Source of the DNA: Bacillus sp. REN16
GTDB lineage: Bacteria; Bacillota; Bacilli; Bacillales; Bacillaceae_L
Direction: 5' to 3'
NCBI RefSeq assembly: GCF_020731355.1
Contig: NZ_JAJFZK010000014.1
Span: 1 to 64,000 of the forward strand
DNA: 64,000 bases
Shown here: one piece after another, positions 1 through 64,000 of the stretch
Position numbering within the stretch: the first letter of the stretch is position 1
How the letters are laid out: every line of letters starts with the position of its first letter
Program-made: the position numbers and the translations under genes
The notes under the pieces: model-generated
The model's database searches: none
Seen by the model: the letters and a program-made list of their open reading frames with translations, nothing else
What the model was told of the DNA's origin: nothing

Positions 1-111
1 GAAAAAGTGTTAAATTTAATATGGATAGGTGTTTTATATATGTCTCATTTGGCTAGGTCAGTTCAGGGCAAGGCTTTGTTTATTGTCACGTTCATGCGCC
101 TTGCGCTTTTC

Positions 112-765
112 TTAATTTCGAATACCATCCATGACAAAACGGATAAGGTGATCTGCTTCTTGGTCAATATCCATCGTGCCTTGATATGGCAGCAGAACAA
201 AATTCGTGACTAGGAAGCCACCGAATGTCGTCATTAGCATTTTTAACAATTTGTTTGTTGGGATGTCTTTTATTTCCCCTCGCTCCTTAAACAGCTCAAT
301 GGCTTGAGTAATTCGTTTTACCACACTACCAGCAAAAAATGGAGCAATTTCCTGCCGCAGTGAGTCATTATATAATAATTCCTTCACAATGATTTGAAAG
401 ATTTCTCTATTTTCAATAACGAATTCAATCCTGTTTTTAAAAAGACCCTTTAAGAAGTCTTCGAAATGAAGAGTTTCCTCAGTTAAAACTTCCTTAAACA
501 CATTCTCAGCCATTCCCGGTAATGCCCCTTTTAAAAAGGGAAGGATAACGGAAAGCAATAAATTATCCTTCGTACCATAATGACGAAAAATGGTGCCTTC
601 TGCTACTCCAGCAGCTTTGGCAATCTCATTTGTTGAAGTGTTTGCATACCCTTTTTCTGCAAACATTTTGATCGCTGTTTCAATGATTTTCTGCTGTTTA
701 TCGGTTTGCTTTTTTGATAGTTTGGTTTGTTCAATTAGGGCATCTAATAGATTATCCTTAGACAA
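112..765 (-). CDS. TetR/AcrR family repressor of the adjacent ABC exporter
   Basis: 217-residue one-domain regulator. An N-terminal helix-turn-helix (about residues 25-70, with the typical A-x-GVAEGTIFRHYGTKDNLL recognition helix region) is followed by an all-helical ligand-binding part. It reads from a TTG start preceded by AGGAAGTGA; no better start is visible. It is the last gene of a three-gene unit after the ATPase (1842-2564) and the permease (784-1845), 18 bases downstream of the permease. Two TGAGT-N4-ACTCA palindromes flank the unit's promoter and are the obvious candidates for its operators, which would make the exporter operon self-repressed and induced by an unknown drug or lipid. 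Family is clear; ligand unknown. Confidence 0.9.
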   Translation of the reverse strand: MSKDNLLDALIEQTKLSKKQTDKQQKIIETAIKMFAEKGYANTSTNEIAKAAGVAEGTIFRHYGTKDNLLLSVILPFLKGALPGMAENVFKEVLTEETLHFEDFLKGLFKNRIEFVIENREIFQIIVKELLYNDSLRQEIAPFFAGSVVKRITQAIELFKERGEIKDIPTNKLLKMLMTTFGGFLVTNFVLLPYQGTMDIDQEADHLIRFVMDGIRN

Positions 766-783
766 ATTCTTTCACTTCCTTAC

Positions 784-1845
784 CTACAATACACGGTATT
801 TTTTCAGTGCAAATACGTTTAATATGATAAAGAGAGTAGCGAATATTACCAATGCCAGAAGGTTTAAACTAATATCAGCAAATCCTAAGCCTTGGTACAT
901 GACTCCCTTTAATGCATCTGCAGCATAATATAGTGGCATGACTTTCGCGATAGCTTGGAGCCAATTTGCCATTCCTTCGAGTGGGATGATTCCTGAAAAG
1001 AAGATCTGTGGAATGACAGCTACTGGAATGAATTGTACCATTTGGAATTCAGAAGCCGCAAAAGCAGACAGTAAAATTCCTAAGGATAACGCAACCAGCG
1101 CCAATAGCAGGTTGATCACGAGTACGTTCCAGATTGAACCGACTAAAGTCACGTCCAATACCGTAATAGCGAAAAAGACAACGATCATCGTTTGGATAAT
1201 CGCGAAAACTCCGAATCCGACTAAATAGGCTGTGACAATTTCCCCTCTTCGAATCGGCGTTGACAATAAGCGCTCCAACGTTCCAGTGGTTCTCTCTTTT
1301 AACAACCCAATTCCAGAAATTAAAAAGACAAAGAAGAAGACAAAAAAGCCAATTAAAATGGGACTTAATACATCAAAAAAAACCGTTTCATCACTACCGT
1401 ACACGTAGTTTGTTTCAAGTTCAATTTTTGGCAATTGGCCCAGGTTTGGTATTTGGCTAACTAACTTTTCCTGTGCCTGTGCAGCAAACACCCGATTCAC
1501 CTTCATTTGTAAGGCTTTTGTTGATGATGGGTCACTGTTAGTTAGTGTAAGAACGATTTGTTCATTTTCCATTACCAGCAATCCATCAAGATCGTGTTCA
1601 AGAATAGTTTCCTCTGTTTTTGTGTCTTGCTCAAACTTTACGATATCAATATCATTTTCTTTCAGTGCTTCTATGAGCGACTCATCAACATTTACAACCC
1701 CCAAGACTGGTTCTGGTGAATCTCCGTTAAACATGACATACATAAGGGATAAGATAAGAAGTGGAGCAACAAATAATAAAGCCAGCGTCCGTTTGTCACG
1801 AAGAAGCTGCTGAAAGATTCTTTTTATGAGCGCAATGATTCTCAT
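784..1845 (-). CDS. ABC-2 type exporter permease
   Basis: 353-residue membrane subunit. One N-terminal transmembrane helix (about residues 21-40) is followed by an extracytoplasmic domain of roughly 130 residues, then five C-terminal helices (about 160-350). This is the usual layout of ABC-2 permeases for drug, lipid or antibiotic export. The segment ERTTGTLERLLSTPIRRGEI after the second helix is the conserved coupling region of this family. The ATG overlaps the stop of the ATPase gene by four bases (ATGA), so translation is coupled and the two proteins probably form the exporter. Substrate cannot be read from sequence. Confidence 0.92.
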   Translation of the reverse strand: MRIIALIKRIFQQLLRDKRTLALLFVAPLLILSLMYVMFNGDSPEPVLGVVNVDESLIEALKENDIDIVKFEQDTKTEETILEHDLDGLLVMENEQIVLTLTNSDPSSTKALQMKVNRVFAAQAQEKLVSQIPNLGQLPKIELETNYVYGSDETVFFDVLSPILIGFFVFFFVFLISGIGLLKERTTGTLERLLSTPIRRGEIVTAYLVGFGVFAIIQTMIVVFFAITVLDVTLVGSIWNVLVINLLLALVALSLGILLSAFAASEFQMVQFIPVAVIPQIFFSGIIPLEGMANWLQAIAKVMPLYYAADALKGVMYQGLGFADISLNLLALVIFATLFIILNVFALKKYRVL

Positions 1846-2564
1846 TGTTTCACTCTCCCCGCTTGTAAAAATACCTCATCAAAATTTCTTGCATGGTATG
1901 TTTCTTTCAATTCGGTTGGTGTGCCTCTTGTTAAAATTTGTCCATCCCGGACCATCGCAATATAATCGCAACGTTCTGCCTCTTCCATGACATGGGTTGT
2001 GACAATAATTGTTTTTCCTTCCTCTTTCAATCGAATTAATTCATTCCAAATATTTAGTCTTAGCTCAGGGTCAATTCCAACAGTTGGTTCATCTAAAATG
2101 AGCATTTTTGGATTTTGAATTAAGGCGATAGCTAGAGACAACCGGCGTTTCATCCCGCCAGAGTAAGCAGAGACCTTTTTATTTAAATCATCGGTCAGGT
2201 TCACAAGCTTTGCAGTATAAGCAATTCGTTCTTTTGTTTGAGCTCGATTTAATTTATAAAGTGAAGCAAAAAATGCGAGATTTTCCTTCCCTGTTAGCTC
2301 TGTGTAAAGGGCGTCGGATTGGGCCATATAACCAATATCCTGCATCAGCTCCAAATTAGGTATTTTCTTTCCTAACACTTGAATGGATCCTTCATCAGGT
2401 GAGTCCATCCCTACTATCATTTTGACTAATGTTGTTTTACCCGCTCCTGAAGGACCGATAAATCCATAAATGGTCCCTTCCTCGATAGTAAGGTCGATTT
2501 GATTTAATACGATTTTCTTTCCAAAGCTTTTACTAACCTTTTCAACTTCTACCGTATTGGCCAT
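1842..2564 (-). CDS. ABC exporter ATP-binding subunit
   Basis: 240-residue ATPase with all nucleotide-binding motifs: Walker A GPSGAGKTT near residue 37, signature YSGGMKRRL near 133, Walker B LILDEPTVGIDP near 155, and the switch histidine in TTHVMEEAE. This is the CcmA/NodI-like type that pairs with ABC-2 permeases. It is first in the operon, four bases overlapping with the permease, and is preceded by a good sigma-A promoter framed by palindromic operators. The AGGGAGGCA-type ribosome site just upstream supports the ATG chosen. Confidence 0.95.
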   Translation of the reverse strand: MANTVEVEKVSKSFGKKIVLNQIDLTIEEGTIYGFIGPSGAGKTTLVKMIVGMDSPDEGSIQVLGKKIPNLELMQDIGYMAQSDALYTELTGKENLAFFASLYKLNRAQTKERIAYTAKLVNLTDDLNKKVSAYSGGMKRRLSLAIALIQNPKMLILDEPTVGIDPELRLNIWNELIRLKEEGKTIIVTTHVMEEAERCDYIAMVRDGQILTRGTPTELKETYHARNFDEVFLQAGRVKQ

Positions 2565-2626
2565 TAAAATGCCTCCCTTTTACATTCATTCCTATTAGGG
2601 AACTTCCGCATAAATAAATAAGTGAG

Positions 2627-2691
2627 TGAGTGATTACTCATATTATGATCCGGATTTTATCTCTAGTCAATATAAAATGAGTGCCCACTCA
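2627..2691 (-). promoter_or_regulatory. Sigma-A promoter between two TetR-type operators
   Basis: On the minus strand a -35 TTGACT (2665-2670) and -10 CATAAT (2642-2647) are separated by exactly 17 bases and drive the ABC-tetR operon. Two 14-bp palindromes of form TGAGT-N4-ACTCA lie at 2627-2640 (just past the -10, over the start point) and 2678-2691 (just upstream of the -35). The same arms in both sites and the placement argue for binding by the TetR protein encoded at 112-765. Binding itself is inferred. Confidence 0.7.
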
Positions 2692-2771
2692 CAATTTTTT
2701 TTGAATATTGGACATCCGAACACGCACTTTTTCTTCTCGTTCATACGATATACGAAAGGGAGGTGACATCG

Positions 2772-3035
2772 ATGGACTTGCTGCAATTTTTAAATGAAAA
2801 TTATTATATGTTAGTTCCTGTTCTTTGGGTGATTGGTTATTTCCTAAAGGCAACGCCTACTATTCCGAACTGGTCAATTGCATGGATTTTATTAGGGGTT
2901 TCTTTAGTGGGAGGCGCATTTTTTTATGGGTTTACAGCCGAAGCTCTCTATAATGGCGTGATTGCTGCTGGAGTTGCTGTATTCGGTCATCAATTATATA
3001 AACAAACGGCTGAGGCAAAGACTAAAAAAATATAA
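2772..3035 (+). CDS. Small holin-like membrane protein (Hol44/phage_holin_5_2 type)
   Basis: 87-residue protein with two or three hydrophobic helices (about residues 10-27, 36-52 and 58-75) and a short lysine-rich tail, resembling the Hol44-type phage holin family. The ATG at 2772 is chosen over the GTG at 2763 because AGGGAGGTGA lies directly upstream and would overlap the GTG. No endolysin, portal or other phage gene is near, so it is an isolated chromosomal gene. It could be a relic of phage lysis or a small membrane protein with its own role. Family assignment is from pattern memory, moderate confidence. Confidence 0.65.
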   Translation: MDLLQFLNENYYMLVPVLWVIGYFLKATPTIPNWSIAWILLGVSLVGGAFFYGFTAEALYNGVIAAGVAVFGHQLYKQTAEAKTKKI

Positions 3036-3078
3036 AACACACGAACGCACTAATCTATTTTCCACTCATAAAAAAAGC

Positions 3079-3120
3079 AAAACGCTTGGTGCTCCCAAGC
3101 GTTTGTTTTGTTTGCTATTT
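3079..3120. terminator. Bidirectional terminator between convergent genes
   Basis: A ten-base stem, AAACGCTTGG (3080-3089) with CCAAGCGTTT (3095-3104), has a five-base loop, a run of A before it and a T-rich tail after it. It serves the holin-like gene on the plus strand and the exported protein gene on the minus strand. Confidence 0.8.
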
Positions 3121-3535
3121 ATTGATTTTTGTACCAGACAAACCAGCCTTTATCTTTGCTTTTGGATACAAAGATTTGGCCTTCTGATGCAACGTCACTT
3201 TTTCCTTCCCATCTAGGAAAATGCAATGTAACTAACCAGGACTTATCTGCCACTTCTTGTCCACAATAATTGGAGGACATTTGATATTCCTTCGCCACCT
3301 TATCATCTAACGGCTGTGCTGTAACGACTTCCCAATCAGCATAGTGATTTAAGTAATCACTATCTCCGAACGTACGAGGGATAATGGTTTCTAATGCCTT
3401 TAAGAGCTCATCTTTATAAACAATCGTAGCATTCTCTAACTGGCTCACATTAGGACATTCAACATTCGCTTGTGCACCGACATGGTATGGGAAAAAGATA
3501 ACAAGAGTAAGCAGGGATATTACTATTTTTTTCAT
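3119..3535 (-). CDS. Exported protein of unknown function
   Basis: 138-residue protein with an N-terminal signal peptide: MKK, a hydrophobic stretch ending near residue 18, then a small-residue cleavage region (VGAQA). The mature part has two cysteines (in VECP and NYCGQ) that could form one disulfide, and ends in a beta-rich portion with several tryptophans. The ATG at 3535 is chosen because TGAGGTGA sits seven bases upstream; the longer GTG start at 3544 would overlap that site. I do not recognise the family. It is probably secreted or held at the outer membrane face. Confidence 0.7.
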   Translation of the reverse strand: MKKIVISLLTLVIFFPYHVGAQANVECPNVSQLENATIVYKDELLKALETIIPRTFGDSDYLNHYADWEVVTAQPLDDKVAKEYQMSSNYCGQEVADKSWLVTLHFPRWEGKSDVASEGQIFVSKSKDKGWFVWYKNQ

Positions 3536-3602
3536 ATTATTCACCTCAGAAGTAATATCCCAATTATTCTCATCACTTATTCATATTTTTTCCAATTAAT
3601 TT

Positions 3603-4661
3603 TTACTTCGCTTTGTTTTCAGCTTCCCACTTTGCAACTTCTTCTCTGACGCGCGGTGCTACTTCTTTGCCCAAAAGTTCAATAGAGCGCATGACATCCT
3701 CATGCGGCATTGTGCCGACAGGGCAATGCAGCATAAACCGGGTCACCCCTACATTTTTACGTAAGTCTATAATTTTATTGGCAACATATTCAGGGTCACC
3801 CACATACAACGCCCCTTCAAAGCTGCGGGCAAAATCAAAGTTTTCACGTGTATAGGGTCCCCAGCCACGCTCTTTTCCTAATTTACTCATCGCTTGGGCG
3901 GTTGATGGGAAGAACTTATCCGCAGCTTCTTCCATCGTTTCCCCAACGAACCCGTGGGAATGAGAGGCCACTGCTAATTTTGAAAAATCATGCCCTGCAT
4001 GAGCAACAGCCCTCTTATATAATTCAACAAGCGGGGCAAATTGAACTGGTCTCCCTCCGATGATCGCCAGCACTAGCGGCAATCCCAATAATCCTGCACG
4101 AACGACTGATTCCTGGTTTCCGCCACTTCCAATCCAGATTGGTAATGGATCTTGAACAGGGCGTGGATAGACCCCGCGGTTATTGATTGATGGTCGATGC
4201 TTCCCTTGCCAGGTTACTTTTTCAGACCTTTGAATGTGGAGCAAGAGATCTAATTTCTCTTCAAAGAGTTCATCGTAATCTTGTAAATCATAGCCAAACA
4301 GCGGGAATGATTCGATGAAGGAACCTCTTCCTGCCATAATTTCAGCGCGACCATTTGAAATGGCGTCAAGTGTTGAAAAATCCTGAAACACGCGAACTGG
4401 ATCCGCAGAGGAAAGCACAGTAACCGCACTTGTTAAGCGAATTTTCTTCGTTTGTGATGCTGCCGCCGCAAGCACCATTGCTGGAGCAGAAGCTGCGTAA
4501 TCCTCTCGATGATGTTCCCCTACCCCAAATATATCCAAGCCTACTTGATCCGCTAGCACAATTTCCTCGACTACATCAAGAATTCTCTGTGCATGACTGA
4601 TGACCTCGCCTGTTTTCGGATCTGGTGTTGTCTCAACAAAAGTACTAATTCCTATTTCCAA
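3603..4661 (-). CDS. LLM-class flavin-dependent oxidoreductase
   Basis: 352-residue bacterial-luciferase-like monooxygenase. The N-terminal strand region (EIGISTF) leads to GLDIFGVGEHHREDY, the conserved GEHH segment of the group; RLTSAVTVLSSADPVRVFQDF and NGRAEIMAGRGSF are further family motifs, and GSGGNQESVVRAG lies near residue 185. Such proteins use FMN or F420 to oxidise small molecules; substrate unknown. The TTG at 4661 is preferred over the TTG at 4676 because GGGGGT lies seven bases upstream and the remaining start, MEIGISTF, matches the usual start of relatives. Transcribed alone, divergent from the sigma factor gene. Confidence 0.85.
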   Translation of the reverse strand: MEIGISTFVETTPDPKTGEVISHAQRILDVVEEIVLADQVGLDIFGVGEHHREDYAASAPAMVLAAAASQTKKIRLTSAVTVLSSADPVRVFQDFSTLDAISNGRAEIMAGRGSFIESFPLFGYDLQDYDELFEEKLDLLLHIQRSEKVTWQGKHRPSINNRGVYPRPVQDPLPIWIGSGGNQESVVRAGLLGLPLVLAIIGGRPVQFAPLVELYKRAVAHAGHDFSKLAVASHSHGFVGETMEEAADKFFPSTAQAMSKLGKERGWGPYTRENFDFARSFEGALYVGDPEYVANKIIDLRKNVGVTRFMLHCPVGTMPHEDVMRSIELLGKEVAPRVREEVAKWEAENKAK

Positions 4662-4776
4662 TGGTTGTACCCCCAATTTTGGATTTCTACTATATATTAA
4701 CTACCTCCATTATTTATTAATGTTAGTTCTGATGCAAATTTTTAGGATTTGGGTGAGTGATCATTAAAAAATGAAT

Positions 4777-4804
4777 GGAACGAAAGAGAATGATACCAAG
4801 TCTA
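4777..4804 (+). promoter_or_regulatory. Possible ECF-type promoter of the sigma/anti-sigma pair
   Basis: GGAAC at 4777-4781 and AGTCTA at 4799-4804 are about 17 bases apart, close to the GAAC/CGTC arrangement of ECF-dependent promoters, and lie about 100 bases before the sigma gene. This would fit autoregulation. The match in the -10 is imperfect, so this is a weak call. Confidence 0.3.
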
Positions 4805-4900
4805 ATAAGTAGACAGTTGTTTAGATCCGGACTAGCAATAATGTCTATAAGGATAGATTCATAGTAAAATAAACCTAATGAAGGGGGGATTCCTGTCCAA

Positions 4901-5446
4901 ATGTCTATTTTCAAATCATTTTATAAGCGGTCAAATTCAGATGAATATTCCTTTGAGGCACTCATCAAAAAGGAGCAGGAAAAACTCTATAAAGTTGCCT
5001 ATTCCTATGTAAAAAATGAGCAAGACGCATTAGATATCGTACAAGATGCAATCATTAAGGGCTTGAAATCCTTTGATAGGTTGAAAGATATTGATTATTT
5101 TTCTACTTGGATTACTCGGATCCTAATAAATACAGCTATCGATCATATCAGAAAATCCAAAAAGGTTATTCCCCTCGAAACGGACTGGTTCGATTCTGGG
5201 CGGAATGAAGAAAATAATGCAATTATGACAATGGATATTGAACTTATATTTGAAAAGCTAAAGCCACAACAAAAAACATTAATTTTATTACGTTTTTATT
5301 ATGGTTACTCCATCAACGAAATCTCTGAAATTCTCGGCAAACCCGAGGGTACCATTAAGTCCCAATTACATCGGACACTGCAATTGGTAAAAGATAAACT
5401 TGAAAACGGAGGAGATACATATGGAAAAGCTTCATCAAGATATTAA
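4901..5446 (+). CDS. ECF-family RNA polymerase sigma factor
   Basis: 181-residue group 4 sigma factor. Region 2 (about residues 20-90) has the YSYVKNEQDALDIVQDAIIKG segment and the WITRILINTAIDHIRK promoter-melting segment; region 4 (about 110-170) has the YYGYSINEISEILGKPEGTIKSQLHR helix-turn-helix. It is followed, with a 26-base overlap, by a DUF4179-type membrane protein that is its likely anti-sigma factor. This pair resembles SigV/SigM-like envelope-stress modules, but the regulon is not visible. The AAGGGGGG ribosome site is rather far (12 bases) from the ATG. Confidence 0.9.
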   Translation: MSIFKSFYKRSNSDEYSFEALIKKEQEKLYKVAYSYVKNEQDALDIVQDAIIKGLKSFDRLKDIDYFSTWITRILINTAIDHIRKSKKVIPLETDWFDSGRNEENNAIMTMDIELIFEKLKPQQKTLILLRFYYGYSINEISEILGKPEGTIKSQLHRTLQLVKDKLENGGDTYGKASSRY

Positions 5447-6770
5447 AAGTATGGTAGATCACGTTTCCGTCCCTACTGATAAGCTTAATGAAACTGTCCA
5501 AACAGCCCTATCATCTGGAAAAAGGCAGCGAAAACGCCATTTGCTTCAGGTGCCACATGTAATGGCTAGTATTGCTTCCTTATTTATTTTAGCAATTGGT
5601 GGGGTATTATTTGCTTCATATTATCTTGGAACAGTCGAAAAAGAAGTCCCTATGAGTGGTAATGAAGGAACTGCTCACACCGATAGTATTTTTTATAATG
5701 TTGGTGATGCTGGACTTAAACGAATGGCAACAGAAGGAAAAACAAAGAATCTTTCACTTGAATCGGAGGACCAGGGATTAAAAGTAATTCTTGAGGAAGG
5801 GTATCTGGATAGCCAACGAATGGCAATCTCCTATCGTTTAGATCTAACTGGTGCAATGGAATTCATTAAAGAAACTTCTATTTCGTTAGACCTGTATGTT
5901 AACGGAAAATATAAGGGTAACCATGGCTACAGTGGAATGCATACAAATACAATGTTCAATACAGGTGATATCTTCCATTTTGAAACATCAGAAGGGTTTC
6001 CCGAACATCCAGAAATCGAAATTCGGGTTACATCCATCAATAATGTTGAGGGAAATTGGGTTTTTACCTTTGATTTAGATAAGGAAGATGAGTATATTAA
6101 AAAATCGAATGTTGCTGAAAAAGGAGATAAAAAAGGCAACTACTTTACTGTCAACCAAGCACGTCTTACTCCATCTCATTTACAACTAAACGCAAGAACA
6201 ACATTAATGTTAGAGAAATCCTATACTAATTTAAGTCATTTTGAATTATCAGTTGTTGCACTTGATCCGAACGGAACCAAATATTTAGAGGATTACAACA
6301 GAAGAAGCAGTAATGATTCATATCAACTAGAAGAACCTGAACTAACAATAAATGAAAAAGTCGAAATTCCGAGAAGAACAGACTCTTACTTTTATAAAAT
6401 TGTTCCATATATAGTGACATATAAGGGAGAAAAGGTTAGTGACAACGGATATGTATGGGATGAGATTACTGCTCCTTTCAAACAGGGATCGATTCTGGAA
6501 ACTGATTCTAAGATTATGGTGGTTGAAATTAAAGATAAGCCTGGTGAGACTATCGTTTATTATGAAATGAACAGCTTATTGCCGATTTTCCCAAAAATAA
6601 TAGATTCCAATCATGATACAGAATATCGAGCAATTTCTTATCAACAACAAGATAGTCTTTATGAGGTAACCTATCAGAAAGTAAAGAATCCAGATTCCTT
6701 ACAATTTCTAATGTATGATGCTGCCTATGAAGTATTTTCTGATTTAGAAGTTGAAATCGACTTAAAATAA
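5421..6770 (+). CDS. DUF4179-type membrane protein, likely anti-sigma factor
   Basis: 449-residue protein: a cytoplasmic N-terminus of about 45 residues, one transmembrane helix (about 47-70, VMASIASLFILAIGGVLFAS), then a large extracytoplasmic beta-rich region. This is the layout of DUF4179 anti-sigma factors partnered with ECF sigmas. The ATG at 5421 is supported by CGGAGGAG upstream; the gene begins inside the last codons of the sigma gene, so translation is coupled. The N-terminal segment probably holds the sigma factor at the membrane and the outer domain senses an envelope signal; this is inference from family architecture. Confidence 0.8.
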   Translation: MEKLHQDIKSMVDHVSVPTDKLNETVQTALSSGKRQRKRHLLQVPHVMASIASLFILAIGGVLFASYYLGTVEKEVPMSGNEGTAHTDSIFYNVGDAGLKRMATEGKTKNLSLESEDQGLKVILEEGYLDSQRMAISYRLDLTGAMEFIKETSISLDLYVNGKYKGNHGYSGMHTNTMFNTGDIFHFETSEGFPEHPEIEIRVTSINNVEGNWVFTFDLDKEDEYIKKSNVAEKGDKKGNYFTVNQARLTPSHLQLNARTTLMLEKSYTNLSHFELSVVALDPNGTKYLEDYNRRSSNDSYQLEEPELTINEKVEIPRRTDSYFYKIVPYIVTYKGEKVSDNGYVWDEITAPFKQGSILETDSKIMVVEIKDKPGETIVYYEMNSLLPIFPKIIDSNHDTEYRAISYQQQDSLYEVTYQKVKNPDSLQFLMYDAAYEVFSDLEVEIDLK

Positions 6771-6776
6771 TATGAG

Positions 6777-6806
6777 GGCCAACTCACACGGGTTGGCCGC
6801 TAAATT
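6777..6806 (+). terminator. Terminator-like hairpin after the anti-sigma gene
   Basis: GGCCAAC (6777-6783) pairs with GTTGGCC (6792-6798) around an eight-base loop. The following tail is only moderately T-rich (TAAATTTATTTG), so termination may be partial. Confidence 0.55.
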
Positions 6807-6937
6807 TATTTGTTATAAAATCTATAAATTTGGAATATTATTGTATAATTGTAAAACCTTTTACTATATATTACGTATAAATATATAGAGAGTACTTTTT
6901 TCCTCCCCCAATAGCATTTCTAATAGGAGTGATGAAA

Positions 6938-7300
6938 ATGCAATTAGTTCCTGAAAAGTTTCGTGAACCACTTTCACATTTTAAATTCAGCATATTTGAA
7001 ACCGAAGCTCTTAGCACATTCTTCTCAGCTTTCCGGCTTAAAAGCTATTTCCTGCTTCTCCTCTCCCCCATTGGTTTAGGAGCATCAGCATACTTAGCTA
7101 AAATGTCTATTGAGGCTGGATCACTCGGTACTTCGATCGGATTGTTTTTACTAAGTCTATTAGTCTTACTACCTTGGACATTAGTACCTATCACATTCCT
7201 ATTTACAACCTTCCAGACAAAGACATGGAAGCGTATACTATCGTGGGTATATGTCAGTCTGCTCATCGCATCTTATATTTATTGGCTGGTTTTCTTTTAA
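6938..7300 (+). CDS. Small membrane protein of unknown function
   Basis: 120-residue protein with three predicted membrane helices (about residues 35-55, 62-85 and 97-118) and a charged N-terminus. It is on the same strand as the sigma/anti-sigma pair, about 170 bases after a weak hairpin, so it may or may not belong to that unit. The ATG at 6938 is chosen because TAGGAG lies eight bases upstream; the GTG at 6929 overlaps that site. No family recognised. Confidence 0.65.
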   Translation: MQLVPEKFREPLSHFKFSIFETEALSTFFSAFRLKSYFLLLLSPIGLGASAYLAKMSIEAGSLGTSIGLFLLSLLVLLPWTLVPITFLFTTFQTKTWKRILSWVYVSLLIASYIYWLVFF

Positions 7301-7391
7301 AATAAAAGATTGTAATCTTTATGTCTATTAAAATGGGTCAGTCCACTTTGGGCTGACCCTAAAATCTTTATGAAACATGGAAGTTTTCGAG

Positions 7392-7557
7392 GATGAAAGA
7401 CTTTCCGTGTGGGCTTCGGTCCAGTCTGGTCCTTCATAACCCTGATGAAGGACTTTCCGCGGGGGCTTCGGCTCCGTTCGGTCCTTCATAACAACGATGA
7501 AGGACCTTGCGCGCGGGTTCCTGCCCCGTTCGGTCCTTCATAAACCAGATGACGAAC
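7392..7557. repeat. 52-bp tandem repeat, three units and a fragment
   Basis: Units start at 7392, 7444, 7496 and (partial) 7548, exactly 52 bases apart. Each full unit opens with GATGAAGGAC or a close variant and closes with GTCCTTCATAA, so the ends are complementary and each unit can fold into one stem. The middle is GC-rich and more variable. It fills most of the 350-base gap between 7300 and 7653. Confidence 0.85.
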
Positions 7558-7612
7558 TTTTCCTAAAATCATACGACTTCGATTTCGGGCTGGACCTGTC
7601 CTGAGATCAAAA

Positions 7613-7644
7613 AATAGTGTCTACCCAATCGGGTAAACACTATT
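7613..7644. terminator. Terminator of ilvE, usable in both directions
   Basis: ATAGTGTCTACCC (7614-7626) pairs with GGGTAAACACTAT (7631-7643), one mismatch, AATC loop. A-rich before and T-rich after on each strand. It directly follows the ilvE stop on the minus strand. Confidence 0.75.
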
Positions 7645-7652
7645 TATTAATC

Positions 7653-8726
7653 CTATAGTTTTACAGTCCATCCAAACGGATCTTCTTTTGTACCATTTTG
7701 AATGCTAGTAATCGTATCATATAGCTTTTTAGATAAAGCACCCGTTTCACCATTGTTAATGATCATTCTTTCATTATTGTAGAAAAGCTCTCCAACTGGC
7801 GAAATAACAGCTGCTGTTCCAGTTCCAAAGACTTCCTCAAGAACACCATTATTGTAGGCCTCTTGGATTTCATGGATTGAAATTCTTCGTTCTGTTACAG
7901 GTGTGTTCCAATGTTTCAAGAGTTCAATAATTGACTTACGAGTGATTCCATCCAGAATACTACCGTTTAGTTCAGGAGTAATTACTTCTCCATTGATTTT
8001 AAAGAAGATATTCATGCTGCCCACTTCTTCAATATATTGTCTCTCTCTGCCGTCAAGCCATAATACTTGGGAATACCCGTTTTCTTCTGCGATTTCTGAT
8101 GCCAATAAACTTGCAGCATAGTTTCCAGCGGTTTTTGCTTCGCCTGTTCCGCCTGATACTGTACGAACATATTGATGTTCTACCGCAATTTTTACAGGAT
8201 TGATACCTTCTTTATAATAAGAGCCCACTGGGGATAAGATAATCATAAGTTTATAATTTTTAGCCGGATCGACGCCAAGATGTGCTTCCGTAGCAATCAT
8301 GAATGGTCTGATATACAAGGAAGTACCTGGAAGGTTTGGAACCCAGTCTCTATCAATCTCAATTAGCTTCTTCAAGGCATGAAGTGCAAATTCTTCGTCA
8401 AACTGCGGCATGACTAAACGCTGGTTTGATTTATTGAATCGTTTCATGTTTTGATCCGGTCTGAATAATAAAATTTCCTCGTCCTTTGTACGATAGGCTT
8501 TTAATCCTTCAAATACGGATTGACCATAATGAAACACTGTCGCAGCAGGGTCTAAAGGAATTGATTGATATGGAAGAATTCGAGCATCATGCCAGCCCTT
8601 TCCTTCCGTGTAATCCCACATAAACATATGGTCTGTGAAGCTTGTTCCAAACACCAATTGGTCAAATGGAGGAATTTCCTTCTTCTGAGTTGCAAGGGTG
8701 ATGTCTAGTTTAAGATCTGTCGTCAT
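7653..8726 (-). CDS. ilvE: Branched-chain amino acid aminotransferase
   Basis: 357-residue fold-type IV PLP enzyme that transaminates Leu, Ile and Val with 2-oxoglutarate, the last biosynthetic and first catabolic step of these amino acids. The family run is clear from end to end: [15 protein letters not shown], the lysine-containing [15 protein letters not shown] (PLP lysine near residue 200), [22 protein letters not shown], and [12 protein letters not shown] near the C-terminus. It resembles B. subtilis YwaA (IlvK). The ATG at 8726 (MTTDLKL) is preferred to the ATG at 8744 because a GGGA stretch precedes it and relatives start there. It is transcribed alone, divergent from the SAM-riboswitch gene. 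Confidence 0.93.
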
Positions 8727-8898
8727 GTTAATCCCAGCTTTCATTTAAAATAAATCTTTAATTTAATAATAATCGAAATCTTATATTATTCTGATAATAA
8801 TATCAACTATTTTATCACAATCCCGGTATAAATAGTGCAGGAAACATTCGTAATCTGTAAAATTATTTAAATAAAATTTTTGAAATTTAACAATTATC

Positions 8899-8929
8899 TT
8901 GCTTTATTGGAATTTCATGATATTATAAT
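8899..8929 (+). promoter_or_regulatory. Probable promoter of the SAM-riboswitch transcript
   Basis: TATAAT at 8924-8929 with TTGCTT at 8899-8904 (19-base spacer) lies about 30 bases before the riboswitch. The -10 is perfect, the -35 weak. Confidence 0.5.
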
Positions 8930-8960
8930 CATATATTTCCAATACGATTAATATGATTTT

Positions 8961-9069
8961 CTTCTTATTCAGAGAGAGGGAGGGACTGACCCTATGAACT
9001 CTCGGCAACCGACTAATGTACTGCACGGTGCCAATTTCAGAGGAATGAAAAATTCCGAAGATGAGAAGC
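8961..9069 (+). promoter_or_regulatory. SAM-I (S-box) riboswitch
   Basis: The S-box landmarks occur in order: P1 5' strand CTTCTTATT (8961-8969), AGGGACTGACCCTATGAA, CTCGGCAACC, GGTGCCAATTTC and the P1 3' strand GATGAGAAG (9060-9068). GAGAAG of P1 (9063-9068) can instead pair with CTTCTC of the following terminator (9105-9110), giving the expected antiterminator switch. With SAM bound, P1 forms and transcription stops; with little SAM it continues into the OsmC-family gene. This is a very strong match. Confidence 0.95.
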
Positions 9070-9101
9070 TATACGAAATGTAAAACACTTACGTTTTGTT
9101 C

Positions 9102-9131
9102 ACCCTTCTCTATTTTTGAGAAGGGTTTTTT
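9102..9131 (+). terminator. Riboswitch-controlled terminator
   Basis: Perfect nine-base stem ACCCTTCTC (9102-9110) with GAGAAGGGT (9118-9126), loop TATTTTT, then TTTTTATTTG. Its 5' arm is complementary to the 3' strand of riboswitch helix P1. Confidence 0.93.
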
Positions 9132-9174
9132 ATTTGTTAGAACAAAAAATATTAAAACAAAAGGAGAGATTCTC

Positions 9175-9627
9175 ATGGCGGTAACAACATTTCATGCAAA
9201 AGCAGTTTTAAAGGAAAAGGTTTTGGTGGAAACAGAATCAAGGGGACATAAGGTGATTGTGGATGAGCCTGAAAGTTTAGGTGGCACTGACACTGGAATG
9301 AATCCCGTTGAACTACTTTTATCCTCATTAGGTGCTTGCCAATCGATTGTTGCTCGGGTCTATGCACAAAAATTTGGGATTGACCTTCAGGCATTTTGGG
9401 TTGATTTAGAGGGAGATATTGATTTGGACGGTTTTTTTGATAAATCCGATGTACGACCAGGCTTCCAGTCCATCAAATATACCTTCCATATCGAAACAGA
9501 CGCACCTAGGGAAAAGGTGGAAGAGTTCAAGGCGTTTCTAGAGGCACACTGCCCAGTTGGGGATACAATTGCAAATCCGGTAAACATCGCTTCCTCTGAG
9601 GTGATAATTGAAAGTCCAGTGAAGTAG
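9175..9627 (+). CDS. OsmC family protein under SAM-riboswitch control
   Basis: 150-residue OsmC/Ohr-fold protein. It has the first family cysteine in LLSSLGACQSIVARVYA (near residue 62) and the second in LEAHCPVGDTI (near 125), the pair that acts in peroxide or persulfide reduction, plus GGTDTGMNPVELL. Relatives reduce organic hydroperoxides or handle sulfur species. The ATG at 9175 follows AAGGAGAGA by five bases; the longer frame to 9061 would run through the riboswitch and terminator and is rejected. Control by SAM ties it to methionine/cysteine supply rather than to a peroxide sensor. Confidence 0.9.
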   Translation: MAVTTFHAKAVLKEKVLVETESRGHKVIVDEPESLGGTDTGMNPVELLLSSLGACQSIVARVYAQKFGIDLQAFWVDLEGDIDLDGFFDKSDVRPGFQSIKYTFHIETDAPREKVEEFKAFLEAHCPVGDTIANPVNIASSEVIIESPVK

Positions 9628-9711
9628 GTTTATTAAATAAAAATATAGAATTTTAAGGGTCATCACTTATCGGTAACGGTGATAGGTTAAGTAACTGGGC
9701 TGAAGAATAGA

Positions 9712-9888
9712 CGGAAAAATTTCGCCTATCTAGTAATTATTATTAAATCTTTTATAGACGGAGAGATTCCGCTTATTGACTCAAAAAATGCAAAAATGGG
9801 GGATTTTTCTTTGCACAATCGGAAATTCTCCCCCTATTCACCTCTAAACGAGCTCCATTCTGCATCTACCCGGAAAATCTCCGCTTAT
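9712..9888. repeat. Four degenerate CGGAAAAT-TCCGCTTAT motifs
   Basis: Four 18-base motifs lie at 9712-9729, 9759-9776, 9820-9837 and 9871-9888, about 47-61 bases apart. The clearest is CGGAAAATCTCCGCTTAT. Each holds a small inverted repeat (CGGA...TCCG). They occupy the 340-base gap between the OsmC gene and the convergent oxidoreductase gene; nothing else is seen there. Confidence 0.6.
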
Positions 9889-9967
9889 CATACATTTGCT
9901 GGATTGGCACATATTTAAGAAGAGTACCTCAAAACGGAACCCTTTGATTAGAGCGCATTTCGTTATT

Positions 9968-10954
9968 TTAATGTTTTGCATAATATCCCTTTACCATTTC
10001 GCCCATTACCCAATTCGTTCGTGCGCCGGATTCCCCGTTGCTAGGGCAAACCCCGCTTTTACCTGTTAATTCAGCTACAATGGTTTCGACAAGTGGTTGG
10101 TGAACATGCTGAGGGCGTTCAAAGCTCCACTCTTCTGTTCCGTTCTCAGTTGTTAACAGGATTGGTTCATTTCCAAAAGTAGAGAACGTAATCTTCCCTT
10201 TGCTACCCACAATTTCATTGATATCTTCGTTTTGAAACGCGGTAAAACACCAATTGCCAGTACCATGAATTCCAGATTCAAATAAATAGGTACCAGTAAC
10301 AATATCCTCCGCTTCGTAAACGCCTCCCTGATTTGAAGCAAAACCACGAACTTCCTTAATTGGTCCTAACAGGAAATCCAAGATATCAAGAGTATGGCTT
10401 GCTAAATCGTAGAATAGACCCCCACCTGATAACTCTGGCTGTACACGCCATGGAAGATTTGAAGGATCTTCTGTTGCTTTGCGATATTGTGTGGAGGACA
10501 CATAACGTACTTCCCCTACTGCCCCACTTTCAAGCAACTCTTTTATTTTCAAAAATCGTTGTTGCCCTCTACGATAATATGCGACATATAATGGAACATT
10601 TGCCTCTTTACTGGCTTTAATCATTGCTACACATTCTTCATAATTTCGAGCCATTGGCTTTTCAACATACACGGGCTTGCCAGCCTGTGCAGCCTTCAAT
10701 GTATATTCCTGATGTGATCCCGGCGGTGTCGCGATATAGATGGCATCCACTTCTCGATCTTGGATAAGCTCGTCCGCATTGTCATACCATTTCGGAACAT
10801 GATGCCTTTGGGCATAATCCTTTGCTAATTCACCTGTTCTCCGCATTACCGCAACCAACTCGGAATTATCGATTTTCTGAAATGCCGGACCACTCTTCAC
10901 TTCTGTTACATTCCCACAGCCAATAATTCCCCAACGAACCTTTTTATAAGCCAT
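9968..10954 (-). CDS. Gfo/Idh/MocA family NAD(P)-dependent oxidoreductase
   Basis: 328-residue dehydrogenase of the glucose-fructose oxidoreductase/inositol dehydrogenase family. The Rossmann motif GIIGCGNV lies at residues 9-16, the conserved VYVEKPMA (lysine near 98) follows, and the C-terminal domain has SGGGLFYDLASHTLDIL, which carries the usual active-site D and H. Such enzymes oxidise or reduce a hydroxyl of a sugar, inositol or related compound; the substrate cannot be told. ATG with GGGGAG upstream. Transcribed alone. Confidence 0.88.
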   Translation of the reverse strand: MAYKKVRWGIIGCGNVTEVKSGPAFQKIDNSELVAVMRRTGELAKDYAQRHHVPKWYDNADELIQDREVDAIYIATPPGSHQEYTLKAAQAGKPVYVEKPMARNYEECVAMIKASKEANVPLYVAYYRRGQQRFLKIKELLESGAVGEVRYVSSTQYRKATEDPSNLPWRVQPELSGGGLFYDLASHTLDILDFLLGPIKEVRGFASNQGGVYEAEDIVTGTYLFESGIHGTGNWCFTAFQNEDINEIVGSKGKITFSTFGNEPILLTTENGTEEWSFERPQHVHQPLVETIVAELTGKSGVCPSNGESGARTNWVMGEMVKGYYAKH

Positions 10955-11146
10955 AACCGAACTCCCCTATCAAAATCTTTAAATAAAGTATACCTCAAAA
11001 AGTTCTGCTAGCACAAAAAGTCATTCAACAAGTGAATATGTTGAATGAACTGAAGGGAATATGTTTTGCTTCCATATTTTATTTAATCCTTCATGTTTAT
11101 CCGAGTTTTTTGATACTATTGATTTATCAATCAAGGGGGGATAACT

Positions 11147-11926
11147 GTGGTTTTGGATTTGGTGAATGTTAGACTTCAGCGCGATGGTGTGCAAATTCTG
11201 CAGAACATTAATTGGAAAATTGAAAAAGGGGAACATTGGGTGCTTTACGGGCTGAATGGTGCTGGAAAAACGGCGCTATTGGACCTTATCAATGCCTATA
11301 ATTTTCCTACAAGTGGTGATTGCACAGTACTTGGATTTAAATTTGGCAAGATGTATCTTGGTGAAGAGCTACGGAAGAATATTGGCTTTGTATCCTCTTC
11401 CTTGCAGCAGAAGTTTTATCCGACAGATAACGCGTTCGAGGTTGTCTTAAGCGGAGCATTCGCATCTATCGGCTTGTATGAAACACCCACAGATGAAATG
11501 CGGGGAAGAGCAATCGGATTACTTGAGGAGCTAGGGTGTATCGGTTATGCAAACAGAGATTACGCAACACTTTCCCAGGGCGAAAAACAACGGGTGCTAA
11601 TTGCGCGCGCATTAATGGCCGACCCGTCAATTCTCATTTTGGATGAACCTACAAACGGGTTAGATTTTATCGCAAGAGAACAATTATTAGACTCCATCGA
11701 AAGGCTCGCCAATAAAGGAGATGCGCCAACGATTATTTACGTCACCCATCATGTTGAAGAAATCCTTCCCGTATTTACAAAAACATTGCTTTTGAAAAAT
11801 GGAGAAGTATTTGCTTCAGGACAAACAGATCAAATCATTACTAGTGAGGCCCTTTCAAACTATTTCAATCTTCCCGTTCATGTTCATTGGGAAAATGACC
11901 GTCCTTATCTAGTAAAAGGAAAATAA
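11147..11926 (+). CDS. ABC transporter ATPase (YlmA-like)
   Basis: 259-residue ATPase with Walker A GLNGAGKTA, signature LSQGEKQRV, Walker B ILILDEPTNGLDF and THHVEEI. The alanine in place of the final T/S of Walker A (GAGKTA) is unusual, but the preceding KT is intact. It resembles B. subtilis YlmA and the ModF-like group. No permease gene is adjacent, so its partner is elsewhere or it acts in another role. GTG start after AAGGGGGG. Confidence 0.85.
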   Translation: MVLDLVNVRLQRDGVQILQNINWKIEKGEHWVLYGLNGAGKTALLDLINAYNFPTSGDCTVLGFKFGKMYLGEELRKNIGFVSSSLQQKFYPTDNAFEVVLSGAFASIGLYETPTDEMRGRAIGLLEELGCIGYANRDYATLSQGEKQRVLIARALMADPSILILDEPTNGLDFIAREQLLDSIERLANKGDAPTIIYVTHHVEEILPVFTKTLLLKNGEVFASGQTDQIITSEALSNYFNLPVHVHWENDRPYLVKGK

Positions 11927-11931
11927 AAAAC

Positions 11932-11963
11932 AGCCAGCCATTTCAAAAAGGCTGGCTTTCATT

Positions 11964-11965
<2 letters not shown>
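11932..11965. terminator. Bidirectional terminator
   Basis: AGCCAGCC (11932-11939) pairs with GGCTGGCT (11950-11957), ten-base loop, A-rich before and T-rich after. Shared by the ABC ATPase gene and the convergent tyrosine phenol-lyase gene. Confidence 0.8.
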
Positions 11966-13385
<1,420 letters not shown>

Positions 13386-13473
13386 TTAGAAAATTCAATC
13401 TATCTATAATGTATGATATTATCGGCATTCTTCTCAAGAACCTCCGCTACACTTTAAACGCTTTAATCCATTG

Positions 13474-13506
13474 AAAAACGCCTTCCAATTGTCATATTGG
13501 AGGCGT
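13474..13506 (-). terminator. Terminator-like hairpin upstream of tpl
   Basis: On the minus strand, a GACGCCTCCAAT arm pairs with ATTGGAAGGCGT with one bulged base and is followed by TTTTTC. It lies between the cupin gene and tpl and would stop read-through into tpl. Confidence 0.6.
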
Positions 13507-13563
13507 CTTAAATATTATTGAAATATGGTTTCAAAACAATCTGTTTCATTTTGCAATCCTCAT

Positions 13564-13640
13564 TTCAAACAAACGTTTGTTTAGCGTCCTAAGCTTACGG
13601 CCTTAAGCACTTCAAAATTCAATCAAGCGTTTGTTTGAAC
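13564..13640. repeat. Paired-palindrome element, copy C
   Basis: Two boxes related to CAAACAAACGTTTGTTTG, centred at 13574.5 and 13628.5, are 54 bases apart. The first has a perfect 16-bp core (AAACAAACGTTTGTTT); the second is imperfect. The same two-box layout occurs at 18310, 35051 and 36773. It lies about 200 bases upstream of tpl. Confidence 0.75.
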
Positions 13641-13703
13641 GGGTTTGGACAAGCAAAGTTTAAGCTGTTATATATCGATAAACGGCATTTTTACTATTCT
13701 AAT

Positions 13704-14204
13704 CTATTTTTTCTCCAATGCGAGCTTGCGAATGACCCCTTCATGCTGAGGATAATCTTTTAGTAATTCCTCCTGGGTAAATAATTCAAAATCCTCAAAT
13801 TCAAATCCTGGCGCAACCATACAGCCTACAAGTGAAAAGGTATTTTCTTCTTTAACTGAAGACCCGAATATTGAATTTTTAGGTACAATAACTTGTGGAA
13901 CTTCACCTGATTCAAGATTGAGACCAAGCTTCAATTCTTTGTATTCTCCTAATTCGTCAATGATGTGGACGGTTAATGAGCTTCCGCCATGGTAATACCA
14001 GAGCTCGTCTGATTGTATTCTATGTAAATGGGAAATATCCTTAGAACCCAACAGAAAATATATACTTGTATACAATTTTCTTTGTTTATCTTGCTCCGTA
14101 TTGACCATTATATCCGAAGCAAATATTTGATTATAATAACCTCCCTCCGGATGTGGCTCAAGCCCAAGATGTGTTATGTAAAACTGTGCATCTTTTTCGT
14201 TCAA
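13704..14204 (-). CDS. Cupin-fold protein of the DUF985 (cupin_5) family
   Basis: 166-residue single-domain protein. HPEGGYYNQIF near residue 18, SIYFLLGSKDISHLHRIQSDELWYYHGGSSL (metal-type histidines near 58 and 60, glutamate near 66) and LVGCMVAPGFEFEDFEL near the C-terminus are characteristic of the family, some of whose members are annotated as sugar epimerase-like. Function unproven. TTG start with AAAGGAG eight bases upstream. Single gene. Confidence 0.85.
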   Translation of the reverse strand: MNEKDAQFYITHLGLEPHPEGGYYNQIFASDIMVNTEQDKQRKLYTSIYFLLGSKDISHLHRIQSDELWYYHGGSSLTVHIIDELGEYKELKLGLNLESGEVPQVIVPKNSIFGSSVKEENTFSLVGCMVAPGFEFEDFELFTQEELLKDYPQHEGVIRKLALEKK

Positions 14205-14355
14205 TGTTAAAACTCCTTTCTAAAAACTATTTTAACCTAAATTCGAAAAGAACTGTATGATTGTAAATTCCGCGATTTACCAATTAAAACGAAATACATA
14301 CAAAACAAATGAATGCAAAAACTACGTAGGAAAGAATTTGAAAGGAGAGATGGAT

Positions 14356-14523
14356 TTGGGTCGTGGAAAAAGCTTTAATCACAAAGAAAAAGGCCATCCT
14401 GGCAACTTTCCAAAGAACAGCGTAAGTGAAGAAAAAGACCATAGCCGACAATTTGAACAAATTGAAGGCATTGTCTCCCATGAAGCCTTTAAAAACCGAG
14501 TAAAAGAAGACGAAATGCCTTAA
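14356..14523 (+). CDS. Small hydrophilic protein of unknown function
   Basis: 55-residue, highly charged protein (MGRGKSFNHKEKGHPGNFPK start) rich in Lys, Glu, His and Gly, with no membrane segment. The TTG at 14356 is chosen because GGAG ends eight bases before it; an ATG six bases earlier is only two bases from GGAG. A good terminator follows, which supports a real short gene. It looks like the small spore- or sporulation-associated proteins of Bacillus, but I do not recognise a named family. Confidence 0.6.
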   Translation: MGRGKSFNHKEKGHPGNFPKNSVSEEKDHSRQFEQIEGIVSHEAFKNRVKEDEMP

Positions 14524-14530
14524 GAAAGCC

Positions 14531-14567
14531 AAAAAGGATCAAAACAAATTGTCTTGATCCTTTTTTT
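14531..14567. terminator. Bidirectional terminator
   Basis: AAAAAGGATCAA (14531-14542) pairs perfectly with TTGATCCTTTTT (14554-14565) around an 11-base loop. It ends both the small gene and the convergent rocD. Confidence 0.85.
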
Positions 14568-14570
14568 ACC

Positions 14571-15773
14571 TTATCCTAACACCTTCTCAATACGTTCGAT
14601 TGCCCAATCTAACTCATCTTTCGTAACGATTAATGGTGGAGCAAACCGGATCACCGTATCATGCGTCTCCTTACAAAGCAGTCCTTCTTGCTTCAAAGCC
14701 TCACAATATGGGCGAGCCTCCTCCGTCAGCTCAACCCCGATAAATAAACCACGGCCACGAACTTCTTTAATCTTTGGATTTTTAATCTCTTGTAATCGTT
14801 CTAGAAAATATTCACCTAATTCAAGAGAACGTTGTGCCAGATTTTCATCAATTAATACGTTCATCGATGCAATCGAAACCGCACAAGCCATTGGATTTCC
14901 ACCAAATGTGGAACCATGTGAACCCGGATTAAACACCCCTAACACATCTTTGTTTGCTACTACACAGGATATCGGGAACACCCCACCTCCTAGCGCCTTA
15001 CCTAATATATACATATCAGGCTCGACTTCATCCCATTCACAGGCAAACATTTTCCCGGAACGGCAAAGTCCAGCTTGAATTTCGTCTGCAACAAAAAGAA
15101 CATTATTTTGTTTACATGTTTCATAAGCTTCCTTAAGGAAACCTTCTGGCGGAATGATAATTCCAGCCTCTCCTTGAATCGGTTCAATTAGAAATGCTGC
15201 TGTATTTTCAGTGATTGCATTCTTAAGTGCCTCAATATCGCCATAAGGAATAAGCTTTATTCCCGGCAGCATTGGACCAAACCCACGCTTATACTCGTCT
15301 TCAGATGATAAGGACACCGCAGTCATGGTACGACCATGGAAGTTTCCAATACAAGCGATGATTTCAGCCTGATTGTCCTGAACTCCTTTTACATCATATG
15401 CCCATCTGCGCGCCGCCTTAATAGCTGTTTCAACGGCTTCTGCCCCCGTATTCATCGGGAGAGCCATCTCTTTATTTGTTACGTTACAAATTAATTCATA
15501 CCAAGGTCCAAGCTGGTCATTATGGAATGCGCGTGATGTTAAGGTGACACGATCCGCCTGATCCTTTAAGGCTTGAATAATTTTGGGATGGCGATGGCCC
15601 TGGTTAACTGCTGAATAAGCACTTAACATGTCCATGTATTTATTGCCTTCTGGATCTTCCACCCACACACACTCTGCTTTTGAAATCACAATTGGCAGTG
15701 GATGATAGTTATTTGCACCAAATTTTTCCGTTTGTTTAATAATTGTTTTTGAGTCGACTTTCGTTTGAGTCAT
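14571..15773 (-). CDS. rocD: Ornithine aminotransferase
   Basis: 400-residue class III PLP aminotransferase that converts ornithine plus 2-oxoglutarate to glutamate-5-semialdehyde and glutamate in arginine catabolism. Hallmarks: [64 protein letters not shown] and [15 protein letters not shown] with the PLP lysine (near residue 254). SD AGGAGG precedes the ATG. It stands alone, divergent from rocR, behind a near-perfect sigma-54 promoter, as expected of a RocR-activated gene. Its product feeds pruA at 51103-52650. Confidence 0.97.
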
Positions 15774-15842
15774 CTATTTAACCTCCTGTCCTCATTCGGA
15801 ATATAAATTCAACTTAAGAATTGCTTCCTGCATATTATCTTA

Positions 15843-15859
15843 TGCAAGAATCATGCCAA
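15843..15859 (-). promoter_or_regulatory. Sigma-54 (SigL) promoter of rocD
   Basis: On the minus strand TTGGCATGATTCTTGCAT has the GG of the -24 element and the GC of the -12 element exactly 12 bases apart. It lies about 70 bases before the rocD start codon. Sigma-54 promoters need an AAA+ activator, and rocR is divergently encoded next door. Confidence 0.92.
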
Positions 15860-15985
15860 ATTCACGGAAAGCCAACTTTTTAGATTAATTAAATCATTTA
15901 AGGTATATTTCGATCGGTATTCATGTTAAATAGGTCGTATTAAAAAGGGATTTATCACTTAGTTTAGTTCATTCAAATCACATTG

Positions 15986-16026
15986 ATGCAAAAATTACTT
16001 GCATTCAATCTTTTTTTGCGCAAAAA
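15986..16026. promoter_or_regulatory. Candidate RocR upstream activating sites
   Basis: Two inverted repeats lie 130-180 bases upstream of the rocD promoter: ATGCA-N9-TGCAT (15986-16004) and TTTTTGCGCAAAAA (16013-16026). Their position and TTTGCA-like arms fit RocR enhancer sites, and the same DNA is just upstream of rocR, so RocR may also control itself. Confidence 0.6.
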
Positions 16027-16115
16027 GTCTTTTCAACCTCCTTCAAAAACGCAAAAATTCTATGCGCTTTCATTTTCTTTCCCGTATAATAATAGTATGA
16101 AAAGGCGGCGATACC

Positions 16116-17543
16116 ATGAAACAGGTTGATGTATTAAAAAACAAAGCAACTGAACAATTGGTACATGAAGTTGATGTGGGCATTCATGTTGTAGACGCAG
16201 AAGGCACCACCATTATCTATAATCAAAAAATGGTTCAAATTGAGGGGATGAATCAACATGATGTTCTAAACAAAAGGCTTGTTGACGTATTTTCGTTTCA
16301 TAAAAATGAGGATAGTACATTGCTTCAGGTTCTTAAAAATGGTGAACCTATAAAAAATGCAAAACAGACCTACTATAATAATCGCGGGCAGGAAATCACC
16401 ACCATTAATCATACCATTCCGATTATGGATGGCCGGAAGCGAATTGGGGCAATGGAAATTGCTCGGGATGTGACAAAACTAGAGAAACTGCTCCGTGAAA
16501 ATATGAATCGAAGAAGCGACACACATTATACTTTTGATAGTATTATTGGGCAAAGTGCTGCTATTTCAGAGGTGGTTGAAGCGAGCAAGCGTGCAACCCG
16601 GACAAGCTCCTCCGTTCTCATTATTGGGGATACCGGTACAGGTAAAGAGCTTTTTGCCCAAAGTATTCACAATGGGAGCAACAGGTCTTCCGCTCCCTTT
16701 ATATCACAAAATTGTGCTGCTTTTCCGGACACATTAATTGAAGGTCTCCTGTTTGGGACAAAAAAAGGTGCTTTCACTGGAGCAATTGACCGCCCCGGCT
16801 TATTTGAGCAGGCAAATGGCGGGACTCTGCTTTTAGACGAGATTAATTCATTAAACCCGGCATTACAAGCAAAGCTTCTGAGGGTGATTCAAGAAAAAAC
16901 GGTCCGACGGGTTGGTGACACAAAGGATAAGAAAGTCGATGTTCGCATCCTAGCAACGATGAATGAGGATCCCATCGATGCCATTTCAGAAGGAAGGCTA
17001 CGCAAGGACCTATATTACAGACTAAGTGTTGTAACGCTTTTTATCCCACCATTACGAAATCGTCGGGATGACATTCCTGAGCTTGCGTATGCATTTTTAG
17101 AGAAGTATGATCACCTGTTTGGGTTGAATGTATCAAAGATTGATGATCAGGTTTTACAGATTTTAATGCAATATGACTGGCCGGGAAATGTTCGTGAGTT
17201 AGAGCATATTATTGAGGGAGCACTAAATGTTATCACATACGAAGATACGATTTCCTATAATCATCTCCCCATGCATTTTAGAAAAAAGCTGCATGTAAAA
17301 CCGGAAACAATAATTACCGTCAACCCACAAATCACAGAAATAACAGATATTCAACCATTAGACAAATACGTGGAGGAATCCGAAACCATATATTTAAAAC
17401 AAGTTCTGCATCAGTTTAACTTTAATATCACAAAATCAGCCGAGGTACTGGGCATGAGTCGGCAAAACCTCCAATATCGCTTAAAAAAGTTTGGAATCAA
17501 AAGAACCCAAAGGGACGATTCTACTGGTTCAAAGGAGTCTTAA
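16116..17543 (+). CDS. rocR: RocR-type sigma-54-dependent transcriptional activator
   Basis: 475-residue activator: an N-terminal PAS sensor domain (about 10-130), an AAA+ domain with Walker A GDTGTGKE (near 178), GAFTGA loop that contacts sigma-54 (in KKGAFTGAIDR, near 215), Walker B GGTLLLDEI (near 240) and the arginine region LRNRRDDIPELA, then a Fis-type helix-turn-helix (NITKSAEVLGMSRQNLQYRL) at the C-terminus. In B. subtilis RocR senses ornithine or citrulline and switches on arginine-catabolic operons. Divergence from rocD and the sigma-54 promoter there support the same role. Confidence 0.93.
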   Translation: MKQVDVLKNKATEQLVHEVDVGIHVVDAEGTTIIYNQKMVQIEGMNQHDVLNKRLVDVFSFHKNEDSTLLQVLKNGEPIKNAKQTYYNNRGQEITTINHTIPIMDGRKRIGAMEIARDVTKLEKLLRENMNRRSDTHYTFDSIIGQSAAISEVVEASKRATRTSSSVLIIGDTGTGKELFAQSIHNGSNRSSAPFISQNCAAFPDTLIEGLLFGTKKGAFTGAIDRPGLFEQANGGTLLLDEINSLNPALQAKLLRVIQEKTVRRVGDTKDKKVDVRILATMNEDPIDAISEGRLRKDLYYRLSVVTLFIPPLRNRRDDIPELAYAFLEKYDHLFGLNVSKIDDQVLQILMQYDWPGNVRELEHIIEGALNVITYEDTISYNHLPMHFRKKLHVKPETIITVNPQITEITDIQPLDKYVEESETIYLKQVLHQFNFNITKSAEVLGMSRQNLQYRLKKFGIKRTQRDDSTGSKES

Positions 17544-17664
17544 TCTATATTTCTACAAACACTAACAATTTCCCGCATCCATTTACATTTATTGCTCGGG
17601 AAATGAGTAGAAATAAGTCGAATAACCAAAAATTGAAAGAATTTCGAAAGGCTGGTGTTTGTTA

Positions 17665-18279
17665 GTGACAAAATACGTATGGTATGCAAGCTATGGTTCG
17701 AATATTAATAGGGATCGTTTTCTTTGTTACATAAAGGGTGGCAGACCACTAGGTTCTAATGAAACTGAGAGTGGGTGTAAGGATCCTTCTCCTCCAATAG
17801 ACGAAGAAATGTTTACAATTCCTTACCCCTTGTATTTTGCCAAGGAGGCTGGAAGATGGGATTCAAAGGGCGTTGCCTTTATTAATGGGACTAAAAATAA
17901 TATCGAAACAACATTTAGCAAAAAGTATTTGATTACACCTGAACAGTTTTTGGATGTGTTGAAACAGGAAAACAGTGGGATCCAATTTGATATCGATTTA
18001 GAAAAGGTGAAAGAATCCGGATCTATGGTTTTCCGGAAAAAGGCGTGGTATGGAAGAATCCTTTATCTTGGTGATGACGGTGGCTATCCAATATATACAT
18101 TTACGGCACCTTGGAATATGGATGAAATCACGTATAATAGACCTTCTTATGAGTATTTGACGACAATTATTACAGGGCTAAAAGAATATTATTCGAAGGA
18201 TGAAATCTATCAATATTTAATAAACAAACCGGGAATAGAAGGCCTGTATACCCCGGAGGAACTCGCTAGTTTATTATAG
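17665..18279 (+). CDS. Gamma-glutamylcyclotransferase-like protein
   Basis: 204-residue protein beginning with WYASYGSNINRDRF, the YGSN-type motif of the gamma-glutamyl cyclotransferase-like fold, followed by RPLGS, WDSKGVAFI and a C-terminal helical segment ending GLYTPEELASLL. Members cleave or bind gamma-glutamyl or other small amide substrates; many Bacillus members are uncharacterised. The GTG at 17665 is favoured over the TTG at 17659 because GGTG lies seven bases upstream. Single gene downstream of rocR, with no sign of shared regulation. Confidence 0.7.
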   Translation: MTKYVWYASYGSNINRDRFLCYIKGGRPLGSNETESGCKDPSPPIDEEMFTIPYPLYFAKEAGRWDSKGVAFINGTKNNIETTFSKKYLITPEQFLDVLKQENSGIQFDIDLEKVKESGSMVFRKKAWYGRILYLGDDGGYPIYTFTAPWNMDEITYNRPSYEYLTTIITGLKEYYSKDEIYQYLINKPGIEGLYTPEELASLL

Positions 18280-18309
18280 TAATCATTTCTAAAGGTTATC
18301 CAATTTCAC

Positions 18310-18384
18310 TTCAATCAAATGTTTGTTTGGATTTTAACCGTACGGCCCCAACTGGTCGCCAGTTCAATCAAACGATTGTTTAAA
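18310..18384. repeat. Paired-palindrome element, copy D
   Basis: Two degenerate boxes, TCAATCAAATGTTTGTTTGG and TTCAATCAAACGATTGTTTA, are centred 53 bases apart (18320.5 and 18373.5). Between them is TACGGCC, also present at a like position in copy C. It lies between two convergent genes. Confidence 0.65.
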
Positions 18385-18421
18385 AACAGAGTATCCATTT
18401 TTATGGATACTCTGTTTTTTT
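18382..18421. terminator. Strong bidirectional terminator
   Basis: A 17-base perfect stem (18382-18398 with 18403-18419) around TTTT, with long A and T runs on either side. Shared by the cyclotransferase-like gene and the convergent PLP enzyme gene. Confidence 0.9.
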
Positions 18422-19564
18422 TTATTTATGAGATTTTTCAATTGCTTGTTCAAAAACAGAAATAATGTCCTCGTAATGTTCGATTCCGACCGAGATTCGC
18501 ACAAGCTCGTTTGTAATCCCCAATGCTTCCTGTGCCTCAGGCGGAAGTGCACGGTGTGAGGTTTTTAGTGGATGTGATACAGTGGTTTCCACTCCCGCTA
18601 AGGTTGGAACAAGCTTCACCCACCCAAGTGATTTGAAAAATTGGCTTACATCGACGGTTTTAGCAAGCTCTACGGATACCATTGCCCCAAATCCTAATGC
18701 TTCTTCCTCAAATGGATAATACACTCTCGTGATATTCGGGTTATTTCGTAAAGCATCTGCTAGCTTACGTGCGTTTGCGGATTGTACTTGCATTCGAACT
18801 GCTAGTGTTTTCAAGCCTCGGGTCGTTAACCACGCTTCAAAAGGACTCACATTAGCACCGAGATTAACAACCTTTGCACGTGCTTTTGCAACTAGATCCT
18901 CTCTCCCCACAACAACTCCAGCCGTAACATCACTATGTCCCCCAATATATTTTGTTGCACTATGGACCACTAGTTCTACACCAAGCTTATAAGGATTGCA
19001 ATGGTATGGGGTAGCAAATGTGTTGTCTACTACTGTAATTACATTTTTTCGTTTTGCAAGTTCGACAACTGCTGGTAAGTTTTCTACCCGTAAAAGTGGA
19101 TTCGTGATGGACTCCGTATAGAGTAATTTTGTATTTGACTGAAACGCACTCTCTACTTTTTCAAGATCTGCAAATGAAACAAAGGTTGTTTCAATCCCGA
19201 GCTGTTGAAGCTCCTCGTATAAAAGATGGAAGCTACCGCCATACACATCGTCTGCTGCAACAATATGGTCTCCACTCTTAACAACGGATAGGATTCCCGC
19301 GAAAATCGCAGATAGCCCAGAAGAAGTCGCAATACCTGCTGGAGCACCTTCGATGGCTGCTACCATTTGGCCAAGCTCATCCGGATTTGGATTTCCAGTA
19401 CGGGAATATAAATAATTTCCTTCCCCTTGGAAATAGCCCTCTAAATCCTCAAGGTTATCGAAAGTAAAAGCAGATGTTTGATAAATTGGTGTAACTTTGC
19501 TTCGAATTGGGAGTTTTCCTTTTTTCACACTATGTATTAATTTTGTCTCAAACCTGTTTGCCAA
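18422..19564 (-). CDS. Trans-sulfuration family PLP enzyme (cystathionine/methionine gamma-lyase type)
   Basis: 380-residue Cys/Met metabolism PLP enzyme. Seen: TPIYQTSAFTFDN, NYLYSRTGNPNPDEL, the VVDNTFATPY strand, and SATKYIGGHSDVTAG with the PLP lysine (near residue 195), plus GVETTVSHPLKTSH and a C-terminal VRISVGIEHYEDI. The family includes cystathionine gamma-synthase and lyase, methionine gamma-lyase and O-acetylhomoserine enzymes, and sequence alone does not settle which. The TTG at 19564 is chosen over the GTG at 19573 because GAGGTGG is five bases upstream and relatives begin MANRFETKLIH. Confidence 0.88.
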   Translation of the reverse strand: MANRFETKLIHSVKKGKLPIRSKVTPIYQTSAFTFDNLEDLEGYFQGEGNYLYSRTGNPNPDELGQMVAAIEGAPAGIATSSGLSAIFAGILSVVKSGDHIVAADDVYGGSFHLLYEELQQLGIETTFVSFADLEKVESAFQSNTKLLYTESITNPLLRVENLPAVVELAKRKNVITVVDNTFATPYHCNPYKLGVELVVHSATKYIGGHSDVTAGVVVGREDLVAKARAKVVNLGANVSPFEAWLTTRGLKTLAVRMQVQSANARKLADALRNNPNITRVYYPFEEEALGFGAMVSVELAKTVDVSQFFKSLGWVKLVPTLAGVETTVSHPLKTSHRALPPEAQEALGITNELVRISVGIEHYEDIISVFEQAIEKSHK

Positions 19565-19663
19565 CTTTTCCACCTCTTTATTCTATATTGCTATTATTCT
19601 GAACCTTATTTCTAGTGATGTCAATTGTAATCCTTTAACTCAGAATGTCTGTCAGTCTTTAAC

Positions 19664-19692
19664 AAAAAAGAAGCCACATCAGCAGCTTCTTT
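19664..19692 (-). terminator. Terminator of the cba operon
   Basis: On the minus strand AAAGAAGC and GCTTCTTT (19685-19692 and 19667-19674) form a stem with a ten-base loop followed by TTTTTT. It follows the last gene of the cbaDBA-sco unit. Confidence 0.75.
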
Positions 19693-19697
19693 CCCAT

Positions 19698-20258
19698 CTA
19701 TTCCTTGTATATTGATTGGTCTGTAAAATTGTTATAAACCAAATAAATTACGATACATATCGCTGTTGTAATAAAACCCCAGCCCAATGTGATTTGGTCG
19801 ATTACAAGGTAATTATTACATAATTGATTATTTATATTGATATACAATACGCCCATCCCTAAATACTTGACTGTAAAAAAGATGAACACAATGTTTTTTG
19901 CCCGGTCCGTCAGTTTCTTCCAGCTATCACGTAAAGGAACACCTGCTAATAAAGATAGACTCAAAAATTTCCATACTTCCATACTTGTAATGTTTAAAGT
20001 CTCGTCCATTGTTTTTGGTATTGTCCAATACACCATGATTACAATGAATAATAAAATTCCGGGTATGCCATCTTGATTCCATTTTTCAAAAAAACGCGGG
20101 AACCTCTGTTGAAATAATTTTCCCATAAAGAATCCCGCAATTATAATTGAAGGCATTTGCATATGCATATGGATAATCATGATGGACTCCAAGAGATTAG
20201 CAACTGGGGGAAGTGCTAATACGAATAAAAGTCCTAGTCCGATCAAAAATTGTTTCAT
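19698..20258 (-). CDS. Membrane protein of the cba operon, function unknown
   Basis: 186-residue integral membrane protein with about five to six hydrophobic helices. The first loop/second helix carries a striking HMHMQMP motif (near residue 30), whose His and Met residues could bind copper or heme; this is an inference. It starts three bases after the sco stop, so it is the fifth gene of the oxidase/NO reductase operon and is likely an assembly factor or a further subunit. It is reminiscent of CtaG-like copper proteins in its His/Met motif only; I do not recognise the family. Confidence 0.7.
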   Translation of the reverse strand: MKQFLIGLGLLFVLALPPVANLLESIMIIHMHMQMPSIIIAGFFMGKLFQQRFPRFFEKWNQDGIPGILLFIVIMVYWTIPKTMDETLNITSMEVWKFLSLSLLAGVPLRDSWKKLTDRAKNIVFIFFTVKYLGMGVLYININNQLCNNYLVIDQITLGWGFITTAICIVIYLVYNNFTDQSIYKE

Positions 20259-20261
20259 AGC

Positions 20262-20894
20262 CTATTCCCCCTTTTCTTTGTCTAAGATGCTAATGACTTT
20301 GGTAGCCGCTTCATCAATTTCACGGTAATCCATAACATCCATTAAAGAGCCGTTTGGATCTACTAGATAAAAGGCTGAGTTATGTGCAAAATTTCCTCTT
20401 CCATCGGGGATGACAATTACACCGAATTCATCAAGAAGAGTTTGTAATTCAGTTTCGTTTGAAATCCTTGCCATTCTCCATGTTTCTCCGTCTGCTCCAA
20501 AGAATGTACGGTATTTACTTAGAGTTGCCGGGTCATCCCTAGTCGGATCAAAGCTTATGCTCAAAAAGACGATATCTCTTTCGAAGTATTCCTGCGGGAT
20601 TTGTTCATAGACCTGTGCCATGTTCATTTCCAATTGCGGACAAACAGTAGTACATGATGTGTATAGAAATGTGATAAAAATATACTTATCTTGAAACTCA
20701 GAAATAGGATATGTTCGTCCCTCGCTATCTTCAAATGTTACATCTGGAAATGCTGGCTTTTCATCTATTAATTGATTGACTCTTGCTGTTTCTGCAGTAA
20801 ATGCCTGAAATCCGTCAGTTCCTGTATAGAACAGTACACACCCAAATAGTAGTATGAACATACAAGCGAATGTCTTCCGATTCTTTTTGATCAC
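20262..20894 (-). CDS. SCO1/SenC/PrrC-type copper chaperone
   Basis: 210-residue membrane-anchored thioredoxin-fold protein. An N-terminal helix (about 10-28) is followed by FPDVTFEDSEGRTYPISEF, the copper-binding TSCTTVCP (CxxxC) and FAHNSAFYLVD supplying the third ligand histidine. Sco proteins metallate the CuA site of the CuA-bearing subunit II, and one is encoded three genes upstream here. The GTG at 20894 is chosen because AGGATGTGATC, a ten-of-eleven match to the ideal ribosome site, overlaps the alternative GTG at 20903. Confidence 0.92.
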   Translation of the reverse strand: MIKKNRKTFACMFILLFGCVLFYTGTDGFQAFTAETARVNQLIDEKPAFPDVTFEDSEGRTYPISEFQDKYIFITFLYTSCTTVCPQLEMNMAQVYEQIPQEYFERDIVFLSISFDPTRDDPATLSKYRTFFGADGETWRMARISNETELQTLLDEFGVIVIPDGRGNFAHNSAFYLVDPNGSLMDVMDYREIDEAATKVISILDKEKGE

Positions 20895-20989
20895 GAAGAT
20901 CACATCCTATTTCTTATATTTCTTTAATTATAGAAAGAGATAGCACTTTTACTTCGCTATCTCTTTCTAATAAGGTGCCTACTTCAGGA

Positions 20990-22681
20990 TTACCAAGTCT
21001 TAAATGGTGGTGATCCTGGAGGTGCGTTTACAATCATATCTGTTAATGGTAATACATATGCCATTGCGATTACTAGAACCATAAGCACTACCCATAGTCC
21101 CCAACGCTCTGTCCACTTAGGAGTTGGTGAAGCATTTTCTTCTACTTCAGCGATTGGGAATTCTGTTAAGCCTTTTGGTGCAAAGAACATCATGTTAAAT
21201 ACTGCGTATACTTGGATGATTACACCGATTAGTAATAGTGTTGCACCGATACCCACTAGCATCATGAATGGTTCCCAGCTTGCCGCTTGTTCACTGCCGA
21301 AGTAATCAGAGAATGATGTTCTACGTGGTGATCCAAAAAGACCAACTGTATGCATTGAACCTGACATTATAATCATACCAATTGTCCAAATGATGGTTTG
21401 AACTACACCTAATTTATTCATTCCTTTTGTTAAAACGCGTCCTGAAATATGAGGAACTAACCAATAACTAATTCCGAAAAATGTCATCGCTGCTGTCATA
21501 CCTAGTGTTAAGTGGAAATGTCCTACAATCCACATTGTATTGTGAACAACTTGGTCAAGATGGTTAGTTGTTTGTGCAATACCACCCGCACCAGCTGGGA
21601 TGAAGGCCGCCATTGCGATGAATGGAGCTAGGAAGCGCACATCTCCCCATGGTAATTTCTTGATCCAACCTAATGCCCCTTTTGCACCTTTTGCTCTTCC
21701 AGTACGTTCAAATACTGCGAACATTGCCCATGCTGTCATTAATGATGGGAAACCAATTGCTAAACTCATGAATACGTGTAGGAATTTTACGGACAAGTTA
21801 ATTCCTGGGTCAACGATTTGGTGGTGGAATCCACCCGTAATGTTCATGATAACAAGTGCAATTACAACTACACGAGTCAGTAAATCACTCCAGCGCTTTC
21901 CACCGATAATTTTCGGTATGATAACATACCACGCAGATACTGCTGTTAAATACCAGATGTTAACGGCTGTATGTCCGAATGCCCAGAATAGTGTTCTAGA
22001 AACCATTACATTAATTGTATCTACCCAGCCAAATGCCCAAGGTAGAATTAAGAATAATACTTCAACTGCTACAAATGCTGTTGCTCCAACTAATAAAATG
22101 AATACTCCAGTTGCAAAGAAAGAAAGGATTGGCAGATGCTGACCTTTATGATTCTTTCTCCAGTTTGCCACTTGCATAAATGCTCCAACTGATAAAATCC
22201 AAATACCAACCACCACTAGTGCTAACCCAATATAGAACACTGGGTGTGCTTTCATTGGTGGGTAGAAAGTATACATAACAGACGCTTCATTCATTAAGAC
22301 AGGTATTACAACAAGCACGATACCAAGCATCTTCGTCCAGAAGCCGACCCACGCCATTTTTCTTACCTTAGGTAGTAATCCTCCTAAGTCATGTGAAAGA
22401 CCTGCGTAGAAATAACCAATACAAACAAATGCTGAAAATACAACTACTAAAAGTAGACCGTGTGCTGTTAATACTTGATAATAATTTAACCAGCTTGGCA
22501 ATTCTAAAAGACCTGCCCGGTTTAATCCTTGAAATAGTCCAAAAAGCCCACCTAATAATAATGCGATAAATGCTACTGATAAATAAGATTTTGAGATTTT
22601 TGCGTCCAGTGGATTTACACCTAGAACCTTGTTTGCTTTTTCCTTTAAGGTCAAATCTGAATTATTTAATACTGTTGCCAA
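20990..22681 (-). CDS. cbaA: B-family heme-copper reductase catalytic subunit (cbaA-like), possible NO reductase
   Basis: 563-residue, about 13-helix protein of the ba3 (type B) heme-copper superfamily. The heme and CuB ligands are all present: H74 (TAHGLL), H237 (FGHTAV), H286-H287 (FHHQIVDPG), H388 and H390 (GHFHL). In ba3 oxidases H237 is followed four residues later by the tyrosine cross-linked to it; here that residue is N241 (GHTAVN). The other channel tyrosine seven residues after that (Y244 of Thermus ba3) is also replaced, by V248. The cross-linked tyrosine is needed for O2 splitting and is missing in NO reductases, so this may be a CuA-type NO reductase. Third gene of the cba operon. 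Confidence 0.87.
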   Translation of the reverse strand: MATVLNNSDLTLKEKANKVLGVNPLDAKISKSYLSVAFIALLLGGLFGLFQGLNRAGLLELPSWLNYYQVLTAHGLLLVVVFSAFVCIGYFYAGLSHDLGGLLPKVRKMAWVGFWTKMLGIVLVVIPVLMNEASVMYTFYPPMKAHPVFYIGLALVVVGIWILSVGAFMQVANWRKNHKGQHLPILSFFATGVFILLVGATAFVAVEVLFLILPWAFGWVDTINVMVSRTLFWAFGHTAVNIWYLTAVSAWYVIIPKIIGGKRWSDLLTRVVVIALVIMNITGGFHHQIVDPGINLSVKFLHVFMSLAIGFPSLMTAWAMFAVFERTGRAKGAKGALGWIKKLPWGDVRFLAPFIAMAAFIPAGAGGIAQTTNHLDQVVHNTMWIVGHFHLTLGMTAAMTFFGISYWLVPHISGRVLTKGMNKLGVVQTIIWTIGMIIMSGSMHTVGLFGSPRRTSFSDYFGSEQAASWEPFMMLVGIGATLLLIGVIIQVYAVFNMMFFAPKGLTEFPIAEVEENASPTPKWTERWGLWVVLMVLVIAMAYVLPLTDMIVNAPPGSPPFKTW

Positions 22682-22695
22682 TGGTCTCCCCTCCT

Positions 22696-23169
22696 TTATT
22701 TCACAATAATTTTAGTTGCCATTAATTGGTGACCGGAACCGCAATATTCATTACATAGAACTAAATACTCACCAGGCTCATCAAATGTTTGAGTAATTTT
22801 TTGAATATGTCCTGGCATTACCATAGCGTTTAAGTTAGTACCTGCAACTTCAAATCCATGCACAACATCCTTCGATGTCATAATAAAAGTAACTTTTGAA
22901 CCAGCAGGTATTTCGATATTCCCTGGATTAAAGGCGAATATTTCTAATGTCATGACAACTTCATATTCATTTTCTCCAGTTTGATATACACCTGGTTTAT
23001 CAAATGGGGCTGTTTCGTCTACCTTTTGTGGATCGATTGTTTCCATTGTACTTGGTGGCCCCATTTCCAATGCAAACGTTTGGTAGCCCGTTACAAGCAT
23101 GAATACTACGATCATCCCGAAACTTAATGTAAGCCATATTTTTTCATCAAGATGCATTTTTTGTTTCAT
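22696..23169 (-). CDS. cbaB: CuA-containing subunit II (cbaB-like)
   Basis: 157-residue subunit: one N-terminal membrane helix (about residues 12-32) and a cupredoxin domain exposed outside. The binuclear CuA site is complete: the upstream histidine in DVVHGFEVAG and CNEYCGSGHQLM with two cysteines, histidine and methionine. It would take electrons from cytochrome c or another donor and pass them to CbaA. Fifteen bases separate it from cbaA and eleven from cbaD. Confidence 0.93.
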   Translation of the reverse strand: MKQKMHLDEKIWLTLSFGMIVVFMLVTGYQTFALEMGPPSTMETIDPQKVDETAPFDKPGVYQTGENEYEVVMTLEIFAFNPGNIEIPAGSKVTFIMTSKDVVHGFEVAGTNLNAMVMPGHIQKITQTFDEPGEYLVLCNEYCGSGHQLMATKIIVK

Positions 23170-23180
23170 CGTTTTCCCTC

Positions 23181-23330
23181 CTAAAATCTAGCCATGAATA
23201 GGCCGAATAGTGTTATATACGTAAAAAGAATGACTGCTCCAACAACCCCGACTGAAATCCAAGTTCCAACTAATCGTCCTTGGTATTCCCCGTCTGAATT
23301 TTTGTTTCGGTTAACTTTTGAAGCTCCCAT
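23181..23330 (-). CDS. cbaD: Small subunit IIa (cbaD-like)
   Basis: 49-residue single-helix protein, MGASKVNRNKN start and GTWISVGVVGAVILFTYITL helix, matching the small subunit IIa (COX2A family) of ba3-type enzymes; this helix replaces the first helix of ordinary subunit II. The ATG at 23330 follows AAGGAGG by nine bases. It is first in the operon, directly behind the Fnr-type promoter. Confidence 0.85.
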   Translation of the reverse strand: MGASKVNRNKNSDGEYQGRLVGTWISVGVVGAVILFTYITLFGLFMARF

Positions 23331-23363
23331 CCAACTCAACCTCCTTATGTTCTTCTTACTTAC

Positions 23364-23406
23364 ATCATAGTTAGGAACCATTCTCAATGTTGTGAACTGA
23401 ATCACA
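23364..23406 (-). promoter_or_regulatory. Fnr/CRP-type site with matching -10 for the cba operon
   Basis: TGTGAACTGAATCACA (23391-23406) is a perfect TGTGA-N6-TCACA palindrome, the B. subtilis Fnr consensus. On the minus strand a TATGAT -10 lies at 23364-23369; the implied start near 23357 places the palindrome centre at -41.5, the class II activator position. There is no good -35. It precedes cbaD by about 60 bases. Confidence 0.75.
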
Positions 23407-23587
23407 CATAAAGTGTAATTTTTGATACACCCACAAAAAAAACAACAAGATAATAGGCTTTTTTCCGTCAGTTTGTTCTTGTACAAAACGCTTCAAAGGC
23501 GCGCCATTCTTGAGGTTTGCTTACTTTTCTTATTTTCCATCTTTAGCTCAAAAACAATAATGACAAATTGGTGAACTTACAGATCAA

Positions 23588-23622
23588 ATAAAAAGGCAGC
23601 CTCCATCTGTTGGAGGCTGCCT
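23588..23622 (-). terminator. Terminator of the methyltransferase gene
   Basis: AGGCAGCCTCCA (23594-23605) pairs perfectly with TGGAGGCTGCCT (23611-23622), TCTGT loop; on the minus strand it is followed by TTTTATTTG. The stem begins in the stop codon of the gene. Confidence 0.85.
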
Positions 23623-24226
23623 ATCCTAGCCGATAAACCATAAATCTTTCATATGTGTTTTTCGCAAACAATTCCGGAATGATAATCTCTTTCTTTAATT
23701 GAAAAGATGTGTTGTCTTCTAGAAAGCGGGTGTAATCTGTTGATCCATAATAAAGAATGATCTCCATCCCGCGCGGATTCCGCTCGTTAGATTGAAGAAT
23801 ATTAGAAACCGTATGCTTGAAAACTTGAATTGAAAAAGGATTAAAAAAGTAAAAATGATTATCGAATGGATTTATTTCATATTCTTGTGCTGCACAATGG
23901 TGGATTTCAATATCTTCTTTGAGGATACCCGGCTTCTTTACATAACGATTTCGATTTTGAACGGCATCGTGATACAGGCCCTTATCAACCTCAACCCCGA
24001 TAACAGTTGCCTTAAAAAAATGATGAATATAAAAAAGAATCCGTCCCTTCCCACAACCAAAATCCACTACGCGGTCCGTCTTTTTCAATTGATAATGATT
24101 AAATAGTGAGTCAAGTCCTGCATATGGTGTTGGTTCATAACGGTTATTGTGAACAGACGAACTAAAGCCCTTTTGTCCTCCACCTGTTTTTACATTTAAT
24201 AGCGCATCGAAATATTTATCATCCAT
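23621..24226 (-). CDS. Class I SAM-dependent methyltransferase
   Basis: 201-residue protein with the SAM-binding motif VVDFGCGKGRILFY (near residue 53), the acidic strand end VIGVEVD and the later FYFFNPF strand, which is in the usual catalytic loop position. Substrate unknown. It lies between the cba operon and ctaB on the same strand, but terminators on both sides show it is transcribed alone. ATG with AGGAG. Confidence 0.85.
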   Translation of the reverse strand: MDDKYFDALLNVKTGGGQKGFSSSVHNNRYEPTPYAGLDSLFNHYQLKKTDRVVDFGCGKGRILFYIHHFFKATVIGVEVDKGLYHDAVQNRNRYVKKPGILKEDIEIHHCAAQEYEINPFDNHFYFFNPFSIQVFKHTVSNILQSNERNPRGMEIILYYGSTDYTRFLEDNTSFQLKKEIIIPELFAKNTYERFMVYRLG

Positions 24227-24252
24227 AGGTAGACTCCTTGCTGTTTATATGT

Positions 24253-24288
24253 AAAAAACCCCCGCCACTTCAATATATAGCAGCGAGG
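24253..24288 (-). terminator. Terminator of ctaB
   Basis: On the minus strand CCTCGCTGC pairs with GTGGCGGGG (with G-U pairs) and is followed by TTTTTT. Confidence 0.75.
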
Positions 24289-24300
24289 TTTAATCCGTTC

Positions 24301-25203
24301 TTATCCGATATATTTCGGCAATGTAACAATGACCATTAATAGGAAGATAAGCAAAATGTAGTTTACGGAATATAGAAAATTCCAGCGAGACCATTTCATA
24401 TCATCCTTAACTGAAAACCCTTTGATACTTAAGATAATCCATCCGATATTAAGTAATGTCGCAAGAACAACAAAAACCATTCCAAGGTCGTGTAAAAAGA
24501 AAGGCATTGGAAACAGACAAATCACCCAGAACAGAATATGTCTCTTCGTTACCACAAAACCGCGAACCACTGGAAGCATCGCAACATCTGCCGCCTTATA
24601 CTCTTCATATTTTCTCATTGCGATTGCATACGTATGGGGCATTTGGAACACAAATAAAATTAAAAAGAGCATGATTGGGACAGTATGATGAATTGGTGCA
24701 ACAGCGGCCCACCCCATCAGTGGCGAAACGGCGCCTGATACACTCCCAATCACGGTATTTATCGTAAATCTGCGCTTAGACCACATCGTGTACAGCACAA
24801 CATACGTAAACCAGCCCACAAATGTGAAAAAGACGGCTTCAAATGTGGTGAAAAATAGGAAAATGAATCCCAATACTGTACAGATAATGCCCAAAGCCAA
24901 TACAAATTTCATTGAAAAATGTCCTGTAACTGTTGGACGTTTTTTGGTTCGATCCATGACTGTATCGATATCAACATCGTACCAATTGTTAATGATCAAA
25001 GCTCCCGCCATAACGAGCGTACTTCCAATCATTGTGTATAGTAACAATCCAAAATTATCTTGAAATGATGCCCCCGTAAAATAGATGGCTAACCAAAATC
25101 CTGAAAACACAGGTAGAACATTTGCTAGTAAAACTCCTGCCTTAAAAAGGGATTTAAGATCAGCTATGAGGGAAGTTTTTTGTAATTGTATTTCTGTTTT
25201 CAT
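24301..25203 (-). CDS. ctaB: Protoheme IX farnesyltransferase (heme O synthase)
   Basis: 300-residue UbiA-family membrane prenyltransferase with eight or nine helices. The Mg-diphosphate-binding NNWYDVDIDTVMDR (near residue 77) and the second KYEEYKAAD loop are present. It attaches farnesyl to heme B to make heme O for terminal oxidases. The ATG at 25203 follows GAGAGGA; the longer frame to 25239 lacks a site. It is near the cba operon but separately transcribed, so it could supply heme O to that enzyme or to an oxidase elsewhere. Confidence 0.93.
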   Translation of the reverse strand: MKTEIQLQKTSLIADLKSLFKAGVLLANVLPVFSGFWLAIYFTGASFQDNFGLLLYTMIGSTLVMAGALIINNWYDVDIDTVMDRTKKRPTVTGHFSMKFVLALGIICTVLGFIFLFFTTFEAVFFTFVGWFTYVVLYTMWSKRRFTINTVIGSVSGAVSPLMGWAAVAPIHHTVPIMLFLILFVFQMPHTYAIAMRKYEEYKAADVAMLPVVRGFVVTKRHILFWVICLFPMPFFLHDLGMVFVVLATLLNIGWIILSIKGFSVKDDMKWSRWNFLYSVNYILLIFLLMVIVTLPKYIG

Positions 25204-25518
25204 TTCTATCCTCTCTCCTGCCTTCAAGTACAAGGTCAATATGCTTCAAATATACTATACCATTTTTATAGCACTTAGGATAAGAAAACCACTTTTTACC
25301 TACATCAATTGTGATAACGGCCCAAACGCAACCCTAACAATTCAGTTAGGACTTTGTTAGTATTTACCATCCCTCGTTTTTATCTAAAATGAAACCATCC
25401 TTTCTTTTCATCGTATATACAAGTAGAAAGATAGGAAGGTGATTTACAAGAGAATTTCGTGATAATAGGTTATAATAATTAAAAATATAGACACTAACTC
25501 ATGGAGGTACACAAATTT
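25204..25518. other. Intergenic region upstream of ctaB and the glycine-rich protein gene
   Basis: Divergent promoter region. On the minus strand a TATAGT -10 for ctaB is seen near 25256. A palindrome CCTAAC-N6-GTTAGG lies at 25333-25350 of unknown use. No gene or strong repeat was found. Confidence 0.5.
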
Positions 25519-25968
25519 ATGAAAAAGGTTTTATCAGCTTTAGTAGCACTTACGTTGATTTTTTCGCCACTTGGAAGCTATGTTTTCCAAGATCAAACAA
25601 CAACTGTTGAGGCGAGAGGCTATAAATCAGGAAAAAGAGGTTTCAATAATAATATTGGAAACACGAATAAATCCAACTTTAAACAGCAACAAAAGAAAAA
25701 AGAAGAAAATAATGTTACAAACAAATCGACTACTCCTACCAATCCTAAAGGCGGATTCATGTCCGGCGGTTTAATGAAAGGTTTAATGCTTGGCGGACTT
25801 GCAGGATTCCTATTTGGTGGCCTTTTGGGCGGAATGGGTATGCTTGGTTCATTTTTAGGACTATTGGTTAACGTTCTAGCGATTTATGTTCTGATTGCGG
25901 TTATTCGTAAAATCTTCGTAATGATCAAAGATCGTAAGAAAAATGAGACTGATCCATGGCGACGCTAA
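25519..25968 (+). CDS. Secreted/membrane protein with Gly-Met-rich helices (Tim44-like annotation)
   Basis: 149-residue protein: signal peptide (MKKVLSALVALTLIFSPLGS), a charged low-complexity stretch (about 30-75, rich in K, N, Q), a glycine-rich hydrophobic segment (GGLMKGLMLGGLAGFLFGGLL, about 85-110) and a final membrane helix. Similar Bacillus proteins are often labelled Tim44-like, but the Tim44 domain itself is not evident here. The ATG at 25519 follows GGAGGT by ten bases; the ATG at 25501 lies in the site. It overlaps the next gene by 13 bases. Confidence 0.75.
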   Translation: MKKVLSALVALTLIFSPLGSYVFQDQTTTVEARGYKSGKRGFNNNIGNTNKSNFKQQQKKKEENNVTNKSTTPTNPKGGFMSGGLMKGLMLGGLAGFLFGGLLGGMGMLGSFLGLLVNVLAIYVLIAVIRKIFVMIKDRKKNETDPWRR

Positions 25969-26243
25969 TTCTTTCGGAACAAGAAATCATTAATGCCGTC
26001 TGCGTTTATATCGGCTTAAAAAAGCAAGTAAAACCGGAAGAAGTAGAAGTAGAGCTCATGTATGACGATGATTACGGGTTCTCCGCCGAGGTTTATGTGA
26101 ACGATCGAAAACAAGTCCTTATCATGGCGAACTTAATTGAAGCGATTCGCTTATGGTTAGGCGAATTTCTAAACAGAGACCCATATGCCGGGATCAAACT
26201 TGTATTAGACGATGAAGAAGGCATTATCGCACATATTAACTGA
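25956..26243 (+). CDS. YxcD-like protein (DUF2653 type)
   Basis: 95-residue acidic protein without membrane segments. YVNDRKQVLIMANLIEAIRLWLGEFLNRDPYAGIKLVLDDEEGI is typical of the small DUF2653 proteins such as B. subtilis YxcD. Function unknown. It starts inside the end of the preceding gene, so the two are translationally coupled. Confidence 0.8.
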   Translation: MATLILSEQEIINAVCVYIGLKKQVKPEEVEVELMYDDDYGFSAEVYVNDRKQVLIMANLIEAIRLWLGEFLNRDPYAGIKLVLDDEEGIIAHIN

Positions 26244-26245
26244 GA

Positions 26246-26430
26246 AAAGTGCAAGCGTCTTAAAAGAGGAACATCGACTAACTACTGCCACGTCCTGTGG
26301 CAAACGTCGATGTCAGCACGTCCTGTGCAAGTCCGACAAGCATAAGAAAAGCCGGCGTGAAGGATGCCTTTTATCCTTCTTGACGGATTGGCTTATGACC
26401 TCGAGGGGCTAGACGCTGGAACTAGACAAT
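26246..26430 (+). repeat. Long structured intergenic repeat, copy 1
   Basis: Begins AAAGTGCAAGCGTCTT and ends near GCTGGAACTAGACA. Contains nested CACGTCCTGTG palindromes (two copies, near 26288 and 26317) and the core GACAAGCATAAGAAAAGC (26335-26352). The core recurs at 28139 and the end motif at 28213 and 32060. This resembles the dispersed structured repeats common between Bacillus genes. Confidence 0.7.
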
Positions 26431-26433
26431 GAA

Positions 26434-26466
26434 TAGAAAGCTCATCCATTTGGATGAGCTTTCTTT
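26434..26466. terminator. Bidirectional terminator
   Basis: AGAAAGCTCATCC (26435-26447) with GGATGAGCTTTCT (26452-26464), ATTT loop. It also ends the convergent GGDEF gene. Confidence 0.85.
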
Positions 26467-27655
26467 AATTTGCCACGACTATGCGGTTTTTTCCACTTTC
26501 TTTTGCAGTATAAAGCGCTTGGTCCGCTGCCTTCTTCAATGAATCGACGGTTGTTCCATGATGAGGGAAAACACCGACACCTGTACTTATCGAAACAGTA
26601 ACTTTTTCTTTTTCGAAAATGAGTGGGTGGTCAATGTAGTACTCTTTTAGCGTATTGTAGATCTCCTTCACACTCATATCGATTTGGGTTTTAATGAGAA
26701 TCATGAACTCATCACCGGCATAACGATAACCATCAAGCTGACCATTACATACCGTTTTCATTCCATCCGCTAGTATCTTTAAATATAAATCACCTGCATC
26801 ATGTCCGAAGCGGTCATTGACTTGCTTTAAATCATCAGAGTCAATCATCATAACTGTAATTTCGTCGTTCTCATTTTGTATTAATTGCGCTAAATCCTCA
26901 TGGAAAGCGCGGTGGTTTTTTAAACCGGTTAATTCGTCAGTACGGGACATCGTATAAATTTTCTCATATAACCGCGCTGTTTCAATCGAGTTGATAACCT
27001 GTGCGCCAATCATTTGCAAGAGATCTTCATGTTCCTTCCGATAGGCAAAATCCCTAAAGCTTTGGGTCGAGATGACACCTTTTACCTGGTCATCAATGAC
27101 AACTGGTACGAAAAGACAGGAGCTCGTGTCTTCGTCCCCTTCCCCCATTTTCGTATCATACTCAATGTTTTGGTTTTGATGCTTGAGGTGAACGATTTCA
27201 CGGGTTTTAATAACCTTTGATGTGTAATTTTCACCAAAATCCACGATGCTTGGTGGTGCAGGCTCTCCATTATCTATAATAAAGATGAATTGAATATACT
27301 TATCACCTGGATTATGCAAGGCGATGTAAAATGCATCTGCTGGCATAACTCGTGAAACCATTTCATAGGACTTTTGGAGAAGAACACTTTCATTAAGGGT
27401 TTTACTGCAGATTTGAGCAAATTCATGAAGGATACGGTAATGCTTGTTCATCCAATGCATATTTTCCATTTGTTCGTTCATTTGTTGGAGTTGGGTTAAT
27501 AAAGTGCCGGTAATCTCTTGTTCTTCTTTTTCCTGACCTGTCTCGTCAAAAAAGCTGCGAACCTCTTTAGAAATCAGATTCTTCTCGGAACCAACCTTTT
27601 CAATTAGTTCACTTAGTTTTTTAAGTACGTTCAGATTCTGGATGGTTTTCTCCAT
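26465..27655 (-). CDS. GAF-GGDEF diguanylate cyclase-like protein
   Basis: 396-residue soluble protein: an N-terminal helical/coiled region (1-80), a GAF domain (about 85-230) and a GGDEF domain (about 240-395) beginning SRTDELTGLKNHRAFHEDL. The signature reads YAGDEF rather than GGDEF; the first glycine is the most tolerated substitution, and the DSDDLKQVND and FGHDAGD segments that bind Mg and GTP are intact, so activity is likely. It is preceded by a c-di-GMP-I riboswitch with a terminator, which would make it sense its own product. Resembles B. subtilis YtrP in layout. Confidence 0.9.
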   Translation of the reverse strand: MEKTIQNLNVLKKLSELIEKVGSEKNLISKEVRSFFDETGQEKEEQEITGTLLTQLQQMNEQMENMHWMNKHYRILHEFAQICSKTLNESVLLQKSYEMVSRVMPADAFYIALHNPGDKYIQFIFIIDNGEPAPPSIVDFGENYTSKVIKTREIVHLKHQNQNIEYDTKMGEGDEDTSSCLFVPVVIDDQVKGVISTQSFRDFAYRKEHEDLLQMIGAQVINSIETARLYEKIYTMSRTDELTGLKNHRAFHEDLAQLIQNENDEITVMMIDSDDLKQVNDRFGHDAGDLYLKILADGMKTVCNGQLDGYRYAGDEFMILIKTQIDMSVKEIYNTLKEYYIDHPLIFEKEKVTVSISTGVGVFPHHGTTVDSLKKAADQALYTAKESGKNRIVVAN

Positions 27656-27723
27656 GCATAATCACTTCCAAAATTTTTCTATCCAAAAATCTAGTAAAAT
27701 AGTAGGTACTAAAATTAATTGGT

Positions 27724-27756
27724 ACAAAAAAAGACTAATCAAATACCGATTAATCT
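27724..27756 (-). terminator. Terminator downstream of the c-di-GMP riboswitch
   Basis: On the minus strand AGATTAATC (27748-27756) pairs with GATTAGTCT (27732-27740) with one G-U pair, GGTATTT loop, followed by TTTTTTTG. It lies between the riboswitch and the GGDEF gene. Confidence 0.85.
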
Positions 27757-27780
27757 TCGTTCATACGATACGAGTTATAC

Positions 27781-27854
27781 TCGGCAACTGGCTGGCATGT
27801 CCCATTTGACGTAGCCCCTATAGTTTTGCGTCTTCATCTTTCAATGAATTTGCC
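27781..27854 (-). promoter_or_regulatory. Cyclic di-GMP-I (GEMM) riboswitch
   Basis: On the minus strand the GEMM elements follow in order: GGCAAATT opening, GAAA tetraloop in CATTGAAAGATG, the conserved AGACGCAAAACTATAGGGG, and the tetraloop-receptor half TGCCAGCCAGTTGCCGA closing P1. Length is 74 bases as usual. A terminator follows 24 bases downstream. This is a very strong match to class I. Confidence 0.9.
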
Positions 27855-28110
27855 TTTCCTTTATTCAATTATTACACATTAAAGATAGATTATTTTAAAT
27901 TGTACTATAATTATATTTCTATTTTCACTCTAGGTCAATGAAATTGACGTAGTCTTTTTCTAAAAATGTGAATTTTTTCCTACTACTATTTACCTAGTTT
28001 TGTGTTTCATTACTTATTTAGATTATACACTCCATACTTTTCAACCTTGACTATTATGAATGTTATTGAATTTTTGGCCGATTCGTGTATAATTATGCCG
28101 GATTGATAAG

Positions 28111-28230
28111 AAATGCGTAAGGCACCCGCCTATCGGCGACAAGCATAAGAAAAGCGCTGACAGAAGGTGTATTTTACCTTCCGAAGCGATTGGCTAGACC
28201 ATAGAGCCGATGGTGCCTGAAGCTAGACAC
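28111..28230 (+). repeat. Long structured intergenic repeat, copy 2
   Basis: Shares GACAAGCATAAGAAAAGC (28139) and an end like CTGAAGCTAGACA (28218) with copy 1, with a different middle (palindromic GAAGGTGTATTTTACCTTC). Lies between the riboswitch and potA in a 600-base gap; the rest of that gap is AT-rich with no gene seen. Confidence 0.65.
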
Positions 28231-28269
28231 CAAAAATATAATAGCTTAAATAGAAAGAAGGGGGTTGCT

Positions 28270-29379
28270 ATGAACAGTATACCTATTATCCAATTTAAAA
28301 ATGTGACGAAACAATATGACAATGATCCGGCTGTCCTTAACAATGTCAGCTTTGAAATAGAAAGAGGAAAGTTTTATACCCTTCTTGGTCCATCGGGATG
28401 TGGAAAAACAACGATATTGCGTTTAATTGCAGGATTTATTGAACCCTCAGATGGAGAGGTTTATTTTAATGGAAAAAAAGTAAACACCACACCTGCTAAT
28501 AAGCGTCAAGTGAATACCGTGTTTCAGGATTATGCCTTATTTCCGCATCTAAATGTATATGAAAATGTTGCCTTTGGTTTACGTATAAAAAAATTGAAGC
28601 AATCTGAAATCGATAAAAAGGTGAAAGAAGCTTTAAGCTTCGTCAATCTTACTGGCTATGAAAACCGTGAAATTAAAGAAATGTCCGGTGGTCAAAGACA
28701 GCGTGTTGCGATTGCTCGTGCGATAGTGAATGAACCAGAGATTATTTTATTGGATGAGCCATTATCTGCGCTTGATTTAAAGCTTCGTACAGAAATGCAG
28801 TATGAGCTTCGCGACCTTCAGAAACGCCTTGGTATTACATTTATCTTTGTCACGCACGACCAAGAGGAAGCCCTAGCAATGTCTGATGAAATTTTTGTCC
28901 TAAATAAAGGAAAAATCCAACAAAGCGGCAGCCCGATTGATATTTATGATGAACCAATTAACCGATTTGTCGCAGATTTTATTGGTGAATCAAATATCGT
29001 AACTGGAAAAATGCATAAAGACTTTTTGGTTGAATTTGTTGGGAAAACATTCGATTGTGTTGACCAAGGTTTTTCAAATAATGAACCAGTTGAAATTGTC
29101 ATCCGTCCTGAGGATCTACAAATAACTTCTATTGAAAATGGAAAACTTCAGGTTGTTGTTGATTCTCAGCTTTTCAGAGGTGTTCACTATGAAATTTGCG
29201 GCTTTGATAAAGACGGAAATGAGTGGCTTGTACACTCAACGAAGAAAGCTATGGTTGGCGATGAAATTGGACTTTACTTTGATCCTGAGGCGATTCATGT
29301 TATGCGTATTGGTGAAACGGAAGAAGAATATGATCGTCGCCTAGAGGCATATGTGGACGGGGAAAGCCATGGAAAATAA
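28270..29379 (+). CDS. potA: Spermidine/putrescine ABC transporter ATPase
   Basis: 369-residue ATPase: Walker [10 protein letters not shown] (near 41), signature [10 protein letters not shown] (near 139), Walker [13 protein letters not shown] (near 160), THDQEEA, and a C-terminal TOBE domain (about 290-350) as in PotA. It powers polyamine uptake. The ATG at 28270 follows AAGGGGG by six bases. First gene of potABCD, whose members overlap by a few bases each, so it is a tightly coupled operon. Confidence 0.95.
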
Positions 29380-30187
29380 GCTAACCCGCAAAATATATTT
29401 TATCCCTTATGCATTATGGATTCTCATATTTGTTATTGCACCGATTACGCTAGTGCTCTATTATTCCTTTTTTGATATAGAGGGAAATCTATCTTTCGTT
29501 AACTATAAAACGTTTTTCACGCCGATATACTTAAAAATGACGTTAAGCTCATTTTGGTATGCCTTTTTAATCACAGCTGTCACCTTATTGGTCGCATACC
29601 CTACTGCTTATTTAATCACAAGAACGAAGCATAAGCATCTTTGGCTGCTTCTCATCATTGCTCCGTCGTGGATCAATCTACTATTAAAGGCATATGCTTT
29701 TATCGGGATATTTGGTGCATATGGAACAGCTAATGCGATTCTTGAAGTTCTTGGTATCGGCTCTAAACAGCTATTATTTACGGATTTCAGTTTTGTGTTT
29801 GTATCGGTTTATATTTTTATTCCATTTATGATATTACCAATCTTCAACTCATTAAATGAGTTAAACCCGAGTCTATTGGATGCTTCTCTCGACTTAGGCG
29901 CATCTAAATGGACAACGTTTCGTCGTGTGATTTTTCCGCTAACGATTCAAGGGGTAAAATCAGGATGCCAGGTTGTTTTTATTCCTGCCCTTTCATTGTT
30001 CATGCTAACACGATTAATTGCAGGAAACAAAGTGATTACACTTGGTACTGCTATTGAACAACAGTTTCTTGTCACACAGGATTGGGGCATGGGTTCAACC
30101 ATCGCTGTCTTCCTTATAATTTTCATGGTCTTAATAATGGTGGCAACTGGAAACCGCAAGAAACGAGGTGCTAAAAATGAGAGATAA
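29369..30187 (+). CDS. potB: Spermidine/putrescine ABC permease PotB
   Basis: 272-residue permease with six membrane helices and the binding-protein-dependent transport motif [22 protein letters not shown] (the EAA loop contacting PotA). The ATG at 29369 lies inside the end of potA (11-base overlap). Forms the channel with PotC. Confidence 0.95.
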
Positions 30188-30980
30188 ACTAGCTATTTCT
30201 TCAAAATTATATCTATTTATTATTTTCTTCATTTTATATGCACCGATTATCTATTTAGTGTACTACTCCTTCAATAGCGGCGGCACGATGAACAATTTCG
30301 AGGACTTCACCTTGGATTGGTATAAAGAGTTATTCGGGGATACAAGATTACTTATCATTGTCTTAAATACATTTGTGATTGCCTTGCTTTCAGCCCTTGT
30401 CTCGACAATTATTGGGGTATTTGGTGCAATCGGAATACACTCTATGAAACAAAGACAAACTCAAAATACATTATTATCACTGAACAACGTTTTAATTGTT
30501 AGTCCAGACGTAATCATTGGTGCGTCTTTCTTAATCTTATTAACAATGGTTGGAATTAAATTAGGCTTTTATTCTGTGTTACTTTCACATATCGCCTTCT
30601 GTATTCCTATTGTCGTTCTAATGGTATTGCCAAAATTAAAGGAAATGAGCCCAACTTTGATCGACGCTGCAAAGGACCTTGGAGCAAGTCAGTGGCAGGT
30701 CTTGTCAAAGGTCATTATTCCTTATATTACACCTGGAATTTTTGCGGGATTTTTCATGGCGCTTACCTATTCCTTTGATGATTTCGCTGTTACATTTTTC
30801 GTGACAGGTAATGGTTTCTCAACACTATCCGTTGAAATCTATTCCCTTGCACGCCGCGGAATCTCCTTAAATATTAATGCATTATCAGCTTTATTGTTTA
30901 TTTTTACAATGCTGCTTGCTGTTGGTTATTACTTTATCGCACAACGTGACAGCACACGTGGATTGGGGGTTCGGAAATGA
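30177..30980 (+). CDS. potC: Spermidine/putrescine ABC permease PotC
   Basis: 267-residue permease, six helices, with the EAA loop IDAAKDLGASQWQVLSKVIIPY. The ATG at 30177 follows GAGGTG and overlaps the end of potB by 11 bases. Paired with PotB. Confidence 0.95.
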   Translation: MRDKLAISSKLYLFIIFFILYAPIIYLVYYSFNSGGTMNNFEDFTLDWYKELFGDTRLLIIVLNTFVIALLSALVSTIIGVFGAIGIHSMKQRQTQNTLLSLNNVLIVSPDVIIGASFLILLTMVGIKLGFYSVLLSHIAFCIPIVVLMVLPKLKEMSPTLIDAAKDLGASQWQVLSKVIIPYITPGIFAGFFMALTYSFDDFAVTFFVTGNGFSTLSVEIYSLARRGISLNINALSALLFIFTMLLAVGYYFIAQRDSTRGLGVRK

Positions 30981-32050
30981 CCAAACTCGTCCGTGCTTTC
31001 TTGGCAATCGTTATTGTCTCTGGTGGTCTCCTTTATCTTATCCACCATTTAAATTCGTCTCAGGGCCTTGCAGGTGGGAATACGCTGACCATTTATAACT
31101 GGGGAGATTATATTGACGAAGAATTAATTGACCGCTTTGAAGAGGAAACGGGAATCAAGGTTATATATGAAACATTTGACTCTAACGAAGCGATGATTAC
31201 AAAAATCGAACAGGGTGGAACAACTTATGATATCGCGGTTCCATCTGAATATATGATTGATAAAATGCGACAAGAGGACTTGCTCGTCCCCCTTGACCAT
31301 TCGAAGCTGCCAAATTTAAAAAACATTGATGAACGTTTCATGGATCTTCCCTTTGATCCGGGTAATAAATTCTCTGTTCCGTATTTCTGGGGAACGGTTG
31401 GAATCGTGTATAACCCAACAATGCTCGACGGAAAAGAATTTACAAGCTGGAATGACCTTTGGGATCCTTCCTTAAAAAATGAAATTATCTTTGTCGACGG
31501 AGCTAGAGAAATCATCGGGATGGGGCTTAACTCTCTTGGCTATTCACTAAATGACACAAACCTGGACCACTTATTAGAAGCAAAAGAAAAACTCATCAAG
31601 CTTACACCGAATGTCAAAGCCATCGTTGGTGATGAAGGAAAAGTCCTTATTCAAAATGGCGAAGCGGCAATTGGGATCTTATGGTCTGGAGATGCTGCTG
31701 ATATTATGTGGGAAAATGAGGACTTAGACTATGTGGTACCAAGCGAAGGATCAAACTTATGGTTCGATAATATGGTTATTCCTAAAACCGCAAAAAATAT
31801 TGACGGTGCTCACCAATTTATTAATTTTATCTTGGATGCGGAAATCGCTGCCCAAAACACAGAGTATGTCAGTTATTCCACTCCAAACAAAGAGGCACTT
31901 CAGTATATGCCTGAGGAAATGGTAACGGATGAGCGATTCTATCCATCACCTGAATTAACAGATAGACTTGAGGTTTATGAAAACCTAGGTAAAAAGAATC
32001 TATCCAAATACAATCAGCTTTTCCTTGAATTTAAAATGGGGCAAAATTAA
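30977..32050 (+). CDS. potD: Spermidine/putrescine-binding protein PotD
   Basis: 357-residue extracellular solute-binding protein. It has TIYNWGDYIDEELIDRFEEETG, FDSNEAMITKIEQG and VPYFWGTVGI, characteristic of PotD/PotF. It starts at the ATGA overlap with potC. The N-terminus is a hydrophobic helix (about 5-22) without any cysteine, so it cannot be a lipoprotein like most Gram-positive binding proteins; it is probably held by an uncleaved helix. Confidence 0.93.
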   Translation: MTKLVRAFLAIVIVSGGLLYLIHHLNSSQGLAGGNTLTIYNWGDYIDEELIDRFEEETGIKVIYETFDSNEAMITKIEQGGTTYDIAVPSEYMIDKMRQEDLLVPLDHSKLPNLKNIDERFMDLPFDPGNKFSVPYFWGTVGIVYNPTMLDGKEFTSWNDLWDPSLKNEIIFVDGAREIIGMGLNSLGYSLNDTNLDHLLEAKEKLIKLTPNVKAIVGDEGKVLIQNGEAAIGILWSGDAADIMWENEDLDYVVPSEGSNLWFDNMVIPKTAKNIDGAHQFINFILDAEIAAQNTEYVSYSTPNKEALQYMPEEMVTDERFYPSPELTDRLEVYENLGKKNLSKYNQLFLEFKMGQN

Positions 32051-32083
32051 AACAAAAAGCGCTGGAGCTAGACATAGTTAAAG

Positions 32084-32119
32084 AAGGCCTGTATCCCAAC
32101 CGATACAGGCCTTTTCTAT
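32084..32119. terminator. Bidirectional terminator after potD
   Basis: AAGGCCTGTATC (32084-32095) pairs with GATACAGGCCTT (32102-32113), CCAACC loop. Just before it (32057-32074) is AAGCGCTGGAGCTAGACA, a remnant of the long intergenic repeat. Confidence 0.85.
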
Positions 32120-32121
32120 GT

Positions 32122-34230
32122 TTAGTTTTCTTTACTTACTGCTTTATCCTTTTCTAATAATACAATTAATCCTGGGAGTAATACTCCGCGAATCAAGAAT
32201 GTATCTAACAGAATCCCAACCGCTACAATAAAACCGAAGACAAATAATAATTGTACAGGCTGTGTCATCAGAACAGCAAATGTTGCCGCTAATATAATAC
32301 CTGCTGACGAAATCACTCCACCTGTTTTTGATACAGCGATTTGTACGGCTTCTTTAACAGAATGAGTTCTTCGCTCCTCCTGATACCTTGAAATAAGCAT
32401 AATATTATAATCAATTCCAAGTGCTACAAGGAACACGAACGCATACAATGGCACGCGATTAGCAATCGTATCAATACCAAAGAACAGGTTTGTTAAGAAC
32501 ATCCCTAATCCCAATGCCGCTAAAAATGACACTAAAATCGTTCCCATCATGTAGATTGGCATTTTAATTGATTTAGTCAGAACGATTAACATACCAAAGA
32601 TTAAAATCGTTTCAAGTATGACAATCAAAATAACATCTCGATTATTTGTTGAACGGTCATCCACTTTAGAAGCGGTTTCTCCAGCAAAGTAGAGATTTCC
32701 TTTTAGATTTGCATTTTCTAATAGGGTATCAGAGTTATTGATTATCTGCTCCATTGAATCAATTGTTTTGACGCTATATGGACCTTCTTCAAACGTTAAG
32801 CTAAAGTTTAATACTCTATTTTCATCAGCAGTTCCGTTGATTCTTACATTACTTACAAGATCTTGCTCCAATAACGCTTCACGCAATGTATTCTGTTCTT
32901 CTTTGGTGACCGCTTGCTTCCCTTCAAACAATACAGTTGAAGGTGCAAGCTCACCTTTTTCAAATTTTTCTTCAATCAATTCATACCCTTGCCTTGATGG
33001 CATATCCTTAGGGAAAGATTTCATCGTATCAAATTCATAAGTGAGGTTAAACATATTCGCTGCCGAGATAAGCAGGATAATACCTACAATTCCTGCGGAT
33101 AGCCCAGGCTTTTTGACTACCAGTCTTCCAACTCTACTCCAGATTGAATGATCTTTGACTTTTTCCTCGCCCACCTTTGGTACCTTTGGCCAGAATGATT
33201 TTCGCCCGAAAAGTGTAAATAAGGCAGGGACTAGCGTAATTGAAGCAATCATGATGACAACCATCGTAGTAGCAAAGGTTGGAGCAAAATTACGATAATC
33301 TCCCAGGTTTGCAAAGAACAACACGAGCATCGCTGCCAAAACCGTACCACCTGAGAAAAAAACGGGCATTCCTACCTCTTTCATTGCAGCTCTCATCGCA
33401 TCATATTTACTATCATAACTCTTAAGCTCTTCTTGAAAACGAGAGAATACAAATAACGAATAATCAATAACTGCCGCAAATAAAAGAATCGAAGCGATTG
33501 AAATGGTTTGGTTACTTAATTGCAGACCCGCCTTCCCGAGTATACCCAGCATTTGCATAACTACTTCATATACAAAAACTGCCGCTAACAATGGTATTAA
33601 TGCGAGCAGTGGTGAACGGTAAATCACAATTAATAAAATCAAGATTAAGCCAACTGTAGAAAAAATTAATACAAGATCTGCCCTTGAGAATAAATCAAGC
33701 GAATCAGTCGCGATTCCCGCTGGTCCTGTTACATACAGCGTTAAATCTGTATTTTCCTCAACTACCTTTAAGATTTTATCCTTTGAATCTTGGATTTCCT
33801 TTGTTTCCAGTGACTCATCAAAGACCATTGGAAGTAATGCGGTTGTTTGATCTTCTGAGAAAAATCCTGCTGCAGCCTGTGGCGGTAAGGAAGTTAGTGG
33901 AACAACTTGTTCTACACCTGGAATCTTCGCCACTTCAATTTGTTCAAATACATTTATAAGGTCAGAAAATTCTATTTTGCCTTCCTTCGCTTTGAAGACT
34001 AATATTCCGGGAGTACCATTACTATCCTCGAAATACTCATCTACCTTACTTTGGGCAATGACAGATTGTGCATCTTCAGGCAAAGATACAATCCTAGAAA
34101 CCTCATAATCCTTTGCATTCGGCGCAAAAACAGCCAAGACAATAGTAATGATAAGCCAGGAAACTAACGTAATCCACATACCCTTTTTTGTGGTGACTTT
34201 ATCTGTAATAGCCCGTAGCATTTGTTTCAT
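32122..34230 (-). CDS. MMPL-family RND exporter
   Basis: 702-residue membrane transporter with two repeats, each one helix, an extracytoplasmic loop and five more helices (about 20, 180-350; 375, 520-700). It resembles YdfJ-type MMPL proteins of Bacillus that export lipids or lipid-like toxins. The motif DYSLFVFSRFQEE after helix 4 and DYNIMLISRYQEERR in the second half are the proton-relay region with aspartates. It lies directly downstream of a TetR gene with TGACA-N4-TGTCA operators before it. Confidence 0.9.
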   Translation of the reverse strand: MKQMLRAITDKVTTKKGMWITLVSWLIITIVLAVFAPNAKDYEVSRIVSLPEDAQSVIAQSKVDEYFEDSNGTPGILVFKAKEGKIEFSDLINVFEQIEVAKIPGVEQVVPLTSLPPQAAAGFFSEDQTTALLPMVFDESLETKEIQDSKDKILKVVEENTDLTLYVTGPAGIATDSLDLFSRADLVLIFSTVGLILILLIVIYRSPLLALIPLLAAVFVYEVVMQMLGILGKAGLQLSNQTISIASILLFAAVIDYSLFVFSRFQEELKSYDSKYDAMRAAMKEVGMPVFFSGGTVLAAMLVLFFANLGDYRNFAPTFATTMVVIMIASITLVPALFTLFGRKSFWPKVPKVGEEKVKDHSIWSRVGRLVVKKPGLSAGIVGIILLISAANMFNLTYEFDTMKSFPKDMPSRQGYELIEEKFEKGELAPSTVLFEGKQAVTKEEQNTLREALLEQDLVSNVRINGTADENRVLNFSLTFEEGPYSVKTIDSMEQIINNSDTLLENANLKGNLYFAGETASKVDDRSTNNRDVILIVILETILIFGMLIVLTKSIKMPIYMMGTILVSFLAALGLGMFLTNLFFGIDTIANRVPLYAFVFLVALGIDYNIMLISRYQEERRTHSVKEAVQIAVSKTGGVISSAGIILAATFAVLMTQPVQLLFVFGFIVAVGILLDTFLIRGVLLPGLIVLLEKDKAVSKEN

Positions 34231-34264
34231 TTCGTTCTCAACTCCCTCGTTTTCAAAAATAAAG

Positions 34265-34345
34265 TGACACTGTTGTCACTTTGGATAAAAAAATTGACAC
34301 CATGCCATAATTATAATTATCTTTTATTAGTGACACCTGTGTCAA
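34265..34345 (-). promoter_or_regulatory. Promoter of the MMPL gene with two TetR-type operators
   Basis: Two palindromes TGACA-N4-TGTCA lie at 34265-34278 and 34331-34344. A minus-strand -35 TTGACA (34340-34345) overlaps the second and is followed after 18 bases by GATAAT. The shared arms suggest binding by the TetR protein at 34346-34921. Confidence 0.65.
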
Positions 34346-34921
34346 TTATAAATTTTTGAAGATTCCACGACAAATCATTTCCTTAATCGACCCGACCCAC
34401 ACATCATGCGGAATCCCAAAATGATTTGGAATGGCGATTGATTGAAAAATGTATCCTGAAATCAAAGGTTCCGGGATGTTTGTGTTAAGTATCTTTTCAC
34501 TCTTCCCCGTCCTAATAAAGCCTTGCACATAATGGTACATCTCTATATGGTAGCTTTCCAGTTTCCTTACATTTTCTTCTACCTTTTCGTTTATATGGAC
34601 TGGGACACGTTTTCCTATTTCTATTAATTGATGAAGCTCCGGATTCTTAAACATCAGATTCAACAGAAAATCAAATTGAGCATAAAACCCTTCAATTGAA
34701 TTGATTCCCTTCAACTCTTGGAGAAATTGCTCCATCTTAAAAAGCATATATTCCGTAATCAGTTCTTCTTTATTTTCGAAGTACTTATAAATCGCCCCAC
34801 GAGAAACCTTTAAATGATCTGCAACCAAACCAAACTGGAACCCTTCGTAATGATGATCCAGAAGCAATTCCTCAGTGATCTGAAATAATTCCTCAGTAGT
34901 AAATTTACGTTCACGAGCCAT
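34346..34921 (-). CDS. TetR/AcrR family repressor of the MMPL exporter
   Basis: 191-residue TetR-type regulator, positionally like B. subtilis YerO next to a resistance-type exporter. The HTH (about 12-55) contains LKVSRGAIYKYFENKEELITEY. The rest is helical ligand-binding. The ATG at 34921 with GGGG upstream is preferred to a GTG at 34930. It is on the same strand and just before the MMPL gene. Confidence 0.88.
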   Translation of the reverse strand: MARERKFTTEELFQITEELLLDHHYEGFQFGLVADHLKVSRGAIYKYFENKEELITEYMLFKMEQFLQELKGINSIEGFYAQFDFLLNLMFKNPELHQLIEIGKRVPVHINEKVEENVRKLESYHIEMYHYVQGFIRTGKSEKILNTNIPEPLISGYIFQSIAIPNHFGIPHDVWVGSIKEMICRGIFKNL

Positions 34922-35050
34922 ACTCTTCACCCCACCTCATTATAGAACAAGTTTTTCAAAAAGAGAATGAGTTAACTTGGAATGGACATTTCATCGTCAA
35001 TTTAAGACTGGTACAGTACGAGTTTAGCCCGACTTAACACTGCCCATTTT

Positions 35051-35172
35051 ATTCAAACAAACGTTTGTTTGAATTTGCAAACCGTTGCTACAATTGGAAA
35101 TACCTATTGTACAAACGTTTGTTTGAAAATGGTTTTTTGCAGAAATGGCAGATTAGTACAGATTGCTTTTCA
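35051..35172. repeat. Paired-palindrome element, copy A
   Basis: A 24-bp perfect palindrome (35051-35074, core CAAACAAACGTTTGTTTG) and a 12-bp one (35111-35122, ACAAACGTTTGT) are centred 54 bases apart. About 120 bases here match copy B (36773) at roughly 90 percent, including the spacer and the trailing GATTAGTACAGATTG. Confidence 0.85.
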
Positions 35173-35189
35173 ACTAACTTCTTCACTTT

Positions 35190-35360
35190 CTAAGCTAATT
35201 CATAATACCCGCAAACAACATGTCCTACTGCTTTTGCTGCGACGAGAAGCGCATCTTCATCGATATCGAATTTAGGATGATGATTAAAAAATGGATCCTT
35301 TTCTCCCTTTGGCGTACATCCTATGTAAAAGAAACAAGATGGAAATTTTTTTGCATTACT
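35190..35360 (-). pseudogene. C-terminal remnant of an M20 amidohydrolase
   Basis: The minus-strand frame encodes SCFFYIGCTPKGEKDPFFNHHPKFDIDEDAL, which is the C-terminal end of M20 aminoacylase/IAA-amino acid hydrolase proteins (HHPKFDIDEDAL is the signature), ending at a stop at 35190. The upstream 300 residues are missing, cut off near 35360. So it is a broken gene, flanked by repeat copy A and a terminator. Confidence 0.75.
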
Positions 35361-35407
35361 ATAATTCCCGTACAAAATGACTTAATTCATCCCGAAATAT
35401 GAAATAT

Positions 35408-35442
35408 AAAAAAGGACCTGTATCCGCATTGGATACAGGTCC
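35408..35442 (-). terminator. Terminator
   Basis: GGACCTGTATCC (35414-35425) pairs perfectly with GGATACAGGTCC (35431-35442); on the minus strand TTTTTTATATTT follows. It lies about 140 bases past the GGDEF stop. It probably ends that transcript. Confidence 0.85.
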
Positions 35443-35580
35443 GCTCCTGCTAATATGATATGCTTCCTGAAACAGTTTTTTATTATTTAGGGGCTTATTA
35501 ACGGAATCTGTTTTTTATTGTTTTTAGGGGATAAATACCTAAGCAAGGATTTCTATTTTTTTGATACTAGCCTGTTAAAG

Positions 35581-36624
35581 TTAATCCATTTGGCACACTT
35601 GATTTCTTCCATTTTGTTTTGATAAGTAAAGCCCCTTATCCGCACGATTTAATAGGGAATCAAAACTTTCTCCCTGGTGGAATTCGGTTACTCCAAAGCT
35701 TGCAGTTACATAATTCACAGTTGTGAACGAATGTATTTCCACCCTTTTTCTAAGTTGTTCTGCAAACTCAAAAGCCTCTTTCCTCCCACGATTCGTCAGA
35801 ATGATGAATTCCTCGCCACCCCAGCGTGCAAAGGAATCAATGTCTGAAAGGGCTCCCTTTACCGTATTTGCAAATTCAATAAGTACTAAATCTCCAACTG
35901 TATGTCCATAGGTATCATTAATCTTTTTAAAATGATCAATGTCAATAAAAATAATGGAGAAGGTTGTGTTTTGTTTTTTTGCAATTGTTATTTGTTTTTC
36001 CATCCAATCGTTGAACTGCAACCGATTTGCAATGCCTGTCAGCGCATCAGTATATGCTCCTTTATAAAGGATCTCTCTTTCAACAAAAGCTTTCAAAACA
36101 TATTGAATAAAATATAAAACAATGACGTACACAACTTCAGCCACGATATATTGAATGATGGAAGGAAAGGCTTCTGCCGGGAGATCCACTCGATAATATA
36201 ATGCAATACATATTGTGATCCCGATAAATCCTGCTGAAAAAAACAAACGTTGCCAATTACTTAACGTAATAAAAATAACAATGAAATATAATGGCAGCCA
36301 AACAATGAAAACACCAAAGTCATAATCATTCCCCGGAATCATTTGACTAACAATCGATCCGTTAAACACCAATAAATGATAAAAACCAATGAAAAATAAA
36401 TTAATATACTCAATTAGAGACATAAAATGACGCTTATATAACAAGAACCAACATATTGTAAACCAAATAAATAGTGGGACAGTGAGCACTAACATATCCT
36501 TATTGATTTGACCTAACCGATACCCAATTACCAAACTAAATAGTATGGTCAAAAGAAAAAACGGCAAAATCCATAGATAGATTGCCCTTCTTAATTGTGT
36601 TAAGTTCTCATAAGGATTTTTCAT
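35581..36624 (-). CDS. Membrane-bound GGDEF diguanylate cyclase
   Basis: 347-residue protein: about six membrane helices (residues 10-180), then a GGDEF domain with YTDALTGIANRLQFNDWM, FIDIDHFKKINDTYGHTVGD and an intact WGGEEFIIL. Makes c-di-GMP from two GTP. No RxxD inhibitory site is obvious before the motif. The ATG at 36624 follows GGAATGGGA; the longer frame to 36729 has no site. Flanked by two near-identical repeats (copies A and B), and the second GGDEF gene in the window. Confidence 0.85.
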   Translation of the reverse strand: MKNPYENLTQLRRAIYLWILPFFLLTILFSLVIGYRLGQINKDMLVLTVPLFIWFTICWFLLYKRHFMSLIEYINLFFIGFYHLLVFNGSIVSQMIPGNDYDFGVFIVWLPLYFIVIFITLSNWQRLFFSAGFIGITICIALYYRVDLPAEAFPSIIQYIVAEVVYVIVLYFIQYVLKAFVEREILYKGAYTDALTGIANRLQFNDWMEKQITIAKKQNTTFSIIFIDIDHFKKINDTYGHTVGDLVLIEFANTVKGALSDIDSFARWGGEEFIILTNRGRKEAFEFAEQLRKRVEIHSFTTVNYVTASFGVTEFHQGESFDSLLNRADKGLYLSKQNGRNQVCQMD

Positions 36625-36772
36625 TGTTGTCCCATTCCTATCGTGAATTTTCTTTGTTAGGATATTTTTTCTAACTGAAATATACCCAAGAAATTCAGGG
36701 AATCTATGGAGAAGACCATAAATTTGCAACTAGTACAGAGCACATTTCTTCACCTTCCATTTTTCCAAATAC

Positions 36773-36892
36773 ATTCAAACAAACGTTTGTTTGAATTTGC
36801 AAACCGTTGCTACAATTGGAAATACCCATTGTACAAACGTTTGTTTGAAAATGGGTTTTTGGGAAAAGTGCGGATTAGTACAGATTGTTTTT
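36773..36892. repeat. Paired-palindrome element, copy B
   Basis: Palindromes at 36773-36796 (24 bp, perfect) and 36833-36844 (12 bp) are centred 54 bases apart, as in copy A. Direct repeat of copy A, 1.72 kb away. Confidence 0.85.
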
Positions 36893-36907
36893 TATCCATT
36901 TTGTCTG

Positions 36908-37150
36908 TTACGCTTCCGGAAGCATCGATAATTTTTCGGCATAACGTTTTTCATTAAATGGTACCTGATTTTTTAACAGATCATACATTTCTTCAACAAG
37001 CACTCTACCTATCATTTCCTTAGACTCTATTTCTGAGTAACCTAAGTCGACAAGTCGTTCCAAGGTCTCTTTCGTACAACTTGGATCATTTATTTTGATT
37101 TGGTTATCTACAATTTCTAGTATTTTTGATTTTAATTTTAAGTTTGCCAT
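36908..37150 (-). CDS. Small conserved-type protein of unknown function
   Basis: 80-residue hydrophilic, mostly helical protein with one cysteine (near residue 24). ATG preceded by GGAGGTG. It lies 23 bases after rlmCD on the same strand and is probably co-transcribed with it. I recognise no domain. Confidence 0.65.
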   Translation of the reverse strand: MANLKLKSKILEIVDNQIKINDPSCTKETLERLVDLGYSEIESKEMIGRVLVEEMYDLLKNQVPFNEKRYAEKLSMLPEA

Positions 37151-37173
37151 TCCTGATACACCTCCAAATTTTC

Positions 37174-38550
37174 CTATGGTGCTAATAATAGCTTCGCAAC
37201 TGCCTCACAGTGAACTGTGTGCGGGAACATATCTACTGGTTGGATTTCAACCGTTGCATAGCCACCATCTTCTAATATCCGCAAGTCCCTAGCTAAGGTT
37301 GCTGGGTTACAGGATACATAAACGACTTTCTTCGGCTTCATTTTTAAAATGGTCTGTAATAGGGCCTCATCACAGCCCTTACGGGGAGGGTCGACTACGA
37401 TCACATCTGCTTTAACCCCATTCTTATACCAGTTCGGAATTACCACTTCAGCCTCACCTACCGCGAACTCTGCGTTATGGATATTATTTAAAGCAGCATT
37501 TCGCTTCGCATCCTCAATCGCTTCGGGAACAATTTCTACACCGTAGACTTTCTTTGCATTCTGCGCGAGAAAAAGCGAGATTGTCCCGATTCCACAATAC
37601 GCATCAATGACGGTTTCTTCACCTGTTAATTCTGCGTATTCCAATGCCTTATCATAGAGCACCTTTGTTTGCTCAGGGTTAACCTGATAAAATGACCTTG
37701 CTGAGATGGCAAACCGAATATCACCAATATTATCGTAAATATATTCTTCGCCCCAAAGAACATTTGTCTCATTCCCAAAAATCACATTTGTTTGTTTTGG
37801 GTTGATATTTTGTACGATGGATTTTACGCCAGGTAACTGGGTCGTAATATCTGTGATAATTTTATTTTTATGTGGAAGTTCATTTGTTCTTGTGATCAGA
37901 ACAACCATAATTTCGCCTGAGATTAGGCCATAGCGTGCCATGATATGGCGAAGGGTACCTTTGTCGTTTTTTTCATTATAAGCTTTAATTCCATAATTCT
38001 CACAGATGGCTTTAACTGTTTGCACGACCAAATCGTTCTTTTCTTGCTGTATGAGACACGCTTCCATATCAATGATTTCGTGGCTCCGCTGTTGGTAAAA
38101 CCCTGCTACAAGCCCACCCTCTCTATCCTGCACAGGCACCTGTGCCTTGTTCCGGTAACGCCATGGATTCACCATTCCAAGAACAGGATGAACCTTGATG
38201 TTTTGAAGTTTGCCGATTCGAGCTAACACTTGCTGGACCTGCTTTTGTTTAGATGCTAATTGCCCTTCATAACTAAGATGCTGGAGTTGGCATCCGCCGC
38301 ATTCTTTATAAATCGGACATGGAGCCTCGACTCGATACTTGCTTTTTTCAAAGAGCTCAATTATCCGCCCATAGCCATAGCTTTTTTGAACCTTTGTGAT
38401 TTTGATTTTCGCCTTCTCGTCAGGTAGACCGTTCGGTACGAAAATCGGAAATCCTTCGATTTTCGCCACTCCCGCTCCATCATGGGTAAGATCCTCAAAT
38501 GTGACATCATAGTATGTATTCTTTTCAACTGGAGGTTTCAGTTTTGTCAT
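37174..38550 (-). CDS. rlmD: 23S rRNA (uracil-C5)-methyltransferase RlmCD
   Basis: 458-residue TrmA-family enzyme: N-terminal TRAM domain (about 8-65), an iron-sulfur cluster motif [10 protein letters not shown] (near 75), SAM-binding [16 protein letters not shown] (near 315) and the catalytic cysteine in [14 protein letters not shown] (near 407). It matches B. subtilis YefA (RlmCD), which modifies U747 and U1939. The ATG at 38550 follows AAGGAAG; the TTG at 38574 is less likely. Confidence 0.92.
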
Positions 38551-38647
38551 TGTGTATTCTTCCTTTTCGTTCAAAATGCTGAACTGATTGTAACATATTG
38601 GAGGAGTAATGTGCCAATGTGGGTTAACCTGTTACGATACTCCATAA

Positions 38648-38680
38648 ACAAAAAAATCCGGCCTTAGCGCCAGATTTTTC
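38648..38680 (-). terminator. Terminator of dgkB
   Basis: On the minus strand AAATCTGGC (38669-38677) pairs with GCCGGATTT with one G-U pair and is followed by TTTTTTGT. It sits in the dgkB-rlmCD gap. Confidence 0.8.
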
Positions 38681-38684
38681 CCAT

Positions 38685-39590
38685 TTATTCCATCTTCTCT
38701 GCTTTTTCCTTTGATACCAACACATTAATATGCTGATACAAATTCACAAACTCACCAGGGAGCAACCCACCGTATTCTCCATCCAGGTTGATCTGCATTT
38801 TTTCAGTAGGGTTTACCTTAACACGATTTGCTTTTGTGTAAATGACATGCGGGTCATTGATATGCTCACCGCGTATCGCAAGTGTCGCCACCTTTATAAA
38901 ATCCGCTAAGTTAGCCTTTTTTAAAATTAACAAATCAAATAAGCCGTCATTGAGCGATGAATCTGGCGCAAGCTTTTCGAAGCCTCCGACAGAATTCGTT
39001 AAAGAAACGAGAAATAGCATGATTTCACCCTCATACAGCTTTCCATCATACTCAATGCTAACCTCGGTTGGACGAATCGATGGTAACATCTCAATCCCCT
39101 TTAAATAGTACGCAAGCTGCCCAATCATCGTTTTTAGCTTACTTGGTACTTCATAGGTCAGCTCAGTTAACCTTCCACCGCCAGCAATATTGATAAAATA
39201 ATTATCGTTAACCCGTCCAATATCTATTGGAACAGAATTTCCCTCAATAATTACATCACATGCACCATCAATATTTCGCGGTACCCCGATTGCACGTGCA
39301 AAGTCGTTTGTTGTTCCCACTGGTATAATTCCAAGAGTCGGGCGATATTCCTGTTCAGCTATGCCATTCACAACCTCGTTGATGGTCCCATCGCCACCTG
39401 CTGCTACCACAAGGTCATATTTTCTTTCAACCGCAATACGCGCAGCATTTGTTGCGTCTCCCGCTCCGGTAGTTGCATGGCATGACGTTTCATACCCTGC
39501 TCTTTCTAATTTCTCCAACACCTCAGACAGATGCCGTTTAAATATCTCTCTCCCAGAGGTTGGGTTATATATAATTCGAGCCCTTTTCAT
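38685..39590 (-). CDS. dgkB: Diacylglycerol kinase
   Basis: 301-residue soluble lipid kinase that returns diacylglycerol to phosphatidic acid for lipoteichoic acid and phospholipid turnover. YNPTSGRE (near 8) and AAGGDGTINEVVNG (near 66) are the ATP-binding motifs of the family, and the whole length matches B. subtilis DgkB (YerQ). The ATG at 39590 (MKRARII) is used, as in relatives; AGGA is eight bases upstream. Separated from rlmCD by a terminator. Confidence 0.95.
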   Translation of the reverse strand: MKRARIIYNPTSGREIFKRHLSEVLEKLERAGYETSCHATTGAGDATNAARIAVERKYDLVVAAGGDGTINEVVNGIAEQEYRPTLGIIPVGTTNDFARAIGVPRNIDGACDVIIEGNSVPIDIGRVNDNYFINIAGGGRLTELTYEVPSKLKTMIGQLAYYLKGIEMLPSIRPTEVSIEYDGKLYEGEIMLFLVSLTNSVGGFEKLAPDSSLNDGLFDLLILKKANLADFIKVATLAIRGEHINDPHVIYTKANRVKVNPTEKMQINLDGEYGGLLPGEFVNLYQHINVLVSKEKAEKME

Positions 39591-39752
39591 TTTCATCATC
39601 CTAAAATATGATAATCAATTATCTATGTTCCATCATATCTTATCCAATTGATTTAATCAATTTAGATACATGCAAAAAAATCCATTTTTTCACATATTGT
39701 ATTTTTCCGAAATACCTTTATTAGCTTGTCCATCTTGCTTCAAACCTTGCAG

Positions 39753-39791
39753 TTAAAAAATGCGCTTGGCCAAAACCAAAGCGCACATTTC
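39753..39791 (-). terminator. Terminator of the four-gene sigma operon
   Basis: On the minus strand AAATGTGCGCTTTGG pairs with CCAAGCGCATTT (one bulge and mismatch), TTTTGG loop, then TTTTTT. It directly follows the last gene. Confidence 0.8.
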
Positions 39792-39801
39792 GTATCGTTT
39801 T

Positions 39802-40755
39802 CTACATTTTTTCAACAAGATTCACTGTTACAAGGTCACTATTGAAAATCGACAGCTTATAGGTGCCTTCTCCTAGCTTTATCGTACCCTTGAATAACTT
39901 CTCCGTGGTGCTCTCTTTATATACCTCATCAACACCACCCCGTTCAGTCTTATCGATGTTATCCCATTCCATATTGCCATTTTCTAGTTCATTATTGGAA
40001 ACCGCAGATAACAGAATATTACTCTTATCATTAATATGAACCGAAACATTAGATGCTCCGTCTACCACCCAGTTATTTTCTAGGGATCCAGGATAAAGGG
40101 AAACATGATTATGCTGGCCACGAACCTCTAATTGAACCGAACTTGGGACGATAATCGTAGGCTCAATTGTCGCGTATGTAGAAAATGGTCCCGCTTGGTC
40201 TGCTGGTTCTTTCAATGTCACGTACATCGTATCGCCAACAATCTTTGTAAATACATAGTCCTTTGCTTCCGAAATGACCGGATCTGCTTTCGGATGTATC
40301 GTTGCCCGATACACGCCAAACACATGTAATTCTTTTACGCTCCCGCCTTCAATTTTACTTGTTACTCCATTTGTTTCAAGGACCACTCGTTTAATGTCGT
40401 CTGTCAAATTTTCCTCAACAGTCGGCAAATCCATGGAACGATGCTCTGCTCCAATCACACCTTGAACCTCATCCACAAGCCCGACAGATGACAACAGAGT
40501 AAAGCCAATCCCAATCGTCCCAATAATCCCTACAAATATAATACTTAAAAAGTCATATTTTACAATCGGGTTTTCCTGTTTTGATAAAAAGAGGTAAACG
40601 ACTATCTCAATTCCTAAGACAATCAAAATGAGCGGCCACCACACAAGGAGTGGCTCGATCATTTGCATTCCTTTTATTTGTGATACAAATAGGAGAACTC
40701 CAAGTAAAATTAAAGACAAGCCCATCGAAACAGAACCTACACGCCATTTTCTCAT
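39802..40755 (-). CDS. Membrane protein with extracytoplasmic beta domain, sigma operon
   Basis: 317-residue protein with three N-terminal helices (about 10-28, 38-56, 68-92) and a C-terminal extracytoplasmic beta-rich region (100-317) resembling the DUF4097/LiaF-like adhesin fold. The start overlaps the stop of the previous gene by one base, so it is coupled. The last gene of an ECF operon. Function unknown; the layout suggests an envelope-stress sensor or effector. Confidence 0.8.
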   Translation of the reverse strand: MRKWRVGSVSMGLSLILLGVLLFVSQIKGMQMIEPLLVWWPLILIVLGIEIVVYLFLSKQENPIVKYDFLSIIFVGIIGTIGIGFTLLSSVGLVDEVQGVIGAEHRSMDLPTVEENLTDDIKRVVLETNGVTSKIEGGSVKELHVFGVYRATIHPKADPVISEAKDYVFTKIVGDTMYVTLKEPADQAGPFSTYATIEPTIIVPSSVQLEVRGQHNHVSLYPGSLENNWVVDGASNVSVHINDKSNILLSAVSNNELENGNMEWDNIDKTERGGVDEVYKESTTEKLFKGTIKLGEGTYKLSIFNSDLVTVNLVEKM

Positions 40756-41849
40756 TATGCATTCTCCTTCCGTTTTTTACTGCCTACCATAAGCTTCAAG
40801 CCACCGCCGATTAATAGAATACAGATGATTGTGCCCTGGAAGTATGTGTAGTAGAAGCGTTGAATATCAAAGTGGAACATTCTCGCAACCATTGGGCCAA
40901 CTGTTGGAAGTACAACATTCACTAGTAAATAGTACAGTCCTAATGCAATTAGCCCAAATCCAACCCATTTTTGATGGTTTACAATATAGGAAACAACAGG
41001 AACATCCTCAAGCTCCTTTTCACCATGCTTTGAAACCTTCTGAAGGGCATCGAAAAAGCTGTAAAACCAAATAATCGGGATTAAAAATAGGAATAATGAC
41101 AACCGAAGCACATCTAAAATATAGATAGCGAATAAGAAGGCCGCCATCAGCTGTATACCCCGTTTTTGCAAGCCAAGATACAAGTGCCCTGCCCCTGGGA
41201 ATATTGCTAGAACCGTTGCTAACGTTTTGCTTTTACGTCCTTGCTCGCGTCTTGTTTCCTCAAAATCCTCTAAAATGGTCCTATCGACCAATTCTTCCCC
41301 ACGCTGTTTTTTACCGACAAGCTGAACTGCATCAAATATGTTGTATACCCAAATTACAGGGAGAATTCCTAGAAACACCATGAATGCCCCTTGATTCGTA
41401 AACACCGAAATAAACACAACCATCGTTCCTAATCCAAAAAATCCAATAAGGAACGTCAAACCGCGGTTAATCAAACCAAGCTGAAAATGACCTAAGCCTG
41501 GGATAAATGACAGAATAATGGTATAGAAACGATCTGAATCATCCGTCCGAACTGACACAACCTGCCCTTCTTCGGTTTGGACCACGTGCTGGCTTTGATG
41601 ATGTTTGTTATTTCGCAGCAGGAAGATGATCATATCTAAAACATTAATAACCCCCACAAAAAATGCAAAGATGAGCCCAATGAAAAATGGGTCCTCATAC
41701 CCTACCATAAACGTTCCGAAGATTCCTATTAAAATGGAGCCAACTGCCCCCATTCCATAGATAAATCCTCTTATTTTTCGATTCACATAAAAATGTCCAA
41801 CACCTGGAATAAATGATAGAAAAAATGCTAGCACTGGATTATAACTCAT
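40755..41849 (-). CDS. Multispanning protein with three TM2-like repeats
   Basis: 364-residue protein. Three internal repeats each begin with a membrane motif: FIPGVGHFYVNRKIRG (near 13), FIPGLGHFQLGLINRG (near 114) and IFPGAGHLYLGLQKRG (near 215). The pattern F-PG-GH-Y/L-x-RG is that of TM2/YozV-like domains, here triplicated. About nine helices in all. Four-base overlap (ATGA) with the anti-sigma gene upstream. Function unknown. Confidence 0.8.
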   Translation of the reverse strand: MSYNPVLAFFLSFIPGVGHFYVNRKIRGFIYGMGAVGSILIGIFGTFMVGYEDPFFIGLIFAFFVGVINVLDMIIFLLRNNKHHQSQHVVQTEEGQVVSVRTDDSDRFYTIILSFIPGLGHFQLGLINRGLTFLIGFFGLGTMVVFISVFTNQGAFMVFLGILPVIWVYNIFDAVQLVGKKQRGEELVDRTILEDFEETRREQGRKSKTLATVLAIFPGAGHLYLGLQKRGIQLMAAFLFAIYILDVLRLSLFLFLIPIIWFYSFFDALQKVSKHGEKELEDVPVVSYIVNHQKWVGFGLIALGLYYLLVNVVLPTVGPMVARMFHFDIQRFYYTYFQGTIICILLIGGGLKLMVGSKKRKENA

Positions 41850-42289
41850 TTTTCTCCCTCCTCTTGATTTGCTCCAATGATGTCAAAAAACGATAACGTC
41901 TTTTCCATCAAACTATTTGAAACAGATTGTTTTTGCTCTGAAAAATTAGATGCCTCCACAGTACCAATAATACCTGTCATACTTTGGAATACCCCAGTCG
42001 ACATCAGCGTCAATGTCACAGCTGCAGCAACCCCGTAATGGAAAATGGGACTTTGCAGAAACGATTTCCCTTGCTTTTCCTTTTTCTTTGGAAGCTTTGT
42101 GACTACCCCGTCGGTAAAGCCCTCATTTTCAAGGCAAGGTAACTCCTCAGCTTGTGCTTCCACTAGCTCCATATAGATTTCTAAACATTGGTCACAGGTA
42201 AACAGGTGATTTTCGAGTTCTTCCCGCTTTGATTCTTCTAGCTCATCCTTTATATATAACAACCAGTCTTCATTGCTGAAATGCCTCAT
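41846..42289 (-). CDS. Anti-sigma factor with zinc finger (zf-HC2)
   Basis: 147-residue single-pass membrane protein: an N-terminal ZAS-type domain with HLFTCDQC (H-x3-C-x2-C, near 28), a helix (about 87-108), and a short outer tail. Such domains bind and inhibit ECF sigmas. The ATG follows immediately after the sigma gene's TAG. It is therefore the likely partner of the sigma factor at 42290. Confidence 0.9.
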   Translation of the reverse strand: MRHFSNEDWLLYIKDELEESKREELENHLFTCDQCLEIYMELVEAQAEELPCLENEGFTDGVVTKLPKKKEKQGKSFLQSPIFHYGVAAAVTLTLMSTGVFQSMTGIIGTVEASNFSEQKQSVSNSLMEKTLSFFDIIGANQEEGEK

Positions 42290-42832
42290 CTAAAAATCAT
42301 CCTCCTTCCAATGTTTCTTCATCCAATTTCGGGCCCGGTACAGCTTTGTTTCAACTGTTTTTACCTCGACCTGCTGTTCATCCGCAATTTGTTTATAGCT
42401 TTTTTCCGCTATGTAATAGGCTTCGATCACTTTGCGATAATTCGCTGGCATATTGTGTATCCGGTTCTTAACCAGTTCTCTTTGTTCTTTTCGTAAAAGT
42501 GGGATAACCACCGTTTCCTTCGACGAAGAGAGTGCTGGAAGGTCATTCGTCTCTAAAATCATCTCATTTTGCCGCTGTTTTTTGCGCTTCACATCGATTG
42601 CATGATTTACCGCGATGCGAGTAATCCAAGTCTTAAAGCCCTGTGCACTGTATTGGGGGAGTGCATAATAGATTTTTAGAAATACTTCCTGCGAAGCATC
42701 CTCAGCATCCTTTTCATGACGCAAAACCGGATAAATGGCCTTGAATACTAGATTCTTATATTTTTCAACGAGTAAGCGAAAGGCATGCTCATCTCCTGCT
42801 TTCGCCTTCTCAATCAGAACCTCATCCGACAA
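42290..42832 (-). CDS. ECF-family sigma factor
   Basis: 180-residue ECF sigma: region 2 with HEKDAEDASQEVFLKIYYALPQY and WITRIAVNHAIDVKRK; region 4 with YYIAEKSYKQIADEQQVEVKTVETKLYRARNWMKK. TTG start, GGGGGAG seven bases upstream. First gene of a four-gene coupled operon (sigma, anti-sigma, TM2x3 protein, outer beta-domain protein). Confidence 0.92.
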   Translation of the reverse strand: MSDEVLIEKAKAGDEHAFRLLVEKYKNLVFKAIYPVLRHEKDAEDASQEVFLKIYYALPQYSAQGFKTWITRIAVNHAIDVKRKKQRQNEMILETNDLPALSSSKETVVIPLLRKEQRELVKNRIHNMPANYRKVIEAYYIAEKSYKQIADEQQVEVKTVETKLYRARNWMKKHWKEDDF

Positions 42833-42934
42833 TCCTGCTCTCCCCCTTTCTCTCTTGTCTACCCTTATAGACGAACTAACACCTACTATACCCTACACTT
42901 TTTATAAAAAAATAATAAAAAAGTTTTTGCACGA

Positions 42935-42965
42935 AAAAAGACCCTCAACAAATGAAGGTCTGTTT
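42935..42965 (-). terminator. Terminator
   Basis: On the minus strand AGACCTTCA pairs with TGAGGGTCT with one G-U pair, TTTGT loop, then TTTTTT. It ends the small membrane protein gene at 42974. Confidence 0.8.
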
Positions 42966-42973
42966 GGTCTAGT

Positions 42974-43231
42974 TTATTTATTTCGATGAACGATTTTATA
43001 AATTAAGGTTGCGATTAATGTTGATGGTAAATTTATAAGGCTTCCTTGAAGGTTGTATTGTAATTGCTGCTCTTCAAAGGACATATCTTCGTACGTTTCA
43101 TTGTGAGTCTTATTAGTTTTCCGGAATTCTTCCTTCGTCGCCGCTATGTTTCTGTACTGAATCGGAATCATAATTAAAACATAAAGAAGAAGGACACCGC
43201 CGATTACATACCAAATAACACTTTCACCCAT
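42974..43231 (-). CDS. Small membrane protein (DUF3949-like)
   Basis: 85-residue protein: a membrane helix near the N-terminus (about 6-24), a charged acidic middle and a hydrophobic C-terminal helix. Reminiscent of the DUF3949 family of Bacillus; not certain. The ATG at 43231 is chosen for spacing from AGGGGGG. Confidence 0.6.
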   Translation of the reverse strand: MGESVIWYVIGGVLLLYVLIMIPIQYRNIAATKEEFRKTNKTHNETYEDMSFEEQQLQYNLQGSLINLPSTLIATLIYKIVHRNK

Positions 43232-43437
43232 CATCATTTCCCCCCTGGTGATTAAACCTTATACCTACATTACGAATTGCCCCCCGGTAAGGTTCCGTGT
43301 GTGCGGAAATTTTTTTCTTGCCATCCTTCCATTCCTTTAGAAAGCTTGTGTAATCGTATTTTCATAGAAGAATGTCGAAATTTAGCGAGGAAAAATTAAG
43401 TTATTATGTTAAAATATGTATGGAGGAGGGCTACATA

Positions 43438-44061
43438 ATGAAAAACAACAGAAAATATTTGATCGTAATACTTACTGTATCATTGGTTTTTTTATTGGCA
43501 GCTTGTAAAAATTCAACTGACAAATCAAATGCTGCGGCAGATGACCTGTCACAAAATAACAGTTCATCTCAAAGCACAGATGATGATTCTTCTAACGGTA
43601 ATTCAAAAGAAGATCCTGCAAACACAGACAACGATAATACTAAAGAAAAAGTAGATACAGCACAAAATGAACCCGCAAAAACAGAAGACACATCTACAAA
43701 TACTACCGGTGATTTGAAGGAAGAGTATTTCAAGAAGTTAAATGATACAAAAGCTGAAGCAGATAAAATGGAGGCCACAGATACATCAACATACGCTTTG
43801 AAGAAAGTGGAGGATGACCGATGGGATCTTTGGGATGCCCTGTTAAATGAATTGTACGGGGTCTTAAACGAGCAACTTCCGGCTGACGAAATGGAGCAAT
43901 TGAGACAAGAGCAACGAGACTGGATAAAATTTAGGGATGACACCGCACTAGAAGCATCGCATAAATTTAAAGGTGGTACACAGGAACATTTAGAATATTC
44001 AGCTGTGTCAGCAAACCTTACAGAAGAAAGATGCTATGAATTGGTTGAAGGTTATATGTGA
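43438..44061 (+). CDS. Lipoprotein with LprI-type domain
   Basis: 207-residue lipoprotein. Signal peptide ending LLAAC (lipid-modified cysteine near residue 23), a low-complexity Ser/Asn/Asp/Thr-rich linker (about 25-95), then a C-terminal domain (about 110-207) with the LprI/DUF1311 features WDLWDALLNELYGVLNEQLP and RQEQRDWIKFRD. LprI proteins inhibit lysozyme in some bacteria. The ATG at 43438 follows GGAGGAGGG. Confidence 0.82.
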   Translation: MKNNRKYLIVILTVSLVFLLAACKNSTDKSNAAADDLSQNNSSSQSTDDDSSNGNSKEDPANTDNDNTKEKVDTAQNEPAKTEDTSTNTTGDLKEEYFKKLNDTKAEADKMEATDTSTYALKKVEDDRWDLWDALLNELYGVLNEQLPADEMEQLRQEQRDWIKFRDDTALEASHKFKGGTQEHLEYSAVSANLTEERCYELVEGYM

Positions 44062-44082
44062 TGATGAGAATCGCATGAATGT

Positions 44083-44117
44083 TTAAGGCATTGCTGATTA
44101 GCAATGCCTTTTTAATT
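44083..44117. terminator. Bidirectional terminator
   Basis: AAGGCATTGCT (44085-44095) pairs with AGCAATGCCTT (44100-44110), GATT loop, T-rich tail. Confidence 0.85.
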
Positions 44118-44167
44118 AACGTGAATATTATTTTCACTTAACCTTAAGTAGATTGTATAGTGTATAA

Positions 44168-44728
44168 CTAAACTATTTTTGCATATATGCAAGTATTCCG
44201 TAATTCGTTGGTATCAGGTGATACATCATCGTTTTTTAGTATAGCTTCCAAAGTAAACCCTAATTTTTGCGGAATGGCTCTGCTCTTGATATTTTTTTCA
44301 TCGCACCTAATTTCAACTCTTCTAGCACTTAACTCTTGGAAAGCAAAATCAGCAATGCCTTTAACCGCTTCTGTCATATATCCTTTTCCACTAAAACGGC
44401 TATCAATCCAGTACCCTATTTCAAACTTTGGCACAGCCCAATCGATTCTATGCAATCCTGAGGATGCAATGAATTCCCCTGTTTCCTTTAAAAATACTAG
44501 CAATCTTAGATCCTCTCTTTTTAAAAAGGATATATGTGCTAACCTTATATTCAATTCAACATCCTGTTCAGATTGCTCACTTTGAGCAAATGGCATCCAA
44601 GGCTTAAGTTCATTTATGGAAGCCATTATTGCGTCATATACAACCTTTCCATCTCCTGGCTTTGGCATTCGGATTATTAATCTTTCAGTCGTGAATTCTT
44701 CAGGAAACTCTTTAAGTATTGGATTCAT
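44168..44728 (-). CDS. GNAT N-acetyltransferase (RimJ/RimL type)
   Basis: 186-residue acetyltransferase. FTTERLIIRMPKPGDG start, FEIGYWIDSRFSGKGYMTEAVKGIADFAF (acetyl-CoA loop) and RVEIRCDEKNIKSRAIPQKLGF are typical of the RimL-like group that acetylates protein N-termini, amino acids or drugs. Substrate unknown. Transcribed alone, convergent with the lipoprotein gene. Confidence 0.88.
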   Translation of the reverse strand: MNPILKEFPEEFTTERLIIRMPKPGDGKVVYDAIMASINELKPWMPFAQSEQSEQDVELNIRLAHISFLKREDLRLLVFLKETGEFIASSGLHRIDWAVPKFEIGYWIDSRFSGKGYMTEAVKGIADFAFQELSARRVEIRCDEKNIKSRAIPQKLGFTLEAILKNDDVSPDTNELRNTCIYAKIV

Positions 44729-44954
44729 TCAACTCTCCCCTATTCCAAAAATACCCTATTTTTTCAATCATAAGTTTTTTACTCTTTAAAATCAATCAAC
44801 AAAAGTGTCATTGAAGCAGATTAACTTTCTTCGGCAGCTTATTGACGGCGTTCGGTAATGGGGTATATGTACAAACTATGTTTGCGGTACATAATCCGCG
44901 CTATTTTCACCCAACCGTGTACCGGTAGCCTTCATTTTTGTCGTAGCAAGCGAA

Positions 44955-44985
44955 AAAGGGACCTACTCTAGATAGGTCCCTTTCA
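44955..44985 (-). terminator. Terminator of gatCAB
   Basis: GGGACCTA (44958-44965) pairs with TAGGTCCC (44973-44980), with AA/TT extension; on the minus strand TTTTTCGC follows. It is just past the gatB stop. Confidence 0.8.
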
Positions 44986-44989
44986 CCAA

Positions 44990-46420
44990 TTATAGCTTGT
45001 TCATTTCCTCAGCAAGAATTTTGTTAACCATTTGTGGGTTGGCTTGTCCTTTTGTTTGTTTCATGACCTGGCCAACTAGGAAGCCGATTGCTTTTCCTTT
45101 ACCACTCTTGAAATCTTCTACTGATTGTGGGTTGTTTCCAATAACTTCAACGATAATCTTCGTTAGGGCACCCTCATCAGAGATTTGAACAAGTCCTTTT
45201 TCCTTCACGATAGTTTCTGCGTCTCCACCTTTTTCAATTAGCTCTTTAAAGACGGTTTTCGCAATCTTAGAGGAAATCGTTCCGTTCTCAATTAACTTGA
45301 TCATTCCTGCAAGACCTGCTGGAGTTAAGGCAATTTCATGTAATTCCTTTTGCTCCGCATTTAGGTAACCAGAAACGTCACCCATAATCCAGTTGGAGGC
45401 TTGCTTTGCATCTGCACCGTTCGCTACTGTTTCCTCAAAGAAGTCTGAGGTTTCTTTCGTAACCGTTAGTACAGCTGCATCATATTCAGGCAGGCCAAGT
45501 TCTTCAATATACCGCTTTTTACGAGCATCTGGAAGCTCAGGGATTTCTGCACGAACTCTTTCCATCCACTCATCATCAATATACAGCTCGACTAAGTCTG
45601 GCTCTGGGAAGTAGCGGTAGTCATCTGAACCTTCCTTCACACGCATTAAAATAGTTGATTTCGAAGACTCATCATAGCGACGAGTTTCCTGATCGATCAC
45701 TCCACCTGCTGATAACACTTCAGCTTGGCGAATCTCTTCATATTCAAGGCCATTCTTAACAAAAGCAAATGAGTTAAGGTTCTTTAATTCTGTCTTTGTA
45801 CCAAATTCTTCTTGGCCGACTGGACGTAAAGAGATGTTTGCATCACAACGAAGTGAGCCTTCCTCCATTTTACAGTCAGATACTCCCGTATATTGGACGA
45901 TTGATTTTAATTTTTCTAAGTAAGCATATGCTTCTTCAGGTGTGCGAATATCGGGCTCTGATACGATTTCAATCAATGGTGTTCCTTGACGGTTTAAGTC
46001 AACCAGTGAATAGCCTCTGCCAGAGTGAGTCAGTTTACCTGCATCTTCTTCTAAGTGAAGACGAGTAATCCCGATTCTCTTCTTTTCCCCGTTCACTTCA
46101 ATTTCAATCCAGCCATGCTCACCGATTGGCTTATCAAATTGAGAGATTTGGTAGGCCTTTGGATTATCCGGATAAAAATAGTTTTTACGGTCGAATTTTG
46201 TTTCCTGGTTAATTTCACAGTTTAAAGCCATCGCGGCCTTCATTGCCCACTCAACGGCTTTTTTATTAACCACTGGAAGAACACCTGGGTAACCTAATTC
46301 AACGACACTTGTGTTTGTATTTGGAGCAGCCCCGAATTCGTTCGGCGCGCTTGAAAATATTTTGGATTCGGTTTTAAGTTCGACGTGAACCTCCAACCCG
46401 ATAACTGTTTCAAACTTCAT
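44990..46420 (-). CDS. gatB: Asp-tRNA(Asn)/Glu-tRNA(Gln) amidotransferase subunit B
   Basis: 476-residue subunit that binds the mischarged tRNA and phosphorylates its side chain. [17 protein letters not shown] at the start, [17 protein letters not shown], and the C-terminal YqeY-like helical domain are characteristic. Third gene of gatCAB, 15 bases after gatA. Needed because Bacillus lacks glutaminyl-tRNA synthetase. Confidence 0.98.
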
Positions 46421-46434
46421 TTTGTTTCCCCCCC

Positions 46435-47892
46435 TTACAGTTGTGGTTTTTGTTTATGATGATCGGTTGCTTTTTCATATGCATCTGCAACACGATAAAT
46501 GGTGCTTTCATCAAAATGCTTTCCGATAATTTGAAGTCCAAGCGGTAATCCTTCCACGAATCCGCACGGAACTGATATTCCTGGTACGCCTGCTAAGTTC
46601 ACTGGGATGGTCAGAATATCATTCGCATACATTGTAAGTGGATCTTCCATGTTTTCACCAATTTTAAATGCTGGTGTTGGTGTAGTAGGTCCAATAATCA
46701 CATCGTATTTTTCAAATACATCTTCAAAATCTTTCTTGATCAATGTACGAACTTTTTGTGCTTTTTTATAATACGCGTCGTAATAACCTGAGCTTAATGC
46801 AAACGTTCCAAGCATTATACGACGTTTTACCTCGTCACCGAAGCCTTCGCTTCTTGATTGCTTGTACATTTCAATGAGGTTTTCAGCATTGTCAGTACGG
46901 TATCCGTAACGAACACCATCAAAACGTGAAAGGTTTGCTGATGCCTCTGATGATGATAGTAAGTAATAAGTTGCAAGTGCATATTTGGAATGTGGAAGCG
47001 AAACCTCTTCCCATGTTGCACCAAGCCCCTCAAGAACTTTTAACGCATCAAGAACAGATTGACGAACTTCCTCGTTCACACCTTCACCAAGATATTCCTT
47101 TGGTACGGCAATTTTTAGACCCTTAACATCACCAGTCAAGGCTGATACATAGTTTGGTACGTCCACATTTGCTGATGTTGAATCCATTGGGTCAACACCT
47201 GAAATGGCTTGTAATAGGTAGGCATTGTCCTCAACAGTGCGAGTAACTGGCCCAATTTGGTCCAAAGATGACGCAAATGCGATTAAGCCAAATCGTGATA
47301 CTCTTCCGTACGTTGGCTTAAGTCCAACCACTCCGCAAAAGGCTGCGGGCTGGCGAATGGAACCGCCTGTATCTGAACCAAGTGAGAATAAGACTTCTCC
47401 AGCTGCAACTGCTGCTGCCGAGCCACCACTAGATCCTCCTGGAACACGTTCGAGATCCCATGGATTTTTTACTGCCTTGAAACCAGAGTTCTCATTTGAT
47501 GAACCCATCGCAAACTCGTCCATGTTTAACTTACCAACCGTAACCGTTTGAGCTGACTTAAGCTTTTGGACAACAGTTGCATCATAAATTGGATCAAAGT
47601 TTTCGAGGATTTTACTTGCCGCAGTTGTGCGAAGACCTTTTGTAACGATATTGTCTTTAACGCCAATCGGCATCCCAAATAATAGTCCTAGCTCATCCCT
47701 GTTTCCAACTGCTTCATCTAATTGCTTTGCATACTCTTTTGCATTTTCTTCATTTAATGTTAAAAAAGCTTGTACCTTATCATCAACTGTATTGATTCTC
47801 TTAAATGATTCCTCAACAAGATCTGATACTGAGATTTCTTTTTTATGTAAAAGCGAATGTAATTCTGAGACTTTGTGATCAAAAAGTGACAA
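46435..47892 (-). CDS. gatA: Asp-tRNA(Asn)/Glu-tRNA(Gln) amidotransferase subunit A
   Basis: 485-residue amidase that frees ammonia from glutamine. The Ser-cisSer-Lys triad region is visible: GVKDNI (Lys near 79), [16 protein letters not shown] and [20 protein letters not shown] start with GGGGGG upstream. Second gene of gatCAB. Confidence 0.98.
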
Positions 47893-47906
47893 CCTTTCTC
47901 CCCCCT

Positions 47907-48197
47907 TTATTCAATAATAGATGGTACTCGGAATTGACCATCTTTCGCATCTGGTGCGTTTTTCAATACTTCTTCAACAGGTAATCCTTCTTTTGCAATA
48001 TCCTCACGCATGACATTTTTCATGGAAAGAACATGTGAAGTTGGCTCCACGTTTTCTGTATCTAGTTCATTTAATTGCTCCGCAAATGAAATAATCCCGT
48101 CTAATTGTTGTTGGAACATCTTTGCTTCATCCTCTGTTACTGCTAGACGTGCTAAATTCGCAACATGTTTTACTTCCTCTATCGAAATCCTCGACAT
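47907..48197 (-). CDS. gatC: Asp-tRNA(Asn)/Glu-tRNA(Gln) amidotransferase subunit C
   Basis: 96-residue accessory subunit that bridges GatA and Gat[20 protein letters not shown] near the start and LRDD-type ending ([32 protein letters not shown]) fit the family. First gene of the operon. Confidence 0.97.
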
Positions 48198-48391
48198 TTC
48201 CCTTCACCTCCACCGTCCATACAATATACTGATAATATCAAAAATTACTCTATTTCGGCAACAATTCCTCCCTCATTCTTCCCGAATTCAACAAGAACCA
48301 ACGCGAAAGTTTCGACGGGGCAGATTATTTTTCTTTTAGATAGGGAATTTGTTATAGTAAGATTGCAATTATAGGATGTGGAGGGATAGGA

Positions 48392-48709
48392 ATGGAAAGG
48401 ATTACTTCTGTTGAGCAGTTTAATGAAATTATTCAATCTGAAGGGGCAATTGTAAAATTTGATACAACTTGGTGTCCGGATTGTCGACGCCTTGAAGCGT
48501 TCATTGGTGAGATTCTAGAAACTCACAATAGTGTTCCCTGGTACAGCATGGACAAGGACGAGTTCCCAGAAATCGTTGAAAAATATAATGTCATGGGAAT
48601 CCCAAGTCTTCTTTATTATAAAGGCGGAGAAAAGCTTGGCCACTTACACAGTGCAAATGCAAAAACTCCTGAACAAGTCAATGAATACCTTGAAGGATTA
48701 GGGATCTAA
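48392..48709 (+). CDS. Thioredoxin-family protein (WCPDC)
   Basis: 105-residue thioredoxin-fold protein with the active-site TTWCPDCRRLE (CPDC, near residue 28) and the cis-proline MGIPSLLYY. The Asp-containing CPDC is a common variant in the Bacillus thioredoxin-like group of unknown partner. GGAGGGATAGGA precedes the ATG. Divergent from gatC. Confidence 0.87.
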   Translation: MERITSVEQFNEIIQSEGAIVKFDTTWCPDCRRLEAFIGEILETHNSVPWYSMDKDEFPEIVEKYNVMGIPSLLYYKGGEKLGHLHSANAKTPEQVNEYLEGLGI

Positions 48710-48722
48710 TATCGTAAAAGAA

Positions 48723-48758
48723 ATGCCGTTACTGCAAAACAGTAACGGCTTCTTTTTA
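48723..48758 (+). terminator. Terminator
   Basis: GCCGTTACTG (48725-48734) pairs with CAGTAACGGC (48740-48749), CAAAA loop, followed by TTCTTTTT. Confidence 0.85.
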
Positions 48759-48769
48759 AATCGATAACA

Positions 48770-50284
48770 TTAGGCTTTTTTCAGTTTATCTTTAACCGTG
48801 TCAAATTCATCCTGGATTTCTTGGGATGGTGCTTTTGTAAGTAAGCTGACGACGATAATCGAAACTAAGGCAAGTAGGAAACCTGGAACAATTTCATACA
48901 GGCTAAATGGAATGACAGCTTCTTTAATAACTTCTCCAGCATCATTCAATGTAGGTGTAGAAAGAATACTCCAGACAACGACTGTAACTGCTCCTACGAT
49001 CATTCCGGCTAACGCTCCCCAACGATTCATCCGTTTCCAGAACAGGGAGAGAATGATAACAGGACCAAATGCAGCTCCAAATCCTGCCCAAGCATAACCC
49101 ACAAGATCTAAAACCTTACTATCACGATCATAACCTAGTAAAATAGCAACTACTGCAATCACAAGAACCGCAATTCTGCCAACCCACATTTCTTCTCTTG
49201 GACCAGCATTCTTTTTAAAGATTGCTTTATAGAAATCCTGTGTCAATGCACTTGAAGATACAAGCAATTGGGAATCTACCGTACTCATGATGGCCGCGAG
49301 AATCGCTGCTAATAAGAATCCAGCAACCCATGGATTAAATAGTACTTGTGAAAATACAATGAATACTGTCTCTGGATTGCCTAATGGAGCATCTGCAAAG
49401 TACGCAATACCTGTAAAACCAATAAAAATTGCACCAAATAGTGATAACACCATCCATGTCATCCCAATAAAACGGGCTTTAGGAATTTCCTTTGTTGACT
49501 TAATTCCCATAAATCGAACAATAATATGTGGCTGACCAAAATAACCTAGGCCCCATGCTAATAGTGAAATAACACCTAATGTCGTTGCACCGGACATGAC
49601 ATCTAAATAAGTTGGATCAATGGCGCCAATCTTATTAATAGTCTCACCCCAGCCACCTAATTCATAGATGGTTACAATCGGAATAATGATTAATGCCAAA
49701 AACATCAGGATTCCTTGAACAAAGTCGGTCCAGCTTGCAGCAAGGAAACCACCAAAGAAGGTATAGGATAAAATAACGGCAGCTCCAACCCAAAGGGCGA
49801 GTTCATAGTCCATTTTAAATGAACTTTCTAAAAGAATTGCTCCACCTACAAGACTTGCAGAGGTATAGAAGGTAAAAAACACCAAGATAACAACCGCGGA
49901 AATAACACGTAGAAGCTTTGACCCGTCACGGAATCGATTCTCAAAATAATCTGGAACCGTTATCGAATCTTTTGAAACCTCAGTATACACACGAAACGGC
50001 TTCGCAATATATTGCCAGTTCAGATAAGCACCAATCGACAAGCCTACCGCTAGCCAAATTTCACCCATTCCACCGGCATACAATGCACCAGGCAAACCAA
50101 GCATGAGCCAGCTGCTCATATCAGAAGATCCAGCACTTAATGCAGCTACTCCTGCACCTAATCGCCTTCCTCCTAAAACATAGTCTGTTAGATTTTTTGT
50201 CATTTTTGCAGCCATGATTCCGATTACTAACATTCCGATTAGATAAATTATAATTGCTGTCAACGTTTGTGGATTAATATCCAT
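48770..50284 (-). CDS. putP: Sodium/proline symporter (PutP/OpuE type)
   Basis: 504-residue SSS-family transporter with about 13 helices. GSSDMSSWLMLGLPGALYAGG (near 52) and GYFGQPHIIVRFMGIKS (near 248) are typical of the sodium/proline type. It sits between camS/pruA and gatCAB, like opuE of B. subtilis, which takes up proline for osmoprotection; the closeness of pruA also allows a catabolic role. It is two bases downstream of a 36-residue peptide gene. Confidence 0.92.
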   Translation of the reverse strand: MDINPQTLTAIIIYLIGMLVIGIMAAKMTKNLTDYVLGGRRLGAGVAALSAGSSDMSSWLMLGLPGALYAGGMGEIWLAVGLSIGAYLNWQYIAKPFRVYTEVSKDSITVPDYFENRFRDGSKLLRVISAVVILVFFTFYTSASLVGGAILLESSFKMDYELALWVGAAVILSYTFFGGFLAASWTDFVQGILMFLALIIIPIVTIYELGGWGETINKIGAIDPTYLDVMSGATTLGVISLLAWGLGYFGQPHIIVRFMGIKSTKEIPKARFIGMTWMVLSLFGAIFIGFTGIAYFADAPLGNPETVFIVFSQVLFNPWVAGFLLAAILAAIMSTVDSQLLVSSSALTQDFYKAIFKKNAGPREEMWVGRIAVLVIAVVAILLGYDRDSKVLDLVGYAWAGFGAAFGPVIILSLFWKRMNRWGALAGMIVGAVTVVVWSILSTPTLNDAGEVIKEAVIPFSLYEIVPGFLLALVSIIVVSLLTKAPSQEIQDEFDTVKDKLKKA

Positions 50285-50286
50285 GT

Positions 50287-50397
50287 CTAGACATCCTCTC
50301 CTCTTTCAGTAAATAATGTAATAGCTGATAGTACGATTAACGAAAGCATTGGCACGAACAACCAAAACCACGTGGCACCTGTTAAACTATATTCCAC
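50287..50397 (-). CDS. Symporter small accessory protein
   Basis: 36-residue peptide, too short for most gene finders: MEYSLTGATWFWLFVP then a hydrophobic helix and a charged end. GTG start with AGGGGG seven bases upstream, stop two bases before the ATG of the symporter (GTC-TAG-AC-ATG), so translation is coupled. It resembles the single-helix peptides found beside SSS-type symporters in Bacillaceae, presumed to be a subunit. Confidence 0.8.
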   Translation of the reverse strand: MEYSLTGATWFWLFVPMLSLIVLSAITLFTERGEDV

Positions 50398-50747
50398 ACT
50401 TCCACCCCCTTAAAAACTTCGTTATTCCTATCCCTATGCAGTCATATACAATTTCATGATAATTCCTATTTTTCGATAATAACTGCACGTCAGGAAAAAC
50501 ACCATTCAATCGTAACATATGATAATTTACAGAACAGGGGGAATATTCACATAATATATTGTCTATGTATAATTATTCATATATTTTGATTAAATTTACA
50601 ATATAAAACTAATAATCTAATATCTATTCATTAAAACTAATAAAATTAAGTTGAACTTTTTTCGGTATAGGGCTATATATTTGTTATTTTTCAGAAATAC
50701 TGAGAAAATAAGTAGTATAAATTTTTATGGAAATGGGAGATATGAGT
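50398..50747. other. AT-rich intergenic region
   Basis: A 350-base gap between the divergent symporter and HesB-like genes, about 75 percent A+T. A TATAAA -10-like box is near 50716 for the HesB-like gene. No gene, terminator or clear repeat was found. A TTTCAGAAA-type box (50688-50697) gives only a partial CodY match. Confidence 0.5.
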
Positions 50748-51050
50748 ATGAACGTAAAAATTAATCGTAATGCAGCAAAAATAATGAAGAATATGCTCGA
50801 AAGTGAAGAATCCGAAGGAAAAATGCTTCGTGTCGTGATCACAGAACATCACGGCAACCATGCCCACTATGCCCTTCAATTCGATAACCCAACAGAGCAT
50901 GACGAAATTGTAAAAACCGATAAAGACGTTGAGGTCCTTCTTGATACAAGGGATGCGGAATTTTTAGACGGCATTTGGATCCAATTTTTCTATGTTCCTG
51001 AAGAACAATTCGTGATCACAAACCCGAAAAAGGGTCACCACCACCATTAA
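50748..51050 (+). CDS. HesB/IscA-like protein without cysteines
   Basis: 100-residue protein with the HesB/IscA-type fold pattern (NVKINRNAAKIMKNMLESE start, beta-rich middle), but no cysteine at all, so the iron-sulfur ligands of IscA are missing. Instead it has EHHGNHAHY near residue 35 and a HHHH tail. It may bind another metal or act as a structural variant. The ATG at 50748 follows GGGAG by eight bases. Confidence 0.75.
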   Translation: MNVKINRNAAKIMKNMLESEESEGKMLRVVITEHHGNHAHYALQFDNPTEHDEIVKTDKDVEVLLDTRDAEFLDGIWIQFFYVPEEQFVITNPKKGHHHH

Positions 51051-51057
51051 TAATGAA

Positions 51058-51097
51058 TAACGCCCTCTCATTTGGATTGAGAGGGCGTCTATTTTTA
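51058..51097. terminator. Bidirectional terminator
   Basis: ACGCCCTCTCA (51060-51070) pairs with TGAGAGGGCGT (51078-51088), TTTGGAT loop, T-rich tail. Also ends the convergent pruA. Confidence 0.85.
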
Positions 51098-51102
51098 AAT
51101 GT

Positions 51103-52650
51103 TTATAGCATTTCTGAAGTTGTTTTTGCTTGCATATGCAGGAGCAGATAGTCCGGGCCGCCCGCTTTGGAGTCCGTTCCAGACATATTGAAGCCGCCAA
51201 ATGGCTGATAGCCAACAATTGCTCCTGTGCATCCACGATTAAAGTATAGATTACCTACGTGGAAGTCTTCCTTGGCTTTTTCGATATTTGCACGGTTGTT
51301 AGAAATCACCGCACCTGTTAATCCATACTCCGTGTTATTGGCAATGTCAATGGCATGATCAAAATCACGCGCCTTACTGAATGCCACCACGGGACCAAAG
51401 ATTTCTTCTTTCATGATACGTGCATTTTCCGCTACATCAGCGAAGATTGTTGGTTGGATGAACCAGCCTCTGGAATCATCACCTTCTCCACCATGAAGAA
51501 GTTTTCCTTCCTGCTTTCCAATCTCCACATAGCCCATTATTTTATCATAAGCACCTTGGTCATTTACTGGTCCCATATAGATTGCCTTTTGTGTAGGGTC
51601 ACCCACTGTTAATTCTTTTGTTAATTCAACAGCACGGTTTAAAACCTCATCATATACATCTTCAACTACAACCGCTCGCGAACAGGCTGAACATTTTTGT
51701 CCAGAGAATCCAAATGCAGATGCAACAATTGATTTAGCCGCTAATTCTAAATCTGCTTCTTTATCTACAACAATTGTATCCTTACCGCCCATCTCCGCAA
51801 TGACACGTTTTAACCAGATTTGGCCTTCATTTAGCTTGGAAGCACGTTCATAGATTCGTAGACCTACATCACGTGAACCTGTAAAACTAATAAAACGAGT
51901 TCTCGCGTGATCGACTAGGTAGTCACCTACTTCAGAGCCACTTCCCGGGATATAGTTAACAACTCCTGCTGGCAGTCCCGCTTCTTCAAGAACTTCCATG
52001 AATTTAGCAGCAATTACCGGGGTTGTACTAGCTGGCTTTAGTAATACTGTATTACCTGAAACTAAGGCAGCTGTTGTCATTCCTGCCATAATCGCAAACG
52101 CGAAATTCCAAGGAGAAATGACTACCCCGACACCTAATGGGATATAGGTAAAACGATTATGTTCAATTGGGCGGCTTTCTACCGGAATTCCATCTTTTAA
52201 TTTTAACATTTGACGCCCATAGTACTCCATGAAATCAATCGCTTCTGCAGTATCTGCATCCGCCTCATTCCATGGCTTACCTGCTTCTTTTACAAGTAAT
52301 GCAGAAAATTCGTGCTTACGGCGACGAACAATTGCGGCAGATCTAAAAAGAATATCTGTTCGCATTTCTGGGCTTGATTTTCTCCATGTTTGGAAGGTTT
52401 CATGTGCAACCTGCATGGCCTTTTCAGCTAATTCACGACTAGCTTTCGATACATGGCCCACCACTTCCTCTTTATTTGCAGGGTTAACAGAGACGATTTT
52501 ATCTTCGGTTGAGATGCGTTCACCACCAATGATCAGGTCGTAATCATTACCTAAATAAGCTTCAACTGTTTTCAAGCCGGCCTCAAACGCTCTCCTATTT
52601 TCTTCAATTGAAAAATCCGTAAATGGTTCATGTTTATAAGGTACTACCAT
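51103..52650 (-). CDS. pruA: 1-pyrroline-5-carboxylate dehydrogenase (RocA/PruA type)
   Basis: 515-residue aldehyde dehydrogenase that oxidises glutamate-5-semialdehyde to glutamate, the last step of both proline and arginine/ornithine catabolism. [18 protein letters not shown] (near 172), [21 protein letters not shown] (glutamate near 285) and the catalytic cysteine in [16 protein letters not shown] (near 320) are present. AGGGAGGCG precedes the ATG. It is transcribed alone, with a sigma-A promoter overlapped by a cre-like site, not a sigma-54 promoter. Confidence 0.95.
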
Positions 52651-52692
52651 TCTACTTCGCCTCCCTGTATAGTCGTTAAACTCAACAATATC

Positions 52693-52721
52693 ATTCTACT
52701 AAAATAAAACGCTTACATCAA
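52693..52721 (-). promoter_or_regulatory. Sigma-A promoter with cre-like CcpA site for pruA
   Basis: On the minus strand -35 TTGATG (52716-52721), 17 bases, -10 TAGAAT (52693-52698). Within the spacer, TGTAAGCGTTTTAT (52704-52717) matches the cre consensus at 12 of 14 positions and covers the promoter, so CcpA could repress in glucose. Confidence 0.6.
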
Positions 52722-52762
52722 ACGAAAAAGGTTTTTCGCAATATTCTATATTTTTGACTCCA

Positions 52763-52803
52763 CAAAAAAACAAGACCTACCCTCAGATGGTGAGATCTTG
52801 TTT
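52763..52803 (-). terminator. Terminator of camS
   Basis: AAACAAGACCTACC (52767-52780) pairs with GGTGAGATCTTGTTT (52789-52803) with mismatches; on the minus strand TTTTTTTG follows. Confidence 0.75.
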
Positions 52804-52809
52804 CAGTGT

Positions 52810-54033
52810 TTAATTATAGACATGAACGGTTGGTTCATTTTCTCCTGCATCCCGTACAATGACACTTTCTGCACCACTTTCAGATTCTATATATACCTGA
52901 AGTGAAATATAGTTATCAAAATGCTCCATAATTAGTCCTGTTACATATTGAGTAAAGCCAATTACTTCGGCTTTACCATAGAATTGCATTGGAATGGTCA
53001 ACGTAAGCTCCTGTAATTCATCATTCTTGTAAAAACCTTTTCCAACAACTGCTGTGAAATTCGGGAAAAAATCAGCAATCGCATCGGAAAAGTTTTGTAC
53101 CATTAACGAGTCCTCCCGATAATTGTTTTTTGCATCATTTGATGGGAAGAAATAATATTTTTCATTAATGGTTTCCCATTTCCCTATTTTCGAGGAGTTG
53201 GGGTCTACTTTTGCCTTCATAATAAAATTCCCAGGGGCAACAGAACTAGCAGCCTCCTGTCTAAATAAAGCGACAACGATTGGAATATCACGTATACTCG
53301 AATATTCTTTTTGGGTTCGAATTCGGTTAATGATTTCCTCAGCCGCCTTTTTACCTTCACTCTCAATATCGGCATTGGAAATCTTTACATCTCGCGGATA
53401 GCCACCCATCGAATCAGGAAGATTATAATAGTGATGGGAGTTCATGCCAATCCCAATGACAATCCCTCCAAGCTCCAATTTATCCTCATTATTCTTAATT
53501 AAATAATTCTGCTCTGTAATGGCTCCAATATATATCGGGCTCTTTTGCATGGCAGCCTCATATCCCGGGTCCTCATTTGAGGTGTCAAAAACCGGGTTTA
53601 ACCCTTCATTTGGCAATTCTTTTTCTTTTGAATTTTTCGCTTTCGCTACCGCCACTTCATATGCTTTTTGCTGAGCATCGGATCTTTTTCTCTTTAACCA
53701 ATCTTGAACCGTATCTTTTTCTAAATACTGCCCTTCCTGGAAAAAGTATTTATTCGACGGGTATGAATCCTGTGCAATTCGCATCAATCCCGTCTCAAAT
53801 TCATCAATATCTAAACGGTTATTAATATAAGCTGAGACAATCCCCCGCGCTTTTCCTGTTTTATAAGGGATGACCGCTTTATAATAGGAATCTGAAATAT
53901 TATATCTAGGTATGATCGCTTTTTCCGCTTTTTTATCTGAATCCTGAACGACCTCTGTCTCTTGGTCAAAATCCGGGGCACATCCAGATAAGAGAAGCAA
54001 CATCACCAAACCCAGAATGTATAGGTTTCTCAA
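52810..54033 (-). CDS. camS: CamS family lipoprotein (YerH)
   Basis: 407-residue lipoprotein. Signal MRNLYILGLVMLLLLSGC with lipobox LLSGC, then the CamS domain to the end (RYNISDSYYKAVIPYKTGKARG, GIVIGIGMNSHHYY). CamS precursors yield small sex-pheromone peptides in staphylococci and enterococci; the role in Bacillus is unclear. TTG start with AGAGGTG. Follows ligA by 13 bases, so it is probably in the pcrA-ligA operon, as in B. subtilis. Confidence 0.93.
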   Translation of the reverse strand: MRNLYILGLVMLLLLSGCAPDFDQETEVVQDSDKKAEKAIIPRYNISDSYYKAVIPYKTGKARGIVSAYINNRLDIDEFETGLMRIAQDSYPSNKYFFQEGQYLEKDTVQDWLKRKRSDAQQKAYEVAVAKAKNSKEKELPNEGLNPVFDTSNEDPGYEAAMQKSPIYIGAITEQNYLIKNNEDKLELGGIVIGIGMNSHHYYNLPDSMGGYPRDVKISNADIESEGKKAAEEIINRIRTQKEYSSIRDIPIVVALFRQEAASSVAPGNFIMKAKVDPNSSKIGKWETINEKYYFFPSNDAKNNYREDSLMVQNFSDAIADFFPNFTAVVGKGFYKNDELQELTLTIPMQFYGKAEVIGFTQYVTGLIMEHFDNYISLQVYIESESGAESVIVRDAGENEPTVHVYN

Positions 54034-54046
54034 GATTGAACACCTC

Positions 54047-56086
<2,040 letters not shown>

Positions 56087-56099
56087 CTACTGAATAAAG

Positions 56100-58331
56100 T
56101 TAATTCCCTTTAGTGATTGGAGCAAATTTTGCAAGTAATCGTTTGATTCCGGTTGGACTTGGGAACGCAATATCCAATTCCTTCGATTCCCCTTCACCTT
56201 TCACACTTACGACCGTACCAATTCCCCATTTTTTATGCTCTGCCTTATCGCCAACCTTCCAGCCAATTTCATCTCCACCAGTTGATTGTGTAATTGGTTT
56301 TGAGAAAACTCTACGTTCAGGTTGTTGGCGTGAAGGTGAAGATGATGAAGAAAATGGAGTACGCATTTGCTGCCTGCGTTGTTCCCCTAAATCTTCAAGA
56401 AGATCATCAGGAATTTCCGCAATAAAGCGTGATACTGGATTCATTGAAGTCCGACCATATAAAGTTCTCATTTGGGCATTTGATAAATATAGCTCTTCCT
56501 CTGCCCTTGTAATCCCCACATAAGCTAGTCGGCGCTCTTCCTCCATTTCAGCCTCTTCCATTAGTGAACGGCTATGCGGGAAGACTCCTTCTTCCATTCC
56601 CATCAAAAAGACAACCGGGAACTCAAGTCCTTTTGCCGAGTGCAAGGTCATGAGGACAACCGCATTATTTTTATCATTTTCATCCTCATCAAGCTTATCA
56701 ATGTCTGCTACCAATGCTAAATCTGTCAAAAATGCAACTAGACTCTTATCATCATTTGCCTTTTCAAAGTTTTGTGTAACAGATAAAAATTCTTCAATAT
56801 TTTCGATTCGGCTTTGGGATTCCAACGTTTTTTCAGTCTTTAACACTTCTAGGTATCCTGTCTTCTCCAACACATTCTCAACCAATTCAGTAACCGATAA
56901 ATAATCCTGCATTTTGTCCCAATTCGTGATTAAATCGCGAAACTCACGTAACGAATTGGTGATTTTCGCACTTAAACCAATTTGTTCAACCTCTTGCAAT
57001 GCTTGGAAGACTGAAAGATCCTGAGCAATCGCATAGTTTGCAATTTTATCGATAGAAGTCGCACCAATCCCACGCTTCGGAACATTAATAATTCTCGTTA
57101 AACTAATATCGTCGTCAGGATTTGCTATCACACGCAGGTAAGCCAATATGTCCTTGATTTCTTTTCGGTCATAGAACTTAATGCCTCCGACAATTTGGTA
57201 GTTAATATTCGATTTCAGTAAAACTTCCTCCATGACACGGGATTGTGCATTTGTTCGATATAAAATCGCGATATCTTTATAGGAACGTTTTCCTCCATCT
57301 ACGAGCTCGCGAATTTTTCCGGCTACAAATTGGGCTTCTCCGGACTCACTGTCAGCACGGTAGTAGAAAAGCTTATTACCTTCATCATTTTCCGTCCAAA
57401 GATTCTTTGCTTTACGATTCGAATTGTTCTGGATCACTCGGTTCGCTGCATTCAGGATTCTTTGTGTTGAACGGTAGTTTTGTTCAAGTAGTATCACTTT
57501 TGCATTTTTATAGTCTTTTTCAAATGAAAGGATATTGGCGATATCAGCTCCACGCCAACGATAGATGGACTGATCGGAATCACCTACAACACATATATTC
57601 TTAAACCGCGATGCTAGGAGCTGAACTAAGATATACTGAGCACGGTTTGTATCCTGGTACTCGTCCACATGGATATATTGAAACTTCCGTTGATAGAATT
57701 CAAGCACTTCCGGAACTCTTCTGAAAAGCTGAATCGTTGTCATAATGAGATCATCAAAATCGAGCGCTTGGTTTTTGCGAAGTCTTTTTTGATACAACTT
57801 ATATACATCACTAACGATTTGCTCGTACATACCACCCGCAGTTTTTTCATACTCTTCAGGTGTTTGTAATTCGTTTTTTGCACTGCTAATTGTGCCAAGA
57901 ATCGAACGTGGATCAAATTTCTTAGGATCAATATTTTTCTCTTTTAAAATATTTTTGATAACTGATAGCTGGTCGGTTGTGTCCAAAATTGAAAAATTAC
58001 GGCTGAATCCCATACGGTCGATATCTCTTCGTAAAATTCGAACACACATAGAGTGGAATGTTGAAATCCAAATATCCTCGGCCGCACCGCCTAAGATCCC
58101 CTGAACACGTTCTTTCATTTCTCTTGCCGCCTTGTTTGTGAAGGTGATCGCTAAAATATTCCATGGCGCTATTTGCTTTTCCACCATTAAGTATGCGATA
58201 CGGTGTGTCAGTACTCGAGTCTTTCCACTCCCCGCACCAGCCATAATTAAGAGTGGGCCATCTGTCGCTTTAACCGCTTCTTGTTGTTGTTCGTTTAATC
58301 CCGCTAACAATTTATTGCTGATAAATTGCAA
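56100..58331 (-). CDS. pcrA: ATP-dependent DNA helicase PcrA
   Basis: 743-residue UvrD/Rep family helicase. Walker [11 protein letters not shown] (near 29), [21 protein letters not shown] (Walker B), [21 protein letters not shown] and [14 protein letters not shown] motifs are all there. The TTG at 58331 (MQFISNKLL) is used because AGGACGGTGA lies upstream and it aligns with the B. subtilis start; the GTG at 58340 is in that site. Displaces RecA and unwinds DNA in repair and rolling-circle replication. Confidence 0.97.
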
Positions 58332-58402
58332 TTTCTTCACCGTCCTATCTCAATATCAAACATATGTTCCATTTTACCTGATTTACAAATAAATTTCCAT
58401 AG

Positions 58403-59089
58403 TTACCCCTTAACAGCATGTACTGTTTTTAAGGCTATATTTATATCTTCATAAATAATATTTCCAACTACAACTGTGTCTGCAAGCTGCCCCATTTCAT
58501 TCGCTTGCTGGACGGTCTTGATACCACCACCATAAAACAGCTTCGTTGATTTGAGATTGTCTTGTACCGCCTCGACGATTTCCTTATCTCCATAGATCCC
58601 GCTATATTCTAAGTAAAAAATAGGGAGCGAAAACATTTTTTCTGCCATCGTTGCATAGGCCACGATATCATCCTTGCTTAAGGAAGCATTGGCGCCAGTC
58701 ACCTTAGCAGCCTTACATTTTTCATTGAGGATGCAATAACCCTGCATAATCATTTCATCCCAATTCATGACGTCCCCATATTCCTTAACCGCCTCGTGGT
58801 GCAGACCCATCATCCATCTTGTGTCACTGCTATTTAAAACGGTTGGTATAAAATATAAATCAAAGCCAGGAGTGACTGACTCTACATTTGAAATTTCTAA
58901 TACAACTGGTACAGTATAACGTCGGATCAAAGACATAAGGTGCAAAACATTGTCTAATGTGACCCCATCCGTACCACCAACTATAATCGCATCTGTACCA
59001 GATTCACAAATTGCATCTAAATGTTCATTGCTGATTTCCTTATTTGGATCCAGCTTAAAAACATGTCTCCATTCTCTAAAATCGTACAT
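58403..59089 (-). CDS. pcrB: Heptaprenylglyceryl phosphate synthase
   Basis: 228-residue TIM-barrel prenyltransferase that joins heptaprenyl diphosphate to glycerol-1-phosphate. [10 protein letters not shown] start, [27 protein letters not shown] and the phosphate-binding LFYGGGIKT are seen. The ATG at 59089 follows GGAGGATC. First gene before pcrA, and separated from yerC by a terminator. Confidence 0.95.
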
Positions 59090-59176
59090 GAAGATCCTCC
59101 ATTCATCATTCCATTCCTCCATTATAACAAAACTACACGCATCTATTAATACCTGGACAATAAAACCAATAAAATC

Positions 59177-59212
59177 AAAAAAAGTCGAAACCCAAGGGTT
59201 CCGACTTTTTCG
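59177..59212 (-). terminator. Terminator of yerC
   Basis: AAAAAGTCGAAACCC (59179-59193) and GGGTTCCGACTTTTT form a hairpin with one mismatch and a two-base loop; T-rich on the minus strand. It separates yerC from pcrB. Confidence 0.8.
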
Positions 59213-59218
59213 TATCCA

Positions 59219-59521
59219 TTATTGGTTATCCGATTCCTTCACACGGTCAAGCGCCATTTGATAGGCATCATTCCCATAATTTAAGCAACGTTTTACACGT
59301 GAAATAGTTGCTGTACTTGCACCTGTTTCTGTTTCAATCTTATGGTATGTGTTACCCTCTTGCAGCATTCTTGCAACCTCAAGACGCTGGGCCAATGACT
59401 GAATTTCATTTACTGTACATAAGTCATCAAAGAATCGATAGCACTCCTCAAGGTCATTAAGTGAAAGGACTGCATTAAATAATTGATCAAGTTCTTTCCC
59501 GCGTAGTTTATCAATTTGCAT
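59219..59521 (-). CDS. yerC: YerC/YecD TrpR-related protein
   Basis: 100-residue helical protein with a TrpR-type HTH (SLAQRLEVARMLQEGNTYHKIETETGASTATISRVKRCL). Matches B. subtilis YerC end to end. A DNA-binding regulator of unknown targets. 26 bases after yerB. Confidence 0.93.
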   Translation of the reverse strand: MQIDKLRGKELDQLFNAVLSLNDLEECYRFFDDLCTVNEIQSLAQRLEVARMLQEGNTYHKIETETGASTATISRVKRCLNYGNDAYQMALDRVKESDNQ

Positions 59522-59547
59522 ATAGATAGTATCTCCCTTTTTAAGAT

Positions 59548-60600
59548 CTAATTTCCAAATGAAACGGCGCCTGAAATTCCTGGTGATGTTGGAATAATAT
59601 TAATCCACGTTTTTCCTGGTACAAAGCCGATCTCTTTCCCATTCGCCATAGGAACAATTCGTCCATCAACATTTTTCCATTCAATTTCTTGAGCTTTACC
59701 TTTTTGAAGCAAATAGCCTTTGCCTCCAGAGGTCACATCAATTGCACGTCTGCCATAATCATCAATCAAGCGATGATTCATTTCAACGATTAGCACATTA
59801 TCAAGCAGTACCGGTGTATCGGTTTCACGGTCTGCGGTTTGCTCGCCTCCGCTATAACGCTCATACTTTCCTTTATCTGCATTATAATCATAGACAGCCG
59901 CAAAAATATCTCTTGATGAATAGGACACTCGAACATGTTCAGCTAATGTTCCTTCAATTCCGCCAACTTCATCTTCAGATAAAAATACAAAGCTTGGAAC
60001 TTCTTCTTTCATTGAATATCCTTGTTTGTCTGCCCCTTTTACGATATTTTCAAATGAAATATACGAGTTATGCGGAGCGACATTATGGTCAGCTCTCCAG
60101 AATAGAGTGCCATCATATACCATTCCATTTATGTTGTCGACTTTCCCGCTGTTCAGAATTTCCTGAGCCTCAGGGCTCCATCCATGTGCCACATATAGGG
60201 CATCAAAGCCTTTGCTCAATTCAATATAATAATCTCTCGCACTGCGAACAGGTCCAATAATCTTTGGTTGCTCACTTTGGAACACCGCCAGGAAACGAGT
60301 AACATCTCCCTCGGCTAACACTTCATACACAACATCAGCCATGTGTAAACCGGATTGCGGACGTGCTTGCGGATGATTGTTAACCATGACAGCAAATGGA
60401 CGATTGTTCACATTGTCATTTGTTTCAATCCCTGTTAATGGAAATACATGTTCAAACTCTTGGCTTGGTTCCTCTTTTGCAACCGGCTCAGTTTGTTTTG
60501 GTTCATGCTCATCCTGGTGTTTTGCTGCTTCCTCTTTATTACTACATGCTGCTGTTAGAAGTAATAGGAAAATTCCTAGAATGTAAAATGTCTTTTTCAT
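59548..60600 (-). CDS. yerB: DUF3048 lipoprotein (YerB)
   Basis: 350-residue lipoprotein. Signal MKKTFYILGIFLLLLTAAC with lipobox LTAAC, an acidic linker, then the DUF3048 domain (NRPFAVMVNNHPQARPQSGLHMADVVYEVLAEG) and its C-terminal half. Function unknown in B. subtilis too. Start choice is uncertain: the ATG at 60600 is 14 bases after AAAGG and the GTG at 60612 is very close to it; the ATG gives the typical signal peptide. Confidence 0.9.
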   Translation of the reverse strand: MKKTFYILGIFLLLLTAACSNKEEAAKHQDEHEPKQTEPVAKEEPSQEFEHVFPLTGIETNDNVNNRPFAVMVNNHPQARPQSGLHMADVVYEVLAEGDVTRFLAVFQSEQPKIIGPVRSARDYYIELSKGFDALYVAHGWSPEAQEILNSGKVDNINGMVYDGTLFWRADHNVAPHNSYISFENIVKGADKQGYSMKEEVPSFVFLSEDEVGGIEGTLAEHVRVSYSSRDIFAAVYDYNADKGKYERYSGGEQTADRETDTPVLLDNVLIVEMNHRLIDDYGRRAIDVTSGGKGYLLQKGKAQEIEWKNVDGRIVPMANGKEIGFVPGKTWINIIPTSPGISGAVSFGN

Positions 60601-60679
60601 AATTGAGCACACAACCTTTATTAAATAAAATTAAAATGTCTTTTGGCTCTTTGCATTAGTAAGATCAAATGCGCCTTGG

Positions 60680-60860
60680 CGTATTTGCGCCCAGATTTTT
60701 TCGAGCATGCTCGAAAAATTACCTTTAAAAATCTGTGGCATCCGCCGGAGGCTTTAACTTTATTCAGCCGGATTTTGAACCCCGACTGAATTGGAGACTC
60801 TTTTGCATTCATCCCCCACTTTTAGAAGTAGGAGACTTCTTCTGAATAAAGTTAAATCCT
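60680..60860. mobile_element. Structured repeat with possible IS200/IS605-type end remnant
   Basis: Contains a 22-bp palindrome centred on TTTTTCGAGCATGCTCGAAA (60697-60718), a 15-bp perfect inverted repeat TTTAACTTTATTCAG (60753-60767) and CTGAATAAAGTTAAA (60842-60856), and between these the segment CTTTTGCATTCATCCCCCAC with a hairpin (CCCACTTTTAGAAGTAGG). The last part resembles the right end of IS605-type elements. No transposase remains. Confidence 0.4.
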
Positions 60861-60868
60861 TTTATATT

Positions 60869-62611
60869 TTAACGCATTATTGACGGAAAGAGTACTATTT
60901 TATTCATGACATCATAAATCCCTTGAGGTGTGATGCGAATATACGGCAAATGTGTAGACGACAAAAATGTCAGTGTATAGATGGGATCGCTGTGGTTATA
61001 CCCGCGTTCCCGCATTAAACGAACAAACTCTTTCTCAAGCGAACTTAATTCTACCACAGATTTTGTTGATGTTACTCCACTTATATCTAATGGTATTTCA
61101 TGAAGTATGTCACCGTTTTCAGTTAAGACTATACCACCGCCAATTTCTTTCATCCGATTAAAGGCCAAAAGCATATCCTTTTTATTTTTACCAATTAATA
61201 CAAAATCACCCGAATTTGAAAAAGAACTTGCAAATCCTGAGATCCGGTTAGCAAAACCTTTTACGATTGTGTTAACACGCCATTTTCCTTCTCTGTCCAA
61301 TAGCATTAGAAAGCTCTCATCATGTTCCATTGAAAGCTCATCATACGAAGCGTCGATGGATATCGAATACGGTTTCATTATAACAGCATTCTCCATCTTC
61401 ATCCCAAATGGCATTGAAAACTGAAGATCATCAAGCGTCAGTTCCCAATTGGATTCCAGGTTTGAAAAGCCTTGACTCATCCATGGAAATTCAGGGAATG
61501 CATTCTTATCTTGATTATCTCGCTTCACCCAAACGCCTTTAGCAAGAACAGACTCAGGGGTCGGGTTATCTTTTGCCGATAAAATATTTAGGTTTGCAAT
61601 TCTTCCAGTTGCAATCATACCATGGAGGTTCTCCATATTGTAATGTCTTGCAACGTTAATGGTTGCCATATTGTACGCATCAATTAATGGAACGCCTTTT
61701 TCAATGGCAATTCTGATCATGTTATCAATAATTCCCTGTTCGTAAAACGCTGGCGGTGAACCATCAGTTGTGAAGATGAACTTATCGTACTGATCAATGC
61801 CAATTTCATGAATTTCATCTAAGATTTTTGGCAAGTCTGGACGGATTGAGGAATATCTTAATGACGTTGTGTATCCTTGAAGCAGGCGATTTAACACATC
61901 TGTTCCAGTCATCGATTCATGGTCACTATCAGCACCCAATAGCATCAGTTTTGCTAACGTTTTTTCTGAAGCCCCAGGAAAATGTCCTTCTACCTTTTTT
62001 CCGATTTTCTTCGTTTCTTGAATCCAGTGAAGCATCAGATCATCGCCATCAAGCAGCTTTGGCCATCCTGTTAACTCTCCGCCTTGAACAACTGAATCAT
62101 GTTCAATCCAACTTAGTACATTCCCATTTGAAAAGGCTTGTTCCTCATGGTGAATTTCCGTCTGAGGATCATAGCGGCACCACCAGTACATCGTTACCGG
62201 AAGCTTCTTCATTTCTTCTATAAAAGAAAACGCTTTCTTTTTTGTCGTTTGTAAGGCCAGTACTAGGTTATCATTTATGATTGTTGTCGTCCCTGTTTGG
62301 GATGCATAGTGAGCTAATGAGTGGGGATTATATAAATGAAAAGAATGTGCATGAGGTTCAATATAACCTGGCACGACAAATTTCCCTTCACACTCAACAA
62401 TTTCACAGTCAGTGAGTAGTGATGGTATCTGCTGGCCAACGTACACAATGCGATCCTGGTAAATCCAAATATGTGCGTTGATCCACTTTTTTAACATTTG
62501 ATTTAAATACGTGACGTTTTTTAATAGAATCGTTGGCGATTTTTTTCCATCTATAACAGCAACATGTTCACGGAGTTGCTTATTTTTCCAACGGTATCGT
62601 TGCCCAACCAT
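60869..62611 (-). CDS. yerA: Adenine deaminase-like amidohydrolase (YerA)
   Basis: 580-residue metallo-dependent hydrolase of the adenine deaminase type, as B. subtilis YerA. Metal site: VPGYIEPHAHSF (near 82), EGHFPGA (near 208), DSDHESMTGTD (near 228) and TTDGSPPAF (near 280, aspartate). Two beta-sandwich parts frame the barrel. Although the name is given, YerA's substrate is not settled. It stands between yerB and the small DUF2892-like gene, near purD. Confidence 0.9.
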   Translation of the reverse strand: MVGQRYRWKNKQLREHVAVIDGKKSPTILLKNVTYLNQMLKKWINAHIWIYQDRIVYVGQQIPSLLTDCEIVECEGKFVVPGYIEPHAHSFHLYNPHSLAHYASQTGTTTIINDNLVLALQTTKKKAFSFIEEMKKLPVTMYWWCRYDPQTEIHHEEQAFSNGNVLSWIEHDSVVQGGELTGWPKLLDGDDLMLHWIQETKKIGKKVEGHFPGASEKTLAKLMLLGADSDHESMTGTDVLNRLLQGYTTSLRYSSIRPDLPKILDEIHEIGIDQYDKFIFTTDGSPPAFYEQGIIDNMIRIAIEKGVPLIDAYNMATINVARHYNMENLHGMIATGRIANLNILSAKDNPTPESVLAKGVWVKRDNQDKNAFPEFPWMSQGFSNLESNWELTLDDLQFSMPFGMKMENAVIMKPYSISIDASYDELSMEHDESFLMLLDREGKWRVNTIVKGFANRISGFASSFSNSGDFVLIGKNKKDMLLAFNRMKEIGGGIVLTENGDILHEIPLDISGVTSTKSVVELSSLEKEFVRLMRERGYNHSDPIYTLTFLSSTHLPYIRITPQGIYDVMNKIVLFPSIMR

Positions 62612-62757
62612 TTAACCATCTCTCCTCTGCTTAAAGCTTCGTGGAAGCGCTTTACATTATAGTACCATATTAATCGATTTAGTGCATTAAAGAAGTTGTG
62701 AAAATTTGTAAAAGTTTTTTCACTTTTTTGTAAAGAATGTGAATGGAGGTCATTCGT

Positions 62758-63015
62758 ATGAAACCAAATATCGGGCTTATAAATTCGTTTATCCGAATAA
62801 CCTGCGGATTAACGATGCTTGCATGGTCAACGTCAAAAATGGTAAAACGCCCTTGGCGCGAAAGCTTTATTTTGGTCGCAATGCTTGGAGGAATGAAGGT
62901 AGCCGAAGGGATCACTCGCTTTTGCCCGCTCACAGCTCTCTATTATGAATACTGTGAAAGAAAACAAGAAGCACCAGAGACACAGAAGCAGCTTCCTCCG
63001 GTAAATCCATCATAA
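62758..63015 (+). CDS. Small membrane protein of DUF2892 (YgaP-TM) type
   Basis: 85-residue protein with NIGLINSFIRITCGLTMLAWS helix, a second hydrophobic segment (FILVAMLGGMKVAEGITRFCPLTALY) and a charged tail, typical of DUF2892 membrane proteins. It includes the cysteine near residue 60 of the family. ATG with GGAGG eight bases upstream. Confidence 0.85.
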   Translation: MKPNIGLINSFIRITCGLTMLAWSTSKMVKRPWRESFILVAMLGGMKVAEGITRFCPLTALYYEYCERKQEAPETQKQLPPVNPS

Positions 63016-63049
63016 AAAGGTAAGAGGGTGTCCCTCTTACCTTTTTGCG
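63014..63049. terminator. Bidirectional terminator
   Basis: AAAAAGGTAAGAGGG (63014-63028) pairs perfectly with CCCTCTTACCTTTTT (63032-63046), TGT loop. The stem starts in the stop of the DUF2892-type gene. Confidence 0.9.
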
Positions 63050-63051
63050 TT

Positions 63052-64000
<949 letters not shown>

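Follow-up and report, generated by a model that had tools for sequence, protein, structure and literature searches.

Does the gene at 20990-22681 (minus strand) of this Bacillus sp. REN16 DNA encode an oxygen reductase or a nitric oxide reductase? The window, by which we mean the whole stretch of 64,000 nucleotides that was analysed, codes here for CbaA, a heme-copper catalytic subunit I of 563 residues. The plus-strand frame over the same positions is riddled with stops, and for the TTG start at 22681 several relatives can be aligned from residue 1. Pfam COX1 is a good fit to CbaA, NCBIfam yields nothing but matches to models of oxidase subunit I that score well short of their cut-offs (at best 87.9 bits where 670.75 are required), and the best solved relatives are the Thermus ba3 chains (E about 1e-94). 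The first-pass annotation had proposed a candidate CuA-type NO reductase. Clade placement, residues and synteny all support that proposal, and the locus almost certainly encodes bNOR (qCuANOR or CuANOR), a B-family heme-copper NO reductase that would be active as such in REN16.

Residues were compared across 45 aligned proteins: 30 bNORs including that of the window, 12 Bacillota ba3-type oxidases, Thermus ba3, the relative L051 and the sNOR-like protein of the same genome. The six histidine ligands proposed for CbaA by the first-pass annotation (H74, H237, H286, H287, H388 and H390) align with the Thermus ba3 ligands and are identical across all 45 proteins. N241, which it had placed at the position of the cross-linked tyrosine, does align with that tyrosine in Thermus ba3. 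Position 241 is Asn in the 30 bNORs, L051 and the sNOR, and Tyr in the 12 oxidases and Thermus. Asn241 is also kept in 86/86 related loci, a sample biased to close kin that consists of the best 80 (L066-L145) of 230 relatives found in a scan of 84,980 species genomes, plus six fetched loci (L046-L051). Among the 249 genomes of the window's order, at least 36 have a bNOR match at 65% identity or more, one of these (G203) being partial.

The phylogeny agrees with the residues. The 30 bNORs form one clade (96/99), in which the window protein groups with the B. azotoformans protein L024 and two relatives (95/87), and the Tyr-bearing oxidases stand apart together with Thermus (97/87). CbaA thus groups with the B. 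azotoformans CuANOR and does not fall among the ba3-type oxidases that bear the Tyr. The outgroup branches are long (3.52 for Thermus, 10 for the sNOR), and the deep order of the tree is therefore less sure than the bNOR clade itself.

The link to a characterised enzyme goes through L024. At 20 of 20 residues its subunit II is identical to the terminus determined for the purified enzyme, its CbaC matches the genome-derived sequence printed in PMC3475470 at 30 of 30, and its CbaA frame has its start at 105527 on contig 42, the coordinate given in that paper. By these matches, L024 is the published B. azotoformans LMG 9581 locus (BAZO_06394-06409). It has the cbaC-cbaB-cbaA-senC-cbaD order, the CuA subunit, the six histidines, Asn241 and Tyr244, just as in the window, and its CbaA is 74% identical to ours. 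The names bNOR, eNOR and sNOR reportedly come from a paper later than the one that described this cluster. The description dates from 2012, when a cbaC-cbaB-cbaA-sco-cbaD cluster in B. azotoformans LMG 9581 and B. bataviensis was tied to the purified qCuANOR through its N-terminal sequence, and the change from Tyr to Asn was stated (PMC3475470). The cba-type gene set that the first-pass annotation gave for the B. azotoformans CuANOR matches this cluster. The family, its Asn and its genes, among them the one for the HMHMQM protein (there cbaD1), are already known from that paper. The B. azotoformans enzyme converts NO to N2O with c551 as donor (PMC3475470), and it is electrogenic (PMC5826923). 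In a wider survey, 433 Bacillota genomes carried a gene for NO or N2O reductase and 123 of these had bNOR, for which the KEGG label is coxA (PMC11388526). The finding bears out an NO reductase of the Bacillota that is mistaken for an oxidase in general annotation, which matters for the prediction of N2O emission.

One other tyrosine deserves attention. Tyr244 sits seven residues past H237, and helix geometry would put positions i+4 and i+7 on one helix face, that of N241, so CbaA could in principle be an oxygen reductase in which Tyr244 replaces the cross-linked tyrosine. The residue is real and invariant: position 244 is Tyr in 30/30 bNORs, including B. azotoformans, and Leu in the 12 oxidases and Thermus, and Tyr244 is found in 85/86 related loci, L051 having Met. 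This much of the alternative suggested in the first-pass annotation stands; as an oxidase marker Tyr244 fails, since the B. azotoformans NO reductase L024, with which the window protein groups, combines Asn241 with the same Tyr244. Two more positions set bNOR apart from the oxidases. Position 248 is V in 23, T in 4, I in 2 and L in 1 of the 30 bNORs (V248 in the window) and Tyr in the oxidases, and position 319 is Ala in all 30 (A319 in the window) and in one oxidase, Ser in the other 11 and Thr in Thermus. We consider an oxygen reductase using Tyr244 very improbable, and the tree, the residues and the characterised homologue together lead us to reject the reading of CbaA as an oxidase.

Positions 248 and 319 are those that we take to be Thermus Y244 and T315, analogue residues of the K-path. 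The ba3 K-path analogue Tyr and Ser/Thr are thus absent from the window CbaA, while positions 252 (Y), 313 (S) and 316 (T) are common to bNOR and oxidases. A Glu near the N-terminus of subunit II, which presumably fits the K-path entrance, is kept in 86/86 loci (85 by pattern, and L051 as EKLW). CuANOR was described as keeping many K-path analogue features (PMC5826923), and the counts given here show which K-path positions bNOR does not keep. The changes may be visible already in Figure A3 of PMC3475470.

Other relatives differ from the window to varying degrees. Neobacillus bataviensis LMG 21833 (BABA_00215-00235; contig02) has the whole gene set including ctaB, with a CbaA 76% identical to that of the window, and shows merely ordinary divergence. 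Thermus ba3 and the ba3-type oxidase of the REN16 genome (L003, 53% identical to the window CbaA) share with the window the superfamily, the six histidines and, for L003, the CuA subunit II; both retain two tyrosines that the window CbaA lacks, the cross-linked one and that at 248. The sNOR-like protein of the genome (L005) resembles the window in having Asn at the Tyr position (GHIFAN) and a CuA-domain match just upstream, and differs in its shorter subunit I (495 residues) and very distant placement (end branch of 10). The label sNOR (type II qCuANOR) is ours, given from the length, the Asn and the CuA-type neighbour. In a separate observation, L051 (G208:C12; 3002-4699 and 4725-5189, minus strand) holds a CbaA of the Asn type that branches deeply (54% identical), together with a CuA subunit II. 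It has GHLHL for GHFHL and Met at the Tyr244 position, no sco or cbaD was found there, and in the tree it is sister to bNOR (94/78) on a long branch.

Around cbaA, all on the minus strand, the window holds the full cluster. The gene cbaC (23181-23330, ATG start) encodes a small subunit of 49 residues, and cbaB (22696-23169) the CuA subunit II, with the CuA motif H...CNEYCGSGHQLM, which is present in the window and in 86/86 loci; its MHLDEKIWLTLSFGMIVVFM shares 16 of 20 residues with the terminus published for the purified CuANOR subunit. Next to cbaA come sco/senC (20262-20903), an SCO1-type copper chaperone with its CxxxC as TSCTTVCPQ and a likely role in CuA loading, and cbaD (19698-20258), a membrane protein with HMHMQM at residues 30-35. 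The first-pass annotation had named sco and a new HMHMQM protein in the operon. Both do lie downstream of cbaA, and the second is not new, being the published cbaD1; cbaC, cbaB and ctaB are additional to the genes it named. With tblastn in the 86 loci, we find cbaB in 86, cbaC in 83 (not in L047, L051 and L143), sco in 80, cbaD in 80 and ctaB in 44. Neither sco nor cbaD was found in L048, L049, L051 and L132, nor in L089 and L101, whose contigs stop there.

CbaD has six predicted helices as cbaD1 in PMC3475470. HMHMQM is present in 81/81 CbaD copies including that of the window, and E24, M27, W78, M84, D85, W113, C147 and Y150 are invariant too; the string HMHMQM was not found in the literature searched. 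Pfam gives no convincing family for CbaD. DUF5693 matches weakly in 20 of 57 members (best E 0.0032), as does DUF1404 in 7 of them (best E 8.2e-6), both being absent from the window copy. We also tried and rejected CtaG as an identity for CbaD: Caa3_CtaG is neither matched by the window CbaD nor among the 25 families listed for the 57 members, and hhalign against 25 CtaG sequences gives a probability of 0.8% (E 0.073). The weak, non-significant alignment between CbaD and CtaG falls on the HM-QM segment.

These components suggest how the enzyme might work. Electrons would be delivered to CuA of CbaB by a small cytochrome c, which in B. azotoformans is c551, and from there they would reach the low-spin heme in CbaA and then the heme/CuB pair, at which two NO would become N2O. 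Because NO reduction takes only two electrons, no His-Tyr cross-link, which serves O-O cleavage, would be needed, and Asn would occupy the place of the cross-linked Tyr. CbaC would be a small helix subunit and Sco would load copper into CuA. CbaD would probably be another copper-handling assembly protein, and the ctaB paralogue would probably provide heme O.

This ctaB paralogue (24301-25239, minus strand), a heme O synthase gene of the bNOR-associated type, is one of two ctaB over the cut-off in the REN16 genome, the other copy lying on contig C60 beside the CtaD-like oxidase. Among the relatives then known, PMC3475470 noted ctaB solely in B. bataviensis, and suggested heme o3. We find ctaB adjoining bNOR in 44/86 loci, and in 38 of the 64 named loci having at least 5.5 kb on both sides, so the link is common, beyond the one strain of PMC3475470; such a common link was not seen among the papers listed in our search of the open-licence literature. 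In 35 loci the linked gene lies upstream, in the same orientation; in the other 9 it lies downstream, with 8 in the same orientation. In a quick ctaB tree, the linked copies from 43 loci and the window, 44 in all, split from 18 others (SH-aLRT 100, with a long-branch warning); the tree omits the short linked copy L050 and one of 19 others, and the 18 others come from the window's family only. Among the matches listed, 18 of the 36 bNOR genomes have a bNOR-type ctaB, against 3 of the 213 lacking bNOR (G190, G015 and G144), with a Fisher P of 8.5e-15 for genomes that are not independent. Here the bNOR-type line is at least 58% identity, drawn after viewing the table, which excludes three ctaB at 57% (G150, G195 and G099, of which G195 has bNOR), and the CbaA and ctaB searches are taken as covering the same 249 genomes from their equal number and genome labels. 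In 16 of the 18 genomes, ctaB is within about 4 kb of cbaA (not in G244 and G205). Comparing CbaA columns with ctaB linkage gives a best Fisher P of 1.9e-6, uncorrected for kinship (39 sequences with, including the window, and 26 without), from which we conclude nothing.

We tentatively propose, as something possible that we would not yet call probable, that about half of bNORs, including that of the window, are heme-o3 enzymes with their own heme O synthase, unlike the heme-b B. azotoformans enzyme, and that CbaD is a dedicated CuB loader for the Tyr-less site. It is a serious possibility, if short of a probable one, that ctaB near bNOR instead serves a Tyr-bearing ba3/bo3-type oxidase or the general supply of heme O. 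In the window another gene and a terminator-like hairpin lie between ctaB and cbaC, no ctaB was seen within the available DNA of 42/86 loci, and a Geobacillus relative of the Tyr-bearing oxidase has heme o3 (PMC3475470). According to the same source the B. azotoformans cluster has no ctaB beside it, where the window has one. Against such roles stand the co-occurrence of bNOR-type ctaB with bNOR, the 106 genomes without bNOR that have another B-type match (142 minus 36, among the matches listed, with Tyr mostly uninspected), and the position of the linked ctaB, upstream in 35 loci and downstream in 9. Returning to a heme O synthase dedicated to bNOR, the co-occurrence offers a simple test of which heme bNOR carries.

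The gene between ctaB and cbaC (23621-24226, minus strand) is weakly methyltransferase-like, below Pfam cut-offs. It is followed by the terminator-like hairpin (23594-23622, minus strand) with 12 pairs and a T tail, one being found where 0.1 is expected from shuffles. The hairpin suggests that cbaC begins its own transcript, and the window ctaB is probably on a separate one. The sequence TGTGATTCAGTTCACA (23391-23406, minus strand), 60 bases before cbaC, is an exact TGTGA-N6-TCACA box, which by consensus we take to be a Crp/Fnr site. No other exact match exists in the window; when up to two mismatches are allowed, the pattern occurs 13 times where 31 are expected, which is no enrichment. For 85 loci the sequence reaches far enough to look for the box: 61 carry it with at most one mismatch (11 of these exactly), almost always 214-253 bases before cbaB, and 24 lack it; control windows, which include coding DNA, have it in 13 of 2474, none exact. 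Only the exact site and the fixed place in relatives speak for the box. bNOR would then be under Crp/Fnr control, and the conserved box offers a simple test of when bNOR is made. Fnr goes unmentioned in PMC3475470.

Judged by eye, the REN16 genome has a CtaD-like (L001), a QoxB-like (L002) and a Tyr-bearing ba3-type subunit I (L003), besides bNOR and the sNOR-like L005, with no qNOR among its seven PF00115 matches. Because the Tyr-bearing ba3-type oxidase is present, O2 reduction need not rest on bNOR. A NarG match passes its cut-off. A protein that resembles NirK and has two multicopper oxidase domains reaches 198 bits, under the curated cut-off of 296, and the four partial NosZ matches in the genome are all below the cut-off. 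From this gene content, REN16 would probably make N2O and stop there. The lack of a NosZ match over the cut-off and the sub-threshold NirK-like match also fit an enzyme used mainly for NO detoxification or micro-oxic NO reduction, not as a step of denitrification, and a suggestion of NO reduction in micro-oxic settings is repeated in PMC11388526. We find this use unlikely to be the main one: the Crp/Fnr-type box before cbaC and NarG fit anaerobic respiration of nitrate or nitrite, and the electrogenic action reported for the B. azotoformans CuANOR (PMC5826923) is useful for respiration.

Two further observations concern regulators. On the contig of the sNOR-like gene (G000:C1, about 280-291 kb, L005 and L007), a Crp-family regulator and a multi-helix protein with a sub-threshold COX1 match are found at a distance of 5-8 kb from that gene. 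In the window, at 14574-17543, a PAS/sigma-54 activator gene (16116-17543) is beside an ornithine aminotransferase gene (14574-15773), a pair that probably serves arginine or ornithine use.
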